From Candidatus Kryptonium thompsonii (GTDB lineage: Bacteria > Bacteroidota > Ignavibacteria > Kryptoniales > Kryptoniaceae): 64,000 nucleotides of DNA. The notes beneath the pieces are model-generated. The model was given only the letters and a program-made list of their open reading frames with translations, was not told where the DNA came from and searched no databases. The position numbers and the translations under genes are program-made. This document shows positions 1-64,000 of the stretch, one piece after another. The DNA lies in NCBI GenBank assembly GCA_001442925.1, contig LDXX01000006.1, positions 310,001-374,000 of the forward strand. Direction: 5' to 3'. Position 1 is the first letter of the stretch; every line of letters starts with the position of its first letter.

Positions 1-1
1 G

Positions 2-700
2 CGAATTGATATAGTAACAGCTGTTCCGCAAATATTTGAAAGTCCTTTGAATTCAAGCATAATTAAAAGAGCTCGGGAGAAAGGAATAGTTGAAATATAT
101 GTTCATGATTTACACGATTATGGAATTGGGAGGTATAGACAGATTGATGATCACCCATATGGTGGTGGAGCTGGAATGATTTTGAGACCCGAACCAATTT
201 TTGAGTGCATTGAAAAATTGAAAAGTGAAAGGGAGTATGATGAAGTGATTTTTTTGACGCCGGATGGTGAGCTTTTCAATCAAAAAATGGCTAATGAGCT
301 TGCAAAGCTTAATAATGTAATTTTACTTTGTGGTCATTATAAAGGAGTTGATGAAAGAGTTAGGGAGGCGCTTGTGACGAAAGAAATTTCTATTGGTGAT
401 TATGTTCTGACCGGTGGTGAGCTTCCGGCTCTTGTTGTTATTGACGCAACCATTAGGCTAATTCCAGGTGTTTTAAATGATATTGAATCAGCTATGACAG
501 ATTCTTTTCAATCGGGTCTTCTTGATCATCCGCATTATACGAGACCCGCTGAATATAGAGGAATGAAAGTTCCAGAGGTTTTGCTCTCTGGAAATCATGA
601 GTTGATAAGAAAGTGGAGGTATGAAAAAGCACTTGAAAAGACGATAAAAAGAAGGCGTGATTTATTAAACAAAATAATGGGAGACGATAAAAATGGATAA
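2..700 (+). CDS. trmD: tRNA (guanine-N1)-methyltransferase TrmD, 5' end cut by window edge
   Basis: TrmD methylates G37 at N1 in tRNAs that read CNN-type codons, using S-adenosylmethionine, and so prevents frameshifting. The frame is open from base 2 and reads [16 protein letters not shown], the usual TrmD N-terminus. The first TTG at 47 is therefore an internal leucine, and the real start lies one or two codons left of the window. The deep trefoil-knot SAM site is visible in [14 protein letters not shown], and the C-terminal segment [11 protein letters not shown] is typical. It overlaps rplS by 8 bases, the classic rpsP-rimM-trmD-rplS arrangement, so translation is probably coupled. Identification is secure; only the first residues are missing. 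Confidence 0.96.
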
Positions 701-1034
701 GGTAAAACTTGTCGAATCAAAATATCTCAGGACGGATATACCAGATTTCAGGCCTGGGGACACCGTTTCCGTTCACGTTCGTGTTGTTGAAGGTGATAAG
801 GAAAGAATTCAAGAATTTGAGGGCATTGTTATTTCAAGGAGAGGTAGTGGTTTAAATGAAACATTTACAGTTCGAAAGGTAAGCGATGGTGTTGGCGTTG
901 AGAGAATCTTTCCGCTTCATTCCCCTTCAATTGCAAAAATTGAGGTAAAGAAGCGTGGCGCTGTTAGGAGGGCGAAGCTTTATTACCTGCGCGAAATGAG
1001 CGCCAGACAAGTAAGGCAGAAAACTTCAGAGTAA
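693..1034 (+). CDS. rplS: 50S ribosomal protein L19
   Basis: L19 sits at the 30S-50S interface and forms an intersubunit bridge. The 113-residue product has the family length and its signature [19 protein letters not shown] followed by [12 protein letters not shown]. The ATG lies inside the last codons of trmD (8-base overlap), so the two genes are translationally coupled and co-transcribed. A strong intrinsic terminator follows 7 bases after the stop codon and ends the ribosomal operon. Nothing unusual is seen. Confidence 0.98.
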
Positions 1035-1040
1035 ATTTTA

Positions 1041-1069
1041 GAGACACGCTTATGCGTGTCTCTTTTTTA
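1041..1069 (+). terminator. Rho-independent terminator after rplS
   Basis: A perfect 9-bp stem (GAGACACGC / GCGTGTCTC) with a 4-base loop (TTAT) is followed directly by a run of T. It lies just after the rplS stop codon and ends the trmD-rplS transcript. Confidence 0.93.
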
Positions 1070-1158
1070 TTAATGGGCTTAAATAGGAGGAGCCAACTTT
1101 TGAAGTAATAGTTGGTTTTTTGGAAAATTTTTAACAAAAATAAAAGAACGCTTGCAAA

Positions 1159-2271
1159 ATGGAGATAGAAATTTCACCAGTTCAGGAAAGATATATCCAA
1201 AAAGCGGGGTTAATGCATATTTTTGAAAAGGTCGTTGAGGGTGAGAGGTTAACATTTGAAGATGGGGTTAAGCTTTACGGCACGAACGATATCCTTGTGC
1301 TTGGTTTTCTTGCAAATATAGTTCGCGAAAGGTTAAACGGCGATAAAACTTATTTCGTGAAAAATCACATCATAAATTATTCAAATATCTGTGAGCTCGA
1401 TTGTAAATTCTGCTCGTTTTACAGGAAAGAAGGTCAAGAAGGAGCGTATAGATTTTCACTTGAGCAAATTTTTGAGAAGATTCGACCTTTGAAGGATGAA
1501 ATTGTTGAGGTTCATATAGTTGGGGCGCTCGATCCGAGGTTACCGTGGGAATATTACCTTGATATGATGCGAGGCATAAAGGATATAAATCCAAAGATCA
1601 ACATAAAAGCTTTTACTGCGGTTGAGATAGACTACTTCGCGAGGATGTTTGGAAAAACATATGAGGAAGTTCTTTCAGAACTTAAAGAGGCAGGACTTGA
1701 TACGATGCCAGGCGGTGGTGCTGAAGTTTTTAGTGAAAGAGTTAGACAAAAATTATTCCCCGATAAAATTGGTGCAAAGGAGTGGCTTGAGGTGCATAGA
1801 ACTGCGCATAAACTTGGGATAAGAACTAATGCAACGATGCTTTATGGTCATATGGAAACAGTTGAAGAGAGGGTTGAACATTTAATAAAACTTCGAGAAT
1901 TACAAGATGAAACTGGTGGTTTTTTAACTTTTATTCCTTTGCCATATCATCCCAAGAATAATAAATATGCTGGTGATTGGGTGACGGGTTTGCAGAATTT
2001 AAAAAGCTTTGCTGTCGCCAGGTTGATGCTTGATAATTTCCCACATATAAAGTGCTTTTGGGTTTCGACAGGTGTAAAAGTAGCACAAATTTCGCAAAAC
2101 TTCGGAGTTGATGATCTTGATGGAACAGTTCGAGAAGAAAGGATTTACCATATGGCTGGTGCTGATACCGCACAATATCTCTCGAAAAATCAACTCATTA
2201 AACTTATCAAAGATGCGGGAAGAACGCCTATTGAAAGGGACGCTTATTACAATGTCATTGCAGAGTATTAA
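1159..2271 (+). CDS. mqnE: Aminofutalosine synthase MqnE (radical SAM)
   Basis: MqnE joins the MqnA product 3-[(1-carboxyvinyl)oxy]benzoate to SAM-derived adenosyl, giving 6-amino-6-deoxyfutalosine in the futalosine pathway to menaquinone. The 370-residue protein has the radical SAM cluster motif CX3CX2C at C78, C82 and C85. The later GGGAEVFSERVRQ segment ends in F, the MqnE rather than MqnC form, and is followed by NATMLYGHMET and QDETGGF, also typical of MqnE. mqnA lies three genes downstream in the same operon, which supports the assignment. MqnC, a paralogue, is the main alternative and is less likely. Confidence 0.93.
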   Translation: MEIEISPVQERYIQKAGLMHIFEKVVEGERLTFEDGVKLYGTNDILVLGFLANIVRERLNGDKTYFVKNHIINYSNICELDCKFCSFYRKEGQEGAYRFSLEQIFEKIRPLKDEIVEVHIVGALDPRLPWEYYLDMMRGIKDINPKINIKAFTAVEIDYFARMFGKTYEEVLSELKEAGLDTMPGGGAEVFSERVRQKLFPDKIGAKEWLEVHRTAHKLGIRTNATMLYGHMETVEERVEHLIKLRELQDETGGFLTFIPLPYHPKNNKYAGDWVTGLQNLKSFAVARLMLDNFPHIKCFWVSTGVKVAQISQNFGVDDLDGTVREERIYHMAGADTAQYLSKNQLIKLIKDAGRTPIERDAYYNVIAEY

Positions 2272-2274
2272 GTC

Positions 2275-3144
2275 ATGGCTAGTTTAAATAAATCTCTTTC
2301 GGTAAATGTAAAGGGTGAATTTTTCGTTGATTCAACTTGTATAGATTGTGATGCTTGCAGACAGATAGCGCCAGAAATTTTCGCTGATTATGGCGGATAT
2401 TCGTATGTGTATTCTCAACCTAAGAGTGATGAACAAAGAAGGAAGGCAATTCAAGCGTTAATTTCTTGTCCTGTCGGGGCAATTGGTATGAAGGCTGATA
2501 AATCTATAATTTCAAAAGTTATGAGCGATTTCCCACTTTTAATTGAAGATGATGTTTTCTATTGTGGTTTTAATTCTGAAAAATCATTTGGGGCAAATAG
2601 TTATTTTATAAAAAATCAAAATGGAAACTGGTTAATTGACTCACCAAGGTTCACTTCACATCTTGTGAAGAAGTTTGAGGCGATGGGAGGAATAAGTTAT
2701 ATTTTCCTTTCGCATCGAGATGATGTAGCTGATGCTGAGAAGTTTGCACTTTACTTTGGGGCTAAGATGATAATTCATAGGCGGGATAGCACCGCAATGA
2801 GAAATGCACAAATCATAATTGATGGAAATGAGAGCATTGAAATAGAACCCGATTTTATAATAATTCCAACGCCAGGGCATACGCCAGGTCATTGTGTTTT
2901 GCTTTATAAAAATAAGTTTTTGTTCACAGGCGATCATCTGTGGTGGGATAGGGAAGAAAAATGTCTGGACGCTGGAAGAGATGTTTGCTGGTATTCGTGG
3001 GATGAACAAATTGAATCAATGAAGAAATTGCTTGATTTTGATTTTGAATGGGTTCTTCCAGGACATGGGCAAAGAGTTAAATTGCCAATCTACATCATGA
3101 AGAAGGAACTTGAAGAGCTTATAAAAAGGATGGGAAAGGTTTGA
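2275..3144 (+). CDS. Ferredoxin domain fused to metallo-beta-lactamase fold protein
   Basis: This 289-residue protein has two domains. Residues 18-70 form a single-cluster [4Fe-4S] ferredoxin with C22, C25, C28 and C65 (CP). Residues 90-289 are a metallo-beta-lactamase fold with SHRDDVAD in place of the usual HxHxDH, then PTPGHTPGHC, TGDHLWWD and a final LPGHG. The SHRDDVAD variant is known in a group of MBL-fold proteins of unknown substrate. The ATG is 3 bases after the mqnE stop and the gene ends 1 base before the next ATG, so it belongs to the menaquinone operon. A role as redox partner or hydrolase in that pathway is inference; the substrate is unknown. Confidence 0.8.
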   Translation: MASLNKSLSVNVKGEFFVDSTCIDCDACRQIAPEIFADYGGYSYVYSQPKSDEQRRKAIQALISCPVGAIGMKADKSIISKVMSDFPLLIEDDVFYCGFNSEKSFGANSYFIKNQNGNWLIDSPRFTSHLVKKFEAMGGISYIFLSHRDDVADAEKFALYFGAKMIIHRRDSTAMRNAQIIIDGNESIEIEPDFIIIPTPGHTPGHCVLLYKNKFLFTGDHLWWDREEKCLDAGRDVCWYSWDEQIESMKKLLDFDFEWVLPGHGQRVKLPIYIMKKELEELIKRMGKV

Positions 3145-3145
3145 G

Positions 3146-4237
3146 ATGAAAATTATTGATAAGATTAAAAAAGCTGAAAAATTACAGAATGAAAGTAAGT
3201 TTGCGAAGGCACTTTCGATTTATGAAAAAGTTGACAAAGAATTACCTGTGGATTCTTTTGATAAAGAATGGCTTTTCTATCTCCGTTTAAACGAGGGGCA
3301 CTGTGCAAGGTTAGCGGGCGAGTTCAAGAAGGCAACAAATTATTATCGTCTCGCTTTGAAGATTGCAAGAAAAATTGATGAAAGAGCTGTAGCTGATGCA
3401 TATGCTGGGCTTGGAACTGCTTTGAGAGCCATAGGAGAATTGCGTAAGGCTATTGAAGTTTTTGATATTGCTCAGGAAATTTATAAAAAAATCGATGACT
3501 TGGAAGGGCAAGCATATGTTTTATGGGCGAGGGGTGGAACTTTGAGATTTATGGGCTCACTTAAGCATGCTTTTGAATCTTTTAAAAAGTCACTCACACT
3601 TTACAAAAAACTTGGGGATAAAGCTGGGATTGGATATTCTCTCTGTGGACTTGGGGGTGTATCGAGAATAATGGGCAATTTTGAAAAATCGCTTGAATTT
3701 TACACGGAAGCCAACGATGTTTTCAAGAAAATAAAAGATAAATTTGGAATTGCTTACTCTTATTGTGGCATCGCGAACGCAAATCGAATGATGGAAAATT
3801 TTGAAAAAGCAGAAAGATATTTTGCTCTTGCGACGAAAAATTATGAAGATATCGGGGATAAAATAAGCTATGCTTACACACTTTGGGGTGAGGGAACGCT
3901 CGCGAAGGTGGTTGGTGATACTGATAAAGCAGTGGAAAAGTTTTTAAGGGCTGAAAAAATTTTTACAGAAACAGGAGACAAGCGAGGCTTGATTTATACA
4001 GAACTTGGGAAAATTGAAGTGGAATTTATTCGTGGTGAAAAAATTAACGAACGAAAGTTCAAGTCACTTCTTGCAATTTCAAAAAAATATGGCTATAATT
4101 TTGAACGGCTTCATATCGTTCTTATGGAGAAAATGATCAAAGGTGAGAAGATCGATCCGCTTTACGATGAATATAAAAAGCTTGGTTCAAAGTTTCTTGA
4201 GAGAATAGATGTCAAAATTCCATTAAACTTGCCGTAA
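3146..4237 (+). CDS. Tetratricopeptide repeat protein
   Basis: The 363-residue product has no signal peptide or membrane segment and is built from at least six repeats spaced about 40 residues apart, each with a Y-x-x-G or Y-x-x-x-G core (starting near residues 85, 125, 165, 205, 245 and 285). This is the longer TPR_12-like form, which usually acts as a protein-binding scaffold. It sits between the ferredoxin-MBL gene (1-base gap) and mqnA (21-base gap), so it is made together with menaquinone enzymes. No enzymatic motif is visible. A scaffold role for the pathway is only suggested by position. Confidence 0.78.
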   Translation: MKIIDKIKKAEKLQNESKFAKALSIYEKVDKELPVDSFDKEWLFYLRLNEGHCARLAGEFKKATNYYRLALKIARKIDERAVADAYAGLGTALRAIGELRKAIEVFDIAQEIYKKIDDLEGQAYVLWARGGTLRFMGSLKHAFESFKKSLTLYKKLGDKAGIGYSLCGLGGVSRIMGNFEKSLEFYTEANDVFKKIKDKFGIAYSYCGIANANRMMENFEKAERYFALATKNYEDIGDKISYAYTLWGEGTLAKVVGDTDKAVEKFLRAEKIFTETGDKRGLIYTELGKIEVEFIRGEKINERKFKSLLAISKKYGYNFERLHIVLMEKMIKGEKIDPLYDEYKKLGSKFLERIDVKIPLNLP

Positions 4238-4258
4238 AAACTAAACTTGGTTTTATGA

Positions 4259-5080
4259 ATGCCAAGAGCGAAACTTGGTGTCTTCGATTTTTTAAATGCT
4301 AAGCCATTAATTTATGCGATTGAGAAAAATAAAATCCCACATAATTTTGAGCTAGTCTATGATATCCCTTCTCAAATTGCAATAAAACTTTTGAACAAAG
4401 AAATAAACGCTGGACTTGTCCCATCAATTCATTATGCGAAATATTCAGTTAAGTACCGTATCGTCCCTAGTATTTGTATTGCGTCGCATGGTGCGGTAAA
4501 TAGCATTCGTCTTTATTTCAGGAAGGATCTGAAGGATATAAAAACAGTTGCTACGGATATAAGTTCGATGACATCTGTGATACTTGCGAGAATTATATTG
4601 TCGGAAAAGTATAGTGTAAACCCAAAGTTTATTGCTATGAATCCAGACCTTGCGGTAATGCTTTCAAAGGCAGATGCAGCGCTTTTGATTGGGGATCATG
4701 CACTTTTTGAGGAGAGTGGTTATGAGTCTTATATTGACCTTGGTGATGAATGGGATGATTTGACTGGTTTGCCTTTTGTTTATGCCCTTTGGGTTGGAAG
4801 AAGGGAAAGTTTAAGCCAGGAAGATGTGATGAGCTTAATAAATGCGAAAAAATATGGAATCCAAAACATTGATGTGATTTCAGATGAGGCAAGTGAAAGA
4901 TATGGGGTTGATTTTGAATTCTGTAAAGCTTACTTGACACAAAATTTACACTATGATCTCGGAGAAGCTGAAATAAATGGAATGAAGGAATTTTTTACCT
5001 ATGCATTTTACTATGGGATAATTGAGTTCATTCCTGAGATAAAGTTTTATGAGTTTGAAAATGAAGTTTTGAAAAAGTGA
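4259..5080 (+). CDS. mqnA: Chorismate dehydratase MqnA
   Basis: MqnA dehydrates chorismate to 3-[(1-carboxyvinyl)oxy]benzoate, the first step of the futalosine route to menaquinone. The 273-residue protein has the family N-terminus LGVFDFLNAKPLIYAI and the NAGLVPSIHYAK segment of this periplasmic-binding-protein-like fold. DAALLIGDHAL and LPFVYALWVGR follow in the expected order. It shares an operon with mqnE. MqnD, a relative of similar fold, is a weaker alternative because the N-terminal NA-PL motif is characteristic of MqnA. The 3' end overlaps the possible GTG start of the next gene. Confidence 0.9.
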   Translation: MPRAKLGVFDFLNAKPLIYAIEKNKIPHNFELVYDIPSQIAIKLLNKEINAGLVPSIHYAKYSVKYRIVPSICIASHGAVNSIRLYFRKDLKDIKTVATDISSMTSVILARIILSEKYSVNPKFIAMNPDLAVMLSKADAALLIGDHALFEESGYESYIDLGDEWDDLTGLPFVYALWVGRRESLSQEDVMSLINAKKYGIQNIDVISDEASERYGVDFEFCKAYLTQNLHYDLGEAEINGMKEFFTYAFYYGIIEFIPEIKFYEFENEVLKK

Positions 5081-5094
5081 AATGGGGTGCTGAT

Positions 5095-6456
5095 ATGAAA
5101 ACTATGCTCATTTTACTACCGGACATAAGAGAATTAATTCAAGCGGAAAGAAATGAGGAACTGATTGATATTCTTGATGATTTGCATCCGGCTGACATTG
5201 CTGAGATAATTTCTGAATTACCGGAAGATGAGAAAATAAAACTTTTTAAACTTGTTAGAAGGGAAAAAGCTATTGAAGTTTTTGATGAGCTTGATGAAAA
5301 TGATCAGATCTTGATACTTGAAAATCTTCCCGTCGAGGATAGATCTTTCCTTTTGAACGAAATGTCGCCGGATGAGAGGGCGGATTTATTTGAGGAACTA
5401 AGCGTGGATAAGACGCAGGAATATGGAGCGTTGATGACGGAGGAAGCCAGGCGTGAAGTTGAAATTTTAACATCTTATCCTTCCGAGACCGCCGGTGGTT
5501 TGATGACGACTGAGTTTGCTTCTGTTATGGAAAGCATGTCAGTTGGTGAGGCAATCGAGTTTTTAAGGATGACAGCTCCAGATAAAGAGACAATTTATTC
5601 AATTTATGTCACAAGTGAGAAGGGGGTTCTTGTTGGTGTCGTCCAGTTAAAAGATTTGATTTTATCTGATCCGAAAAAGCGAATAAGCGACATAATGGAT
5701 GAAAAGGTGATAAGCGTCGAAGTTAACGCTGATCAAGAAGAGGTCGCATCAATTATGAAAAAATACAATTTAACCGTTATCCCGGTTGTTGATGAATACC
5801 GCAAACTTCTTGGTATAATCACGATTGATGATATAATTGATGTCATCCACGAAGAGGCATCCGAAGATATTGCGAAGATGGTTGGAACTCAACTTGAAGA
5901 TATAGAGACATTGCTTTCACCTTTGAAATCTGCGAGGTTAAGAATGCCATGGTTGATTTTAACTTATATTGGAGAGATATTTGTTTCATTCATTGTTAAA
6001 CATTTTGAACCGACGCTGCAACAGGTTATTGCTTTAGCTTCTTATATGCCGCTTATCGCAGCTATGGGAGGGAATGTGGGAACGCAAGCTTCCACTATTT
6101 GTGTTCGTGGTCTTGCTACAGGGAGTATAAAAATGGGCGACTTGAAAAGAGTCCTGGTGAAGGAAACATTGGCGGGATCTATTATGGGATTTGTTTACGG
6201 TTTGGTTCTTGCGCTTATAACACTTTTAGTGTATGGGCTTAAATATTCATTTGTTTTGCCTATGAGTGCTTTTGTTGGATGTCTTGCGTCGATGACTTTT
6301 TCTTCTGTTATGGGGACGATAGAACCGTTCGTTTTAATAAAATTGAAGAGAGATCCTGCAACCGCAGTAGGTCCACTTGTTACAACTGGAACAGATATTT
6401 TAAGCTCTGCAACTTATTTGACATTTGCAACATTGTTATTAAAGCTTTTGAGCTAA
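5095..6456 (+). CDS. mgtE: Magnesium transporter MgtE
   Basis: MgtE is a homodimeric Mg2+ channel gated by its own cytosolic Mg2+-sensing domains. The protein shows, in order, an N-domain of helical repeats with HPADIAEIISELPE, a linker with SETAGGLMT, two CBS domains (about residues 130-255) and five membrane helices (about 280-453) containing GNVGTQAST near the pore. The chosen ATG at 5095 follows GGGGTG. A GTG at 5077 that overlaps the mqnA stop would add six residues. It is probably in the mqn operon by position, with no functional link evident. Confidence 0.93.
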   Translation: MKTMLILLPDIRELIQAERNEELIDILDDLHPADIAEIISELPEDEKIKLFKLVRREKAIEVFDELDENDQILILENLPVEDRSFLLNEMSPDERADLFEELSVDKTQEYGALMTEEARREVEILTSYPSETAGGLMTTEFASVMESMSVGEAIEFLRMTAPDKETIYSIYVTSEKGVLVGVVQLKDLILSDPKKRISDIMDEKVISVEVNADQEEVASIMKKYNLTVIPVVDEYRKLLGIITIDDIIDVIHEEASEDIAKMVGTQLEDIETLLSPLKSARLRMPWLILTYIGEIFVSFIVKHFEPTLQQVIALASYMPLIAAMGGNVGTQASTICVRGLATGSIKMGDLKRVLVKETLAGSIMGFVYGLVLALITLLVYGLKYSFVLPMSAFVGCLASMTFSSVMGTIEPFVLIKLKRDPATAVGPLVTTGTDILSSATYLTFATLLLKLLS

Positions 6457-6458
6457 AT

Positions 6459-6998
6459 GTGAAGATTCTACTTGCCTATTTTTCATTTACTGGCAACACC
6501 GAAAAGGTTTCGAAGCTTATTTTAAAATGTCTTCAGGAAAGTGGAATCAATTGTGATATCTTTAAAATTGAGCCAATCCTTAAGCTTAAATATCTACCGT
6601 GGCTTTTTCTTTCATTTATTCCAGGTTTGCCCTTCCCTGTAAAAAATTTGAAGCTACTGAATCTGGGGAATTATGATGCCATTATACTTGGCTCGCCGAA
6701 GTGGTCATTGAGTTGTCCACCTGTAACTTATTTTATTCGTTTTTTAAAAAGCGAAAGATTAAAAGCCAAGTCTTCATTGAGAATTTTTTTGTTTATAACA
6801 TATGGTGGTTTTGGTGAAGATAGTTATATTCAAAAGTTGAAGAAGAATTTAGAAGAGTGCGGGTTTAATGTCCCTATAGCAAGTAAGTTTAAACGGAGTG
6901 AAATTAAAGATGGGAAAGCAATTGAGGGAATAAATAAATTTTGTTCTGAGATCTTACTTTCACTCAGTCCATCTCACCCTAATATTTCCAAGTCCTGA
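6459..6998 (+). CDS. Flavodoxin-like protein
   Basis: The 179-residue product begins KILLAYFSFTGNTEKV. SFTGNT is the FMN-phosphate loop of flavodoxins, ILGSPKWSL is the second flavin-contact strand and FITYGGFGED the third. The GTG at 6459, two bases after the mgtE stop, gives the natural flavodoxin start; the upstream in-frame extension inside mgtE is not protein-like. A flavodoxin or flavin reductase carrying electrons in the cytoplasm is likely, perhaps for radical SAM enzymes such as MqnE, but the partner is unknown. The last 39 bases overlap the convergent gene on the other strand. Confidence 0.8.
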   Translation: MKILLAYFSFTGNTEKVSKLILKCLQESGINCDIFKIEPILKLKYLPWLFLSFIPGLPFPVKNLKLLNLGNYDAIILGSPKWSLSCPPVTYFIRFLKSERLKAKSSLRIFLFITYGGFGEDSYIQKLKKNLEECGFNVPIASKFKRSEIKDGKAIEGINKFCSEILLSLSPSHPNISKS

Positions 6999-7814
6999 TT
7001 CAATGAAGATGTTAATTTTTTTTTGCGCATCATCATAGTTGAAACTTATGAATTTATCACCCCTTTTGTAGAAGTTGTCGAACTTTTTAGATGTGAAGAA
7101 ACTTGAGGATGGAGTTATGATTGCGCCGACATCTTTTGGCAGATAAACATCAAGGTTTCCAAATCCAATTTCAAAATTTACATCGGCGTCGTCAAGAAGT
7201 TCTCCCGATAGATCAATGTCAAAAGAACCCATTCCACCAGAAACTTTAAGATTTTTAAATCTCGCATTGCCAAGTTTTTCACCGTCAAATTTAGCGACCC
7301 CCGCCTCAATCTCAAATTTTCGCATGGTTATTTTGTTTGGGCTTGTGAATTTAAGATTAGTGCTACTAACTCCTGTTGAAATTTTCAGATTTTTTAAACT
7401 CAATCCGCCAAGTTCAATGTCCGCCTTGCTTGCCCCCAGCTCAATATCAAGCGTTGTTGGTATATCCTTGCAAAGTTTTATGTACCATTTTGCATCATCT
7501 GTACGTTTTATGGAAGTTCCAGAAGTTAACTCAAAATCAAGATATCCAATATCCTCGTCAACGGAATACTTGATATCGACCAAACTTTTTTCAGGAATTC
7601 GACTGTAGCCATCTATCACCACTATCTTATCATTACTTCCGGGCAAGATATAAAAAACACCCGCACCCCCAGAGATTTTTATCTTTAACTCTTTTTCATT
7701 TTTTCTCGGTATCTCCTTGTGAAACCTTGGCTTATAAAACGGTTCTTCTTGAGAATTTGCTATCTGAAAAAGTAAAATTGCTATCAAAATTATTTTAAAT
7801 TCGTGGATTTTCAA
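6960..7814 (-). CDS. Exported protein with LiaF/DUF4097-like beta-helical repeats
   Basis: The protein begins with a short signal peptide (hydrophobic IILIAILLFQIANSQ), so it is exported to the periplasm or outer membrane. The rest is repetitive beta structure such as LKISTGVSSTNLKF, FEIEAGVAKFDGEKLG and LKVSGGMGSFDIDLSG. These resemble the putative-adhesin DUF4097/LiaF-like C-terminal fold. A TTG start at 7814 is the only start before the signal peptide; an in-frame stop lies just upstream. It is the last gene of an eight-gene operon, directly downstream of an ECF sigma factor. That position suggests envelope-stress function, which is inference. Confidence 0.72.
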   Translation of the reverse strand: MKIHEFKIILIAILLFQIANSQEEPFYKPRFHKEIPRKNEKELKIKISGGAGVFYILPGSNDKIVVIDGYSRIPEKSLVDIKYSVDEDIGYLDFELTSGTSIKRTDDAKWYIKLCKDIPTTLDIELGASKADIELGGLSLKNLKISTGVSSTNLKFTSPNKITMRKFEIEAGVAKFDGEKLGNARFKNLKVSGGMGSFDIDLSGELLDDADVNFEIGFGNLDVYLPKDVGAIITPSSSFFTSKKFDNFYKRGDKFISFNYDDAQKKINIFIESGLGNIRVRWTE

Positions 7815-7874
7815 CTTGGCGCATTTTTATTTTTAGACCTATGATTAATTTTACGAAAAATTTAAACTTCAGTT

Positions 7875-8477
7875 TCAATATTGCTTTAACAGCTTATCCT
7901 TCAACTTTTTGTAAAGTAATTCTCTCGCCCTAAAAATATGGACCTTAACCGTTCCGATCGGCAGTTTCAATTCCTTGGCAATTTCTTCATAAGACTTGTC
8001 CTCGAAATGTCGCATTATGATAACTTTTCGATAATGCTCTGGGAGAGAATTAATTGCTTCGTGGATAATTTCGTTTCTTTGTTTCTGAAAGAGTTCATGG
8101 TCTGGAAGTTTGCTCCAGTCGGGGATATCGCGCTGGATTGAATCCTCTTCAAGTTCATATTCTTCGTCAAGTGAGTAGGTTGATAATTTCTTACGTCGAA
8201 CGAAATCTATGCAGTGATTTGTTGCAATTTTGTAAAGCCATGTTGAGAATGAGAACTCAGATTTGAATTTTGATATTGAGATAAAAGCTTTCGTGAAAAT
8301 TTCTTGAACTAAATCATCGACTTCACTCTTTTGTCTTACAATTCGAAGGACGATTGACTCAACTTTTCGTTTATATCTATTCATCAATTCAACATAAGCA
8401 AGTTCATCTTTTTTGATGGCAAGTTTAACAAGCTCTGTGTCGGTCAATTTTTTATAGTCTTTTTTGCTTCCTTTCAT
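7875..8477 (-). CDS. ECF-type RNA polymerase sigma factor
   Basis: This 200-residue protein is a two-domain sigma-70 factor. Region 2 has DDLVQEIFTKAF and STWLYKIATNHCIDFVRRKK. Region 4 has LPEHYRKVIIMRHFEDKSYEEIAKEL followed by a helix-turn-helix with GTVKVHIFRARELL. Regions 1.1 and 3 are absent, as in RpoE-like factors. The ATG at 8477 is preferred; a TTG at 8483 would add two residues and overlap the upstream gene. No anti-sigma factor is encoded beside it. The downstream gene encodes an exported beta-repeat protein, a possible target or sensor. Confidence 0.9.
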   Translation of the reverse strand: MKGSKKDYKKLTDTELVKLAIKKDELAYVELMNRYKRKVESIVLRIVRQKSEVDDLVQEIFTKAFISISKFKSEFSFSTWLYKIATNHCIDFVRRKKLSTYSLDEEYELEEDSIQRDIPDWSKLPDHELFQKQRNEIIHEAINSLPEHYRKVIIMRHFEDKSYEEIAKELKLPIGTVKVHIFRARELLYKKLKDKLLKQY

Positions 8478-8479
8478 TT

Positions 8480-9226
8480 TCAATGAATTGTTTTGTGTAA
8501 GAAATCAGATGCTATGTAAAAAAGCAACATTCCGATAAAAACGACAATTGGAGCAAGCTTTGTTTTTGAATTGTTAATTTCAGGAACCAAATCAGTTGTG
8601 CCAACATAAAGACCAACTCCAGATATGAATGCGAAGAGATAGCCTGTAAGTTTCGGACTGATTAGCGGTGCTATTAAGGCGCTTAGAACCCCAGCAAATG
8701 TAGCAAGACCCACAAGTGAAGTAAGGATAAGTGATGTGATAACTTTTTTACCTGAGGCTGAAAGGACTGATGCTACTGTCATTCCTTCTGGAAACTTGTG
8801 TAAGAAAATACCCATAAAAAGCAGAAGCCCGATTGTGTAGTTATATTTTAAGCCTATTGCGATAGCCATCCCATCAAAAAAAGCATGGACGAAAAGACCA
8901 AAGAAAATTGAATAACTTGCCGTTGTTGAGACCAAATGTTCGGCGTGTGTTTCTTCACCAAAGTGTAAATGTGGGACAAGTGTATGTTCAAAAAGGTGAA
9001 GTGTTGCATAGCCGAGCATAATTAAGATTGCACCTGCTTCACCAATTGACTTTACCGACTCTGGGATAAGATTTGTTAGAACAAGTGCAATTATGAAACC
9101 AGCGCCGATGGCAAGTGTGTAATCTTGAAATTTTTGAGGCCATTTTTTTGTGAGAATTATGATTAAAGCTCCGATGATTTCAGCAATTGTTGCCGTTAAC
9201 CCAAGTATTAAAATTAAAATTGTCAT
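8480..9226 (-). CDS. ZIP family divalent metal transporter
   Basis: The 248-residue membrane protein has about eight helices. The metal-site motifs of the ZIP family are present as HAFFDGMAIAIG in helix 4 and HKFPEGMTV in helix 5. ZIP proteins carry Zn2+, Fe2+ or Mn2+ toward the cytoplasm; the substrate cannot be read from sequence. A histidine-containing loop (HLHFGEETHAEHL) probably binds metal. It lies in the minus-strand operon, 12 bases after nhaC and adjoining the sigma factor gene. Confidence 0.9.
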   Translation of the reverse strand: MTILILILGLTATIAEIIGALIIILTKKWPQKFQDYTLAIGAGFIIALVLTNLIPESVKSIGEAGAILIMLGYATLHLFEHTLVPHLHFGEETHAEHLVSTTASYSIFFGLFVHAFFDGMAIAIGLKYNYTIGLLLFMGIFLHKFPEGMTVASVLSASGKKVITSLILTSLVGLATFAGVLSALIAPLISPKLTGYLFAFISGVGLYVGTTDLVPEINNSKTKLAPIVVFIGMLLFYIASDFLHKTIH

Positions 9227-9238
9227 TTTTTCAAATTT

Positions 9239-10651
9239 TTAGTTTAAAATAAAGCCGAAAACCACAAAGAATATCAACGCAAGTACGCCAGCAGTGATGC
9301 CGTAGGGAAGTTGCGTCTCAACATGATCAAGGTGATCGCAAGCTGATGCCATTGAAGAAACTATCGTTGTATCTGAAATCGGGGAACAGTGGTCTCCAAA
9401 AACACCACCGCTTAAGACACTTGCTACAACGATAGGTAAGTTTGAGTCAAGTGCCATTGCAGTTGGAACAGCTATTGGCATCATTATGGCAAAAGTTCCC
9501 CAACTCGTTCCTGTTGAAAATGAAATGAAAGCTGAAGTCACGAAAACTATACTTGGCAAAAGTGCTGGATTTATAAATTTGCTTGCGATTTGAGCTATAT
9601 ATTCACCCGTTTTTAGTTCTTTACACACTGCCCCAATTGCAAATGCGAACGTCATAAGAATCGCAAGAGGGATAAGTCCGCCCATGCCTTTGAGTGTAAG
9701 CTCGATCGTTTCTCGAATGGAGAGAATTTTTTGAACTTTATAAAGAATCCCCGCAACAAAAATTGATGCCATCACAGCCCAAAGCACCGATGTTGAACCA
9801 GAGCCGTTTACAAGATTACCGTTCCCAGTTATGTAAAGTCCAATCGGCATCATTAAAATCATCGTCAAAATTGGGATGAGCATATTTCTAGCTTTGGGAT
9901 TTGTTCCTGGTTTTGGTGGGATGTTTAGCACTTCATCTGCTATAAGTGGCATAGCGTCGTCCGCAATGAGCTTTCCTTCACGGATTGCTCTAATTTCTGC
10001 TTTTTTCATTGGTCCAAAGTCAGAACCAGTTAACGCAACAAGCAAAACAAGAAGAATTGCGAAGATCGCATAGAAGTTAAACGGCAAAGCATATATGAAA
10101 ATTTGAATTTCATTTTTAACGCCAAGTTGAGTTAACAGTCCAATCACATAAGCACCCCACGCATTTAAAGGTATCATAATACAGACAGGCGCAGAAGTTG
10201 AATCACAAATGTAAGCAAGTTTTTCCCTTGAAATTTTGAGCCGATCGAAAATAGGTCTTGAAACTGTCCCAGTGACGAGACAAGTTATACTTGATTCAAC
10301 AAATATACTCATTCCAATAGCCCATGCGAAAAGTTGTGCTTTCCTGCGTGAGTTTATAAAGCCACGATTTGAAATCAAATTCACAAATCCTTGAACTCCA
10401 CCCGACCGTTGTGTTAATGCGATCAAAGCCCCAACAAGTGCGCTGAAAATTATAACCCTTGTGTTGCTTGGCTCTTTAAAGACATTTATTATCGCATCGA
10501 TGGAGTTAACAAGTCCTAAAAGTGGGTTAAAGTTGGAAAGAATTGTCCATCCAAGCCATATCCCGATAAACAATGAAATATAAACCTGCTTCGTTATCAG
10601 GGCTAAAATTATCGCTGAAAGCGGTGGGAGAATTGAAAGCCATGTGTTCAT
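9239..10651 (-). CDS. NhaC family Na+/H+ antiporter
   Basis: The 470-residue protein has about 11-12 membrane segments and the NhaC-family region GGVFGDHCSPISDTTI followed by SMASACDHLDHVETQLPYG. SSITCLVTG and TGTSWGTFAI are further conserved membrane segments. These antiporters exchange Na+ for protons, or malate/lactate plus ions in MleN-like members. Its 5' end overlaps the stop of the thioredoxin-like gene by 4 bases, so it is in the same transcript. An Na+ economy is also suggested by the pyrophosphatase elsewhere in the window. Confidence 0.9.
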   Translation of the reverse strand: MNTWLSILPPLSAIILALITKQVYISLFIGIWLGWTILSNFNPLLGLVNSIDAIINVFKEPSNTRVIIFSALVGALIALTQRSGGVQGFVNLISNRGFINSRRKAQLFAWAIGMSIFVESSITCLVTGTVSRPIFDRLKISREKLAYICDSTSAPVCIMIPLNAWGAYVIGLLTQLGVKNEIQIFIYALPFNFYAIFAILLVLLVALTGSDFGPMKKAEIRAIREGKLIADDAMPLIADEVLNIPPKPGTNPKARNMLIPILTMILMMPIGLYITGNGNLVNGSGSTSVLWAVMASIFVAGILYKVQKILSIRETIELTLKGMGGLIPLAILMTFAFAIGAVCKELKTGEYIAQIASKFINPALLPSIVFVTSAFISFSTGTSWGTFAIMMPIAVPTAMALDSNLPIVVASVLSGGVFGDHCSPISDTTIVSSMASACDHLDHVETQLPYGITAGVLALIFFVVFGFILN

Positions 10652-11154
10652 TTCGCCTGACTTAAAATTTTTGCGATATGTTTGATGAGCGTTTCTTGTG
10701 GATGTTCAACTATTCTTCCGATCTCTTTACCATTTTCGAAAAAGATAAATGTTGGAACTCTGCTTATGCCATATTTATCTGTTAAACCTTCAAGCTTTTT
10801 ATCCCTATCAAGCCCGATGACTTTTATATGTTTTCTTGAAACCCCCGCCTCATCCATTATTTTCATAAACTTTGGAAAATGCGCTTTGCTGTCTGAACAC
10901 CAAGTCCCGATGAAAACCAATACATCAAATTTATTTGCTTTTGATTTTATTACGCTAAAGCTTTCCGTGTCTTCGACTGCATATTTTGAGTAGCCATCTC
11001 CATACCATTTGAAGCTTTCGGAGTTAAGCAGTTCAACTGGAAATTCGCCGATAATTATCTTGGTCTCATTTCGTTGTATTACTGAGTATCTCTTGGTCGC
11101 ACATGAATGTAAAATTATTAGAGATGCGATTATGAAGATGAGAGTTCTTTTCAT
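10648..11154 (-). CDS. Thioredoxin-like lipoprotein with single active-site cysteine
   Basis: The N-terminus is a lipoprotein signal (hydrophobic run ending in LHSC, residues 14-17), so the mature 152-residue domain is membrane-anchored outside the cytoplasm. The thioredoxin fold is shown by FIGTWCSDSKAHFPKF at the active site and SRVPTFIFF, which contains the cis-proline. The motif is W-C-S-D-S, with only one cysteine instead of CxxC. A normal dithiol oxidoreductase cycle is therefore unlikely; a monothiol or chaperone-like role is possible. It overlaps udk and nhaC by 4 bases each. Confidence 0.82.
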   Translation of the reverse strand: MKRTLIFIIASLIILHSCATKRYSVIQRNETKIIIGEFPVELLNSESFKWYGDGYSKYAVEDTESFSVIKSKANKFDVLVFIGTWCSDSKAHFPKFMKIMDEAGVSRKHIKVIGLDRDKKLEGLTDKYGISRVPTFIFFENGKEIGRIVEHPQETLIKHIAKILSQAK

Positions 11155-11774
11155 TTTTTATCCTCCAGCATTGTTTTTATTCTTGAGACGACCATTTCAA
11201 TTGCAACTTCATTTTCTCCGCCTCTGGGTATGATCACATCCGCCCATCTTTTGCTTGGTTCAACGAACTCAAGATGTGAAGGTTTAACGGTTGAAATATA
11301 TTGATTTATCACCGATTCAAGGGTTCTTCCTCTTTCGATCACATCTCTTTTTATTCTCCTTAGTACTCTTTCATCAGCGTCAGTATCCACGAAGATTTTT
11401 ATATCCATTAATTCACGCAATTCTTTTTCAACAAAAACAAGTATTCCTTCAACGATTATTACATCCTTTGGCTCGATACGTCTTACCTGTTCAAGGCGCT
11501 TGTATGTTGTGAAATCATAGATGGGCGCATCAATTGGTTGATAATTTTTCAGTTTTTTTACATGCTCGATCAAAAGTTTTGTGTCAAGTGCATCTGGATG
11601 GTCAAAGTTAATTTCTTCAATTCTTTTCCCCAAAAATTGTGAAATATCTTTGTAGTAGCTGTCATGTTCGAGTATGATAACCTTGTCATCGCCAATTTTT
11701 TTAGCGATTTTTTTCGCAACCGTCGTTTTCCCAGACCCAGTTCCTCCAGCTATGCCAATTACAAGGGGCTTCAT
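11151..11774 (-). CDS. udk: Uridine kinase
   Basis: Uridine kinase phosphorylates uridine and cytidine to UMP and CMP in pyrimidine salvage. The start chosen is the ATG at 11774, which gives MKPLVIGIAGGTGSGKTT with the P-loop at residues 10-17. Upstream in-frame codons lie within the preceding gene and are not homologous. Other family segments are EHDSYYKD, NFDHPDALD, PIYDFTTYKR and VEGILVF. At 207 residues it has the family length. The ATG overlaps the stop of the pseudouridine synthase gene (ATGA). Confidence 0.94.
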   Translation of the reverse strand: MKPLVIGIAGGTGSGKTTVAKKIAKKIGDDKVIILEHDSYYKDISQFLGKRIEEINFDHPDALDTKLLIEHVKKLKNYQPIDAPIYDFTTYKRLEQVRRIEPKDVIIVEGILVFVEKELRELMDIKIFVDTDADERVLRRIKRDVIERGRTLESVINQYISTVKPSHLEFVEPSKRWADVIIPRGGENEVAIEMVVSRIKTMLEDKK

Positions 11775-12505
11775 TTGAAGTATCCTGGGGCTATTTGTTT
11801 TAATTCTTCTTTGCTTAAAAATCTCCACTCCCCTGGCTTTAAGTTTTTATCTTCGAAGTTCCCAATTTTTACTCTCACCAAGTTTTCAACTTTATAGCCA
11901 AGTTTTTCGAACATCCTTCGAATTTGTCTATTTTTACCTTCGACTATTTCAATTTCTACCCAGCAAGTTTTGGGATTTGTTTTGATAAGCCTCACTTTTG
12001 CAGGCATCGTTTTATAAATTTGATTATCTACCTCAATTTCCATTCCAAGTTGAAGTTTTATCAAATCCTCTGGGGTTATCTTTTTGTTAAGTTTTACGAT
12101 GTATGTCTTTGGAACTTTTGATTCAGGGTTTGTGATAAAATCCGCAAATTTATTATCGTTTGTCAAAATCAAGAGACCACTTGTGTCTTTATCGAGTCTT
12201 CCAACAGGTGCGACCCATGTGTTCAACTTAAGGATATCGTAAGCCGTTTTTCTATTGAGTTCATCTTTTCTTGTTGTTATCACTCCTTTTGGTTTGTTTA
12301 AAACGATGTAAATTTTTTCTTTTTGTTTTAGTGTTTCTCCATCTATAGCGATTTTATCTCTTTTTAGGTCAACCCTGAAAGATGGATCTGTTATAATTTT
12401 TGAGTTAACGCTCACCTTCCCTTGGATTATAATTTTTCTCGCAATGCTTCTTGACATGTACCCAAGTTTTGAAAGCGCCCTTTCAAGCGATACTCCTTTT
12501 TTCAT
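11771..12505 (-). CDS. rRNA pseudouridine synthase, RsuA/RluB/RluE family
   Basis: The 244-residue protein has an N-terminal S4 RNA-binding domain (residues 4-50, with RALSKLGYMSRSIARKII) and a catalytic domain. GRLDKDTSGLLILTND carries the nucleophilic aspartate. KNRQIRRMFEKLGYKV is the conserved RNA-contact segment. The family converts specific uridines in 16S or 23S rRNA to pseudouridine; RluB-like is likely, but the exact site cannot be told. It begins 1 base after the stop of the DedA-like gene and overlaps udk, deep within the operon. Confidence 0.92.
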   Translation of the reverse strand: MKKGVSLERALSKLGYMSRSIARKIIIQGKVSVNSKIITDPSFRVDLKRDKIAIDGETLKQKEKIYIVLNKPKGVITTRKDELNRKTAYDILKLNTWVAPVGRLDKDTSGLLILTNDNKFADFITNPESKVPKTYIVKLNKKITPEDLIKLQLGMEIEVDNQIYKTMPAKVRLIKTNPKTCWVEIEIVEGKNRQIRRMFEKLGYKVENLVRVKIGNFEDKNLKPGEWRFLSKEELKQIAPGYFK

Positions 12506-12506
12506 G

Positions 12507-13106
12507 TTATCTTAGATACTTGATTAGAACAAAACCAAGTATCAATAAAACCACGAACGCAATTGTAAGCCAGTCAAAATATTTATCGATAAATTTCTTC
12601 ACCCTTGGACCAAATAAATAGATCATTCCACTGACAAGAAAGAATCTTGCTGGTCTACTTAGAGCTGATGCGAGTACGAGAGTAGAAAAATTAACTTGGA
12701 AAGCACCCGCTGCAATTGTGAAGACTTTGTATGGTATTGGCGTAAAACCAGCGATCGCAATCGCAACAAAGGCATTTTTATCGTACATCGTTTTCACTGC
12801 GTCATATTCATTTTGAAGATGATAAAATTCGATTATCTTTTTGCCAATAAGCTCATAAAATTGAAATCCTATCAAATATCCAAACATTCCCCCAAGAACA
12901 GAGCCGATGGAACATATCAAAGCATATCTTAGGGAAAGATTTGGTTTTAAAAGTGCTATTGCAATCAATAGAACATCTGGCGGTATGGGGAAAAAGGAAG
13001 ACTCTGTGAAAGCAATTATGAACAGTGCAAGTCCAGCATAGGGCTTTTGGGCAAAGTTCTCAACCCAGCTTTTTAATTCAAACAAAATCTTTGAGATTTT
13101 TCTCAT
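12507..13106 (-). CDS. YqaA/DedA-like VTT-domain membrane protein
   Basis: This 199-residue membrane protein has the SNARE-associated/VTT domain of the YqaA branch: FTESSFFPIPPDVLLIA, GSVLGGMFGYLIGF and FTPIPYKVFTIAAGAFQV. DedA-superfamily proteins are linked to lipid scrambling and proton-dependent envelope homeostasis. The ATG at 13106 is the start; a TTG one codon upstream adds nothing. It is the first gene of the minus-strand operon that runs to 6960, divergent from the CDGSH gene. Confidence 0.88.
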   Translation of the reverse strand: MRKISKILFELKSWVENFAQKPYAGLALFIIAFTESSFFPIPPDVLLIAIALLKPNLSLRYALICSIGSVLGGMFGYLIGFQFYELIGKKIIEFYHLQNEYDAVKTMYDKNAFVAIAIAGFTPIPYKVFTIAAGAFQVNFSTLVLASALSRPARFFLVSGMIYLFGPRVKKFIDKYFDWLTIAFVVLLILGFVLIKYLR

Positions 13107-13246
13107 CAATAAACATTTGATTTTTTATAATTTGAAACAAATTAAAAATGTTAAAGCTGAAATTCAAGTTAATAAAAAATTGCAATAGTTTGGGAATTTG
13201 CAAAAATTAGCTTGTTTTGTTAAGTTTATCAAAAAGTTAGATCGCT

Positions 13247-13477
13247 ATGGCTAAAATAAAAGCAAGTGAAAACGGACCCTATTTGATTGAAATAGAAAGT
13301 GGAAGCTTTGAAGTTGAAAGGGATACTGGAAAGGAACTTATAGAGAAAAAAACGATTGCGCTTTGCCGATGCGGTGGCTCTGAGAATAAACCCTTCTGCG
13401 ATGGAACTCATAGGAAAATTGGTTTCTCTGCAAAGGGCGCAAATATAAAGATAGTCGAAGCTTCAAAGAAGATATAG
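13247..13477 (+). CDS. CDGSH iron-sulfur protein (mitoNEET-type)
   Basis: The 76-residue protein contains one CDGSH domain, ALCRCGGSENKPFCDGTH, with the three cysteines and one histidine that ligate a [2Fe-2S] cluster. Such proteins transfer clusters or electrons in the cytoplasm. Small single-domain bacterial forms of this length are common. It is alone between a divergent operon and the ABC exporter genes, with a 67-base gap to the latter, so it may be a single transcription unit. Confidence 0.93.
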   Translation: MAKIKASENGPYLIEIESGSFEVERDTGKELIEKKTIALCRCGGSENKPFCDGTHRKIGFSAKGANIKIVEASKKI

Positions 13478-13544
13478 CCTCTTTCACATTAGCTCAGTGC
13501 AAGGTGAAATTTGAATTGAGGTTTTAATAAATTTTCTAAACTTT

Positions 13545-15290
13545 ATGCGATCATTATTTGAACTCAAGCCTTACATTTTAAAATATAGAAAGTTAATCTT
13601 TATTGGAATTTTGTTCGTTCTTATAAGCGAGGCTTTTTATGTTATAATTCCAATTTTAATTGGTCGGGCAGTTGATAGTTTAAAGTTCGGGATAACTGGG
13701 GAGAAACTCCTTTGGTTTGCTTCGCTTGTGATTGGTTCCACTTTATTAAGTGGGATTGCTTCTTTCTTTACACGGCAGACTATAATTGTTGCTTCCAGAA
13801 AAATTGAATACGACTTACGGAACGATTTTTATCGTCATGTTCAGAGTTTGCATTATCTCTATTTCAGAGATAAAAAGGTTGGCGATATAATGGCTTACGC
13901 TACAAATGATATACCTGCTGTGCGAAACTTCTTAGGACCTGGGATAATGTACTCAGTTGAAACAGTGATAGAATTTGTCGTGATACTTGGCATCATGTTT
14001 TCAATGAATCTTAAGCTTACGCTTTTAACTTTGACGCCACTTCCGTTGATTTCTTATCTTGTTTATAAAGTTGGAAAAATTGTTCATGAGAAATATGAGG
14101 ATATACAGGAGCATTTTGGAACTATTACGACAGTGGCGCAAGAGAACATTGCGGGGATAAGGGTTATAAAATCTTATGTTAGAGAGGATTACGAAGTTGA
14201 AAAATTCAGGAAGTTGAATTTTGACTACATGTTGAAAAACATAAAGCTTATCAAGGTTCAATCTTTAACTTATCCGTTGATGATTTTGATAACTGGAATT
14301 TCAATCATACTTGTTGTATGGTATGGTGGTTATCAGGTTATTAAGGGTGCGATGACGCTTGGACAGATAACATCGTTTTTGATCTATCTTGGTTATTTAA
14401 TTTGGCCCATGATTGCATTTGGCTGGATTGTTAATTTGACGCAGAGGGCTTCGGCTTCTATGGATAGGTTGCTTGAGGTTTTCAAGGTTGAGCCACAGAT
14501 AAAAGACACAAACGAAACTGATTTTTCAATTAAGGAAATAAGCGGTGAAATCAAATTCAAAAATGTATGGTTTAAATATCCAGATTCAGAAAGTTATGTT
14601 TTAAAGGGCATAAACCTTGAGATCAAGCAAGGGCAAACGGTTGGGATAGTTGGATATACAGGGAGCGGGAAAACGACTCTTGTGAATTTGATCCCGAGAT
14701 TATTTGATCCCGATAAGGGAGAGGTTTTGATAGATGGAATTAATGTTAAGAAAATTCCACTTAAGGTTTTAAGGGAAAGCATTGGTTATGTCCAGCAGGA
14801 GGTTTTTTTATTTTCTGACTCGGTGAAGAATAATATAACATTTGGTGTAGATGGCGTAAGTGATGAGGAGGTTTTTAATGTTGCAAAAATTGCTCATATT
14901 TATGATGAAGTGATTGAATTTCCCAATGGATTTGATACAATTGTCGGAGAAAGAGGCATAACATTGTCAGGTGGGCAGAGGCAAAGGGTTGGGCTCGCTC
15001 GGGCTTTAATAAAGAAACCGAAAATTTTAATACTCGATGACTCGCTATCTTCGGTTGATGCTTATACTGAAGAAATGATTTTGAAAAGTTTAAAAGAATT
15101 TAGAGCGGGAAGAACGACGATAATTATAAGTCACAGAATAACCGCTGTTAAGGATGCAGACTTTATCATCGTGCTTGATGATGGTGAAATTGTTGAGCAA
15201 GGAACTCATGATGAACTTCTTGAACTCGGTGGGATTTACGCAGATCTTTACCAGAAGCAAATTCTCGAAGAAGAACTTGAAAGAATGTGA
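13545..15290 (+). CDS. ABC exporter subunit with degenerate catalytic glutamate
   Basis: A half-transporter of 581 residues: six membrane helices (residues 15-300) followed by an ATPase domain. Walker A is GYTGSGKTT (370-378) and the signature LSGGQ (474-478) is intact. Walker B ILILD (494-498) is followed by D499 where the catalytic glutamate is expected, and the H-loop histidine is H530. The Asp-for-Glu change marks this as the degenerate-site partner of a heterodimer whose second subunit starts 22 bases downstream. Substrate is unknown; lipids, drugs or peptides are typical for this class. Confidence 0.93.
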   Translation: MRSLFELKPYILKYRKLIFIGILFVLISEAFYVIIPILIGRAVDSLKFGITGEKLLWFASLVIGSTLLSGIASFFTRQTIIVASRKIEYDLRNDFYRHVQSLHYLYFRDKKVGDIMAYATNDIPAVRNFLGPGIMYSVETVIEFVVILGIMFSMNLKLTLLTLTPLPLISYLVYKVGKIVHEKYEDIQEHFGTITTVAQENIAGIRVIKSYVREDYEVEKFRKLNFDYMLKNIKLIKVQSLTYPLMILITGISIILVVWYGGYQVIKGAMTLGQITSFLIYLGYLIWPMIAFGWIVNLTQRASASMDRLLEVFKVEPQIKDTNETDFSIKEISGEIKFKNVWFKYPDSESYVLKGINLEIKQGQTVGIVGYTGSGKTTLVNLIPRLFDPDKGEVLIDGINVKKIPLKVLRESIGYVQQEVFLFSDSVKNNITFGVDGVSDEEVFNVAKIAHIYDEVIEFPNGFDTIVGERGITLSGGQRQRVGLARALIKKPKILILDDSLSSVDAYTEEMILKSLKEFRAGRTTIIISHRITAVKDADFIIVLDDGEIVEQGTHDELLELGGIYADLYQKQILEEELERM

Positions 15291-15311
15291 AACAAATTCT
15301 ACTGTTAATTT

Positions 15312-17138
15312 ATGCGTGATTTCAGAGATGATGAAATACTGGGGAAAGCTTATGATTCAAGATTGATGAAACGGCTTTTAAAGTATGTAAAACCATATTG
15401 GAGACAGGTTTTAATTTCAATTTTGCTTGTGTTGATACTTGCGGTTTTAAATCCATTGCGACCTTACATAACAAAGTTTGCGATAGATGATTACATTTTA
15501 AAATCAAACTATTCTGGACTTACAAAATTAACATTACTCCTTTTTGGGGTTCTGTTTTTGCAGGGAGTTTTGCAATATCTTTTGAGTTATACAACTGGGT
15601 GGATTGGGCAAAGGACAATTTTTGATTTGAGAATGGAGATTTTCAATCATTTACAGCGTCTTGCTTTGAGATTTTTTGATAAAAATCCAACAGGTCGGCT
15701 TGTGACAAGAGTTACAAATGATGTTGAATCTTTGAACGAGATGTATTCATCGGGGATAGTTCTCGTCTTCGGGGATATATTTACAATTTTGGGAATTTTA
15801 TATTTCATGTTCAAGTTAAGTTTTGAACTTTCACTTGTCACCTTGAGCGTTTTGCCGTTGCTTTTTTATGCGACTTTTTTGTTCAGGAAAAAAGCGAGGG
15901 AAGCATATAGGGAGGTGAGAACATTAATTGCAAAGATAAATGCCTTCTTGCAGGAACATTTTTCTGGTATAAGTGTGATTCAAGTTTTTCACCGTGGGGA
16001 GGAAGAATTTAAGAAATTTGACCAGATAAATGCGAAGTATAGAGATGCCAATATAAAGTCAATTTTTTATTATGCAGTTTTTTTCCCAGCGGTTGAACTG
16101 ATCAGTGCAATTGGAATTGGGCTTATAATCTGGTATGGTGGTGGAGAGGTTATAAAGGGGACCGTAACGATAGGTGTTTTGATTTCATTCCTTCAATATA
16201 CGGAGATGTTTTTCAGACCTGTGAGAGATTTGTCTGAGAAGTACAATATCTTTCAAACAGCGATGGCTTCGGCTGAAAGAATTTTTAAACTTCTTGACAC
16301 CAAAGTTTTTATAAAACAGCCAGAAAATCCTGTAAAACTCGAGAAGCTTCGTGGTGAAATTGAATTTAAAAATGTGTGGTTTGCATATAGAGACGATGGC
16401 GAGGAAATTTACAATGATGATTGGATTTTGAAAAATGTTTCCTTCAAAATTAATGCTGGAGAAAAGGTAGCTATAGTTGGGGCAACTGGCTCAGGGAAAA
16501 GCACAATTATAAATTTGATATGTAAGTTTTACACGACTCAAAAAGGGCAGATTTTAATTGATGGGATAGATATAAAAGACATTGATGAAAGGGAACTAAG
16601 AAAGCACATTGCGGTGGTTTTGCAAGATGTTTTGCTTTTTTCAGGTGATATCTTTACAAATATAACGCTTGGGAATGAAAGAATCAGAATGGAAAAAGTT
16701 ATTGAGTCAGCTCGATTGATTGGTGCTGACAAATTCATTGAAAGATTACCGAACGGTTATTTTGAAGTCGTACAGGAAAGAGGGGCGAATTTATCAGTTG
16801 GAGAAAAACAACTTATTTCATTTGTTCGAGCTTTGGTTTATGATCCTAAAATCCTTATTCTTGATGAAGCAACATCAAGTGTTGATGTTGAAACTGAAAG
16901 GGTTATCCAAAATGCGATCGTTAAACTTCTTGAAAATCGAACTGCGATAATCATTGCTCATAGGTTATCAACCATTCAAAATTCTGATAAAATAATTGTT
17001 CTTCATAAGGGTGAAGTTCGCGAAATCGGGACACATGATGAACTGATGGAATTAAAGGGGATTTATTATCGTCTTTATCAGTTGCAGTATAGAGAGAAGA
17101 AATCAAAACTTGCCAATGTATCGGGGACGGTGAAGTGA
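15312..17138 (+). CDS. ABC exporter subunit with canonical catalytic site and altered signature
   Basis: The 608-residue partner of the preceding half-transporter, again with six N-terminal helices and an ATPase domain. Walker A is GATGSGKST (390-398) and Walker B ILILD (514-518) is followed by the normal catalytic E519. The signature is LSVGE (494-498) instead of LSGGQ. In a heterodimer this altered signature faces the partner's degenerate Walker B, giving one dead and one live ATP site as in TM287/TM288-type exporters. A terminator follows immediately after the stop, so the pair forms the end of a transcript. Confidence 0.93.
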   Translation: MRDFRDDEILGKAYDSRLMKRLLKYVKPYWRQVLISILLVLILAVLNPLRPYITKFAIDDYILKSNYSGLTKLTLLLFGVLFLQGVLQYLLSYTTGWIGQRTIFDLRMEIFNHLQRLALRFFDKNPTGRLVTRVTNDVESLNEMYSSGIVLVFGDIFTILGILYFMFKLSFELSLVTLSVLPLLFYATFLFRKKAREAYREVRTLIAKINAFLQEHFSGISVIQVFHRGEEEFKKFDQINAKYRDANIKSIFYYAVFFPAVELISAIGIGLIIWYGGGEVIKGTVTIGVLISFLQYTEMFFRPVRDLSEKYNIFQTAMASAERIFKLLDTKVFIKQPENPVKLEKLRGEIEFKNVWFAYRDDGEEIYNDDWILKNVSFKINAGEKVAIVGATGSGKSTIINLICKFYTTQKGQILIDGIDIKDIDERELRKHIAVVLQDVLLFSGDIFTNITLGNERIRMEKVIESARLIGADKFIERLPNGYFEVVQERGANLSVGEKQLISFVRALVYDPKILILDEATSSVDVETERVIQNAIVKLLENRTAIIIAHRLSTIQNSDKIIVLHKGEVREIGTHDELMELKGIYYRLYQLQYREKKSKLANVSGTVK

Positions 17139-17165
17139 GGTCATCTTAAGAAGATGACCTTTTTA
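17138..17165 (+). terminator. Rho-independent terminator after the ABC exporter genes
   Basis: A perfect 10-bp stem (AGGTCATCTT / AAGATGACCT) with a 3-base loop is followed by TTTTT. It begins at the last base of the exporter stop codon and separates it from fbp. Confidence 0.94.
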
Positions 17166-17199
17166 AAATTAAAAAGTAAAAATCAAGGAGGTCTTAGCC

Positions 17200-18207
17200 A
17201 TGCAGCGCATCATCACAATTGAGCGATTCATAATTGAAAGGGAGCATGAAATTCCCGGGGCAACTGGTGAATTTTCAAAACTTTTAACTGATATTGCCCT
17301 TGCGGCGAAAATCGTTTGGCGTGAGGTTTCCAAAGCAGGACTTGTGGATATCATCGGTTCAACAGGTAAAGTTAACATTTCGGGTGATGTCGTTCAAAAG
17401 CTCGATGAGTTTGCGAATGAAATCTTTATCAATGTTATGCAAAAAGGGGGACATCTTTGTGTTATGGCGAGCGAGGAAAGCAAGGGTTTAATTGAAATTC
17501 CTGAAGAGCTTGCAAAAGGTAAGTATGTTCTTGTTTTTGATCCCCTTGATGGAAGCTCGAATATCGATGTTAATGTTTCGATTGGTTCTATATTTGGAAT
17601 CTTTCGCCGCGTGACTCCTTCAGGCAAGGGAACTGAGGAGGACGTGCTACAGCCCGGTAGAAATCTCGTCGCAGCTGGTTATGTTGTCTATGGCTCAAGC
17701 ACAATTTTTGTCTATACGACGGGCAATGGTGTTCACGGGTTCACACTTGATCCGAGCATAGGTGAGTTTTTGTTATCTCACGAAAATATCAGAATTCCAA
17801 AGAAGGGCGACATTTATAGTGTGAACGAAGGCTATTATGAAAGATGGGATGAAAACATGAAAAGGTTTATCAATTATCTCAAGGCTGAGGACAAAGCAAC
17901 AGGTAGACCTTACAAATTAAGGTATGTTGGAACTCTTGTTGCGGATTTCCATCGGACGCTTTTGTATGGGGGAATTTTTATGTATCCTGGGGATACAAAA
18001 AATCCAGAGGGAAAATTGAGGTTAATTTATGAAGCAGCGCCATTAGCTTATGTGGTTGAAAAGGCGGGTGGGAGAGCGAGCAATGGTTTTCAAAACATAC
18101 TTGACATAAAACCAACAAGTTTGCATCAGAGGACTCCACTCTTCATTGGAAGTGAGGAAGATGTGAAACTTGCGGAGAAGTTTTTACAAGGTAAAGCGGA
18201 AGATTAA
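17200..18207 (+). CDS. fbp: Fructose-1,6-bisphosphatase class I
   Basis: FBPase I hydrolyses fructose 1,6-bisphosphate to fructose 6-phosphate in gluconeogenesis. The 335-residue protein has the metal and substrate motif [13 protein letters not shown], plus [15 protein letters not shown] and [14 protein letters not shown]. The ATG at 17200 is preceded by a perfect AAGGAGG eight bases upstream, which implies strong translation. Flanking terminators on both sides make it a single-gene unit. Confidence 0.96.
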
Positions 18208-18213
18208 ATTGGT

Positions 18214-18236
18214 GGGGGCTTTTCAAGCCCCCTTTT
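18214..18236 (+). terminator. Rho-independent terminator after fbp
   Basis: An 8-bp stem (GGGGGCTT / AAGCCCCC) with loop TTC is followed by TTTT. It sits between fbp and the convergent small gene. Confidence 0.92.
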
Positions 18237-18242
18237 AAGTAT

Positions 18243-18413
18243 TTATCCCCCTTCGTGATGTTCTGTATTCATTTCGATCCATTTTGATATAAACTCAACT
18301 ATATCATTCCACAGTTTTATCTTTTCTTCTGTTGTCAAACCAGCGGTTTTGATAATTTTTTCAATTTCGTTGCAAAGATCTTCAGGCAGGTTCAAATTTT
18401 TTTCTTCCATCAT
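18243..18413 (-). CDS. Small acidic hypothetical protein
   Basis: A 56-residue protein starting at tandem ATG codons (18413/18410) with GGGG six to nine bases upstream. It is rich in Glu and Lys and predicted helical (LCNEIEKIIK, EKIKLWNDIVEFISKWIEM), ending in HHEGG. I do not recognise the family. It converges on fbp and does not overlap it. The helical, charged composition and the plausible ribosome site argue for a real small gene, but homologues would be needed to be sure. Confidence 0.5.
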   Translation of the reverse strand: MMEEKNLNLPEDLCNEIEKIIKTAGLTTEEKIKLWNDIVEFISKWIEMNTEHHEGG

Positions 18414-18593
18414 AGTTTTACCCCGATTTTGTTTTATGAGCGCTTTCACTTATGAAGTTAAAAATTTCCAGGAAAAACTTCAATATGTGAAATATTTAGT
18501 TATGAAGACACTGGCTGAAGTCGGTTTCTTGATTTTTTGGGCTTTACTTTTTATCTTATCCTTGAATCTGAAAAATAAATTTTGGAGGTTGAT

Positions 18594-18944
18594 ATGGCTC
18601 GAGATAACAATGAAGGGATGTTTAAGGGATTCTTAATTGGATTCTTGGCTGGGGCTGCATTAGGGGCAATCCTTGCTATGTTGTTCACACCGAAGACGGG
18701 GAGGGAAATGAGAACCTTGATAAAAGAAAAGGCTACTAAGGCAAAAGAGAAAGCTGATGAATACCTTGGTGAGGCCAAGATGAAGGCTGAAGAAATAGTT
18801 GAAAAGGCAAAAGAAGAAGCGGAAAAAATTAAAAAGGAGGTTGACGAAATAATCTCTTCAGCGAAACAAAAGGTAGATACAATTAAGGAAGCTGTGAAGT
18901 CAGGGGTTGAAACTTATAAGGAAGAAACGAGAAAGAAATCTTAG
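18594..18944 (+). CDS. YtxH-domain membrane protein
   Basis: The 116-residue protein has an N-terminal glycine-rich membrane helix (GFLIGFLAGAALGAILAMLFTPKTG), the YtxH/gas-vesicle-like domain. A long charged coiled coil rich in Lys-Glu-Ala (residues 40-116) follows. The ATG at 18594 is preceded by GGAGG with ideal spacing, which rules out the TTG twelve bases upstream. The family is anchored in the inner membrane with a cytoplasmic coiled coil and is often stress-related. A DUF948 gene follows, the common pairing for this family. Confidence 0.88.
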   Translation: MARDNNEGMFKGFLIGFLAGAALGAILAMLFTPKTGREMRTLIKEKATKAKEKADEYLGEAKMKAEEIVEKAKEEAEKIKKEVDEIISSAKQKVDTIKEAVKSGVETYKEETRKKS

Positions 18945-18955
18945 AGCTGAGATAG

Positions 18956-18983
18956 GGCAAGACTTTTGGTCTTGCCTTTTTTA
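18956..18983 (+). terminator. Rho-independent terminator after the YtxH gene
   Basis: An 8-bp stem (GGCAAGAC / GTCTTGCC) extended by a T-G pair is followed by TTTTTT. It separates the ytxH-like gene from the DUF948 gene, so read-through or a second promoter is needed to co-express them. Confidence 0.92.
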
Positions 18984-19012
18984 TTTTTAAAATTAACCCA
19001 AGGGATGAGGAT

Positions 19013-19393
19013 ATGGATTTGGTAGTTCAAATTTTAACAGTTTTATTGCTTGTTGGAGCGATTGTCGCCGTCGTTTATTTAGCCATCGTCTTTTCAAGAT
19101 TAAAAACTTTGCTTGAAAATTTAAATAAGACAAGCGAAGAACTTAACGCAAAACTTCCATCAATACTTGAAAATTTCCAAAAGGTATCTGAACAACTTGT
19201 AGATATGACGAGTAAGGCGCAGTCTCAATTTGAGGCAATTCAAAACTTATCTGAAACAGTTCAATCATACTTTCAGCGCTTTAAAGGCGCTTTCTCGTTT
19301 GATAGTTCTCCCGAGGGATTACCTTCAAGTTTAACAAAAATTTTTGCTTTGATAAAGGCGATTCGTACAGTGATCTCAAGACTAAAAGCGTAA
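19013..19393 (+). CDS. DUF948 family membrane protein
   Basis: A 126-residue protein with one N-terminal membrane helix (residues 3-28, ILTVLLLVGAIVAVVYLAIV) followed by a helical region with heptad-like Leu spacing (LKTLLENLNKTSEELNAKL). This is the DUF948/YtxG architecture, commonly next to YtxH proteins. Function is unknown; an envelope-stress or membrane-organising role is generally assumed. A GAGGA sequence just upstream serves as ribosome site. Confidence 0.78.
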   Translation: MDLVVQILTVLLLVGAIVAVVYLAIVFSRLKTLLENLNKTSEELNAKLPSILENFQKVSEQLVDMTSKAQSQFEAIQNLSETVQSYFQRFKGAFSFDSSPEGLPSSLTKIFALIKAIRTVISRLKA

Positions 19394-19422
19394 TACACAA
19401 AAAAGATTAAGGAGGCTGATAA

Positions 19423-21522
19423 ATGGTGAAGGAATATCCAACGGAAAAAATTAGAAATATTGGTTTAATCGGCCATGGAGGTTCAGGCAAAACATCCTTT
19501 GCCGAGGCGATACTTTACAGTGCTGGCGTGACAACAAGACTTGGGAGGGTTCAAGAAGGAAACACTGTTTCCGATTACCACCCCGATGAAATTGCCCAAC
19601 AAGTGTCAATTAATCTATCCCTTTTACATTGCGAGTGGAAGGATACAAAGATTAACATAGTTGATATGCCGGGTTATGCTGATTTCATTGGTGAGGTTAA
19701 AAGTGGTTTGAAAGTCACAGATACGGCGCTTCTCTTTGTAAAGTCAGTTGAAGGAGTTGAAATTGGCACTGAAACGGCTTGGGATTTGGCCAAGGAATCA
19801 GGAAACAGCGTTATATTCATTGTTAATAAGCTTGACGCTGAACATTCGAATTTTGATAATGTTGTGAATCAGATAAGGGAAAGGTTTGGCCATGAGGCAG
19901 TTGTAGTTCAATTTCCCGTAAATCAGGGGACAAATTTTGATTCGATCGTTGATCTCATTAGGATGAAAGTTTTGAAATTTTCAAAAGATTTATCTGGAAA
20001 TTATTCTGAGGAAGAAATCCCACAGAACTTGAAAGATAAAGCTGATAAATTGCGTGAGGAACTAATTGAATCAATTGCTGAAACGGATGAAGAGTTATTA
20101 AACAAGTTTTTCGAAAACGGCGGATTAACGGATGAGGAATTAAGAGTTGGATTTATCAATGCCCTTGCCGAGAGAAAAATTTATCCCATCTTTTGTGCTG
20201 ATGCATATCATAATATCGGGGTTAAACCAATCCTTGATTTTATTGTTGATTATTGTCCAGCGCCGAACAAGAAAGCGGTCGAGGCGACGTTGAAAAACGA
20301 TTCGGCTCAAACAGTAAAATTGACTTATGATTCATCATCCGAGCCAGTCATCTTTGTTTTCAAAACTGTTTCAGAAGCCCATGTCGGTGAATTCTCGTTT
20401 TTCAAAGTTTTTTCAGGGACGGTTACACGTGGGATTGACCTTGTAAACCAAGATAATGGAACGCTTGAAAGATTAAGCCAGCTCTATGTCCTGAACGGAA
20501 AGGAAAGGAAGGAAGTGCAAAAATTTTATGCTGGTGACATTGGTGCTGTTGTTAAGTTAAAAAATACACATACAAACAACACGCTATCTACAAAGACATT
20601 CCCAGCTGTAATTCCGCCAATCAAATTCCCTGAACCAGTCATTCAGTTTGCAATTGTTTCAAAGAATAAGGGTGAAGAAGAAAAGATAGCAGCGGGTTTA
20701 CATTCACTTCATGAAGAGGATCCAACTTTCGTTTTCACGGTTGATAATGAGCTGCAACAGACTTTGATAAGTGGACAAGGTGAAACGCACCTGATGATTA
20801 TTGTGAAACGGTTGAAGGAAAAATACGGGGTTGAGGTTGAACTTGGCGAACCCAAGATTCCATATCGTGAGACAATTAAAGGAAAAGCAAGAGAACAAGG
20901 CAAATACAAGAGGCAAACCGGTGGTCGAGGTCAATACGGTGATGTTTGGCTTGTACTTGAGCCTTTGCCAAGAGGTGGTGGTTTTGAATTTGTTGATGCA
21001 ATTGTTGGAGGAGTTGTTCCAAGAAACTATATTCCAGCGGTTGAAAAGGGTGTTCGTGACACTATGGCTAAGGGAGTTTTAGCTGGTTATCCAGTGATCG
21101 ATGTGAAGGTTACCCTTGATTATGGTTCATATCACCCTGTTGATTCATCTGATCTTGCATTTCAAATAGCAGCTTCAATTGCTTTCAAAAAAGCATTTAT
21201 GAACGCAAATCCTGTTTTGCTTGAGCCAATTTATGAAATTGAAGTTAAGGTTCCAGAAGAGTATATGGGAAGCGTTATCGGTGATATTTCAAGCAGGAGA
21301 GGTAAAGTAATTGGTATGACAGCGGAAGGTCCCTATCAAGTTGTAAAAGCTTATGTTCCACAGAAAGAACTTTACAGATATTCATCTGCTTTGAGATCTT
21401 TAACTCAGGGGCGTGGAATTTTCACTGCAAGATTTTCACATTATGAAGAAGTTCCGAAAGAAATCGCTGATAAAATCATAGCTGAAGCACAGAAGCATAA
21501 AGAAGCAGTTGAAGAAGAATAA
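19423..21522 (+). CDS. Elongation factor G-like GTPase (EF-G paralogue)
   Basis: The 699-residue protein has all five EF-G domains. Its GTPase motifs differ from translating EF-G: P-loop GHGGSGKTS (17-25) instead of AHIDAGKTT, DMPGYADF (81-88) instead of DTPGHVDF, and NKLD (135-138). The histidine of PGH, which positions the catalytic water, is a tyrosine. These features match the EF-G-2 type found in Thermus and many other bacteria, whose role is not well defined. The first codon follows GGAGG. A main fusA is expected elsewhere in the genome. Confidence 0.88.
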   Translation: MVKEYPTEKIRNIGLIGHGGSGKTSFAEAILYSAGVTTRLGRVQEGNTVSDYHPDEIAQQVSINLSLLHCEWKDTKINIVDMPGYADFIGEVKSGLKVTDTALLFVKSVEGVEIGTETAWDLAKESGNSVIFIVNKLDAEHSNFDNVVNQIRERFGHEAVVVQFPVNQGTNFDSIVDLIRMKVLKFSKDLSGNYSEEEIPQNLKDKADKLREELIESIAETDEELLNKFFENGGLTDEELRVGFINALAERKIYPIFCADAYHNIGVKPILDFIVDYCPAPNKKAVEATLKNDSAQTVKLTYDSSSEPVIFVFKTVSEAHVGEFSFFKVFSGTVTRGIDLVNQDNGTLERLSQLYVLNGKERKEVQKFYAGDIGAVVKLKNTHTNNTLSTKTFPAVIPPIKFPEPVIQFAIVSKNKGEEEKIAAGLHSLHEEDPTFVFTVDNELQQTLISGQGETHLMIIVKRLKEKYGVEVELGEPKIPYRETIKGKAREQGKYKRQTGGRGQYGDVWLVLEPLPRGGGFEFVDAIVGGVVPRNYIPAVEKGVRDTMAKGVLAGYPVIDVKVTLDYGSYHPVDSSDLAFQIAASIAFKKAFMNANPVLLEPIYEIEVKVPEEYMGSVIGDISSRRGKVIGMTAEGPYQVVKAYVPQKELYRYSSALRSLTQGRGIFTARFSHYEEVPKEIADKIIAEAQKHKEAVEEE

Positions 21523-21538
21523 TTTGTTTCCCACTGAA

Positions 21539-21566
21539 GCGAGCCCGCTTTTAAAAGCGGGCTCGC
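21539..21566. repeat. 28-base perfect palindrome downstream of the EF-G-like gene
   Basis: GCGAGCCCGCTTTT and its exact reverse complement are joined with no spacer, so the transcript can form a very stable GC-rich hairpin on either strand. No T run follows on the + strand, which is atypical for an intrinsic terminator; AAAA/TTTT at the centre forms the loop. It may end the EF-G transcript, work as an mRNA-stabilising hairpin, or mark the left edge of the accessory heptose region. Confidence 0.75.
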
Positions 21567-21715
21567 AGTTATTAAATTACCTTACGGTTCATATATTTAT
21601 AGCCAAAAGAATAAATGTTCCAGGGTTTTGATTTCACTGCCAAAAATGAATAAAACTTGGAATGGCTGATCAATACAGTGTATTCAAATAATTAATCCAC
21701 AGATATAGATTTGGA

Positions 21716-21850
21716 ATGAAATATGCTGTTTATTATTGGAATGCAAGAATTTTGATTAAAGAAGTCGATGAATTAAAAGAGACAATAATCAAGTTGCTTA
21801 AAAATGAAGGGTTAAAAGAGGTGGGAAGAAAGCCAAGGAAAGAGTTATAA
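21716..21850 (+). CDS. Possible 44-residue remnant ORF, family unknown
   Basis: An ATG at 21716 opens a 44-codon frame. It is lysine-rich and helical (ARILIKEVDELKETIIKLLKNEG). The same frame reads upstream from an ATG at 21662 (MADQYSVFK) but meets a TAA stop before 21716, so this may be the surviving end of a broken gene. The upstream context has only GGA near the start. I do not recognise the family. It lies in the otherwise empty stretch 21567-21914, where I see no other gene, just AT-rich sequence with the short direct repeat AAATTGAAAA at 21854 and 21876. Confidence 0.25.
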   Translation: MKYAVYYWNARILIKEVDELKETIIKLLKNEGLKEVGRKPRKEL

Positions 21851-21914
21851 AAAAATTGAAAAGGTGGTGTTTGTGAAAAATTGAAAAATTGTTAAAAACT
21901 ATATATTATTGCCT

Positions 21915-22925
21915 ATGTTAATTAAAAGTAGAGCTCCTATGCGAATAAGTTTTGCTGGAGGAGGAACTGATGTAGACCCCTTTCCTGAAGAATATGGTGG
22001 GGTAGTTGTTAATGCAAGCATTAATAAATATGTTACTTCTACATTAAAATTCCGAAGAGACCAAAAAATAAAAATTGAAATCGCTGGAGAAGGGAAAATA
22101 ATATATGACAGTAAAGATACACTTGTATATGATGGGAAATTTGATGCAGTAAAGGCAGTAATTAAGCATATGTATAAAGGAGAGAGAGGACTGGATATCT
22201 ATATTTATAAAGATGTAGAACCACGCTCAGGGTTGGGTGGATCAGCAGCGTTGTTTTTAAGTGTCATTGGCCTTTTTAATGAAATATCTGCTAAGAAATT
22301 AGATAAGTATGAATGTGCAGAGTTAGCTTATCAATTGGAAAGAAATGAATTAAAAAATTTGGGTGGGAGACAAGATCAGATTGTGTGTGCATTTGGGGGG
22401 ATAAATTTTATTGAATTTAAAGGAAAGGACTTTGTAAGGGTTACGCCTTTAAATTTAAGTAAAGAAACAATTTGTGAATTGGAGGAGCGCTTGATATTAA
22501 TAAATTTGGGTGCAAGAAGGAACTCTGGAACAATACTTGAGCAGCAAATTAAAAATGTTGAAACAGGGAAAAATATAGATGCATTACTTGAAACAAAAAA
22601 GATAACTTATGAAATAAAGGATGCTTTACTTTCAGGGGATTTGGAAAAATTTGGAAAGCTTTTGGATAAGGCGTGGGAATTAAAGAAAAAATTTGCAGAA
22701 GGAATTTCAAATCCAGATATCGATAGATTTTATAAAAGATTAAAAGAGCTAGGAGTGATTGGAGGAAAAATAAGCGGTGCAGGAGGGGGAGGACATATGT
22801 TTGTATTTTGCAAATCATTTTGTAGACATAAGATTGAAAGAGAGATTGAAAAATTTAATTATAAAGTTGTTCCTTTTAGCTTTGAAAATTCAGGGCTTGT
22901 AACATGGAGGTCGAAGATGGGATGA
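21915..22925 (+). CDS. hddA: D-glycero-D-manno-heptose 7-phosphate kinase (GHMP family)
   Basis: HddA phosphorylates D,D-heptose 7-phosphate at C1, giving the 1,7-bisphosphate used for GDP-heptose. The protein has the GHMP-kinase signatures: N-terminal RAPMRISFAGGGTDVDPFPEEYGG, ATP loop PRSGLGGSAALFLS, GGRQDQIVCAFGG and C-terminal GKISGAGGGG. The ATG at 21915 is preferred over a TTG two codons earlier. The next gene starts inside its stop codon (ATGA), and hddC and gmhB follow, which fixes the pathway. Codon choice looks more A/T-rich than in flanking genes, hinting at transfer. Confidence 0.9.
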   Translation: MLIKSRAPMRISFAGGGTDVDPFPEEYGGVVVNASINKYVTSTLKFRRDQKIKIEIAGEGKIIYDSKDTLVYDGKFDAVKAVIKHMYKGERGLDIYIYKDVEPRSGLGGSAALFLSVIGLFNEISAKKLDKYECAELAYQLERNELKNLGGRQDQIVCAFGGINFIEFKGKDFVRVTPLNLSKETICELEERLILINLGARRNSGTILEQQIKNVETGKNIDALLETKKITYEIKDALLSGDLEKFGKLLDKAWELKKKFAEGISNPDIDRFYKRLKELGVIGGKISGAGGGGHMFVFCKSFCRHKIEREIEKFNYKVVPFSFENSGLVTWRSKMG

Positions 22926-23626
22926 AGATGAAAGCATTAATACTTGCAGGTGGATTAGGAACAAGATTAAGACCTTTGACTTATAATATTCCCAAAGTGA
23001 TGCTTGAGATTAACGGAAAGCCATTCCTTTATTATTTAATAAAATTTTTGGCGAAGCAAAACATAAAAGATATTGTGATTTCTGTAGGATACTTAAAAGA
23101 AAGCATTATTGAATATTTTAAAAATGGAAGCAATTTTAATGTAAACATAGAATATAGTGTAGAAAATGAGCCGCTTGGAACAGCGGGTGCGATAAGGAAT
23201 GCGAAAAGATTTTTGGAAGGGAAATTTATAGTTATGAATGGCGACACCTTTTTTGATATAAATGTAGGTAATCTTTTGAAATTTCACGAACGTAAAAAAG
23301 GAATATGCACAATTGCGCTTGCAAGCGTTGACAATACTGAAAGATACGGTTCTGTAGAAATTGACAAAGATAACAAAATAATTAAATTTTTTGAGAAGGG
23401 AACGAAAGGAAAAGGGTTGATAAATGGTGGAGTATATATTTTTGAGGAGGAAATTTTTAATCATTTGCCCCAAATTGGTTCTATTGAAAAAGATGTTTTT
23501 CCTTTACTAATTGGAAAAATGTATGGATATATTCACAGTGGCTATTTCATAGACATTGGAACGCCTGAAGAATATAATTATATCAAAAGCAAAGGATTTG
23601 AATTTATTTTAAAATGGATAAAGTGA
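22922..23626 (+). CDS. hddC: D-glycero-alpha-D-manno-heptose 1-phosphate guanylyltransferase
   Basis: The protein is a sugar nucleotidyltransferase with LILAGGLGTRLRPLTYNIPKVML at the N-terminus, which binds the nucleotide. MNGDTFFDIN, the metal site, and NGGVYIFEEEIF follow. In this gene neighbourhood it should join GTP and heptose 1-phosphate to give GDP-D,D-heptose. The ATG at 22922 overlaps the hddA stop (ATGA); an upstream ATG at 22904 would lie in hddA without homologous sequence. By sequence alone a related mannose-1-phosphate guanylyltransferase cannot be excluded. Confidence 0.87.
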   Translation: MKMKALILAGGLGTRLRPLTYNIPKVMLEINGKPFLYYLIKFLAKQNIKDIVISVGYLKESIIEYFKNGSNFNVNIEYSVENEPLGTAGAIRNAKRFLEGKFIVMNGDTFFDINVGNLLKFHERKKGICTIALASVDNTERYGSVEIDKDNKIIKFFEKGTKGKGLINGGVYIFEEEIFNHLPQIGSIEKDVFPLLIGKMYGYIHSGYFIDIGTPEEYNYIKSKGFEFILKWIK

Positions 23627-23650
23627 CGCTAATGCTCAGTGTATCACTAA

Positions 23651-23879
23651 GGTGATGTAGCAATTTGAAATTTCAACAAGTGGAAATTTAAAATATAAGA
23701 GGAAAGCAAAAGAAAAAGGTGCAAGTTTTACCACTAGGATTTACGGGTGAAAGTAGCAGAAAGATAAAGAGCGTAGTAGAAATAGTTTTAATGTGCGCTT
23801 TCAAATGATACTCCAAGAATTTAAGAAGTGCATAATAATAGATTTAGTTTGTGAAATCATTGAAAAAGAACTATTCAGA
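23651..23879 (+). pseudogene. gmhA: Decayed C-terminal remnant of gmhA (sedoheptulose 7-phosphate isomerase)
   Basis: Five blocks in the order of a GmhA C-terminal half are spread across three frames: GDVAI at 23651, ISTSGN at 23670 and KAKEKGA at 23703 (same frame), LGFTGESS at 23734, SNDTPRI at 23801 followed by TAA where the family has CAA (Gln) and then EVH, and VCEIIEKELF ending at 23876. At least four frameshifts and one nonsense change separate them, and the N-terminal half with the usual GNGGSA motif is missing. The position between hddC and gmhB is where intact gmhA occurs in GDP-heptose operons. No start codon or usable frame remains, so this is a pseudogene. Confidence 0.88.
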
Positions 23880-23884
23880 TTAAA

Positions 23885-24418
23885 ATGGAGAGAGCGGTAT
23901 TCTTGGATAGGGATGGAGTTATAAATGAAGAAGTTAATTATTTAAGTAATGTTAATGATTTTAAATTTATCAAAAATTCAATAGAAGCATTAAAACTGCT
24001 TTCCAAAACTGAATTTAAGATCATAATAATCACAAACCAATCAGGGATTAACAGGGGATTCTTTACGATGGAAGATTTAAATAAAATTCATGAGTATATG
24101 CTAAATAAATTTAAAAGTGAGGGTATACGAGTTGATAAAATTTATGTTTGTCCTCATAGACCAGATGAAAATTGCAGCTGTAGAAAGCCCCAGATAGGCA
24201 TGTTAATTGAAGCATCGAAAGAGTTCAATATTGACCTTTCAAAAAGTTATTTTATCGGAGACAAAACCGTAGATATTAAAACAGGAAAAAATGCTAATTG
24301 TAAAACGATTCTTGTGAAAACAGGATATGGAGGAAGCGATAATACTTATGATGTTACACCTGATTTTATTGTAAATGATCTGCTTGAGGCAGCTAAATTA
24401 ATTATTGAAAGGCAATAG
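23885..24418 (+). CDS. gmhB: D,D-heptose 1,7-bisphosphate 7-phosphatase GmhB
   Basis: GmhB removes the 7-phosphate from D-glycero-D-manno-heptose 1,7-bisphosphate. The 177-residue HAD phosphatase begins FLDRDGVIN with both catalytic aspartates, then IITNQSGINRG. CPHRPDENCSCRKP carries the zinc-binding Cys/His set that distinguishes GmhB, and FIGDKTVDI is motif IV. The gene is intact, although the gmhA remnant just upstream is not. There is no good Shine-Dalgarno sequence; translation may once have been coupled to gmhA. Confidence 0.92.
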   Translation: MERAVFLDRDGVINEEVNYLSNVNDFKFIKNSIEALKLLSKTEFKIIIITNQSGINRGFFTMEDLNKIHEYMLNKFKSEGIRVDKIYVCPHRPDENCSCRKPQIGMLIEASKEFNIDLSKSYFIGDKTVDIKTGKNANCKTILVKTGYGGSDNTYDVTPDFIVNDLLEAAKLIIERQ

Positions 24419-24595
24419 GTGACGAGATAAAAGGAACGCTCATATATCCTATTCTAGAAAATGCCATTTTTCTTGTGCTCTTTTCTAAACATTTCATAAC
24501 AAATCTTTTTAGAGCAACTCTGCTTTTTAGCATTTTTATTTTAAAATCATTAAACGACTTACAACCGATTATTCACGCCTTAAAAAGAATCTAAT

Positions 24596-25720
24596 TTATT
24601 TACTGGATAGCTCTTCCAGGATTTGAACAAGATGTTCCCACGAAAATTTTTCCTTCACATTTTCAATATTTTTTGAAAAGGTCTCGGCCAGATCCCACTC
24701 AAAAAACTTTATAATTGCCTCAGCTAATTTCTCCGAAGACGGTTCAACTACAAATCCAGTTTCTCCATCGATTACAACCTCAGGAAGCCCACCAACATTT
24801 GTTGCGATTACAGGTTTATTAAAATTATAAGCGATTTGGACAATTCCGCTTTGGGTCGCTGAAATATATGGCAATACCACGAGATCAGATGCGCAGAAAT
24901 AAACCTTTACCTCATCGTTTGGTATGTACTCGCTCTTGAAAATAACAAAATCTGCAATCCCTTCCTCTTCAACAATTTTATAATATCGTTTCGGATCTTC
25001 ATAAAATTCCCCAGCCACTAGAAGTTTTACTGGAAATTTACTTAAAACGAGCTTCATGCTTTTTAAGAGAAGGTCAAGTCCTTTATACCCCCTGATATAC
25101 CCGAAAAACAAAAGAATTTTTTCGTCAGGTCTAATGCCAAGAAGTTTTCTCGCTTCATTTCTATCGATTGGTTTGCCGAAAATTTCATAAATTGGATGAA
25201 AGACTTTTTTATAACTTGCCCTAGGTTTTATTTTGAGCAAATCTTCTTCAACAGATGTAGATTGGACGATAAAGTGATCAACAAATAAAAATGCAAATTT
25301 GGAAAGGGGCTTGGAAAGAGGAAATTTTTCATGAGGGGTAATATTATCGCAAATGAAAATTATTTTCGAGTTTGAAAGGAGTTTTATAATTCCCGCGGTG
25401 ATACCAAAGCAAGGTGCGAAAAATGGAAGCCAGTATTTGAAAATTACAATGTCCGGTTTCTCTTTCGCGATTTTAAATCCTGTGGTAAACCAACTTATGG
25501 GATTAACTGAGTCAATAATTCTCTTGCTTTCAATTTTCTCGACTTCATCAGATTTTTCAAATTGCGTCTTACCCGGAAATAAAAAGTTCGGGTATAATCT
25601 TTTAAAATTAAAAATTTTAACATCGTGATTATTTCTAATTAGGCTTTTGTAGAGTAGTTTTATGTAATGTGCTATCCCACCACGATATGGATAAACAGGA
25701 CCTACAATAATTATCTTCAT
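24596..25720 (-). CDS. Glycosyltransferase family 4 protein
   Basis: This 374-residue GT-B glycosyltransferase has an N-terminal acceptor domain beginning IIIVGPVYPYRGGIAHY and a C-terminal nucleotide-sugar domain. GYIRGYKGLDLLL is the diphosphate contact, and PYISATQSGIVQIAY followed by KPVIATNVGGLPEVV is the donor site. The canonical first Glu of the EX7E motif is replaced in ATQSG, a variant common in one GT4 subgroup. It probably adds a sugar to a lipid or surface polysaccharide. It lies 3 bases after a GT2 gene in the same operon. Confidence 0.9.
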   Translation of the reverse strand: MKIIIVGPVYPYRGGIAHYIKLLYKSLIRNNHDVKIFNFKRLYPNFLFPGKTQFEKSDEVEKIESKRIIDSVNPISWFTTGFKIAKEKPDIVIFKYWLPFFAPCFGITAGIIKLLSNSKIIFICDNITPHEKFPLSKPLSKFAFLFVDHFIVQSTSVEEDLLKIKPRASYKKVFHPIYEIFGKPIDRNEARKLLGIRPDEKILLFFGYIRGYKGLDLLLKSMKLVLSKFPVKLLVAGEFYEDPKRYYKIVEEEGIADFVIFKSEYIPNDEVKVYFCASDLVVLPYISATQSGIVQIAYNFNKPVIATNVGGLPEVVIDGETGFVVEPSSEKLAEAIIKFFEWDLAETFSKNIENVKEKFSWEHLVQILEELSSK

Positions 25721-25723
25721 CGC

Positions 25724-26692
25724 TTAGTCAAGATATATTTCTTTGATAGAATATGTTTCAAGGTGTTGATAGGCTTTCGTTATCATCTCTCCGAGTAAGC
25801 CAATTGAAATGAATTGTATTCCAACGATTGTGAGCATGACGCCAAGGATAAATAAGGGTCTATTGCTAAGCGAGATGTTCTCAATTATTTTTAAAAGTGA
25901 AAGGTAAAAGGTAATCCCGAAACCTAAGATGAAGATTAAAAGCCCAAGCGTCCCAAACAAATGAAGTGGTCGTTTGAAGTATCTTGTTGTGAACATAACA
26001 GTTAAAAGATCAAGAAAGCCTTTTAAAAATCTGCTGACGCCAAACTTAGTTTTTCCATATTTTCTTGGGTGATGTTGAACCACAACTTCGCCAATTTTAT
26101 ATCCTGCCCAGTGCGCAATGACAGGCAAATATCTGTGAAGTTCGCCATAAACTTTTATGTCCTTTGCAACTGTTTTTCTGTATGCTTTTAAGCCACAGTT
26201 GAAATCGTGGATTTTGATCCCTGTTAAGGTTGAGACGACGAAATTAAAAATTCTTGAGGGTATTGTTTTGGTTATCGGGTCGTATCTTTTCTTTTTCCAT
26301 CCTGAGACGAGATCGAAGCCTTCGTCAAGTTTTTGCAATAAGTTTGGGATTTCATGCGGATCATCTTGAAGGTCGGCATCCATTGTTATGATGACATCAC
26401 CTTTCGCATGCTCGAAGCCAACTGCGAGCGCTGCGGATTTGCCGTAGTTTCTTCTAAAACTTATGATTTTTACATTTTTATCATTTTGGCGAAGTTGCTT
26501 TAAAATCTCAAGTGAACCATCGGTTGAGCCATCGTCAACGAATATGATTTCATAGTTATAGCGATTTGCCCTTACAACTTCTTTTATCTTCGAGTAAAGT
26601 TCAGGTAGGGATTCAACCTCGTTGTAAAGTGGGATTACGATCGAAATAAGCCTTTTATCGCTTTTGGCGATTTTTCTTGTTCTGACGGGCAT
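25724..26692 (-). CDS. GT2 glycosyltransferase, dolichol/undecaprenyl-phosphate sugar transferase type
   Basis: The 322-residue protein is a GT-A enzyme of the DPM1/GtrB/ArnC type. SIVIPLYNEVESLPEL starts the fold, FVDDGSTDGS binds the nucleotide and MDADLQDDP holds the metal-binding DxD. Two membrane helices (about residues 235-300) follow the catalytic part. Such enzymes move a sugar from a nucleotide donor to a polyprenyl phosphate for later transfer to surface glycans. It is the first gene of a two-gene operon divergent from sdhC. Confidence 0.9.
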   Translation of the reverse strand: MPVRTRKIAKSDKRLISIVIPLYNEVESLPELYSKIKEVVRANRYNYEIIFVDDGSTDGSLEILKQLRQNDKNVKIISFRRNYGKSAALAVGFEHAKGDVIITMDADLQDDPHEIPNLLQKLDEGFDLVSGWKKKRYDPITKTIPSRIFNFVVSTLTGIKIHDFNCGLKAYRKTVAKDIKVYGELHRYLPVIAHWAGYKIGEVVVQHHPRKYGKTKFGVSRFLKGFLDLLTVMFTTRYFKRPLHLFGTLGLLIFILGFGITFYLSLLKIIENISLSNRPLFILGVMLTIVGIQFISIGLLGEMITKAYQHLETYSIKEIYLD

Positions 26693-26837
26693 TTAAATTT
26701 CCGTGTTAATTTTTGCCTTGCTAAATAAAAAATAGTTTAAAGTATTGAGTTTTCAAAATCCTACCAAAGCAATTGAAAATGACTTGATTTTTTCTTAATT
26801 TAAAGCGAAAAATAGAAAAACATATTGGAGCACTTGT

Positions 26838-27251
26838 ATGAAGGTAGAAAAAACTCGTGAAGGCTACTTCAAACTTGTTGCATCCTACAAAAAAGAAGCT
26901 GGGGGATGGGCTTGGATAATTCACAGAATTTCAGGAATTGTTTTAACTGCTTATCTTTATGTCCATATCTATGCGCTGTCAACCCTTACAAAAGGTAAGG
27001 AGGCTTTTGATGCAGAAATGGCTTTGTTCCAGAAGCCACTTTTTAAATTTCTTGAATGGTTGCTTTTTGCGTTTGTTTTGGCTCATACATTAAATGGTAT
27101 AAGGATTGTGCTTGTTGACTTTGGGAAGGGGGCTTATTATCAAAAGAAAGCATTTGCCTATCTTATGATAATTGGGATAATAGCATTTCTTGTCATGGGT
27201 TATTTTATATTCAGTCATGAAATTAATCAAATGTTTGCAGGTTTAATTTAA
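26838..27251 (+). CDS. sdhC: Succinate dehydrogenase cytochrome b subunit SdhC
   Basis: A 137-residue membrane anchor with three helices. GGWAWIIHRISGIVL is the SdhC signature near the quinone and heme sites, and the later FVLAHTLNGIRIVL carries another candidate heme-ligand histidine. It anchors the catalytic SdhAB part to the inner membrane and passes electrons to menaquinone. The ATG is preceded by TTGGAG. It opens the sdhC-D-A-B operon, whose promoter must lie in the 145-base divergent region to its left. Confidence 0.88.
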   Translation: MKVEKTREGYFKLVASYKKEAGGWAWIIHRISGIVLTAYLYVHIYALSTLTKGKEAFDAEMALFQKPLFKFLEWLLFAFVLAHTLNGIRIVLVDFGKGAYYQKKAFAYLMIIGIIAFLVMGYFIFSHEINQMFAGLI

Positions 27252-27281
27252 GAACCTAAAACAAATTTAGGAGGTTTTTAA

Positions 27282-27635
27282 ATGTCTTTCAAACATTACG
27301 GTTCAAGAAAAAGCGGTTCAGTTGGATGGCTTCTTCAAAGAATAACAGGGATATTTTTAATCTTCGCAATGGTTGGACATTACATACTTATGCACTATAC
27401 TCCGGAGACAGGTCATTCTTATGAACAGTCAATCGCTAGATTTTCAAATGTGTATTGGAAGATGTTTTATCTTACCTTTATAACCCTTGGTTTATGGCAT
27501 GGGTTAAATGGGATTTGGTCAATTTTGAGAGATTTTAAAATGAAGTCTTGGCTTGCGATCACTCTTTATGGAATAATTGTAATCTCTGGCTTTGCTTTTT
27601 GGGTTTTAGGTGTAAGCACAGCTTTAAAATTTTAA
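27282..27635 (+). CDS. sdhD: Succinate dehydrogenase membrane anchor SdhD
   Basis: The 117-residue protein has three predicted helices with GWLLQRITGIFLIFAMVGHYILMH at the N-terminus and TLGLWHGLNGIWSILRDF, containing histidines placed like those of SdhC/SdhD. A TAGGAGG lies just upstream of its ATG. Having both SdhC and SdhD as separate short subunits fits a two-anchor, heme-containing complex. It follows sdhC by 30 bases and precedes sdhA. Confidence 0.85.
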   Translation: MSFKHYGSRKSGSVGWLLQRITGIFLIFAMVGHYILMHYTPETGHSYEQSIARFSNVYWKMFYLTFITLGLWHGLNGIWSILRDFKMKSWLAITLYGIIVISGFAFWVLGVSTALKF

Positions 27636-27671
27636 AGCACTTTTAAAACAAAATTCTAAGAGGTGTAAGAA

Positions 27672-29429
27672 ATGATTTATAAATTTGATGCAGTAATAGT
27701 TGGCGCAGGTGGAGCAGGGCTTCGTGCAGCACTTGAAATCCCCGAAGGTTATACCTGCGCTGTTTTAACAAAAGTCTACCCAACAAGGTCACATACAGGA
27801 ACAGCTCAAGGTGGAGTCTGTGCAGCACTTGGAAATGAAGAAGAAGATTCATGGGAATATCACTTTTTTGATACTGTTAAAGGTAGCGATTTTCTTGGGG
27901 ATCAAGATGCGATTGAAATAATGTGCTATGATGCTATTCGTGCGATAATTGAACTTGAACATATGGGTATGCCATTTTCAAGAAATGAAAAGGGCTTGAT
28001 TGCTCAAAGACCATTCGGTGGGCATACAAAGCCGAAAGATCCAAATAACCCATTTGGTGAAAGAGTTCCTGTTAAAAGGGCTTGCTTTTCAGCTGATAGA
28101 ACTGGGCATGTGATGCTCCAAACTCTTTATGAAAATTGTATTAAACGAGGTGTTCAATTCTTCCCCGAGTTTTTCGTGACGGATTTGATTGTTCAGGATA
28201 ATATCGTTCGTGGTGTTGTTGCGATTGAGATTGCAACTGGTGAGATTCACATTTTCCATGCGAAGACGGTTATGTTTGCAACTGGTGGATATGGTAGAGT
28301 TTACAGAATAACATCAAACGCTGTAGTTGGGACAGGGGATGGCTTTGCTATTGCATATCGCAGGGGAATACCGCTTGAAGATATGGAATTTGTTCAATTT
28401 CATCCAACTGGGCTCTGGAGGCTCGGGATCTTGGTCTCTGAAGCAGCGAGAGGTGAGGGAGGCGTGTTAAGGAATAAACTTGGGGAAAGATTTATGGAGA
28501 AATACGCCCCGACGATTAAAGATCTCGCACCCCGAGATGTTATCTCGAGAGCAATGTATACAGAGATTCGTGAAGGACGGGGAATCCAAGGACCAGATGG
28601 GACATATTATTTGTTACTTGATTTGACGCACTTGGGACCAGAAATCATAAATAAAAAGCTTCCTGAGATAACAGGATTTGCGAGAATTTATCTTGGGGTT
28701 GATCCGTTGAAGGAACCAATTCCAGTTCAACCGACGACTCACTACGCAATGGGTGGAATTCCAACAAATGTTGATGCTGAAGTTGTAATAGATGACAAGG
28801 GAACAAAAGTGGAAGGGTTTTACGCAGCTGGCGAAGTCGCATGTGTATCAGTTCACGGAGCAAATCGACTTGGGACAAATTCGCTTCTTGATATAATTGT
28901 CTTTGGGCGTCGCGGAGGGAAGAAAATGGCTGAATATATAAAAGAACATGATTTCCCACCGCTTCCAAAGGATGCAGACGAATGGACCAGAAAAACAGTT
29001 GAGAGAATTTTAAATAGCAATGGGAAAGAGCGTGTTTCAAGGATTAGAAAAGAACTGCAGGAAATAATGATGGATAATGTATCCGTATTCAGAACAGGTG
29101 AGGGTATTAAAAAAGCCATCGAAAAGATCAAGGAATTAAAGGAAAGGTACCAAGAGATTAAAATCGATGACAAAGGGAAAAAATTTAACACTGACTTGAT
29201 TGAAGCAATTGAACTTGGTAATCTTCTTGACACAGCCGAGTCTATCGCTTATAGTGCTTTGAATAGAACTGAGAGTAGAGGTGCGCATTATCGCGAAGAT
29301 TATCCAAAGCGTGATGACCAAAATTGGCTCAAGCACACCTTGATTTATAAGAATGAAGATAAAGAGCCAATCATAAAATATAAACCTGTCGTCATAACGA
29401 AAATTCAACCTATGGAGAGAAAATACTAA
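27672..29429 (+). CDS. sdhA: Succinate dehydrogenase/fumarate reductase flavoprotein SdhA
   Basis: The 585-residue catalytic subunit oxidises succinate to fumarate or runs in reverse. The FAD-binding loop VGAGGAGLRAAL is near the start. RSHTGTAQGGVCAALGN includes the histidine that links FAD covalently. FHPTG and later HGANRLGTNSLLD are substrate and flavin contacts. The family length and order are normal. It is the third gene of sdhCDAB, preceded by AGAGGTG. Confidence 0.97.
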   Translation: MIYKFDAVIVGAGGAGLRAALEIPEGYTCAVLTKVYPTRSHTGTAQGGVCAALGNEEEDSWEYHFFDTVKGSDFLGDQDAIEIMCYDAIRAIIELEHMGMPFSRNEKGLIAQRPFGGHTKPKDPNNPFGERVPVKRACFSADRTGHVMLQTLYENCIKRGVQFFPEFFVTDLIVQDNIVRGVVAIEIATGEIHIFHAKTVMFATGGYGRVYRITSNAVVGTGDGFAIAYRRGIPLEDMEFVQFHPTGLWRLGILVSEAARGEGGVLRNKLGERFMEKYAPTIKDLAPRDVISRAMYTEIREGRGIQGPDGTYYLLLDLTHLGPEIINKKLPEITGFARIYLGVDPLKEPIPVQPTTHYAMGGIPTNVDAEVVIDDKGTKVEGFYAAGEVACVSVHGANRLGTNSLLDIIVFGRRGGKKMAEYIKEHDFPPLPKDADEWTRKTVERILNSNGKERVSRIRKELQEIMMDNVSVFRTGEGIKKAIEKIKELKERYQEIKIDDKGKKFNTDLIEAIELGNLLDTAESIAYSALNRTESRGAHYREDYPKRDDQNWLKHTLIYKNEDKEPIIKYKPVVITKIQPMERKY

Positions 29430-29452
29430 AACAACAAATGAGGTTTAAAAAA

Positions 29453-30178
29453 ATGAAGGTAACCTTAAGAATTTTCAGATTTAACCCTGAAACAGATAGT
29501 GAACCTTATTACAAAGATTATGAAATTGAAGCGGACCCAAAGGACAGAGTTATCGATGTCCTTCACTATATAAAAAATGAAATCGATGGGACCTTAACAT
29601 TTCGACGCTCCTGCCTTCACGGAATTTGTGGTTCCGATGGTATGAGAATAAATGGAAAGAATATGCTCGCCTGTTCAATCCTTTTGCAAGACCTTGGTTA
29701 TTCCGATGCAAATAAGACTTACAAAAAACCCATAGTAATTGAACCTTTGCCTGGAATGCCAATTATAAAAGACTTGGTGACTGACTTTACCGACTTTTGG
29801 AAAAAGTATGAAGCTGTAAAACCATATCTTATCACCAAAAGCCCGCCACCTGAGAGAGAAAGACTTCAAAGCCCCGAAGATGTTGAGCTTATCATGGAAG
29901 CATCCAAATGTATCCTTTGTGCTTGCTGTACAACAAGCTGTCCATCAACTTGGTCGAATGAAGACTATCTTGGACCAGCGGCGCTTTTGAAAGCTTATAG
30001 GTTCATTTTTGATTCAAGAGATGAAGCAACCGATGAACGCCTTGATATAATTGACACGCCCAACGGGATATGGCGTTGTCATACCATCTTTCACTGTGTT
30101 CAAGCCTGTCCTAAAGAAATTAACATTACATGGCATATATCTAAGCTTAAGCAGAAACTTGTCGAAAGAGAAATTTGA
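29453..30178 (+). CDS. sdhB: Succinate dehydrogenase iron-sulfur subunit SdhB
   Basis: SdhB relays electrons from SdhA to the membrane anchors through three clusters. RSCLHGICGSDG with a later MLAC holds the [2Fe-2S] cluster. CILCACCTTSCPS and FHCVQACPKEIN hold the [4Fe-4S] and [3Fe-4S] clusters. The ATG at 29453 is preferred because a GAGG lies about nine bases before it; an ATG at 29438 adds five residues and contains that ribosome site. A strong terminator follows within ten bases of the stop. Confidence 0.96.
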   Translation: MKVTLRIFRFNPETDSEPYYKDYEIEADPKDRVIDVLHYIKNEIDGTLTFRRSCLHGICGSDGMRINGKNMLACSILLQDLGYSDANKTYKKPIVIEPLPGMPIIKDLVTDFTDFWKKYEAVKPYLITKSPPPERERLQSPEDVELIMEASKCILCACCTTSCPSTWSNEDYLGPAALLKAYRFIFDSRDEATDERLDIIDTPNGIWRCHTIFHCVQACPKEINITWHISKLKQKLVEREI

Positions 30179-30184
30179 ACCGTC

Positions 30185-30218
30185 AGGGCGGTGGCAAACA
30201 CCGCCCTTATTCTTCTTT
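30185..30218 (+). terminator. Rho-independent terminator after sdhB
   Basis: A perfect 9-bp stem (AGGGCGGTG / CACCGCCCT) with a 5-base loop is followed by a T-rich run. It ends the sdhCDAB transcript and overlaps the last codons of the convergent DUF971 gene. Confidence 0.9.
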
Positions 30219-30494
30219 TAAGTTTCGCAGGTATTCAAAGTCGTAAATCCCCGTATTATGACCATCCCCCCATGTTATCTGAATTCCGTAGTTTCCAACC
30301 AAATTTATCTCTTTTATCTCATATTGTCCCGAAACAGGTAGTTTGATAAGTGAGCTTTCATCTCTTTCAGCGGAACAGACGGCACATGGACAATTATCAC
30401 GCAGAAATTTCAATGAAAGTACGCTTTCATATCCATCGTTCCAAGTGAATTTGAGTTTATCGTTTACTCTCTCAATTTTGGTTGGGCAAAGCAT
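30207..30494 (-). CDS. DUF971 / gamma-butyrobetaine hydroxylase-like N-terminal domain protein
   Basis: The 95-residue protein is the small stand-alone DUF971 domain: WNDGYESVLSLKFLRDNCPCAVCSAERDE with its conserved cysteines, then GNYGIQITWGDGHNTGIYDFEYLR. The same fold is the N-terminal domain of gamma-butyrobetaine hydroxylase, where it binds zinc. Bacterial stand-alone copies are linked by occurrence to iron-sulfur or Mrp-type proteins, but the role is not established. It converges with sdhB and shares its terminator region. Confidence 0.87.
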   Translation of the reverse strand: MLCPTKIERVNDKLKFTWNDGYESVLSLKFLRDNCPCAVCSAERDESSLIKLPVSGQYEIKEINLVGNYGIQITWGDGHNTGIYDFEYLRNLKEE

Positions 30495-30568
30495 TGGTAA
30501 AAATTGAATTTGTTTTTAAATTTATTTTGCTAAAAGGTATTAATTTGAAACTCAATTTTCAAGTTTGA

Positions 30569-31795
30569 ATGGAGAAGGTAGGCGAAAATGTCGTTAAGAT
30601 TTTTATAGATGGCATCGGAGATGTTTATTTTAATTTGCAAAAGTATTCGACTACTATTTCGGAAGAGCATAAATTTATTTACTACTTCGACGCAGAGGGG
30701 AGATTTATGGGCGGATTTTTTGACGGAGTGAGCTACAGGCGTGGGCTTGATAATAGATTGATGAAAAAATTTTTTGATAAAGATGGAAGCAAGGTTAAAA
30801 TTTTTGTCGGCGATGAAGAAAAGCGTAAGGTTATTGAAGATGTAATTGAACGAGTTTTAAAGATAAGGGATGCATTAAGCGGGAACGAGCACGAAGTTTT
30901 GGAACGACTTGACGAAATTTTAAAGTGGGATTATAAACAACTTGAAAAAGATGGGATTAAATTTTTCTCCGTTTATAAACCGATAAGCATCCTTCCACCA
31001 GACCAGTATTTCTCGCTCGTTCTTCAGCCAGCTGAAGGTTGTTCATGGAACAAATGCACATTTTGTAGTTTTTATCAGGATAGAAGATTTAGAGTGAAAT
31101 CGCCAGATGAATTTTTAAATCATGTTAAGAAAGTTAAAGAATTCTTCGGCAGGGCGATTGGACTTAGAAAATCAATTTTTCTTGGTGATGCAAATGCGTT
31201 GATAATTCCACAGAAACGATTGGTTGAACTTATAAAAATTATCCATGATGAATTCCCCATCGGTAAATCTAAAAATGGGTTTGACCATGTTTTTGATGGA
31301 ATTTATTCGTTTCTTGATATATTCGGAGCGGAAAGAAAAAGTTATGATGAATATGTTGAGCTTAGAGATTTACTTTTAAAAAGAATTTACATAGGTTTGG
31401 AAACGGGCGATGCAAATTTGTTTAAATATCTTAACAAACCTGGGTCGCCAGATGGATGTGTTGAAGTTGTCCAAACGATAAAAAGTGCAGGAATAAATGT
31501 TGGGGTTATAATTTTGGCTGGGGCTGGGGGAAAGAAATTTTATGAAGCTCATGTTAAGAATACCGTTGAAACGATATTGAAGATGCCCCTTGGGAATGGC
31601 GATATTGTTTATCTTTCTCCGCTTGTTCTTGATGAAGCGGATGAATATGTTAGAATTATGAATGAACTTGGTTCTGAAACGCTTGATAAGTTTGAAATGG
31701 CAAAACAAATTCAAAAAATCAAAGAGGGGCTTAAAGGTTTAAATAAATTAGGGGTGCGAGTGACGCTCTATGACATACAGGAATTTATTTACTAA
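30569..31795 (+). CDS. Radical SAM protein with CX4CX2C cluster motif
   Basis: The 408-residue protein has an N-terminal domain of about 130 residues and then a radical SAM barrel. The cluster motif is GCSWNKCTFCSF with cysteines 158, 163 and 166, which is CX4CX2C rather than the usual CX3CX2C. IFLGDANALI and GLETGDANLFKYLNKPG are further barrel segments resembling the SAM-binding and substrate strands of HemN-like and Elp3-like proteins. The product is not known. It stands alone 18 bases before a DASS transporter gene, so the two may share a transcript. Confidence 0.82.
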   Translation: MEKVGENVVKIFIDGIGDVYFNLQKYSTTISEEHKFIYYFDAEGRFMGGFFDGVSYRRGLDNRLMKKFFDKDGSKVKIFVGDEEKRKVIEDVIERVLKIRDALSGNEHEVLERLDEILKWDYKQLEKDGIKFFSVYKPISILPPDQYFSLVLQPAEGCSWNKCTFCSFYQDRRFRVKSPDEFLNHVKKVKEFFGRAIGLRKSIFLGDANALIIPQKRLVELIKIIHDEFPIGKSKNGFDHVFDGIYSFLDIFGAERKSYDEYVELRDLLLKRIYIGLETGDANLFKYLNKPGSPDGCVEVVQTIKSAGINVGVIILAGAGGKKFYEAHVKNTVETILKMPLGNGDIVYLSPLVLDEADEYVRIMNELGSETLDKFEMAKQIQKIKEGLKGLNKLGVRVTLYDIQEFIY

Positions 31796-31813
31796 AAAAT
31801 TGGGTAATGCCAA

Positions 31814-33397
31814 ATGGATTTTGATAAAATACGGGGGAATGTAGGTTTTTTTCTTGGGCTAATCGTTTTTATAACTATTTTGCTTATTCCCATTCCAAAA
31901 GCATTTACTGATTACGCAAGCCAAAAACTTGGAAGCGATAGTTTAACACCAGAGGTTTTAAGACTTTCATATAGTATGAAAGTCACTTTTGCACTTATGT
32001 TGTTGATGGTGATCTGGTGGATAAGCGAGGCGGTGCCAATTCCTGTAACATCTCTTTTGCCTGGGGTAATCTTGCCACTTTTTCATGCCTATGGATTTCA
32101 TGACGGAAAATTTATTGAGTTGAACGGTAAAAATGTTTTTATAAACTATGCGAATCCAATAATTTTTTTATTTCTTGCTGGATTTTTAATAGCGGGTGCG
32201 ATGCAAAAGTGGGGACTCGATAGGAGAATTGCTCTATGGATTTTAACTCGTGGAAATATCGCAAAAAGTCCAAACAAAATTTTATTTGGGTTAATTGTTG
32301 CAACTGCTTTTATATCGATGTGGGTTTCGAATACCGCAACTACAGCTATGATGCTTCCAATTGGGCTTGGCATATTGAATAAGTTAAATGTTGACCTGAA
32401 TTCAAAGTTTGGGAAATCTATAATGCTTGGAATAGCTTTTGCTTCTTCAATCGGGGGCGTTGGAACTATAATTGGAACCCCGCCCAATGGTATCGCTGTA
32501 TCAATTCTTGCAAAAGAAGGAATTGCACATATAAGTTTTCTTGAATGGATGATGTTTGGGGTCCCGTTCGTAGTTTTAGCCTTGCCGATTTTGTGGTTTG
32601 TTTTAAAAATTGTTTTTAAATCGGATGTTTCCTTTGGAGACGAAATAAAAGAGACATTGCTTTATGAAAAGAGTAACCTTGGCAAGTTATCAAAGCCAGA
32701 GAAGTTGACATTATTTGGATTCTCGTTAACGGTTTTTCTTTGGGTTACAAATCCGTTGTGGAAATTTATACCGTTCGTTGGTGAAAGGCTGGAGTGGTTT
32801 GATGAGTATTTAATAGCTGTTTTTGGAAGTATGATTTTGTTCACTTTGCCCGTTGACTTATCAAAAAGAAAATTTGTTCTCGATTGGGGCGATTCAAAAT
32901 ATGTCGATTGGGGAACTTTGCTTTTATTCGGTGGGGGAATAGCTTTGTCTGATGCGTTGTTTAAAACAGGACTTGCGGATGTAATTTCCAGTGAGTTTGT
33001 AAAGTTTTTCGGACATCCGTCACCTGTGTTTCTTGTTTTTATAATTGTGATTTTTATGGAGCTTCTAACGGAGATAACATCCAACACCGCCGTAACTTCA
33101 ATGATGGTTCCAATATTAATTTCAATATGTTCTGAACTTGACATTAACCCCACCTTTCTTGTTTTGCCTGCAACTATTGCTGCATCTATGGCATTTATGC
33201 TTCCCGTGGCAACGCCACCAAATGCGATCGTTTATGGGTCAAGATATGTGACATTAAAAGATATGTTGAAAGCTGGCGTCGTGCTTGATGTAGTGATGTG
33301 GATTTATATTTTCTTGTTTTTTTACATCATATTCACCTTAAATCTGAGCGGAAATTTTTCTGCTTTTTTACTTCAAACAACTTTATTACTAAAATAA
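31814..33397 (+). CDS. DASS/SLC13 family sodium:dicarboxylate symporter
   Basis: The 527-residue protein has about 11-13 membrane segments and two SNT motifs, SNTATTAMMLP (residues 170-180) and SNTAVTSMMVP near 418. These bind Na+ and the substrate carboxylates in the SLC13/INDY family. GTIIGTPPNGIAV and PVATPPNAIVYGS are the associated hairpin tips. Na+-coupled uptake of succinate, malate or fumarate is the likely role, fitting a cell with succinate dehydrogenase. Sulfate or phosphate transport is a weaker alternative. Confidence 0.92.
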   Translation: MDFDKIRGNVGFFLGLIVFITILLIPIPKAFTDYASQKLGSDSLTPEVLRLSYSMKVTFALMLLMVIWWISEAVPIPVTSLLPGVILPLFHAYGFHDGKFIELNGKNVFINYANPIIFLFLAGFLIAGAMQKWGLDRRIALWILTRGNIAKSPNKILFGLIVATAFISMWVSNTATTAMMLPIGLGILNKLNVDLNSKFGKSIMLGIAFASSIGGVGTIIGTPPNGIAVSILAKEGIAHISFLEWMMFGVPFVVLALPILWFVLKIVFKSDVSFGDEIKETLLYEKSNLGKLSKPEKLTLFGFSLTVFLWVTNPLWKFIPFVGERLEWFDEYLIAVFGSMILFTLPVDLSKRKFVLDWGDSKYVDWGTLLLFGGGIALSDALFKTGLADVISSEFVKFFGHPSPVFLVFIIVIFMELLTEITSNTAVTSMMVPILISICSELDINPTFLVLPATIAASMAFMLPVATPPNAIVYGSRYVTLKDMLKAGVVLDVVMWIYIFLFFYIIFTLNLSGNFSAFLLQTTLLLK

Positions 33398-33485
33398 CTT
33401 TACAACGGCAAAGCCAATAGGAATCTTACTTTTGATTTAAATTCAAAGTAAATTATTTTAAACAAAAACCAACGGAGGTGCGCCT

Positions 33486-34172
33486 ATGGCGGTGCGAAAA
33501 ATTTTAAATTATATTGGAATTACTGGGGTAATAATCTTTTTGTTGATTTACATTTTTGAATTTACTCCGCACCACGACGGGCCCCCTGCATCAATTAAAT
33601 GGATAAGAGAAAATCTTGGGATAGGGGGATTGATAATAATTAACATTGCAATTGTTCTTGCGTTTCTTGGTTTGCTAACTTATAGAAAGCCAACGAAAAA
33701 TTTATGGAAATCAAAAACCGCTTTCATAGCATTTGTTGTTGCTTTGATGACGGAAATGTTCGGTTGGCCACTTTTAATTTTCCTTATTTCACCAGTTTTT
33801 GATGTCCCAATCATATCAAGAAAATACTTTGAAACATTCGGGCATTTGCCAGCAAAGATTGGAACATTAGTAAGTATCATTGGGATATCTTTAATTTCAG
33901 CTGGTTGGGTGAAAATTCACAAAGCAGAGGGGCTTGTAACAGATGGAATTTATAAATTTATACGCCATCCGCAGTATACTGGAATTTTTCTCTTTACGCT
34001 TGGCTGGATCATACATTGGCCATCGGTGATAACTCTATTACTATGGCCTGTGCTTATTGGCTCTTATATTTGGCTTTCAATTCAGGAAGAGAAAGAGCTC
34101 GTTGAAATTTACGGTCAGGCTTACATTGAATACGCAAATAAAACAAAAAGATTTATCCCTTACATAGTTTGA
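33486..34172 (+). CDS. Isoprenylcysteine carboxyl methyltransferase/PEMT-like membrane methyltransferase
   Basis: The 228-residue protein has about six membrane helices. The C-terminal half carries VTDGIYKFIRHPQYTGIFLFTLGW, the RHPxYxG motif of ICMT/PEMT/NnrU-type SAM methyltransferases, then EEKELVEIYGQAYIEYANKTKRFIPY, the usual C-terminal SAM-contacting segment. Substrates in bacteria include lipids such as phosphatidylethanolamine and quinone-like molecules; which applies here is not known. It has a strong ribosome site (GGAGGTG). Confidence 0.85.
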   Translation: MAVRKILNYIGITGVIIFLLIYIFEFTPHHDGPPASIKWIRENLGIGGLIIINIAIVLAFLGLLTYRKPTKNLWKSKTAFIAFVVALMTEMFGWPLLIFLISPVFDVPIISRKYFETFGHLPAKIGTLVSIIGISLISAGWVKIHKAEGLVTDGIYKFIRHPQYTGIFLFTLGWIIHWPSVITLLLWPVLIGSYIWLSIQEEKELVEIYGQAYIEYANKTKRFIPYIV

Positions 34173-34370
34173 TTTTAGAAATTTTTTAAAGTTTTACAAG
34201 CTTGTTGCTTTTTACATCAATATTCACTGTTCTGTTGTTTCAGCAAAATTGTTCCCACAAGAACGGGCAATGTGCCTAGTATATGATACTTTGGGGGATT
34301 TCCTTACCAGTAATCCAACCGTTAGGTTATTCGGTTATGATTCAGGTGGGTTTTGACGGGCTTCGAAAAC
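34173..34370. other. Intergenic stretch with no convincing gene
   Basis: About 200 bases upstream of the apbE promoter. The minus strand has a short open stretch that reads NPPKYHILGTLPVLVGTILL with no start codon before it, perhaps chance or the worn end of a lost gene. I see no RNA structure, repeat or tRNA here. Confidence 0.5.
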
Positions 34371-34399
34371 TTGACTTTTTCATTTCTTTATATTATATT
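34371..34399 (+). promoter_or_regulatory. Sigma-70-like promoter of the apbE operon
   Basis: TTGACT at 34371-34376 (-35) and TATATT at 34394-34399 (-10) are separated by exactly 17 bases. This is the most consensus-like promoter noticed in the window, upstream of the apbE ATG at 34430. Its -10 is partly inside the palindrome at 34396-34416, so binding there would block RNA polymerase. Confidence 0.68.
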
Positions 34400-34416
34400 T
34401 AGACTGAGTCTAAATA
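34396..34416. promoter_or_regulatory. 21-base perfect palindromic operator overlapping the -10
   Basis: TATTTAGACT-G-AGTCTAAATA is a perfect 10-1-10 inverted repeat, 13 bases before the apbE ATG and overlapping the -10 box. The half-site TTTAGA resembles boxes of iron- or manganese-responsive Fur-superfamily or DtxR-like repressors (for example the rhizobial Irr box TTTAGAAnnnTTCTAAA). The regulator is not encoded nearby. Metal control of this operon is inference. Confidence 0.7.
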
Positions 34417-34429
34417 AATTAAATGGACT

Positions 34430-35353
34430 ATGGATAAGCTTGTTAAATTTATGCTGTTGTTCTTTGTCGTGGAGATCGTCCTAGCTCAGGGAGCGAGCTA
34501 CTATCTTATGGGGACATATGCTTACATTGAGCTTCCAAATGAAAACCTGAATTACACTGCGTATAAATATCTCAGGGGGATTGAGATGAAGCTTTCGGAT
34601 TATGTCGATTCGTCGGATGTCTCAAAGATTAATCTAAATGCGGGGAAGAAATTTGTAAAAGTTTCGGATATCACAATTGAGGCTATAAAAAACGCCATTG
34701 AGATTTCAGAAAGTACAAATGGGGTTTTCGATATCACTGTTGGAGCCTTAACAATTAATGCTAAAAGGTTCAAGAAATTATCCGAAGACAGTGCTCGTAA
34801 GCTTATTAATTTCAGAGATGTAGTGATTTCTGGTGATAGCGTGATGCTTTTAAAAGAGGGGATGGCAATTGATTTGGGGGGGATGGGGAAGGGATTTGCA
34901 ATTGAAAAAGTCTTTGATTATTTAAGGACGAGCTCTGGATTTATTTCAATTGGCGGAGATATGAAGGTGTGGGGGCATAAGAGGACGCTTGCGATCAAAG
35001 ACCCTATAAATGGAGGTACACTTGTTCAAATGGTCAACTCGAGCGATGTCAGCATATCAACATCTGGAAATTATTTGAGAAAACATATTGAAACAAAAGA
35101 TGGGAGAATTGTTCAGGTAACAGTTGCCCATAAAAATGCAACACTTGCAGATGCCTATGCGACCGCTCTCTTTGCGATGTCTAAGGATTTGAGAGATAAA
35201 TTTTTAAGTGAGAATAACGATGTTGGTGTTCTAATACTTTACGACGATGGCTCAATTTTTGTAAACAATAAATTTAGAGAATTTTTTGATGTAATGATTT
35301 TTAAGGATGGCGTTCAGCATATTTCAAAAACAAATAAAGATGATGAAAAATGA
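34430..35353 (+). CDS. apbE: FAD:protein FMN transferase (ApbE family), exported
   Basis: ApbE attaches FMN from FAD to a Thr/Ser in the [S/T]GA[T/S] motif of periplasmic proteins. The 307-residue protein starts with a signal segment (MLLFFVVEIVLAQ), so it acts outside the cytoplasm. AIDLGGMGKGFAIEKV is the Mg/FAD site motif. SSDVSISTSGNYLR and ADAYATALFAM are the other conserved segments. The target candidate is three genes downstream at 36780. Its gene overlaps the porin gene by 4 bases. The usual H-x-I-D-P-R-T-G sequence is degenerate here (RKHIETKDGRIVQ), a notable difference. Confidence 0.88.
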   Translation: MDKLVKFMLLFFVVEIVLAQGASYYLMGTYAYIELPNENLNYTAYKYLRGIEMKLSDYVDSSDVSKINLNAGKKFVKVSDITIEAIKNAIEISESTNGVFDITVGALTINAKRFKKLSEDSARKLINFRDVVISGDSVMLLKEGMAIDLGGMGKGFAIEKVFDYLRTSSGFISIGGDMKVWGHKRTLAIKDPINGGTLVQMVNSSDVSISTSGNYLRKHIETKDGRIVQVTVAHKNATLADAYATALFAMSKDLRDKFLSENNDVGVLILYDDGSIFVNNKFREFFDVMIFKDGVQHISKTNKDDEK

Positions 35354-36717
35354 ACAAGATCATTTTTAAGGCCTTCATTCTAACGATCGCTTTATTTATA
35401 TTGTTATCAAACCTTACATTCTCCCAGTCGCAGGAAGAAAAAATAAAACAACTTGAAAAGAGGATTGAACAGCTTGAAGCTGAAATTTCAAAGCTCCAAG
35501 CTATTGGAAAGCAAGAGGAAGAGATAATCCAGATGATCGAGGCGTTGAAAGAAGAAGTAAGACGACTTCGGCTTGAGGTGGCGATGCCGGAGATCGAACT
35601 GAAGTCATACTTTGGACTTGGTCCAGCAGCTTCAAAAATTTACTATACTCCACGCGGGTTATCAATTGCCGGATATGGTGAGATAACATATGAAAATTAT
35701 CTTGATCAGTCAAAAACGGACAGAGGGGATGTGTTAAGATTTATACCTTATATCGGGTATAAATTTACGGATAACATCCTGGTAAATTCTGAACTTGAAA
35801 TTGAGCATGCTGGGATCAGTAATGTTGGGGATAGAAAGCCGGAAGTTTATGTTGAATTTTTATATGTGGATTTTCTTTTATCATCGGGATTTAACATAAG
35901 AACTGGGTTATTTCTCATTCCTATAAGTAGAATGAACGAATATCATGAACCACCCGTCTATTTTGGGACATTAAGACCTGATGTGGAAAGATTTGTAATT
36001 CCAACTGTGTGGAGGGAACTTGGTGTGATGGTTTATGGTGAGTTATTCTCTGGGCTTTCGTATAAAGCAGGGATTATGAATGGCTTGAGAACCGATTTGA
36101 TAGGCGATTGGATTGGTGCTGGAAGACAGAGAGGAGCAACAGTTAATTTTGACAAGTTTGCGGGGATTTTAAGATTCGATTTCACCCCCATTAAAAATTT
36201 AACACTTGGAGCTTCGTTCTATAGCAGTGGTGGAAGTGACGCAGCCGGAGCAAGTCCAAAAGGAAGCGCGGAGGCAAAATTCGGGCTTTTAACATTTGAT
36301 GGACAACTTCAGTTTGAAAATTTACTTGTTAAGGGTTTATTCGCTTATGGAAGTGCGGATGGTAATAGCTTTTATACGAATAGAGCCGGTAGAGCAAGTA
36401 AAGTTTACGGATGGTATGTAGAAGCAGGGTATAATTTAATCCCGCTTATATATCCAGAATCGATAGTTTCGTTTTCTCCGTTTGTAAGGTATGAGAGATA
36501 TGATTTGAATAGAAATGTTTTCGTTGGGGATCCGGATCCGAAGAAAAATAGAAGTGTGTTTACATTTGGGATTGACTTTAAACCGCATCCACAGGTAGTG
36601 ATAAAGGCAGATTATCAACTTCGCAATACTTCATCGAGCCTTCCAGCTGGTGTTGGAAGTGGGAAGGATGAATGGAAAATTGATCAATTTAATATAGGAC
36701 TCGGTTTTATATTTTAA
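35350..36717 (+). CDS. Porin-like outer-membrane protein with N-terminal coiled coil
   Basis: The 455-residue protein has a signal peptide (ILLSNLTFSQ) and a coiled coil at residues 25-75 (EKIKQLEKRIEQLEAEI...). The remainder is a beta-barrel region of alternating aromatic and polar strands ending in F, the usual outer-membrane assembly signal (IDQFNIGLGFIF). It resembles phosphate-selective porin O/P-like proteins. The coiled coil may trimerise or span the periplasm. In this operon it may be the outer-membrane route for a substrate or reductant of the flavin system. Confidence 0.75.
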   Translation: MNKIIFKAFILTIALFILLSNLTFSQSQEEKIKQLEKRIEQLEAEISKLQAIGKQEEEIIQMIEALKEEVRRLRLEVAMPEIELKSYFGLGPAASKIYYTPRGLSIAGYGEITYENYLDQSKTDRGDVLRFIPYIGYKFTDNILVNSELEIEHAGISNVGDRKPEVYVEFLYVDFLLSSGFNIRTGLFLIPISRMNEYHEPPVYFGTLRPDVERFVIPTVWRELGVMVYGELFSGLSYKAGIMNGLRTDLIGDWIGAGRQRGATVNFDKFAGILRFDFTPIKNLTLGASFYSSGGSDAAGASPKGSAEAKFGLLTFDGQLQFENLLVKGLFAYGSADGNSFYTNRAGRASKVYGWYVEAGYNLIPLIYPESIVSFSPFVRYERYDLNRNVFVGDPDPKKNRSVFTFGIDFKPHPQVVIKADYQLRNTSSSLPAGVGSGKDEWKIDQFNIGLGFIF

Positions 36718-36730
36718 CGCCATTGAGGTT

Positions 36731-36757
36731 CTCCCGGGCTTTTGCCCGGGGATTTTT
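36731..36757 (+). terminator. Intrinsic terminator-like hairpin between porin and FMN-binding genes
   Basis: A 7-bp GC stem (CCCGGGC / GCCCGGG) with loop TTTT is followed by ATTTTT. It lies between the porin stop and the ATG at 36780, so part of the transcripts should end here and the two downstream genes should be expressed less. Confidence 0.85.
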
Positions 36758-36779
36758 ATAAAAAATTTGCTTAGGTAAG

Positions 36780-37292
36780 ATGATAAATCTTTTATTGCTA
36801 ATTTTGTTTCTCTTGATCCAAGGTAAGAAACCCGAACAAGTTTTAAGTGAGATTTATCCTAATGCGAAAATTGAGATCAAAAACATCGTGATATCAGATT
36901 CGCAGGCTGAAAAAGTTAAGGAGTTATCCGGGGTTAAAGTTGAAACAAAACTTATCACATTTTATATCGTTAAGGTTAATTCGAAAGTTAAAGCATATGC
37001 TTATGTTGATATTCATGTTGTCAGGACTCATCCTGAGGTTGTGTTATATGTTTTAAATGAGCGAGGCGAGATTGAGTTGATTCAGATTTTGTCGTTTAAG
37101 GAGCCACCGGAGTATAAGGCAGATGAAAATTGGCTGAATTATCTTAAAGGTAAAACGCTTGGTAAGGATTTGTTAAAGTTAAGGAAAGATGTACCTAATA
37201 TGACAGGGGCAACTTTAACTGCAAGGGCGATAACAGATAATGCGAGAAAAGTCATCGCATTGTGGAAAATAATTTTTGAGGAGGGGAAATGA
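36780..37292 (+). CDS. Exported FMN-binding protein with ApbE flavinylation motif
   Basis: A 170-residue protein with an N-terminal hydrophobic signal or anchor (residues 2-13). It is likely an FMN_bind domain. VPNMTGATLTARAITDNARK near the C-terminus holds the motif T142-G-A-T145, in which ApbE attaches FMN to the last Thr, as in NqrC and RnfG. The rest is alpha/beta and short, with no membrane helix beyond the first. It overlaps the next gene by 4 bases (ATGA) and depends on the apbE gene of the same locus, so it should be a covalent FMN electron carrier outside the cytoplasm. Confidence 0.8.
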   Translation: MINLLLLILFLLIQGKKPEQVLSEIYPNAKIEIKNIVISDSQAEKVKELSGVKVETKLITFYIVKVNSKVKAYAYVDIHVVRTHPEVVLYVLNERGEIELIQILSFKEPPEYKADENWLNYLKGKTLGKDLLKLRKDVPNMTGATLTARAITDNARKVIALWKIIFEEGK

Positions 37293-38254
37293 GGTTCTTC
37301 TGGACTGGTGAAACAAAAAATTTTAAGCCGATACATGTTGCAATTTTTCTTTTTACAGTTTTTGTCTTTCTATTTTGGATTGGTGCTTTTGTTCATTTTG
37401 GAATGAAGTTTGGTTATTCGGTCGAGAAAATTCAATATTATTTTTGGGGTGAGCCCGATTTCCCAAGCGAAGTCTCAATCGCTCAAGTTTTGGAAGAATC
37501 GCATGTAAATCTTTTTGTTGTTGGACTTCTTTTTCTGTGTATCTCTGCTTTGGTTGTTTATTCAGATATCTCCCCGAGATTAAAATTTGGGTTAATGCTT
37601 GCCCTTGCGTTTTCAGGGCTTCTTTACGCTATATCTGATTTGATCATTATTTTTCTCGGAAGGGAATATGCAGTTTTGAAGCTTTTTATATTTTTGCTCT
37701 TTCAAGCTGTGATTTTTTTATCGTTGTTGCTTGTTTGGTTTAAAAGTTCACGGGCTCAGAAAAATAAAAATAGTATAACTTCAAGATTTCTTGCCATTTT
37801 GATTTTTATTTTTGCAATTTTTAACCTTGTTTTCGCTGGCTTGAATTTCACATTATTTGCGAACAAAATTGGTTTTACGATCTCCAATGTTTCAGATTAC
37901 TATCTTGGCAATCCTGAAAAATTTTTAAAACCGAAATCCATTTCTGGGCTCGTTGAAATTGCTTATATTCATTTCCTGCCGATGGCTCTTTATCTGATAA
38001 CGCTTGTACATTTTGTTTATATCGTCAACGATAAATTTAACATTGCGTTAACTATTTTGATGTTTATCTCAGCTTTGCTTGATAATTTTGGGGGCATTTT
38101 GATCACGCAATTTGGAGGGGCATTTGCTGGTGTTAAGTTGTTTTCGTTTTTTACTTTACAATTTCTGCTTTTGCTTTCGTCGGCAATTTTAATCTATAAA
38201 TTGGTCGTGCTTAAATTTAGCTCAAATAGCCTGCGACATCACCAAAGGATTTAA
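37289..38254 (+). CDS. Eight-helix membrane protein built of two tandem repeats, function unknown
   Basis: The 321-residue protein has about eight predicted membrane helices. Residues about 20-150 and 170-310 are related. Both contain a G-Y/F-S/T ... Y-Y-F/L-x-G-E/N-P-E/D-x-F element (42-58 and 195-212), then a helix with histidine (H72 in EESHVNLF, H228 in AYIHFLPM), and a later LL...G/F..KLF.F segment. Further histidines are H36 and H241. I do not recognise the family. The pairing with an FMN protein suggests a membrane electron carrier, possibly heme-binding through these histidines, but no CxxCH motif is present. Confidence 0.75.
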   Translation: MRFFWTGETKNFKPIHVAIFLFTVFVFLFWIGAFVHFGMKFGYSVEKIQYYFWGEPDFPSEVSIAQVLEESHVNLFVVGLLFLCISALVVYSDISPRLKFGLMLALAFSGLLYAISDLIIIFLGREYAVLKLFIFLLFQAVIFLSLLLVWFKSSRAQKNKNSITSRFLAILIFIFAIFNLVFAGLNFTLFANKIGFTISNVSDYYLGNPEKFLKPKSISGLVEIAYIHFLPMALYLITLVHFVYIVNDKFNIALTILMFISALLDNFGGILITQFGGAFAGVKLFSFFTLQFLLLLSSAILIYKLVVLKFSSNSLRHHQRI

Positions 38255-38263
38255 ACTCTTCTT

Positions 38264-39103
38264 TTAGCTTCCCCAATCACGAGCATATCTGAAGTCGATG
38301 TTTATTGTTCTGTAAGAAATTTTTGCAATTATCGGTGGTCTTCTCTTGAATTGATTCCTTTGAACCATGAGTTTTACTCTTTCGATCATATTTTTGTCAA
38401 ACCCGAGCTCGATTAATTCATCATCTGTTTTTCGTTCGTCAACCATGAAGTATAAAAGTTTGTCGACAACTCTATATGACAGGCCAAGTTCATCCTCATC
38501 TGTTTGTCCAATCCAAAGGTCAGCAGTTGGTTTTTTGTCAATTATTTTTCTTGGCACACCAAGTTCTTCAGCAAGTTGCCAAACCTGCGTTTTATAAAGA
38601 TCCCCAAGTGGATTTATTGCGCTTGCCATATCACCGTAAAGAGTTCCGTATCCAAGCAAAAGCTCAGTTTTATTACTTGTTCCAATTACAAGGGCTTTTT
38701 CCCTTGCGGAGAGATCATAAAGAACAATCATTCGCATCCTTGCCATCACATTTCCTTGTCTAACTCTATCCATATCTGGAAACTTTTCAAAGTAGGGATC
38801 GCACATCGGTGTTATGTCAACAAATTCACTTTTAATTCCGAGATTTGAGATCACAAGTTTTGCATCCTCAATGCTATCTGGTGAGCTTGTTTTATATGGC
38901 ATTATAACGCCAAGGACATTTTCAGGCCCCAAAGCTTCAGCGGAAAGATAAGCAGAGACAGCGGAATCCACACCGCCAGAGACCCCAATGACACCCTTTT
39001 TAAGCCCAAACCTTGTTGTTTCTTTCCTGATGAAATCGACAAGGATTTTTCTAACTATTTTCATATTGAGTTTTAGATCTTTTGCTTTTCCAAGTATTTC
39101 CAT
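38264..39103 (-). CDS. nadE: NAD+ synthetase
   Basis: NadE amidates nicotinic acid adenine dinucleotide to NAD+ with ATP. The 279-residue protein has the N-type ATP pyrophosphatase loop [13 protein letters not shown] and no N-terminal glutaminase domain, so it is the ammonia-dependent type. [35 protein letters not shown] and [18 protein letters not shown] are the conserved deamido-NAD and ATP site segments. AAGGAGC lies eight bases before the start. It is 13 bases after the oxidoreductase fusion gene. Confidence 0.95.
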
Positions 39104-39116
39104 ACTTGCTCCTTAG

Positions 39117-40703
39117 TTAGTTTGACTTAATTTCGGTTACTTTATTCCCTTTCTTTTGGTAAACCCTTTTACATTTTTCACATTTTGCTTTTCCTTTTTT
39201 GAAATTTAATTTTTCACCGCATTCACATATCCATCCGTTTATTTTCGCTGGAATGCCTGTCACAATTGCATAATCGGGCACATCTTTTGTAACTACAGCA
39301 CCAGCACCAACCATTGCCCATTTTCCAATTGTTATGCCACATAAAATTGTCGCATTCGCCCCAATTGTTGCACCTTCTTTGACCAATGTCGGGATCCATT
39401 TTCCACCCTTGGGATATTTTGCCCTTGGGTTTAAATCGTTTGTGAAAACTGCAGAAGGTCCAACAAAAACATAATCTTCAAGCGTGACAAGGTCATAAAC
39501 CGAGACATTATTTTGAAGTTTGACGCCGTTTCCAAGCACTGCTCTTGAACCGACAAAACAATTTTGCCCGATGACGCAATTTTTCCCAATCTTTGCACCT
39601 TTCATTATGTGAGAGAAATGCCATATCTTTGTTCCTTCACCAATCTCACATGGTTCATCGATTATTGCTGTTTCATGTGCGTAGAACTTTTCATTCATTT
39701 TTAAAGTTATCCCATTATTTTGTAATGATTTGCTTGCAAGGTCAAGTATTTTTAAAACTCGTAAGGCTTCATATCCATCGGTTAAAGGTTTTTTTCTTTT
39801 ATTGACACATTCAATAAAATGGGCGCATGCGTTTTTCAATGGTTCTTCTTTTTCAATTTCAACTACTTCAGCATCCGCCTTTTTAGCAATGGGCAGATCA
39901 CCAATCCATTCGACTTTGTGTGGATATAGGACAAGTTTATTTTCTGGTTCGGTATCGTTAAAGACAGCCATTTTTTGGGTTCCAATTATAACCAGTTTTT
40001 GTTCTTTATACGGGTGAAGCCAACTCACGAAGATATGAGCTCTTACATCGTTTTTAAATTCGAGATATGTTAAGGTGACATCATACGGGATTTTAAAGTT
40101 TGAGTTTGTGTCAACTGTGTTTGGAAAAAGATAATTTTTCCCAAATGATGAGATTTTATTTGGCATATCGCCGACGATTGAAAGTATAAGTGAAATATCG
40201 TGTGGGGCAAAGCTCCAAAGCGTATTTTCTTCTTTTCTAAATTTGCCAAAGTTTAATCTATTGGAATAAATGTATTTTATCTCGCCAATCTCACCAGAGT
40301 GAATTAAATTTTTCAACTTTATGACAGCGGGGTGATAATGAAGGACATGGTCAACCATTAAGATTAAATTTTTCTCATCCGAAATTTTCACAAGCTCAAT
40401 TGCTTCTTCGAGTTTTAGGGTGAGTGGTTTCTCAACGAACACATCTCTTCCAGAGAGAAGAAACATTTTGGCGAGTTCGAAATGCGTTTCAGATGGTGTT
40501 GCAATTGCAACTGCTTTAATATCAGGGTCGTTTATGACCTCTTCAATTGAGTTGGTGTATTTAGCTGGAAATTTACCTTTTAGTTCATTGTAATTTGTCT
40601 CATTGATATCGCACACCATCTTCAGGACACCTAATTCAAAAAAGTTTCTCACAAGATTTTTGCCCCAGTCTCCAGAGCCGATGACTGCGATAAATTTTTC
40701 CAT
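39117..40703 (-). CDS. Gfo/Idh/MocA sugar dehydrogenase fused to WlbB-like hexapeptide acyltransferase and zinc ribbon
   Basis: Residues 1-335 are a Gfo/Idh/MocA oxidoreductase: GSGDWGKN for NAD(P), EKP at 91-93 and HYHPAV near the active site. Residues 340-490 are a left-handed beta-helix acetyltransferase of the WlbB/WbpD type, with [26 protein letters not shown] and [22 protein letters not shown]. Residues 493-511 are a Cys4 ribbon (C493, C495, C508, C511). WlbA/WbpB and WlbB/WbpD make UDP-2,3-diacetamido sugars for surface glycans; here both steps are on one chain. The transaminase that works between them is not in the window. The exact sugar is not known. Confidence 0.85.
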
Positions 40704-40705
40704 TT

Positions 40706-43072
40706 TTATTCAAAAAGTTTATTTAGAAACAAGTTTCTCAGCATTGATTTTATAAATCCATCTTGAGTTCCAAAAAGTGACGGCACTGGATAAAACTTAA
40801 CATCATACTTTGCTTTTATTCTGGCTTTTTCCCTTGCGAAGTCAACGGCGCTTTTCAATCCCCCAAGTTCATCAACGAGTTTTAAATCCAATGCCTGCGT
40901 TCCAGTGTAGACCTTACCTTGCGCTAATTTTTCAACATCATCAAGCGTCATGTTTCTGTTTTCCGCAACCTTTTGTTTGAATCCAAGATAGGTGTATTGA
41001 AGTGCGTTTTCAATTCCTTTTCTTTCAATTTCATTCCAGTGCCTTGTTGTAGAAAACATATCAGCGTGGTCACCTTTTTTGTATGTTTCAATTTTTATTT
41101 TCATGTTTTCATAAAGTTTCTCAAGCACCGGCTTTGAGTAGACAACCCCTATGCTTCCAGTTAAAGTTCCGGGGTTTGCAAAAATTCTATCAGAACTGCA
41201 AGCGACATAATAGCCACCACTTGCAGCGACATTGCCGAACGATACTACCACTGGTTTTTTCTTTCTCGCTTCTTTTAGGGCAGAGTAGATTTCATTTGAA
41301 GCGAGCGCTGAACCGCCACCACTGTTAACTCTTAAAATTATTGCTTTTATGCTCTTATCTTTCACCGCTGAATTGATCTGTTTAACTACGGTTTCTGAAC
41401 CTGTTAATCTTTCATTTAATAGTGGGAAAGGCAGTGGGGGTTGGCTTTCACCAGTAACTATCGCACCATGAACACCTATGACGGCAATCTTCGGGATTAT
41501 TCCCCAAGTCTTATCCCAGTATTTTCTTTTATCAAGTTTTGTCAAGTTGATATTTTCGTCGTCTCGATTGTTTGCGAGTTTATTAATCATTTTTTTAGCT
41601 TCGTTGTAAAAACCAATCTCATCAACAATCCCAAGTTCCTTAGCCCTTGGAGGTATTAAACCGCCTGAAATTTCTTCGATGGTTTCATCCGTGAAGTTTA
41701 TATTTCTTGATTTTGAGATTTGCTCTATCATTTGCTTGTGTATTTCATCGACGAGACCTTCAATTAGTTTTGCCTGATTTGGAGTTGCCGAGTCAGTGTA
41801 AAATGAGTGGAAGGTCGATTTATATTCACCTGCCGTCATCGCATCCCATTCGATGCCGAATTTTTCAAAGAAGCTCTTTAATCTTGACACATCGATAACA
41901 GCTCCATATCCGACTATCATACACTCTGGTGCGATGACGATTTTATCGGCGACACTCGCAAGATAAAGTTCATTTACACCAGCCATTTCGCCACCAAGAT
42001 AAGCGACAACAGGTTTTCCTGCCTTTTTAACTTTTTTAACTGCTTCGGCAAGTTCTTGAGTTAAGCCTTCAAGTTCATAAAGTTTGATTTCGCCCGTAAA
42101 TGGATAAATTTTCAAAAGCAAACCATTTATATCTTTATCCGTTGATGCTTTTTCGATTTCATCTATTAAATCGTGCACGCTCTTTCTTGGCTTTGAGAAG
42201 ATAGATGGTTGTTCTTTATAATCTGGTATGACACCACGAATTTCAACCTCAGCAATTTTCTTGACAGGGTAGATGAATGTGTTCATAACTTCTCGTGTGA
42301 AGAATGTCGATGCTGTCGCCTTTATGTTTGAGTTTTCAAAGTCAGTGAAAATTTTAAATCCAACATTTTGAAGATTTATCGAGAATCCGAAGATGAAGGT
42401 TTTCTTATCCGAAAAAGTTTTGGTGTTGTCAAGCATTGCGTATAAGTTTAAGCCATTAACTATTTTAAGTTCGGCTCCAAATTTGAAGTTTTTTGGTTTT
42501 TGTTTTTCTTTAAGGATTAAATCTGATGATAGGGTTAAGATGTCGTTTCCGAACGGCCGAATTCCAATCCCAGCGGTATATCTTTTTTCAAGGGGCGTAT
42601 TTTGAAAATATCGTCCAGTTAAATTATGTGCCACAAAAGAAATTGATATGAAATTGAAAGGTCTCGAAATCACGCCAGCATTTATTGATGTTTTGAATTT
42701 TTCGCCACCAATTTTAAAATAGTCAAGTCCAACTCCAAACGAAAAACCTTCACCACCAAAGCCAGTCGAAGATGAAATCAAAAGTGAAGTTGAATCTCCA
42801 AGCCTGACGCTTTTCATTCCTATTCCAAGATTCATCGTTTGCAGGAATAAACCAGTCTCATAGTTTTTGACGGAAAATTTTCTCAGAGATGATAGATAGA
42901 CCGCAAAGTTTATCTTGTGTCTGAAACCCATATTTGCTGGATTAACCCTTAAGCCTTCGGAGCCATCCGATGTAGCTGTGAAAAGATATCTTTCAAAGCT
43001 TGGTATGTAAAGATTTTGAGCTGTGGAGAGGGTGGTCCATAAAATTAACAAGGTTAAAAGTTTTAACTTCAT
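40706..43072 (-). CDS. sppA: Signal peptide peptidase SppA with N-terminal beta-barrel-like extension
   Basis: The mature protein after a signal peptide has a roughly 260-residue N-terminal region of beta strands ([29 protein letters not shown]), resembling PorV/UPF0164-type outer-membrane barrels. It is followed by a double-length SppA protease from about residue 275. The catalytic Lys lies in TAGEYKS (residue 418) and Ser in NSGGGSALA (588). SppA clears membrane-trapped signal peptides. The ATG at 43072 is chosen because AAGGA lies seven bases before it, not the TTG two codons upstream. At 788 residues it is longer than the usual 600-620. Confidence 0.82.
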
Positions 43073-43197
43073 TCTCAATTCCTTGTTTTATTTTTGTTTC
43101 GCTTAAAATTAAGCAAAGTAAAGGCGATATTCAATTTTTAAAATGCAAAATCTTTTGATTAGATTTACGGGAGTAAAAATAAAATTGTTGCGAGACC

Positions 43198-43587
43198 ATG
43201 GAGGAGAGAAAACTTAAATATGGTGAAGAGGCAATACTCAATGCTCAGCTTGAAACATGGGAAAATCCATATCCCGATAGGGATTACAAGATTGAAATAA
43301 CCTTTCCTGAATTTACTTGTCTTTGTCCAAGGTCTGGGTATCCTGATTTTGCAACTATAAAGATAGTTTATATCCCCGATAAATATATCGTTGAGCTTCG
43401 CTCTTTAAAACTTTACCTTAACAAATACCGAAGTGAATACATCTCCCACGAGGCAGCGACAAATAAAATCTATGATGATCTTGAGAAAATTTTGAAGCCG
43501 AGGTTTCTTGAGGTTGTTGGGGATTGGAATCCACGTGGAAATGTAAAGACGATAATTACAGTTTCATCAAAAGATAAACAACGCTAG
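43198..43587 (+). CDS. queF: NADPH-dependent 7-cyano-7-deazaguanine reductase QueF
   Basis: QueF reduces preQ0 to preQ1 in queuosine synthesis. The 129-residue protein is the short, single-domain type. [16 protein letters not shown] carries the catalytic Cys and Asp, and [14 protein letters not shown] and [12 protein letters not shown] are the fold segments of the tunnelling family. It stands alone, divergent from sppA and convergent with suhB. No preQ1 riboswitch is evident in its leader. Confidence 0.95.
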
Positions 43588-43604
43588 AATTGATTAAATA
43601 GCCG

Positions 43605-43691
43605 TTAAAGTAAGGTTGCAATTTTTGATGCTTTAAAGCTTAAAACTTTATGTATCAATTTGTCGAATTTTTCAAGGAGCTCATTTTCCAT
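43605..43691 (-). CDS. Possible 28-residue ORF downstream of suhB
   Basis: An ATG at 43691 follows a GGAG five bases upstream and opens a 28-codon frame with amphipathic helix character (ENELLEKFDKLIHKVLSF). It lies 25 bases downstream of suhB on the same strand, in the gap before convergent queF. I know no family. The ribosome site is the main support; chance occurrence is quite possible. Confidence 0.25.
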   Translation of the reverse strand: MENELLEKFDKLIHKVLSFKASKIATLL

Positions 43692-43716
43692 TTAAACTCC
43701 AAATCTAACTATGCGT

Positions 43717-44511
43717 TTATCTTCTTTCGTTTTTGTTAAGTCCCTTTTTTATTATTTCCAGCATTTGCTGATGAATTAAGCCATTGCTTGCGACGACACC
43801 TTTTGTATAAATGCTGAATTTGTTTCCATAAAAATCTGTGATCATTCCACCAGCTTCTTCGATTATTATCTTTCCAGCTGCCACATCCCACGGATTTAAG
43901 TCAACTTCCCAAAATCCATCAAGTCGTCCGCAGGCGACATATACAAGGTCAAGTGCAGCCGAGCCAAGTCTTCTTATAGCTTGTGCTTCCATAAGGAAGT
44001 TAACGAAGTGTTCAACGCAATTGTCGGGATTTTCTTTTACATTGTAAGGGAATCCTGTCGCAAGCATGCTTTTGATGAGTTTATCTGTTTTTGATACGGA
44101 GATTTTTTTGCCGTTGAGAAATGCACCTTTGCCTTTTTCAGCATAAAATAATTCATCAAGATTTGGATCGTAGACAACTCCAATTATTACCTCGCCTTTA
44201 TATTCAAGTGCTATTGAGACGCAGAAGACAGGAAAGGAATGGGTATAGTTTGTCGTTCCATCGAGCGGGTCAATTATCCATTTATATTCGGAAGTCTTTG
44301 ATGTTTCACCGCTTTCTTCAGCAAGTATGCTATGGTTTGGGAATTTGCTTTTGATAAATTCAATTATTTTCTTTTCGGAGCCTTTATCAATTTCAGTGAC
44401 AAGATTTATCTCTTCTCTTTTTCTTTCTATGTTTTTAACCTTGCCGAGGTTCATCTTTAGAAATTTTCCTGCCTCTTTCGCAGCCTCTATTGCGACGCTA
44501 AGGTAGTCCAT
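43717..44511 (-). CDS. suhB: Inositol-1-monophosphatase family protein
   Basis: The 264-residue protein has the two IMPase metal motifs: ILAEESGE with IIDPLDGTTNYTHSFP, and later LNPWDVAAGKIIIEEAGG. It dephosphorylates inositol or related sugar monophosphates; in bacteria the same fold also includes 3'-phosphoadenosine phosphatases, but this sequence fits IMPase/SuhB. It lies 18 bases after the RsmI-like gene, in an operon with the deacetylase and dut. Confidence 0.92.
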   Translation of the reverse strand: MDYLSVAIEAAKEAGKFLKMNLGKVKNIERKREEINLVTEIDKGSEKKIIEFIKSKFPNHSILAEESGETSKTSEYKWIIDPLDGTTNYTHSFPVFCVSIALEYKGEVIIGVVYDPNLDELFYAEKGKGAFLNGKKISVSKTDKLIKSMLATGFPYNVKENPDNCVEHFVNFLMEAQAIRRLGSAALDLVYVACGRLDGFWEVDLNPWDVAAGKIIIEEAGGMITDFYGNKFSIYTKGVVASNGLIHQQMLEIIKKGLNKNERR

Positions 44512-44529
44512 TTTGAGATCTTTTTTGTT

Positions 44530-45243
44530 TTAAAATTCCAGTTTTTTACTTTCTTCAGCTCCTGCTATCACAATCACACATTCACCTTTTTTCTTGTTCT
44601 CAGATAGATAGTTTATAACTTCAATCACATTTCCCCTTATTATCTCCTCGTCTGGCATCGTTAGGTTGTATGCGACGCAAATTTTTCTATCAACCCCAAG
44701 AACCATTCCGATATCCTCAAGCACTGGGATGACTCTATATGGCGTTTCAAATATTACAACTGTTCTTTGCTCACCCCTTAATCTTCTTAATTCCTCCCTT
44801 CTTTTTGCTCTTTTTTGAGACAGCCATCCGTAGTAAACAAATTTTTCGATGTTAAATCCTGAAACTATCAATGCAAGTAGAAGTGCAGAAGCTCCCGGGA
44901 TGGGAACGATTTTAATCCCTTCTTTTATCGCTCTTTTCACAAGTAGGGAACCGGGATCTGAAAAAACTGGTGTCCCAGCGTCCGAGATCAAAGCTATGTT
45001 TTTGCCTGAATTTAAATCACTTATGATTTTTTCAATCTTTGAATTTTCATTATGTTCGTTAAGTGTGTCAAGTTCCTTTGGCTCTATTTGATAATTTGAT
45101 AAAATTCTTTTGCCCTCTTTGAGTTCTTCGCATAGAATGATATCAACCTCTTTTAGGACCTTTAATGCGCGAAGGGTTATATCATCCGGATTTCCAATTG
45201 GGGTTGCAACGAGATAGAGTGTTCCTTTAGAAGGTGCTTCCAT
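44530..45243 (-). CDS. RsmI-like tetrapyrrole-methylase family methyltransferase
   Basis: The start chosen is the ATG at 45243, one base after the upstream stop, giving a 237-residue product. TLYLVATPIGNPDDITLRALKVLKEVD and ALISDAGTPVFSDPG are the SAM-binding segments of RsmI, which methylates C1402 of 16S rRNA. Two usually conserved RsmI segments are changed: the EDTR-like block reads CEELKEGKRIL, and the RELTK-like block reads AYNLTMPDEE. It could be RsmI or a paralogue with another substrate. Confidence 0.85.
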   Translation of the reverse strand: MEAPSKGTLYLVATPIGNPDDITLRALKVLKEVDIILCEELKEGKRILSNYQIEPKELDTLNEHNENSKIEKIISDLNSGKNIALISDAGTPVFSDPGSLLVKRAIKEGIKIVPIPGASALLLALIVSGFNIEKFVYYGWLSQKRAKRREELRRLRGEQRTVVIFETPYRVIPVLEDIGMVLGVDRKICVAYNLTMPDEEIIRGNVIEVINYLSENKKKGECVIVIAGAEESKKLEF

Positions 45244-45244
45244 T

Positions 45245-46000
45245 TTATTTTTTAATTTTGTTTTTGGCAAAATTTATCCGAATGGTAAATTCGGAAAATA
45301 AATTTATCAAATTCAACTTGAATTTTTCAAAATTTGAAGCATTGATCTTTCTTCGCAAAGATGAAATAGTATCAATTGAGTAAACCGCAAATCTATGGTA
45401 TACCCCATCCAATTTCGTTCCATTTGATAAAGCGTAAACTCCTTCATATCCTAAATCAAGTGCAAATTTTACAATTCTTTCGTCATATCTGCTGAAAGGC
45501 GGGGCAAATGATTTTACCTTTGTGCCAAGTTTTTTCTCTATCTCATATTTTGAGTTTCCAAGTTCATACTTGATTCCTTCATCGTCAAGTAAGGTAAGAC
45601 ATACATGGTTTGATGAGTGTGATCCAATTTCCCAACCGTTATCTAAAAGAATGTTAAGTTCATCCCAATCCAAGTGTTTAAACCTTATCCCGAAGCCAAA
45701 ATCCCATGTGTTAAGTTTTCCGACGAAGTTTGAAATTACAAAAGCAGTTGCTATAAAATTATATTTTTTCAGAATTGGGAAGGCGAAGTCGATTACATTT
45801 TTATAACCGTCATCAAAGGTTATACAGATAAATTTTTCGTTTGTTGTTTTTAAATTTCGCGCTTCTGAAACGGTTAGGGATTTATATCCTTCGTTGTGGA
45901 GAAATTGGATGTGTTTTTCGAATTGTTTCGGTGTGACCCTTGTTATCCCGATTTCAAATTTCGTATCGACCTTGTGATATGTTAAAATTGGTATGTTCAT
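45245..46000 (-). CDS. Polysaccharide deacetylase (CE4/NodB domain)
   Basis: The 251-residue protein starts IPILTYHKV and has ITFDDGYKN with the catalytic and metal-binding aspartates. [11 protein letters not shown] supplies the metal histidines (H-x-x-x-H), and [13 protein letters not shown] is motif 3. CE4 enzymes remove N- or O-acetyl groups from peptidoglycan, chitin-like or other surface sugars. No signal peptide is evident. Its 5' end overlaps dut by 4 bases. Confidence 0.9.
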
Positions 46001-46446
46001 ATTCCGGTGTGCCCAAAGCCCCCAGCACCTCTTTTTGTTGCGTTAAGTTCATTCGTTTCCTCCCACTCGACCTTCGCATATTTCGATACAACCATTTGTG
46101 CAATTCTATCCCCACGCTTAACTTTAAACTCTTTTTTGCCAAGGTTTATAAGAATGACTTTAATTTCCCCGCGATAATCGGAATCGATTGTTCCAGGTGT
46201 GTTGAGAAGTGTTATCCCATGATTTATTGCAAGTCCACTTCTTGGTCTTATTTGGGCTTCATAACCAGGGGGAAGTTCAATTGCAATTCCAGTTGGTATC
46301 ATTACAATTTCGCCGGGTTTGATTATCATTTCGTTTTCTATATCAGCGTAAATGTCCATCCCAGCTGAGCCCTCGGTAGTGTATTGTGGTAATGGTAAAT
46401 CGTAGTTTTGGCGAAGTCGAGTTATTTTGATTTTTAACTTTTCCAT
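45997..46446 (-). CDS. dut: dUTP diphosphatase
   Basis: dUTPase hydrolyses dUTP to dUMP and pyrophosphate. The 149-residue trimeric-type enzyme shows all five motifs: [34 protein letters not shown] and the C-terminal arm [10 protein letters not shown]. The ATG at 46446 fits the family start. It begins the operon dut-deacetylase-RsmI-like-suhB, and the terminator of the next upstream gene ends just before it. Confidence 0.97.
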
Positions 46447-46465
46447 TTTTGATGTGAAAATTTTT

Positions 46466-46495
46466 CAAAAGGGGCACTTTTGAGTGCCCCTTTTG
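46466..46495 (-). terminator. Strong hairpin terminator after hppA
   Basis: A perfect 13-bp stem (CAAAAGGGGCACT / AGTGCCCCTTTTG) with a 4-base loop lies 10 bases after the hppA stop on the minus strand. The T tract is within the right arm (CCCCTTTT). It separates hppA from dut. Confidence 0.85.
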
Positions 46496-46504
46496 AGCTT
46501 TATT

Positions 46505-48496
46505 TTAGAATAGAGATGCGAAAAAGTTAGTGTGCAGAGTTTTTAGGTAGACTCCAAATACGAGCGAGACTATGGACATTAGTTTTATGAGTATGTTCAT
46601 CGATGGACCACTTGTATCTTTGAACGGATCTCCAACTGTATCACCAACGACAGCTGCTTTATGTGCATCTGAGCCTTTACCGCCAAAGTTTCCAGCTTCT
46701 ATATATTTCTTTGCGTTGTCCCATGCACCTCCACCATTTGCCATAAATAGTGCAACCATAACACCAGATGCAATCGCTCCCGCAAGTAATCCTCCAAGTG
46801 CTTCGGGACCGAGAATGATTCCTGTCAGAACCGGAACTATTATTGCAAGTACACCCGGTAAAATCATTTCTTTTAGAGCGCCTGCAGTTGCAATGTCAAC
46901 ACATTTTGCTGTATCGGGTTTCGCCTTTCCCTCCAAAAGCCCAGGAATTTCACGGAATTGTCTTCTGACTTCCTCAACTATTTTGAAAGCAGCCTTTCCA
47001 ACTGCTTCCATTGTGAGTGCAGCGAAAAGAAATGGCATTCCAGCACCGATTAAAAGACCAATTACAGTTTGAGCCTTTATTAAATCAATGCTTTTAAGCC
47101 CAACAGTTTGTGAGTAAGCGGTGAAGAGCGCAAGCGCAGTCAAAGCAGCTGAACCAATTGCAAAACCTTTACCGATGGCAGCAGTGGTGTTTCCAAGGGC
47201 ATCAAGTTTATCCGTTATCTTTCTTACCTCTGGGCCAAGGTGGGACATTTCAGCTATTCCTCCAGCGTTGTCAGCGATAGGACCGTAGGCATCAACTGAC
47301 ATCGTTATCCCAATCGTTGCAAGCATTCCAACAGCTGAAATTGCTACGCCATAAATTCCATTGGCTATATATGATATGAAAACTGCTATCGCTATCGCAA
47401 GAACAGGATAAGTTGTGCTCTTGAAGCCAACAGCTATTCCCGTGATTATATTTGTTGCTGCACCGGTCGTAGCTGATTGGGCGATTGATTTTATCGGAGA
47501 GCCCGAAGTGTAATATTCGCTTAAAAGCCCAATTGCGATCCCAGCGAAGACGCCAGAAACAATTGCCCAAAATGGTCTTAAGTCTCCGACTAAATTATTT
47601 ACGATGAAATATGCAAAGATTATAAGTAAACCCTCTGCAACAAATGTTGAATATCTAAGGGCTTTTTGAGGGTCTATGTTTTGGAAAATTCTAATTGAAA
47701 GCGAAGCCAGAAAAGATGCAATTGTCCCGAACATTATGACTATAAGTGGGAGAAGCATCCAATTTTCTTTATTAGGCACATTAAGTGTTGATCCAACTGC
47801 TATTGTTGCTATCACTGAACCAACATAGGATTCAAAAAGATCAGCTCCCATCCCTGCAACATCTCCAACATTATCCCCGACATTGTCAGCAATTACTGCT
47901 GGATTTCTTGGATCGTCTTCAGGTATTCCGACTTCAACTTTCCCAACGAGATCTGCTCCAACATCAGCGCTTTTTGTATATATTCCGCCACCAACCCTTG
48001 CAAAAAGTGCTATTGAACTTGCTCCCATACCAAAACCGCTGATTATTGTCGGGTCTTTATAAAGAAGATAGAAAAGACCAAGTCCAAGTAATCCGATACT
48101 TGCAACTGTTAAACCCATTACGGACCCGCCGGTAAATGAAATAACAAGGGCTTTATTTTGCCCTTGAGTTGCTGCTTGAGCAGTTCTAACATTTGCTCTT
48201 GTTGCAGCTGTCATCCCGATAAAGCCAGCAAGCATTGAGCAAATTGCACCACTTGCAAAAGCAAATGCTGTTTGAACTCCTATTACAGCCCATATGATTA
48301 CAAACATCGTCACAATGAAAATCACAAGCGTTGAGTATTCCCTTTTGAGGAAAGCTGAAGCGCCTTTTTGAATTAGCTCAGCGATATCTTGCATCGTTTG
48401 GTTGCCGGCAGGCTGCTTTTTAATGTAGTAAAAAAGATAAAGAGCGTAAAGCACACCTAAAGCCCCAACAATTGGGACAAAAATTGTCATATTCAT
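46505..48496 (-). CDS. hppA: Membrane-bound ion-pumping pyrophosphatase
   Basis: HppA hydrolyses pyrophosphate and pumps Na+ or H+ outward. The protein has about 16 helices. [33 protein letters not shown] is the pyrophosphate-binding loop, and [12 protein letters not shown] and [14 protein letters not shown] complete the site. [10 protein letters not shown] has Ala where K+-independent enzymes have Lys, so it is the K+-dependent type, which includes Na+-pumping members. The ATG at 48496 follows GAGGTG at suitable spacing; a GTG at 48508 is part of that ribosome site. Confidence 0.95.
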
Positions 48497-48630
48497 TGTT
48501 AATAACACCTCTCTTTTATTTTTAAACAGGGGAAATTTAAAGCAAATTTAAAAATAACATCCCTAATTTTCAAATCGTTTGGTTAAACCCCTACCCTCAA
48601 TCTGGTTTTTCAGATTAACAAGTCAGCTCA

Positions 48631-49758
48631 TTACCATCCACTAAAAATTCCACCATCAACATAATCCCATAGTATAAAGCCAACATATCGATATTTAAAA
48701 GGTTTACCCCCATAAATTGGTATTTCTCGCCCAATAGATAGTGCAAGATGCCCTCGTTTTGTGAGTGCGATGTAGATTTTTGGAACAATTGAAATTGTAT
48801 GTTCTTCTGCATTGAGGGTTTTTGTTCCTACAAGCTCAACCCCTGGGAAAATTCCTCTTTTTCCTTCTGGAATAATAAGCGTTGTTGAAAGACTGTAAAT
48901 TAATTCAGGATTTCCCTTGGATTTATTAACGGGCGCTTCGATTTTTAAGCTCCCTTGCATTTCAATTTTTTCACCTATTCCTTTTGCAACAGCAAGATAT
49001 GGTACGAGAACAACTGTTCCTTTGCCGAAGCCTTTCGCTTCGCTTCCAGTCGGTAATGAAAATTCAAAACCAGCCGTTAAAATTGACAGATTTTTATAGT
49101 TATCGTAAAAAGCATATTTTAAACCGAGTTCAAGATCACCAATGCCTGTTGTGTTTTGAACACATGATCTCAAGTTTTGTATCGGTAACTTAACTTCATA
49201 TTGAAATCTTGTTCCGAATCTATTTGCGTAGTATAGCACAACTTTTGTGTCGTTTATATTATGGCCGTTTTCGAATTTGTAAGTAAAAGTTGGGATTAAA
49301 ATGAATTCTTGTTCAACGTATGCCTTTGTCACATAATGTGCACGTATGAAGTTTAACTCTCCTTGTGGATACTTTTTCTGATCAACGAAAGATTTTATAT
49401 GTTCTATTGTTTCATAAATTTGTTGATCTGTGAAGACATCGCCAAAGGCAGGCATTGTTCGTGATAAACCTCTTGACGCTCCGCCGTATTTTATTACCGC
49501 ATACCAATCCTTTCTTGCTTCCCTTGTGTTAAAATATCCATCAGTGAAATCAGGTGGAGGCACATCCCAGTTTTGTTTTATTTCCTCTGGTATATTTCCT
49601 TTTCCATCTATGCCATGGCATTTGGCACAAAACACTTCGTAAATCTGCTTACCGTTCATCGTTTTAATGGTTTCAAAATCTATAACCTGTTCAGTTGTAT
49701 CTTGCTGTCCAAATACAAAGCCAGCGATAAATATAGAAATGAAAATAAGTTTACGCAT
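48631..49758 (-). CDS. c-type cytochrome fused to predicted outer-membrane beta-barrel
   Basis: The 375-residue protein has a signal peptide (residues 1-17), then a mono-heme cytochrome c domain with CAKCH at 44-48 and M102 in TMPAFG as the sixth ligand. From about residue 130 the sequence changes to alternating beta strands (FILIPTFTYKF, FGTRFQYEVKL, GIGDLELGLKYAF), ending in W after YRYVGFILWDYVDGG, as outer-membrane proteins do. It resembles the phenol-degradation-type barrel family. The fusion could place heme next to an outer-membrane pore. A DUF2231 membrane protein gene is 33 bases upstream. Confidence 0.78.
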   Translation of the reverse strand: MRKLIFISIFIAGFVFGQQDTTEQVIDFETIKTMNGKQIYEVFCAKCHGIDGKGNIPEEIKQNWDVPPPDFTDGYFNTREARKDWYAVIKYGGASRGLSRTMPAFGDVFTDQQIYETIEHIKSFVDQKKYPQGELNFIRAHYVTKAYVEQEFILIPTFTYKFENGHNINDTKVVLYYANRFGTRFQYEVKLPIQNLRSCVQNTTGIGDLELGLKYAFYDNYKNLSILTAGFEFSLPTGSEAKGFGKGTVVLVPYLAVAKGIGEKIEMQGSLKIEAPVNKSKGNPELIYSLSTTLIIPEGKRGIFPGVELVGTKTLNAEEHTISIVPKIYIALTKRGHLALSIGREIPIYGGKPFKYRYVGFILWDYVDGGIFSGW

Positions 49759-49791
49759 TTATTTCATTTTGTTTTTGTTTTGACAAATTGT

Positions 49792-50217
49792 TCAATAGAG
49801 TATTCCAACGCCATGTTTGTAGACTAATTCGCCACCCTTTAATCCAGTTTGAATTAAGAAGAACATGCCAATTAAAGAAATTGCGAAAACGATTAGATTA
49901 GTTTTAAGGTTAAATTTTCCAGTTCGTATTAAGATCACTTTTAAAATTAAGGCGATAAGAAAAGTTATACCCGTAAGTTTTGCGAATGTCTCATGGGCTT
50001 CGATCAACTCTTCGAGAGTGGATACTTTTTCAAAGTTTTCTGCAGATGCTTCACCTGATAAAATTGATGGAACGACGAAGATTAAACCAAGAAAGAGGAG
50101 TAAAACGGATGAATTTTTCAGCCAATCCTTTTGAAATATCATCCAAAGTATTTCAAAAATTATATAACTTGTGAAAAGCGCAATCGGGAAATGAACGAGC
50201 ATCGGGTGAAGAGGCAT
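49792..50217 (-). CDS. DUF2231 membrane protein
   Basis: The 141-residue protein has four membrane helices with HPMLVHFPIALF at the start, histidine-containing IEAHETF in the middle and GGELVYKHGVG at the end. These histidines are the conserved features of DUF2231, a family proposed to bind heme in membranes. It is first in an operon with the cytochrome-barrel gene, divergent from the two-component system. An inner-membrane electron donor to that cytochrome is a reasonable inference but not shown. Confidence 0.82.
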   Translation of the reverse strand: MPLHPMLVHFPIALFTSYIIFEILWMIFQKDWLKNSSVLLLFLGLIFVVPSILSGEASAENFEKVSTLEELIEAHETFAKLTGITFLIALILKVILIRTGKFNLKTNLIVFAISLIGMFFLIQTGLKGGELVYKHGVGILY

Positions 50218-50369
50218 AGTTTAACCCTTTTTATTTTAAATTTACGAAGCAAGAGATTAGAGAAACATTAAAAGCTGATTAGAATTTGTTAATTTAAATT
50301 GGAAAATTTGTTTGTGATTTTTAGCGGAATTAATTTTAATAGGTAGCCACAATAAAAATTTTAAGCGTT

Positions 50370-51038
50370 ATGAAGTTGCTTTTGATTGAAGACGAGAAAG
50401 ATTTAACGAAAACATTGAAAAAGGGTTTAAAGGAGGCGGGATATAATGTCGATGTGGCATACGATGGAGAATCAGGTGTTTTTATGGCTATTACAGGGGC
50501 ATATGATTGTATAATCCTTGATCTGAAATTGCCCAAGAAAGATGGACTTGAAGTTTGTAGGGAAATAAGAAAAAATAAGATCACAACTCCAATTTTGATG
50601 TTAACAGTTGTTGATTCAGTTGATATGAAAGTAAAATGTCTTGATGCAGGTGCTGATGATTATCTTACGAAGCCGTTTTCGTTTTCGGAGCTTCTTGCGA
50701 GGATAAGGGCTTTGACAAGGCGTTCTAAGGTTGTCCCTTCCGTGATTCAAGTTTATGATCTCGTCATTAATCCAATCAGCAGGACTGTGACCAGAGGCGG
50801 GAAAAAAATTTATCTTTCCCCTAAGGAGTTTGAGCTTCTTTATTATCTTGCGATGAATCAGGGCAAAGTGCTGACAAGGATGGAGATAGGAGAAAATGTA
50901 TGGGGGATAAATTTTGACACTGGGACAAACTATATTGATGTTTACATCAATTACTTGAGGCGAAAAATTGATAAGGATTTTGATAAAAAGTTGATCCACA
51001 CTGTTCGGGGTGTTGGTTATGTTTTAAAGGCAGAATAA
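50370..51038 (+). CDS. OmpR/PhoB family response regulator
   Basis: The 222-residue protein has an N-terminal receiver with acidic pocket EDE, phosphorylatable Asp in CIILDLKLPKKDG (D51) and Lys in LTKPFSF. The C-terminal winged helix has LSPKEFELLYYLAMNQGKVLTR and TNYIDVYINYLRRKID. It is followed after 4 bases by the histidine kinase gene. Its own promoter region is shared with the divergent DUF2231-cytochrome operon, a plausible target. Confidence 0.95.
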   Translation: MKLLLIEDEKDLTKTLKKGLKEAGYNVDVAYDGESGVFMAITGAYDCIILDLKLPKKDGLEVCREIRKNKITTPILMLTVVDSVDMKVKCLDAGADDYLTKPFSFSELLARIRALTRRSKVVPSVIQVYDLVINPISRTVTRGGKKIYLSPKEFELLYYLAMNQGKVLTRMEIGENVWGINFDTGTNYIDVYINYLRRKIDKDFDKKLIHTVRGVGYVLKAE

Positions 51039-51042
51039 AATC

Positions 51043-52452
51043 GTGGTGAAGATGAATTATAAGTCTTTGAAATTTAGGTTGAATTTATGGTATCTATTTG
51101 TTTTCGCTTTAGCAATTTTGATAGCGGAGATATGGGTTTATATATATCTTGACAGGTCGCTTCATAATGAACTTGACATTTTGTTAAGTGAGGAAGCTAA
51201 GGAGATCGCCAAGAAGATAAAGTTTGATAATGGGATTTTATCCTTCGTTGATTCAACCGAATTTTATGAGGCGGAACATTTTTATTTGAATGAAGCTTCG
51301 ATTTTTTTCAGGGTGTTTGATAAAAATTTGAATGTTGTCTCTGAGTCTGAAAATTTAAAGAAGGGAAGAGTTGCGATACCTGAGCCTGATAGAGATAAAT
51401 TTGGCAAGGCTGATGAAATTGAGATAAATGGTAAGAGGTTAAGAATTTTTTATCTTCCACTTTATTTGGATGGTGAGTTTTACGGTGTCGTGGAGACATC
51501 AAAGTTTGAGGGAACTGTTCAAACTGCGATGGGACTTTTAAGAACTTCACTTGCCGTTGCTATTATTTTTACATTTGTTCTCGTAGCATACGGTGGAAAT
51601 TTAATTGTTTCGAAATTAATAAGTCCACTTGAGCGGATCATAGAAAAAACGGATAAAATAACGAGTGAAAATTTAACTGAAAGAGTTGAACTCAGTGAGG
51701 ATAATTACCCAGAGGAAGTTGTAAAGCTTGTAAATTCAATCAATAAATTGTTGGAGAGATTGGAGAGGGCATTTAAACAAATATCTCAATTTACATCTGA
51801 TGTAGCGCATGAGCTTTTGACTCCGCTTACAGTTATAAAGGATGAAATTGAGATAACTTTGATGAAGAAAAGACGCTCAAACGAGTATATTCGTACTTTA
51901 AATTTGATTCAAAAGCAAACCGAAAGGACAATTTCAATAATAAAATCGATGCTTTATCTTGCGAAGGCTGATGCTGGAATTATAAAGGCGAATTTGGAAA
52001 GGGTTAATGTGTCAAATTTAATTCAGGAATTAATTTCAACATTCAATCTTAAAGCGAGGCAAAAAAATATAAAGTTGAGATTTTACTGCGACGGCGATGT
52101 GGTTGTGCATACGGATGAAAAGCTTTTGTTTGAAGCACTAAGAAATATAATTGACAACGCAATTGAGTACACAAATTCTGGGGGTAAGGTTGAAATATCG
52201 TGTGAGAGGGCAAACGGCGGAGTGAAGATTTTTGTCTCGGATACGGGGATTGGAATTAGTGAAGATGATCTACAGCATATTTTCAACAGATTTTATCGAG
52301 GTAAAAATGCATTTGAGATAAACCCATCGGGGACAGGACTTGGACTTTCATTGACCAAATCTATAATTGAAATTCTCTCTGGTAAAATTGAGGTTTCAAG
52401 CCAACTTGGAAAGGGGACAAAATTTGTAATTTACCTTCCTGAAAAATTGTAA
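51043..52452 (+). CDS. Sensor histidine kinase
   Basis: A membrane histidine kinase: N-terminal helix (about residues 12-32), external sensor domain, second helix near 172-190, HAMP, dimerisation domain, and a catalytic domain with NIIDNAIEYTN, DTGIGISEDD and GTGLGLSL. The phospho-acceptor box is DVAHELLTPLTVI: the usual Arg of HELRTP is Leu. Start is uncertain: GTG at 51043 or 51046, or ATG at 51052; all keep the helix. It forms a pair with the response regulator just upstream. The signal is unknown. Confidence 0.92.
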   Translation: MVKMNYKSLKFRLNLWYLFVFALAILIAEIWVYIYLDRSLHNELDILLSEEAKEIAKKIKFDNGILSFVDSTEFYEAEHFYLNEASIFFRVFDKNLNVVSESENLKKGRVAIPEPDRDKFGKADEIEINGKRLRIFYLPLYLDGEFYGVVETSKFEGTVQTAMGLLRTSLAVAIIFTFVLVAYGGNLIVSKLISPLERIIEKTDKITSENLTERVELSEDNYPEEVVKLVNSINKLLERLERAFKQISQFTSDVAHELLTPLTVIKDEIEITLMKKRRSNEYIRTLNLIQKQTERTISIIKSMLYLAKADAGIIKANLERVNVSNLIQELISTFNLKARQKNIKLRFYCDGDVVVHTDEKLLFEALRNIIDNAIEYTNSGGKVEISCERANGGVKIFVSDTGIGISEDDLQHIFNRFYRGKNAFEINPSGTGLGLSLTKSIIEILSGKIEVSSQLGKGTKFVIYLPEKL

Positions 52453-52545
52453 ACTTTGTTGGTTAACAGCTTAACATACTTATATCTCCTTGATTATATC
52501 AACGCAAGAAGTTAAATTTTATCAAAAATTTATCAATTGTTTGGG

Positions 52546-53712
52546 ATGAGGATTGCATATTTTGATGCATTTTCAGGGATAAGCGGAGATATGACAATAG
52601 GTGCTTTTGTTGATGCTGGAGTTGATTTTGAAGAATTGAAAAGTGAGATTCAAAAGTTGAATTTGAAAAACTATGAAATTGGGGTTAGGAAAATCGTAAG
52701 GCATGGTATAAGCGCAACGAAGTTTGATGTGATGGTTAAAGAGCGTGAACATGGACATCGTCATCTTGCCGACATTTTCGAGATAATCGATAGAAGTAGT
52801 TTGTCTGAATTTGTTAAACAGACATCTAAAAAAATTTTTACAACGCTTGCCCAAGCTGAAGCTAAAATTCATAACACGACAATTGACGAAGTTCATTTTC
52901 ATGAGGTTGGGGCGATTGATTCAATAATTGATATAGTTGGAGCTTCGATTTGTATTGAAAAGCTTGGGATAGAGAAAATTTTTGTTTCAAAAGTTCCGCT
53001 CGGTTCAGGTGGGTTTGTTCAAACACAGCATGGAAAGATGCCGATTCCATCGCCAGCAACTGTTGAGATGTTGAAAAATGTTCCCGTTGTTCTCACCGAT
53101 GTTCAATTTGAATTGACGACTCCAACGGGTGCGGCTATAATTGCAACTCTTGCGAAGTTTGGTCTTGAAAAGGAGACGATAAAGATAAATTCAGTTGGAT
53201 ATGGCGCTGGGGAGTTTGAAATTCCAAATCAACCCAACCTTTTGAGGGTTATAATTGGTGAGGCGCCACTGAAATATGATGAAGAAAAACTTCTTCTCGT
53301 GGAGACGAACATAGATGATATGAACCCCGAAATTTATCCTTATGTGGTCGAGAAGCTTTTATCTTCGGGCGCAAATGATGCATATCTTGTTCCGTTGATC
53401 ATGAAAAAGGGTCGCCCTGGAATTTTGTTGTCAGCCCTTGTCTCGGAATCAAAACTTGATCATGTGTTAAAGGTCATTTTTACGCAGACGACAACACTAG
53501 GGGTTAGAATTATAGAGATCAGACGGAAAAAATTGCCAAGGACACAGAAAGAAATTGATACTCCTTTTGGAAAAGTTAAATTTAAACTTGTTTCAATTGA
53601 TGATGTAGAGAGGCTTGTCCCTGAGTTTGAAGAGTGTAAAAGAATAGCTGAGGAAAGAAATCTGCCCTTAGTTCAGGTTTATAAAATCCTTGAGTCGTTG
53701 GTAAATAAATAA
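52546..53712 (+). CDS. larC: Nickel pincer cofactor biosynthesis protein LarC
   Basis: LarC inserts nickel to finish the pincer cofactor of lactate racemase-type enzymes. The 388-residue protein starts RIAYFDAFSGISGDMTIGA, the LarC signature, and has FHEVGAIDSIIDIVGA and NIDDMNPEIYPYV. The ATG at 52546 is used; a TTG three codons earlier gives no homologous sequence. It is encoded without a frameshift, unlike some LarC genes. larA, larB and larE are not in the window. Confidence 0.92.
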   Translation: MRIAYFDAFSGISGDMTIGAFVDAGVDFEELKSEIQKLNLKNYEIGVRKIVRHGISATKFDVMVKEREHGHRHLADIFEIIDRSSLSEFVKQTSKKIFTTLAQAEAKIHNTTIDEVHFHEVGAIDSIIDIVGASICIEKLGIEKIFVSKVPLGSGGFVQTQHGKMPIPSPATVEMLKNVPVVLTDVQFELTTPTGAAIIATLAKFGLEKETIKINSVGYGAGEFEIPNQPNLLRVIIGEAPLKYDEEKLLLVETNIDDMNPEIYPYVVEKLLSSGANDAYLVPLIMKKGRPGILLSALVSESKLDHVLKVIFTQTTTLGVRIIEIRRKKLPRTQKEIDTPFGKVKFKLVSIDDVERLVPEFEECKRIAEERNLPLVQVYKILESLVNK

Positions 53713-53729
53713 AATTACAAGGTGTGTTT

Positions 53730-56228
53730 ATGAAGAACCTTTATGTCAATGTGGCGCTTCCTGTCCCTGTGAATAAACTTTTTACTTACATCGTCCCAGA
53801 GGAATTGAAAGATGATATAGCGGTTGGAAAAAGGGTGATAGTTCCATTTGGAAAGCAGGAATTGACTGGGATAATTGTTGAGGTTTCAAATCAAAGTGGA
53901 TGGCATAAGCTGAAAGAAATAAAAGATGTACTTGATCCTGCCCCTGTTTTTTCAGATGAGATGTTGAAACTTACAAGGTGGGTTGCCGATTATTACCTTG
54001 CAAGTTGGGGCGAGGTTTTGAAAACAGCCTTACCTGCTGGAACCATACTTGAAAGCAAAAGAATTGTAAAACTTCGTTGCCAACCTGACCCCAATGCTTT
54101 ATCAAAGATGGAGGAGGTCTCGCCCAGCAGAGCAGCGGTTTTAAAATTTCTCATCAGTGCAGGTTCACCCGTAACGATAAAAACTTTAAAGTCAAAATTT
54201 CAATTTAAGAACATATATTCAATTCTTCATGCGCTTGAATCACTTGGCTATGTTGAAATTGAGCGATACATCCCAAGTCAGAGGGCTAAGGCGAAGTTTG
54301 AGAAATTTGTTTCAATATCGGAGCAATATGCAAATAACTTAAAGAAGTTAACACAGGTAATAGCTGAGCTTGAAAAATCAGCGCCGAAGCAGGTTGAAAT
54401 TTTGTTGTTTTTGATTGACCAACTTAAAAAAGGTAAAAGTGAAATTTTGGTTTCAGAAGTTTTAAGGAAAACTGGTGGGAGTGCCCAGACGATAAAAAAG
54501 TTGGTTGAGAAAGGTTTGGTTAAAGTTTATGAGAAGGAGACACTGAGAAAGTTTGAGTATGAATTTGATGAGCCAGATAAAGAAATTGAATTAAACGAGC
54601 ATCAAAGGAAAGCTTTGAATGAGATAAAAAGCGCAATTGATTCAGGTGAGTTTAAGACATTTTTACTTTATGGAGTAACGGGAAGTGGGAAGACGCAAAT
54701 TTACATTGAAGCGGTAAATGAGATAATAAAGCTTGGGAAAACGGCGATTGTCCTTGTCCCCGAAATTTCGCTCACGCCCCAGATTGTGAACAGATTTAAA
54801 AAGAGCTTTGGTGATATAGTTGGAATTTTACACAGCAAGATGTCAATTGGCGAAAGATATGATTCATGGAGGATGATAAAAGATGGATTTTACAGAATTG
54901 TAATTGGTCCGAGATCTGCAATCTTTGCGCCACTTAACGACATTGGTTTGATCGTTGTTGATGAGGAGCAAGAAAGTGCATATAAGCAATTTGACAATCC
55001 ACCAAGATACAATGCGAGGGATGTTGCGATAATGAGGGCGAAATTTAATAATGCGGTCGTTATACTTGGTTCTGCTACGCCATCGCTTGAATCGTATTAC
55101 AACGCAAAAACTGGGAAATATCATCTTCTTGTGCTCCCTGAACGGGTTGATAAGGCGAGGATGCCCAAAATTGAAATTATTGATATGATAAAGGAGAGGA
55201 AAGAACATAACAATAAAAGTTCAATTTCAACGACTTTGGCTCAAAAAATTGAGGAGCGAATTTCAAGAGGTGAAGGCATTATAATTTTTCAGAACAGGCG
55301 TGGGTATTCAACTTATATTGAGTGTCAAGATTGTGGCTATGTTGAGATGTGTGATAATTGCAGCGTCACCTTGATCTATCACAAAGCCCAAAATCATTTG
55401 AGATGTCATTATTGTGGCTTTGTTAAGGGGGTTCCAGAAAAATGTCGTAGGTGTGAAGGTGTTAAACTTAAATTAAAAGGGGTCGGTACACAAAGGGTTG
55501 AAGATGAATTATCTCAGAACTTTTCAAACGCAAAAATTATAAGAATGGATCTTGATACGACATCAGGGAGGAAGTCTTATGACAAGATTATGCGTAAGTT
55601 TGCAAGTGGTGAAGCGGACATATTACTTGGAACGCAAATGGTTGCAAAGGGACTCGACTTTTCAAGGGTGACACTCGTTGGCGTAATCTCTGCGGATATA
55701 CCGATGCTTATCCCTGACTTCAGGTCAAGTGAAAGAACATTTCAACTTCTAACTCAAGTTGCGGGCAGAGCTGGAAGAAGCGAAAAGGAAGGTGAAGTCA
55801 TAATTCAAACATTTCAACCAAACCATTACATCTTTGATTATGTTGTAAAGCATCAAACGCTCGAATTTTATGAGCGGGAGCTTAAGGTTAGGAAAGATTT
55901 AAATTATCCACCGTTCTCACGACTTATATTGATTGAGTTTAAGGGAGAAAATGAGCAAAATGTCGAGCTTGCCTCTGATGAATTTGCAAAGGAGTTAAAA
56001 TCAAAAATTCATCAACAAGTTCAGATCCTTGGTCCAGCTCCAGCTGCGATACCAAAGATAAATCGAAATTACAGGTATCACATAATAGTGAAAATTCCTA
56101 AACAGTTTGACAAAACAGCGAGGGAAATTTCAGGGGTGATTTGGCAATTAAAGGAGAAGTTTGAACCGAAATTAAATTCAAAAGGCGTCAGGTTGATAAT
56201 TGATGTCGATCCGCAAAACACAGTTTAA
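53730..56228 (+). CDS. priA: Primosomal replication protein N' (PriA helicase)
   Basis: PriA restarts stalled forks by unwinding 3'-5' and loading the replicative helicase. The 832-residue protein has the N-terminal DNA-binding domain, Walker A GVTGSGKTQ, a VVDEEQ box (more often DEEH) and a zinc region with eight cysteines (CQDCGYVEMCDNC ... CHYCGF ... CRRC). GTQMVAKGLDF is motif V and VAGRAGR motif VI. AAGGTG stands six bases before the ATG at 53730. It overlaps the following Omp85-like gene by 26 bases. Confidence 0.95.
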   Translation: MKNLYVNVALPVPVNKLFTYIVPEELKDDIAVGKRVIVPFGKQELTGIIVEVSNQSGWHKLKEIKDVLDPAPVFSDEMLKLTRWVADYYLASWGEVLKTALPAGTILESKRIVKLRCQPDPNALSKMEEVSPSRAAVLKFLISAGSPVTIKTLKSKFQFKNIYSILHALESLGYVEIERYIPSQRAKAKFEKFVSISEQYANNLKKLTQVIAELEKSAPKQVEILLFLIDQLKKGKSEILVSEVLRKTGGSAQTIKKLVEKGLVKVYEKETLRKFEYEFDEPDKEIELNEHQRKALNEIKSAIDSGEFKTFLLYGVTGSGKTQIYIEAVNEIIKLGKTAIVLVPEISLTPQIVNRFKKSFGDIVGILHSKMSIGERYDSWRMIKDGFYRIVIGPRSAIFAPLNDIGLIVVDEEQESAYKQFDNPPRYNARDVAIMRAKFNNAVVILGSATPSLESYYNAKTGKYHLLVLPERVDKARMPKIEIIDMIKERKEHNNKSSISTTLAQKIEERISRGEGIIIFQNRRGYSTYIECQDCGYVEMCDNCSVTLIYHKAQNHLRCHYCGFVKGVPEKCRRCEGVKLKLKGVGTQRVEDELSQNFSNAKIIRMDLDTTSGRKSYDKIMRKFASGEADILLGTQMVAKGLDFSRVTLVGVISADIPMLIPDFRSSERTFQLLTQVAGRAGRSEKEGEVIIQTFQPNHYIFDYVVKHQTLEFYERELKVRKDLNYPPFSRLILIEFKGENEQNVELASDEFAKELKSKIHQQVQILGPAPAAIPKINRNYRYHIIVKIPKQFDKTAREISGVIWQLKEKFEPKLNSKGVRLIIDVDPQNTV

Positions 56229-57957
56229 AATTTTTATACCTCTTTTCATAATTCCATGTTTTTTATTCTCACAATCGGTAAGGGTTGAGATTTTTGGGAA
56301 TAGGCACTTGCAGGAGAGTGAGATAATCAAACTAATTCAAAATATGCTTGATGATGGTGTTTCCGACGATAAGGTTGAATCTATAAAAGAGCGAATTTTG
56401 AATTTTTACATTGAGAATGGGTTTTACTTTGCGAAGATTGAATCGCTGAAATTTGAAAAGCCCAAGGTCAAAATTTATATCAATGAAGGGGAGCAGGCGA
56501 AGTTCGGTGAAGTTAAAGTGTTGGGGAATCAAGTTTTGTCAAGCGAGGATATAATCAAAATTTCTGGATTTAAAAGGGGAGAGATATTTTTGCCACATAT
56601 TTTGAAAAACAAGATTGACAGGATCCTTAACGCATACGCAAACATCGGGTATCCGCTTGCAAAAGTTGAAATTGCAGATTTGAATTTTGATGACCATGGC
56701 TTTGCGGATATAACACTTAACATAAATGAGGGTCAGCTTGTAAAGATAGAACAAATAAAAATTGAGGGGAATAAACTCACAAAGGAAGATTTCATACTGC
56801 GGGAAATGAAGATTAAGCGAGGTGAGGTTTACCGTGAGATGAAGTTTGAGCAGATAAGAAAAAGGTTGATGAAGCTTGGATTGTTTAAATCCATTGATGA
56901 GCCAGAAATTTTTATCAGTGATACGACAAGTGGGATTTTAATTAAAGTTGAGGAAGGGAGAATGAATTTGTTTGATGGCGTGCTTGGCTATGTTCCATCC
57001 ACTGGAACTTCTCGTGGATATTTTACGGGATATATAAACATACTTTTGAAAAATCTGTTTGGCACGGGGAGAAGATTTGGTGCTCGGTGGAATGCTGAAA
57101 CTCGGGAGACGCAAGAGTTTGAGATTCATTATTTTGAGCCATATATTTTAAGGTCACCAGTTGATGCACAAGTTTCTTTTTATCAAAGGAAACAGGATTC
57201 GGTTTATGTGGTAAGGGAACCAAAATTGAATCTTTCGGTTGAGTTGACCAGCTTTGAAAAAGTTTCGGAGATTTTAAAAGCGTCGTTTTACATTTCACAA
57301 AGAACTATAATTCCTACTGCGACGGAATACATAGGTTATCAAATTTTTGAAAGCACGAGTTTAAATATGGGATTAGGGATTTCATACGACTCAAGAGATG
57401 ATGTGGATTTCCCAAGGTCGGGAGTTTATTTCTCAAGTTTTTATGAACTTGGGAACAAGAAAATTCTTGGACCCGAAAGATTGTTAACCCCTGAGATGAG
57501 AAGAAAAGTCAGTGTAAACAAATTTAATCTTGCTCTTGATTTTTATTTTAATTTTGAAAAAATTTTAAAGAGTGTTCTTGTTCCGAGGTTCAATGCTATG
57601 GTAGTTGTTGGTGATGGGATTGATGAGAGCGATGGATTTAGATTTGGCGGGATGAGGAGTTTGCGTGGTTATAGGGAGAGAGAATTTCTTGCAACTCGAG
57701 CGATTTGGACAAATTTTGAAGATAGGTTTATGTTGAGTGATGAGCTTTGGGGATTTTTATTTTTTGATTTGGGTTATATTTACCGCCCCGTTCTTTTACC
57801 GAGGATAAGAGACTCGTTCGAAGCGATTAAATATGGCTATGGCTTTGGGATGAGGCTTAAAACTGGGATTGGTAAATTAAGTTTAATTTATGCGCTTGGC
57901 AAAGGAGACTCCTTTAAAACAGGGAAAATACATGTTGGGATTGAAAGTGAATTTTAA
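56203..57957 (+). CDS. Omp85/BamA-TamA family outer-membrane assembly protein
   Basis: The 584-residue protein has a signal peptide (IFIPLFIIPCFLFSQ). About three POTRA repeats follow in residues 22-250 (VEIFGNRHLQESEI, VKVLGNQVLSSEDI, IKIEGNKLTKEDFI), then a C-terminal barrel with FRFGGMRSLRGYRER, the lid motif of the Omp85 family. Three POTRAs and this length fit TamA-like better than five-POTRA BamA. It inserts or exports outer-membrane proteins. It overlaps both priA (26 bases) and the UbiA gene (26 bases). Confidence 0.88.
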   Translation: MSIRKTQFKIFIPLFIIPCFLFSQSVRVEIFGNRHLQESEIIKLIQNMLDDGVSDDKVESIKERILNFYIENGFYFAKIESLKFEKPKVKIYINEGEQAKFGEVKVLGNQVLSSEDIIKISGFKRGEIFLPHILKNKIDRILNAYANIGYPLAKVEIADLNFDDHGFADITLNINEGQLVKIEQIKIEGNKLTKEDFILREMKIKRGEVYREMKFEQIRKRLMKLGLFKSIDEPEIFISDTTSGILIKVEEGRMNLFDGVLGYVPSTGTSRGYFTGYINILLKNLFGTGRRFGARWNAETRETQEFEIHYFEPYILRSPVDAQVSFYQRKQDSVYVVREPKLNLSVELTSFEKVSEILKASFYISQRTIIPTATEYIGYQIFESTSLNMGLGISYDSRDDVDFPRSGVYFSSFYELGNKKILGPERLLTPEMRRKVSVNKFNLALDFYFNFEKILKSVLVPRFNAMVVVGDGIDESDGFRFGGMRSLRGYREREFLATRAIWTNFEDRFMLSDELWGFLFFDLGYIYRPVLLPRIRDSFEAIKYGYGFGMRLKTGIGKLSLIYALGKGDSFKTGKIHVGIESEF

Positions 57958-58792
57958 AAAAATCGTGGGGATAATTAAGATAATAAGACCATCAAATGTT
58001 TTAATTTCGGGTTTGACAATATCAGTTGCTGTTTTAATTTTTGGGGGTGAGGGTTTTGATATATTGAGGCTTGCTTTGATGGCTGGAATCGTTGGAGTTT
58101 TGATCGATGCTGGGGCAAATGTGATAAATGATTTCTTTGATGTCGAGATCGACAGGATAAATAAACCACATAGGCCGATACCGTCGGGTTTGGTAAGCAA
58201 AAGATTTGCGTTGTTTATCTATTTCGTTTGCACAATTTTGGGATTATTAGTTGCTTCATTTTTAAACAAGATGGCGTTCATGATTGTTTTCTTCTCCAGC
58301 GTTGCAATTTTTCTTTATAGTTATAGATTAAAGCGAATCCCGCTCGTTGGGAATTTCACAGTTGCTTTTATAACTGGGCTTGCTTTCATATTTGCTGGAA
58401 GCATTGTCGGGAATTTTAAAGATGCTTTGTTTCCATTTCTTTTCGCATTTATGATAAACTTTGGGCGTGAGATAATCAAGGATATTGAGGATATTGAAGG
58501 GGATCTGAAATCCGGAGTGAGGACATTCCCGATAGTTCGTGGTGTTAACTGGGCTGTTGCGGTTTCGGTTTCTGTGTTTCTTATTTTGATTTTTGCGACG
58601 ATGATTCCTTATTTCGTTGGGATTTATAACCATCTTTATTTTCTGATCGTTTCGGTTGTTAATGTTGGTTTAATTTTTGTGATATTTTCGCTCATCAGGG
58701 ACAGAAGTAAGCGCAATTTGAACAGATTGAGCAATATTCTTAAATTTGAAATGCTAGTTGGTTTATCCGCAATTTACTTTGGTAGTTTGTGA
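57932..58792 (+). CDS. UbiA family prenyltransferase
   Basis: The protein has eight or nine membrane helices and both Asp-rich Mg-diphosphate motifs, NDFFDVEIDRINKPHRPIPSG and KDIEDIEGD. These resemble geranylgeranylglycerol-phosphate geranylgeranyltransferase-like members of the UbiA group. In a futalosine-pathway organism a member could also prenylate a menaquinone precursor, but the substrate is unknown. The ATG at 57932 lies in the end of the Omp85 gene. It ends on the first base of the rnhB start. Confidence 0.87.
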   Translation: MLGLKVNFKKIVGIIKIIRPSNVLISGLTISVAVLIFGGEGFDILRLALMAGIVGVLIDAGANVINDFFDVEIDRINKPHRPIPSGLVSKRFALFIYFVCTILGLLVASFLNKMAFMIVFFSSVAIFLYSYRLKRIPLVGNFTVAFITGLAFIFAGSIVGNFKDALFPFLFAFMINFGREIIKDIEDIEGDLKSGVRTFPIVRGVNWAVAVSVSVFLILIFATMIPYFVGIYNHLYFLIVSVVNVGLIFVIFSLIRDRSKRNLNRLSNILKFEMLVGLSAIYFGSL

Positions 58793-59481
58793 TGGTTAGG
58801 ATGACAAGTGAGAAAGAAATGATGCAGATAGAAAATGAATTTTACGCTCAAGGTTATTCAGTTATAGCTGGGGTTGATGAGGCGGGGTGTGGACCACTTG
58901 CTGGGCCTGTCGTTGCATGTGCGGTTATTTTACCACGGGGTTATTTTAATCCTTTTATCTACGATTCAAAGAAAGTTTTACCTAAACTCCGGAAGGAGCT
59001 TTGTAAGGTGATTTCCAATGTCGCTGTTGATATTGGCGTGGGAATTGCGTCAAATGAGGAAATTGACAAGTTTAACATAAGGAACGCGACGAAGCTTGCA
59101 ATGCTCAGGGCACTGCTCGACCTTGAGATAAGTCCAGATGTTGTCTTGGTTGATGGGAATGCTTTTGATGTCGATTTGCGGATGTTGAATGGCATGAAGG
59201 GAAAAATTGTGGTGAAAAATGTGATTAAAGGCGATAGGAAATCAATTTCAATTGCATCCGCTTCAATAATTGCGAAAGTGTTAAGGGATGAGCTTATGGA
59301 GTATTACGACAAAGTTTTCCCAGGTTACAATTTTATAAGTCATAAAGGTTATCCTACCAAAGAGCACCTTTCCGCGATCAGAAAACTTGGGATTACGAGG
59401 ATTCATAGAAAGTCTTACAAGCCTGTTAGGGAAATTTTAAACTCACTAATTCAACCCGAGCTTCTCAATGAAGGAAAATAA
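58792..59481 (+). CDS. rnhB: Ribonuclease HII
   Basis: RNase HII cuts RNA-DNA hybrids and single ribonucleotides in DNA. The 229-residue protein has GVDEAGCGPLAGPVVACAV with the first catalytic Asp-Glu, VLVDGNAFDV and AKVLRDELM. The middle of the usual G-R/K-G motif is Cys (GCG). The ATG at 58792 shares a base with the UbiA stop. The last 14 bases overlap yraN. Confidence 0.94.
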   Translation: MVRMTSEKEMMQIENEFYAQGYSVIAGVDEAGCGPLAGPVVACAVILPRGYFNPFIYDSKKVLPKLRKELCKVISNVAVDIGVGIASNEEIDKFNIRNATKLAMLRALLDLEISPDVVLVDGNAFDVDLRMLNGMKGKIVVKNVIKGDRKSISIASASIIAKVLRDELMEYYDKVFPGYNFISHKGYPTKEHLSAIRKLGITRIHRKSYKPVREILNSLIQPELLNEGK

Positions 59482-59818
59482 AGGAAAACTTGGAGAAGAT
59501 ATCGCCGTTAAGTTTCTGGTTGATAAGGGCTATAAAATCTTGAAAAGAAATTACAGATATGGACACGGTGAGATTGATATAATTGCTATGGATAGAGATG
59601 TGCTTGTATTCGTGGAGGTTAAAATGAGATTTTCTGATAAGTTTGGCGCCCCTGAAGATTCTGTTACAACTGCAAAGAGGAAGCAATTGAAAAAGATTGC
59701 AAGTGCTTTTCTTGAAACGCATGATGTGAAGTTTTCGGAATGCAGATTTGATTTCATAGGTGTGATGTTTAAAGATAGAAAATTTCAGATAAACCATATT
59801 GAAAATGCGTTTCAATAA
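59468..59818 (+). CDS. yraN: YraN family (UPF0102) endonuclease-like protein
   Basis: The 116-residue protein shows the nuclease-like core GKLGEDIAVKFLVDKGYKILKRNYRYGHGEIDIIAMDRDVLVFVEVK, with the E-x-D and ExK arrangement of the restriction endonuclease fold. The family is usually next to rnhB, as here (14-base overlap). Biochemical function is not established. Confidence 0.92.
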   Translation: MKENKGKLGEDIAVKFLVDKGYKILKRNYRYGHGEIDIIAMDRDVLVFVEVKMRFSDKFGAPEDSVTTAKRKQLKKIASAFLETHDVKFSECRFDFIGVMFKDRKFQINHIENAFQ

Positions 59819-59836
59819 AAAATTTGGAGGCGTAAA

Positions 59837-61609
59837 ATGAATCTTGCGTTTGCAATGTTTTTATCAATCTTGGGCTTACTTTTGGGTTTTTTCACATGGG
59901 GAAAATATGTGGCTCGCAAAGCTGGGGTAAACCCAGAAATTCCAACTCCAGCGGTTCGTATAAATGATGGAGTTGATTATGTTCCAACTAAGCCGATAGT
60001 TTTGCTTGGGCATCATTATGCTTCAATTGCAGCAGCTGGACCAATCGTTGGTCCGACTCTTGCGCTAATTTACGGATTCGTTCCAGTTTGGCTTTGGCTT
60101 TTGCTTGGTGTGATTTTTATTGGTGCGGTTCATGATTTCTCTGCTTTGTTTGTGAGCGTTAGAGAAAATGGTCGTTCAATTGCGCATATAGCAAGGAAGA
60201 CGCTTGGAAATGTTGGGTTTGCCTTCTTTCTTTCATTCGCAATTTTGCTTATAATGCTTGTAAATGCTGCTTTCCTTCAACTTACGGCGATAGCCTTGAC
60301 ATCTTATTATCCTATTTCAAAATTAGGTCTTCCGCCTGATCAAACACTTTTAAAAACTACGGTTATAAATGGTGAGGTTCACGGTAAAATAGGTGGTATA
60401 GCTTCAACTTCAGTTATAATCATAACATTACTAGCTCCGTTTGTTGGTTATTTGCTTTATAGAAAGCGTGTGAAAACATATATTGCAAGTGTCTTAGCTT
60501 TAGGAATAGCCTTGTTTTCAGTGGTTATCGGATTTAAGTATCCTATCACACTTGATCCCCAATTGTGGATGGTTATAATTCTTTTTTATTCCTTCTTTGC
60601 TTCGTGGATTCCTGTTTGGTTAGTTTTACAACCTCGGGATTTTACAAATGTTCATTTTCTGTATATTGGTCTTGCTAGTTTAGTTTTGGGAATCGTTGGA
60701 AGTGGTTTTGCTGGGGTGAGGATTCAGGCTCCATCTTTCAATATAAATTATGAGTCGATGGAGGCTCTTGGATTTGTCTGGCCATTTTTATTTGTGACCA
60801 TCGCCTGTGGTGCTGTTTCAGGTGCTCATTCATTGATCGCAACTGGGACAACATCGAAACAGCTTGCTAATGAAAAACATGCTCATCTTATTGGATACGG
60901 TGCGATGCTTCTTGAATCTTTGCTTGGGTTAGCCGTTGCTTTTACGATACTTGGTGCACTCGATTTTGAGCATTATAAAGAGCTTGTATGGCCTATGCAG
61001 GGTGGTCATTTGAAACAAGGAAACGCTCCGCTTGCTTTTGCAGTAAGCGTTGGGAAAATACTTAGCACAGGAATTGGGATTCCCATCTCTTATGGAACCA
61101 TATTTGGAATCTTAATGCTTGAAGGATTTTTGATAACGACAATTGACACTCTTTTCAGGTTGATGCGATACTTTTTTGAAGAGTTATGGAATGTTCTATT
61201 CAAAAAGAAACCAGCGATTTTAGACTCAAGAGTTTTCAACTCAATTCTTGGTATAACTTTAACTGCGTTGCTTGCTTTTACAAATGGATATCAAAGAATT
61301 TGGCCAATATTTGGCTCGGCAAATCAACTTTTAGCAGCTCTTACGCTCGTTGCTGTGACAGCATGGTTTGCGCATAAATCAATTAAAGCGTATTTCGCTG
61401 CTATCCCAGCTGGATTTATGATTTTGACAACAATAACTTCGCTTTTAATTCTTTTGAAAAGATATATAGAGTCGAAAAATTTAACATTGATGATAACCGA
61501 TGTGCTGTTGTTATCTCTCGCAATTGGGGTTGTATTTTTAACCTTTAAGTACTTTTTCAAACTTAGAGAGGAGTTGACAAAAGAAAAAGTTCCAGAGCCA
61601 GTGAAATGA
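59837..61609 (+). CDS. cstA: Carbon starvation protein A (CstA)
   Basis: CstA is a peptide or pyruvate transporter of the inner membrane. The 590-residue protein has about 16 helices and the conserved GHHYASIAAAGPIVGPTLALIYGF and HDFSALFVSVRENGRSIA segments. GGAGG stands just upstream of the ATG. It has no evident link to its neighbours in the rnhB-miaB run. Confidence 0.93.
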   Translation: MNLAFAMFLSILGLLLGFFTWGKYVARKAGVNPEIPTPAVRINDGVDYVPTKPIVLLGHHYASIAAAGPIVGPTLALIYGFVPVWLWLLLGVIFIGAVHDFSALFVSVRENGRSIAHIARKTLGNVGFAFFLSFAILLIMLVNAAFLQLTAIALTSYYPISKLGLPPDQTLLKTTVINGEVHGKIGGIASTSVIIITLLAPFVGYLLYRKRVKTYIASVLALGIALFSVVIGFKYPITLDPQLWMVIILFYSFFASWIPVWLVLQPRDFTNVHFLYIGLASLVLGIVGSGFAGVRIQAPSFNINYESMEALGFVWPFLFVTIACGAVSGAHSLIATGTTSKQLANEKHAHLIGYGAMLLESLLGLAVAFTILGALDFEHYKELVWPMQGGHLKQGNAPLAFAVSVGKILSTGIGIPISYGTIFGILMLEGFLITTIDTLFRLMRYFFEELWNVLFKKKPAILDSRVFNSILGITLTALLAFTNGYQRIWPIFGSANQLLAALTLVAVTAWFAHKSIKAYFAAIPAGFMILTTITSLLILLKRYIESKNLTLMITDVLLLSLAIGVVFLTFKYFFKLREELTKEKVPEPVK

Positions 61610-61655
61610 GAATCCTTGTTTTTCGAGCTATGTTTTTGTAAATTTACATACAAAG

Positions 61656-63056
61656 ATGACTCATCAAAAACCAATAAATTTTCTTCAAGAAATGGCTGAG
61701 ACAAGGAAAATTTACATAGAGACATACGGTTGTCAGATGAATCTTGCGGATTCTGAAATCGTTCTTGGGATTATGAAAAACCACGGTTATACGCTCACCG
61801 ATGATGCTTCAAGGGCTGATGTAATTCTTGTGAACACTTGCAGCGTAAGAGAACATGCCGAACAAAGGGTGATAGGTAGGTTAAGTTCCTTTTTAAGATA
61901 TAAAAAGCGAAACCCGAATTTGGTCATTGGAGTTTTAGGTTGTATGGCGGAAAGATTGAAGAAAAGATTGATAGAAGAAGAAAACCTTGCGGATATAGTC
62001 GTTGGTCCAGATGAGTATAGAAAGCTTCCACAACTTGTAAACGATGCGTTCGCTGGTCATAAAGGGATTGCGGTGAGATTATCGAAAGTTGAAACTTATG
62101 ATGATATAACTCCGCTTAGGACAGAAGGTATAAGCGCTTGGATTACAGTTATGAGGGGATGCGATAAATTCTGCACTTTTTGCGTTGTTCCATTTACGAG
62201 GGGAAGGGAAAGGAGCAGACCACTTAAGAGCATAGTTAAAGAGGTTGAGATGCTCTCAGCTCGAGGTTATAGGGAAGTTACGCTACTTGGACAAAATGTT
62301 AACTCCTATAGAGATGGAGATTATGACTTTGCAGATTTACTTTCCGCTGTCGCACAAGTTGATAGAAATATGAGAGTTAGATTCACAACATCTCATCCGA
62401 AAGATATGTCGGATAAATTAATTAAAACGATCGCTGAACATCCAAACATTTGCAACTATATCCATCTCCCAGTGCAATCAGGTTCGGATAGAATACTTCA
62501 GTTGATGAATAGAACTTACGATAGAAAGCACTATCTTGAGCTTGTTAAAAAGATAAGAGAGACGATTCCGGGGGTTAGTTTGTCAACTGATATAATTGCT
62601 GGTTTTCCAACCGAAACGGAGGAAGATCACAAGATGACGCTGAGCTTACTTGAGGAAGTTAGATTTGATGGTGCTTTTATGTTTAAGTATTCGCCAAGAG
62701 AGGGAACAAAAGCATATGAAATGGGTGATGATGTTCCTGACGAGGTGAAGATAAGAAGATTAAACGAGATAATTGAACTTCAACAGAGGATTTCGCACGA
62801 AATTAATCAAGGTATGATAGGAAGTGAGGTTGAAGTTCTTGTCGAAGGTGAAAGCAAACGCTCATCCGAACAATGGATGGGCAGAACGGACACAAACAAA
62901 GTTGTCATCTTTCCACGAAGTGATGAAATAAAACCGGGCGATTATATTATTGTCCGCATAAACAAAGCGACATCTGCAACTTTATTTGGCGATATAGTTA
63001 AAATTCTCCATGAAAAAAACAATCCTAAAAATATTCCTGCTCTCTCTAATAATTAG
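61656..63056 (+). CDS. miaB: tRNA-2-methylthio-N6-dimethylallyladenosine synthase MiaB
   Basis: MiaB adds the methylthio group to i6A37 of tRNA. The 466-residue protein has an N-terminal UPF0004 domain with ETYGCQMNLADSE, NTCSVREHAEQR and LGCMAER (the auxiliary cluster cysteines). The radical SAM motif is MRGCDKFCTFCVVPFTRGRERSR, followed by HLPVQSGSD, and a TRAM domain lies at the C-terminus. A later ATG at 61692 is also possible. The last 47 bases overlap the SPOR gene. Confidence 0.96.
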   Translation: MTHQKPINFLQEMAETRKIYIETYGCQMNLADSEIVLGIMKNHGYTLTDDASRADVILVNTCSVREHAEQRVIGRLSSFLRYKKRNPNLVIGVLGCMAERLKKRLIEEENLADIVVGPDEYRKLPQLVNDAFAGHKGIAVRLSKVETYDDITPLRTEGISAWITVMRGCDKFCTFCVVPFTRGRERSRPLKSIVKEVEMLSARGYREVTLLGQNVNSYRDGDYDFADLLSAVAQVDRNMRVRFTTSHPKDMSDKLIKTIAEHPNICNYIHLPVQSGSDRILQLMNRTYDRKHYLELVKKIRETIPGVSLSTDIIAGFPTETEEDHKMTLSLLEEVRFDGAFMFKYSPREGTKAYEMGDDVPDEVKIRRLNEIIELQQRISHEINQGMIGSEVEVLVEGESKRSSEQWMGRTDTNKVVIFPRSDEIKPGDYIIVRINKATSATLFGDIVKILHEKNNPKNIPALSNN

Positions 63057-63711
63057 TTTTGCTTTCGCTCAGGAGGTTGACATAAGTGGCTACCTTTATC
63101 TTTTAAGGGTTGGAAATGTCGACGCAGTTAAAACTGCTTTGGACAGTTTGAAAAAAGTTTATCCTAATTCTGTTAATTTGAAATATCTTGAGGCGAATTT
63201 GAATCAAGATGGGGAGCAGGCGATAAAAATTTATTATGACATTGTGCTAAATCATCCTGATAATGAGTATTCTGATGATGCGCTTTTTAAAATTGTTCAA
63301 TTTTTTTATGCAAAGGGTGATTATAAGCAAGCAAAGAATGAACTTGAAAGATTGAAGACTCTTTACCCAGCGTCCCCTTATGCCAGGGTCAGTTTTCGTT
63401 TTCCGGAAGGTGAAACTGTCCCATTTGCCAATAAGCCAAGTGTGAAACCGGCTGATTCAAAGATCAATTGCAATTATTCTTTGCAAGTTGGGGCTTTCGT
63501 TGATAGAAAAAATGCTGAGAAGGAGAAAGATTTTTTTGAAAGTAAAGGGTACGGGGCGGAACTTCGCACAAAGTTTAAAGATGGAAAGTTGTTTTACCTT
63601 GTCTGGGTTGGATGCTTTTATAATAGAAATGAAGCGGAAGCAGTAAGAATGGAAATTAAAAGACGATTTGGAAGAGAAAGTTTTATCATCTCAACATTAG
63701 AAGTAAGATGA
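63010..63711 (+). CDS. Exported SPOR-domain protein with TPR-like repeats
   Basis: The 233-residue protein has a signal peptide (IFLLSLIISFAFAQ), then TPR-like helices (DNEYSDDALFKIVQFFYAKGDYKQAKNEL). A C-terminal SPOR domain follows: YSLQVGAFVDRKNAEKEKDFFESKGYGAEL and FYLVWVGCFYNRNEAE. SPOR domains bind denuded peptidoglycan at division sites. It overlaps miaB by 47 bases at its start and the next gene by 4 bases. Confidence 0.88.
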   Translation: MKKTILKIFLLSLIISFAFAQEVDISGYLYLLRVGNVDAVKTALDSLKKVYPNSVNLKYLEANLNQDGEQAIKIYYDIVLNHPDNEYSDDALFKIVQFFYAKGDYKQAKNELERLKTLYPASPYARVSFRFPEGETVPFANKPSVKPADSKINCNYSLQVGAFVDRKNAEKEKDFFESKGYGAELRTKFKDGKLFYLVWVGCFYNRNEAEAVRMEIKRRFGRESFIISTLEVR

Positions 63712-64000
63712 GAATTACAATTTTTGGGAGTGGCTCTGGAATACCTGAGATAGGGAAAGTTCAAACTTGTGTTGGGGTTGAACTTGATGGAAAAATGATT
63801 TTGTTAGATGTCGGCGAAGGTGCATCATCTTCAATTGCTGGAAGCGGGATTGATGTCAATATGATTGAGAAAATTTTTATTTCTCATACACACGCTGACC
63901 ATTTCATTGGGTTACCAAGATTACTTCAATATTTCAAGTGGAGAAACAGAACTAAGCCGATAGAAATTTATCTACCTGCAAAACATATTGATGCGGTTGA
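63708..64000 (+). CDS. RNase Z-like metallo-beta-lactamase fold protein, 3' end beyond window
   Basis: An ATG at 63708 overlaps the SPOR gene stop (ATGA) and the frame remains open to the window edge (97 codons). It reads RITIFGSGSGIPEIGKVQTCVGVELD, then LLDVGEGASSS, and SHTHADHFIGLPRLL, the HxHxDH zinc motif of RNase Z/ElaC-type proteins. RNase Z trims tRNA 3' ends; related arylsulfatase-like MBL proteins look the same at this end, so the exact function is open. Confidence 0.85.
   Translation, partial: MRITIFGSGSGIPEIGKVQTCVGVELDGKMILLDVGEGASSSIAGSGIDVNMIEKIFISHTHADHFIGLPRLLQYFKWRNRTKPIEIYLPAKHIDAV

Follow-up and report, generated by a model that had tools for sequence, protein, structure and literature searches.

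Four genes in the analyzed stretch of the Candidatus Kryptonium thompsonii genome (64,000 nucleotides, hereafter the window) form what is, by architecture, a flavinylation-based extracytosolic electron-transfer system: an exported flavin transferase (ApbE), an outer-membrane porin, an exported FMN_bind protein and an eight-helix (8-TM) membrane protein (Table 1). The membrane protein belongs to a family of four-helix proteins to which we give the name TM4. On balance, and with a little better than even confidence, we read the cluster as a trans-envelope flavin electron-transfer module in which the FMN protein would be fed with electrons by TM4 while the porin would admit the substrate, most likely chelated Fe(III).

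Table 1. Features of the gene cluster and its surroundings, in window coordinates.
Feature	Position	Strand	Basis or remark
Promoter-like TTGACT-17-TATATT	34371..34399	+	5' of apbE; consensus scan, 10/12 matches
apbE, FAD:protein FMN transferase with signal peptide, 307 aa	34430..35353	+	PF02424, 1e-42
Outer-membrane porin, 455 aa, N-terminal coiled coil	35350..36717	+	Orthology, motif alignment, weak Pfam barrel matches
Terminator-like hairpin in the porin/FMN_bind gap	36732..36751	+	8-pair stem and T-rich tail
Small exported FMN_bind protein, 170 aa, predicted covalent-FMN carrier	36780..37292	+	PF04205, 8.5e-7
T145 codon, predicted acceptor threonine in TGAT	37212..37214	+	GA[TS] kept in 130/131 FMN_bind partners of TM4 loci
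Fused tandem TM4 duplicate, 8 TM, 321 aa	37289..38254	+	Half-versus-half alignment; TM4 profile matches both halves
TM4 duplicate, half A	37289..37768	+	Only first His of HxH kept: H72, codon 37502-37504
TM4 duplicate, half B	37769..38254	+	Only second His of HxH kept: H228, codon 37970-37972
H241 in half B, 13 residues after H228	codon 38009-38011	+	Invariant in six species

A first-pass annotation, made from the window alone, had described four genes running in one direction in the order apbE, porin, FMN_bind and 8-TM gene, with 4-base overlaps at two junctions. The open reading frames and strand order agree with this description, and the overlaps were located at 35350-35353 (apbE/porin) and 37289-37292 (FMN_bind/8-TM). 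The interval it assigned to the cluster, 34371-38254, does contain the four genes, and its left edge needs correction: position 34371 marks a promoter-like element of a type (TTGACT-17-TATATT) whose frequency in the window, by consensus scan, is not above shuffled expectation, and apbE itself begins at 34430.

The two flavinylation components were both recovered as first described. The apbE product passes the Pfam cut-off for its family, its relatives in the PDB are FAD:protein FMN transferases (5e-21), and its N-terminal stretch resembles a signal peptide; the motifs MGT, GKGFA, HI and DAYATA are present without exception across the window's genus (6/6 species). The small exported protein bearing TGAT scores above the cut-off for the FMN_bind domain, T145 being the second T of that motif. 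An exported ApbE and an exported substrate carrying [S/T]GA[S/T] are therefore features that the cluster holds together. The genome, which is 98% complete, encodes one ApbE and one FMN_bind protein, both in this cluster; because each is present genome-wide as a single copy, no use of ApbE on FMN_bind domains is visible in this organism outside the cluster.

Between these two genes a porin-like barrel with a coiled coil had been proposed, and the product indeed gives weak Pfam barrel matches (OMP_b-brl, 6.6e-5) and has an N-terminal coiled coil. It belongs to a single orthologous family, represented at 130 loci, whose members share the conserved motif NEYHEPP / RPxVE..IP..W in a motif alignment and end in F or Y in 129 of 130 cases. 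At 115 of 131 loci the porin gene lies directly or closely 5' of FMN_bind.

The eight-helix membrane protein, correctly recognized at the outset as duplicated, consists of two halves that align with each other at 24% identity (E=1e-14). It has no match in Pfam, NCBIfam or the PDB. A first protein search returned three relatives among 394 other genomes of the phylum, all of them single four-helix proteins (helix counts are hydropathy-based and rough) encoded close to FMN_bind, ApbE and barrel genes. When the class was searched with a profile built from these relatives, 72 of 391 genomes proved to contain the family. Among named genomes, a scan produced matches in Ignavibacteria (a Melioribacter roseus assembly among them), Calditrichota, Neomarinimicrobiota, Fodinibius, Flavobacteriaceae and one planctomycete. 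Single-unit members with a readable motif region carry HxH where the second helix begins, and these two residues, at positions i and i+2 of one helix, are the only invariant His of a TM4 protomer. From the long loop after helix 1, which in some members holds a heme-c insert, we infer that the N-terminus lies inside; because HxH stands at the start of the second helix, it would then lie near the periplasmic face. Pfam profiles of the NapH-like, MsrQ-like, PepSY-like, DsbD, NQR/RNF-like and DUF4405 classes matched neither the window protein nor 54 relatives nor the consensus sequences, and, as judged by these profiles, the TM4 partner belongs to none of the named membrane classes of flavin systems.

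Structural comparisons likewise gave no assignment. The AlphaFold model of a single TM4 unit is confident (pLDDT 94.7, pTM 0.87) and that of the 8-TM protein is moderate (pLDDT 71); no significant PDB fold match was obtained with either model, and a PDB sequence search with TM4 profiles returned chance hits only. The best query score among the listed PDB matches of the single unit was that of heme A synthase CtaA (6a2j; TM-score 0.55, not significant at E=3.8), an enzyme that resembles the window protein in having two four-helix halves in one chain. For the 8-TM model the top matches, 8smr_E and 4xyd_A, were weak (E 0.66 and 0.91). Helix X of heme-copper oxidases carries HxH near the periplasmic side, and the helix-borne HxH of TM4 is reminiscent of subunit I of these enzymes and of NorB; homology was nevertheless kept as no more than a lead, as TM4 shows no profile similarity to COX1, NorB or CcoN (hhalign probability 0.4%), no PF00115 match and no significant fold match. 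DUF2871 and SirB, each matched by three members at E>0.3 in one scan only, were also dropped as relatives, since the matches were not repeated with TM4 consensus sequences save for SirB at E=3.2.

The same gene set occurs in about a hundred other genomes and the cluster is therefore beyond chance. FMN_bind lies beside TM4 at 69 of 74 loci of the class and phylum and at 62 of 66 loci of the named genomes, two overlapping sets that comprise 118 distinct TM4 proteins in all; the counts refer to genome samples, many of them metagenome assemblies, with mechanical gene calls and neighbors sought within about 6 kb. The five loci without FMN_bind in the first set are three cut by contig ends (L054, L074, L081), a borderline TM4 match (L109, E=0.006) and L108, whose TM4 carries a CxxCH insert; the four in the second are three with little or no upstream sequence (L115, L137, L147) and L176, a planctomycete locus whose TM4 likewise has CxxCH inserted. 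A four-base overlap between FMN_bind and TM4 was counted in 66 cases, and the acceptor motif of the FMN_bind partners reads VGAT instead of [ST]GAT in one family. At least six phyla contain the module: Ignavibacteriota, Calditrichota, Neomarinimicrobiota, Balneolota, Bacteroidota and Planctomycetota. The ApbE gene lies within the cluster at only part of the loci, and in many genomes it is found elsewhere. Counted genome-wide in the window's class, ApbE is present in 66 of the 72 genomes with TM4 versus 68 of the 319 others (Fisher p=9e-30, which overstates independence since the genomes are related). The first-pass annotation had named recurrence of TM4 relatives near FMN_bind and apbE genes as the check on its proposal, and this recurrence is what was found, with FMN_bind adjoining in nearly every genome, a porin orthologue 5' and ApbE tracking TM4 genome-wide. 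An EamA-like transporter was also seen at 15 loci; it was judged to be local synteny and not a part of the module, since it is always on the opposite strand.

Variation in the TM4 neighborhood bears on what the protein does. In Planctomycetota, where the family occurs in 38 of 149 genomes, TM4 genes without a heme insert have FMN_bind adjoining or within a few genes at 19 of 20 loci, the domain often being fused with ApbE in one protein, whereas FMN_bind is nearby at none of the 16 loci whose TM4 carries CxxCH in the loop before HxH (0/16 versus 19/20, p=2e-9). One of these 16, L176, comes from a genome without ApbE, and the heme-inserted L108 of the window's own class has no FMN_bind neighbor and no ApbE in its genome; L228, L229 and L231, which are heme-inserted and have ApbE nearby with no visible target, are an exception to the pattern. 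Nor does the porin accompany the heme-variant loci in the cases read, because the genes of about 400 aa lying 5' of several heme-inserted TM4 encode mostly oxidoreductases, not porins. Flavin and heme c thus appear interchangeable at TM4, and replacement of flavin by cytochrome is already known from other systems (PMC8238504). This swap is the strongest evidence on the function of TM4 and suggests that the protein exchanges electrons with a carrier at its periplasmic side.

How TM4 would do so admits a second answer. The protein may lack heme altogether and serve as a quinol-docking protein with HxH as proton acceptor, the quinol being oxidised directly by FMN or by the inserted heme c. The restriction of invariant His to one pair on a single helix fits this arrangement, as does the position of the heme-c insert, which lies right next to HxH as if taking electrons from that site; the known flavin-linked partners DUF4405 and FezC, however, are b-type cytochromes (PMC10979944), and we regard a heme-free TM4 as a serious possibility that falls short of probable. 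It is a variant of the favored mechanism, differing solely in the TM4 cofactor.

In that favored mechanism, the exported FMN_bind protein would receive FMN on its T145 from ApbE, and TM4, in the inner membrane, would draw electrons from the membrane pool, probably from menaquinol, at a site near the periplasmic side that includes the HxH histidines, and hand them to this FMN. The porin would admit an oxidised small substrate to the periplasm, where the reduced flavin would reduce it, and import of the resulting Fe(II) would fall to FeoB or FTR1. The gene set, its recurrence, the motifs, the co-occurrence with ApbE, the replacement of flavin by a heme-c insert and the iron-gene neighbors at part of the loci are observations; flavinylation, the TM4 cofactor, the electron donor, the direction and the substrate we infer, and this applies equally to a quinone as electron source, to FMN on T145 and to admission of the acceptor by the porin.

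The choice of substrate comes from the wider neighborhood. Within about 6 kb of the 118 distinct loci, FeoB was found at 14, FTR1 at 4, Fur at 10 and an extracellular solute-binding protein resembling ferric-binding proteins at 2. Iron uptake genes or Fur are linked at 22 of the 118, spread over several families (f3, f5, f12, f13, f14, f20 and relatives of Fodinibius), and FeoB is near TM4 at three Planctomycetota loci as well; in family f14 the gene order is Fur, FTR1 or FeoB, porin, FMN_bind, TM4, ApbE. An iron transporter was seen at 17% of loci versus about 1% by chance, the latter a rough estimate. The window's cluster has no such neighbor, FeoB being present in its genome on another contig. 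Because FeoB, FTR1 and Fur recur in this way, and because flavinylated systems are tied to VIT1, FTR1 and iron reduction in other clusters (PMC8238504), ferric reduction for uptake is favored, and the substrate of the module is probably Fe(III), reduced for uptake as Fe(II). This link through FeoB, FTR1 and Fur had not been proposed in the first-pass annotation.

The main rival reading retains the same module and assigns it a respiratory or extracellular acceptor, such as an organic compound, an oxyanion or an electron shuttle, the iron neighbors then reflecting shared regulation only. It draws on the 98 of 118 loci, the window's own included, at which no iron transporter lies closer than about 6 kb, on multiheme cytochrome genes (19 to 33 CxxCH) lying 3' of the cluster in one lineage, and on the Flavobacteriaceae clusters, whose neighbors are unrelated or of cytochrome-c type and in which a monoheme Haem_bd protein precedes the porin. 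Yet no terminal reductase recurs within about 6 kb of the 118 loci, while FeoB, FTR1 and Fur do recur in several families of the class, and the FeoB linkage is shared by Planctomycetota, and we hold a non-iron acceptor to be possible but rather unlikely. A reversed flow, in which the FMN protein would oxidise a periplasmic substrate and send electrons into the membrane pool, is conceivable in principle for such systems (PMC8238504), the direction not being fixed by sequence; against this, iron-uptake neighbors need a reductant and no periplasmic dehydrogenase recurs among the same loci, and we consider it quite improbable.

The first-pass annotation had singled out the duplicated membrane partner, and this emphasis holds in part: an unnamed membrane partner does recur, but in general this partner consists of one four-helix unit, and the duplication was confined, in the class profile search, to six species of the window's genus. 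Halves A and B form sister groups in a tree and are nested with single-unit members from a different family of the class (node support 98/88 and 100/97, to be read with some caution on account of long branches), which suggests one duplication, in the window's genus. In all six species half A has kept the first His of the motif and lost the second, while half B has kept the second and lost the first; H241 is the only further invariant His. Had each protomer contained a complete site, both His would be expected to be lost together, and what was observed is one per half. This split is what would remain after the loss of one site from a symmetric pair, provided that the sites are shared between protomers. 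The protein of the window's genus would accordingly be a fused pseudo-dimer with one His per half, the active site lying between two protomers and one of the two symmetric sites having been lost. FezC, modelled as a homodimer, offers a precedent for a protomer-shared site (PMC10979944, PMC11334425). A bolder and clearly unlikely extension would make TM4 a new homodimeric class of membrane electron-transfer protein with an inter-protomer cofactor site, wired either to flavin or to its own heme c, whose flavoprotein docks to the porin and feeds incoming Fe(III), the window's genus having fused the dimer and kept one site.

Several known systems resemble the cluster in part. MtrCAB-type porin-cytochrome conduits combine a barrel, a multiheme wire and an inner-membrane electron source, and the cluster shares with conduits of this kind an outer-membrane barrel, a predicted periplasmic redox protein and a putative inner-membrane electron source. 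No multiheme cytochrome is encoded in the window's cluster, and a through-barrel conduit is not indicated because one predicted flavin per exported protein takes the place of the multiheme wire. Flavinylation-based extracytosolic systems (PMC8238504) also cluster ApbE, FMN_bind and a membrane partner, and some are tied to iron; they differ in that TM4 falls outside the five membrane classes named above apart from DUF4405, and in the constant orthologous porin found here. The DUF4405/FezC cytochromes (PMC10979944, PMC11334425) resemble TM4 in being small membrane proteins with His residues and a link to flavinylation or iron, but they have six helices and four central His, whereas TM4 has four helices with HxH on helix 2 and no Pfam DUF4405 match. 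P19/FTR1 iron-uptake clusters (PMC8238504) similarly place an FMN_bind gene near an FTR1-type iron permease; they are mostly Gram-positive and contain P19, whereas the present clusters contain the porin and TM4 and have FeoB as the commoner transporter.

The combination had initially been reported as one without a known name, and this still holds: the TM4 partner is outside the named classes, and the accessible portions of the literature yielded no published description of this gene combination, a supplementary-table listing without comment being possible. In the portions available, the field-defining papers on flavinylated systems mention no porin in such clusters. With the module, the known flavin-wired systems gain a dedicated porin and a membrane component that has no name, and ApbE and FMN_bind genes that would otherwise look orphaned acquire a likely role. 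The flavin/heme-c swap and the division of the His pair between the fused halves amount to natural experiments, and the TM4 site and mechanism are directly testable. If iron is the substrate, the module would constitute a ferric-reductase route into FeoB and FTR1, of which the same portions of the literature gave no earlier description.

That the neighboring genes do not work together, the membrane protein having an unrelated function, is hardly credible: apbE is elsewhere in many genomes and a hairpin separates porin from FMN_bind in the window, but gene order and the four-base overlap are conserved across several phyla, ApbE co-occurs genome-wide and an inserted heme site replaces the FMN_bind neighbor. 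The hairpin, which was absent from the first-pass annotation, folds with -21.3 kcal/mol (z -1.9), and four of five congeners likewise carry a hairpin between these two genes, with differing stem sequences. Transcription may partly stop there after the porin, and the hairpin may act as a partial terminator that sets the level of the porin above that of the flavoprotein.

The second half of the duplicated membrane protein (half B of the tandem copies of TM4, a four-helix family with an HxH motif) carries a third histidine on the HxH helix, 13 residues past the second histidine of that motif, and this residue was found only in half B of the window's genus and in family f3 of the same class (TM4 of locus L043). 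The 13-residue spacing would place two putative ligands on the same face of the helix, across the membrane. In the FMN_bind partners of family f3 (L043-L050), VGAT, IGAT or AGAT replaces the [ST]GAT motif, such that the first Ser/Thr is gone while the acceptor Thr is retained.

Features of the window (positions in nucleotides)
Feature	Position	Strand
Porin, with long coiled coil in its N-terminal part	35350-36717	
Terminator-like hairpin in the porin-FMN_bind gap	36732-36751	
Codon of H241, third His of TM4 half B	38009-38011	
528 aa protein	39117-40703	-

In a further set of TM4 proteins (L108:3383-4132, L176:5632-6891, L194-L209 and L226-L231), the loop that joins helix 1 to helix 2 contains an inserted CxxCH site, and none of these proteins has an FMN_bind neighbour. 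An ApbE gene lies near three of them (L228, L229 and L231), with no visible target. In Planctomycetota, single chains matching both ApbE and FMN_bind profiles adjoin TM4 (L184-L189, L192, L193, L197, L201, L204 and L206); from these profile matches, the enzyme is apparently joined to its own substrate. At L092 and L139, both from one ignavibacterial lineage (IGN16), TM4 is followed, a few genes further downstream, by genes that encode 19 to 33 CxxCH motifs.

In the window's genus the porin characteristically has a long coiled coil; this element is short in family f3 and absent from the one Melioribacter porin read. The gap between porin and FMN_bind contains hairpins of differing sequence in four of the five congeners (L038, L039, L041 and L042).

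At L246 and L247 (genomes G781 and G124, respectively), two open frames (129 and 151 aa) show similarity to COX1 and contain an HxH motif; they may be single-unit oxidase-like proteins. The 528 aa protein of the window, its sequence judged by eye, looks like a fusion of a Gfo/Idh-type dehydrogenase and a hexapeptide-repeat acyltransferase.
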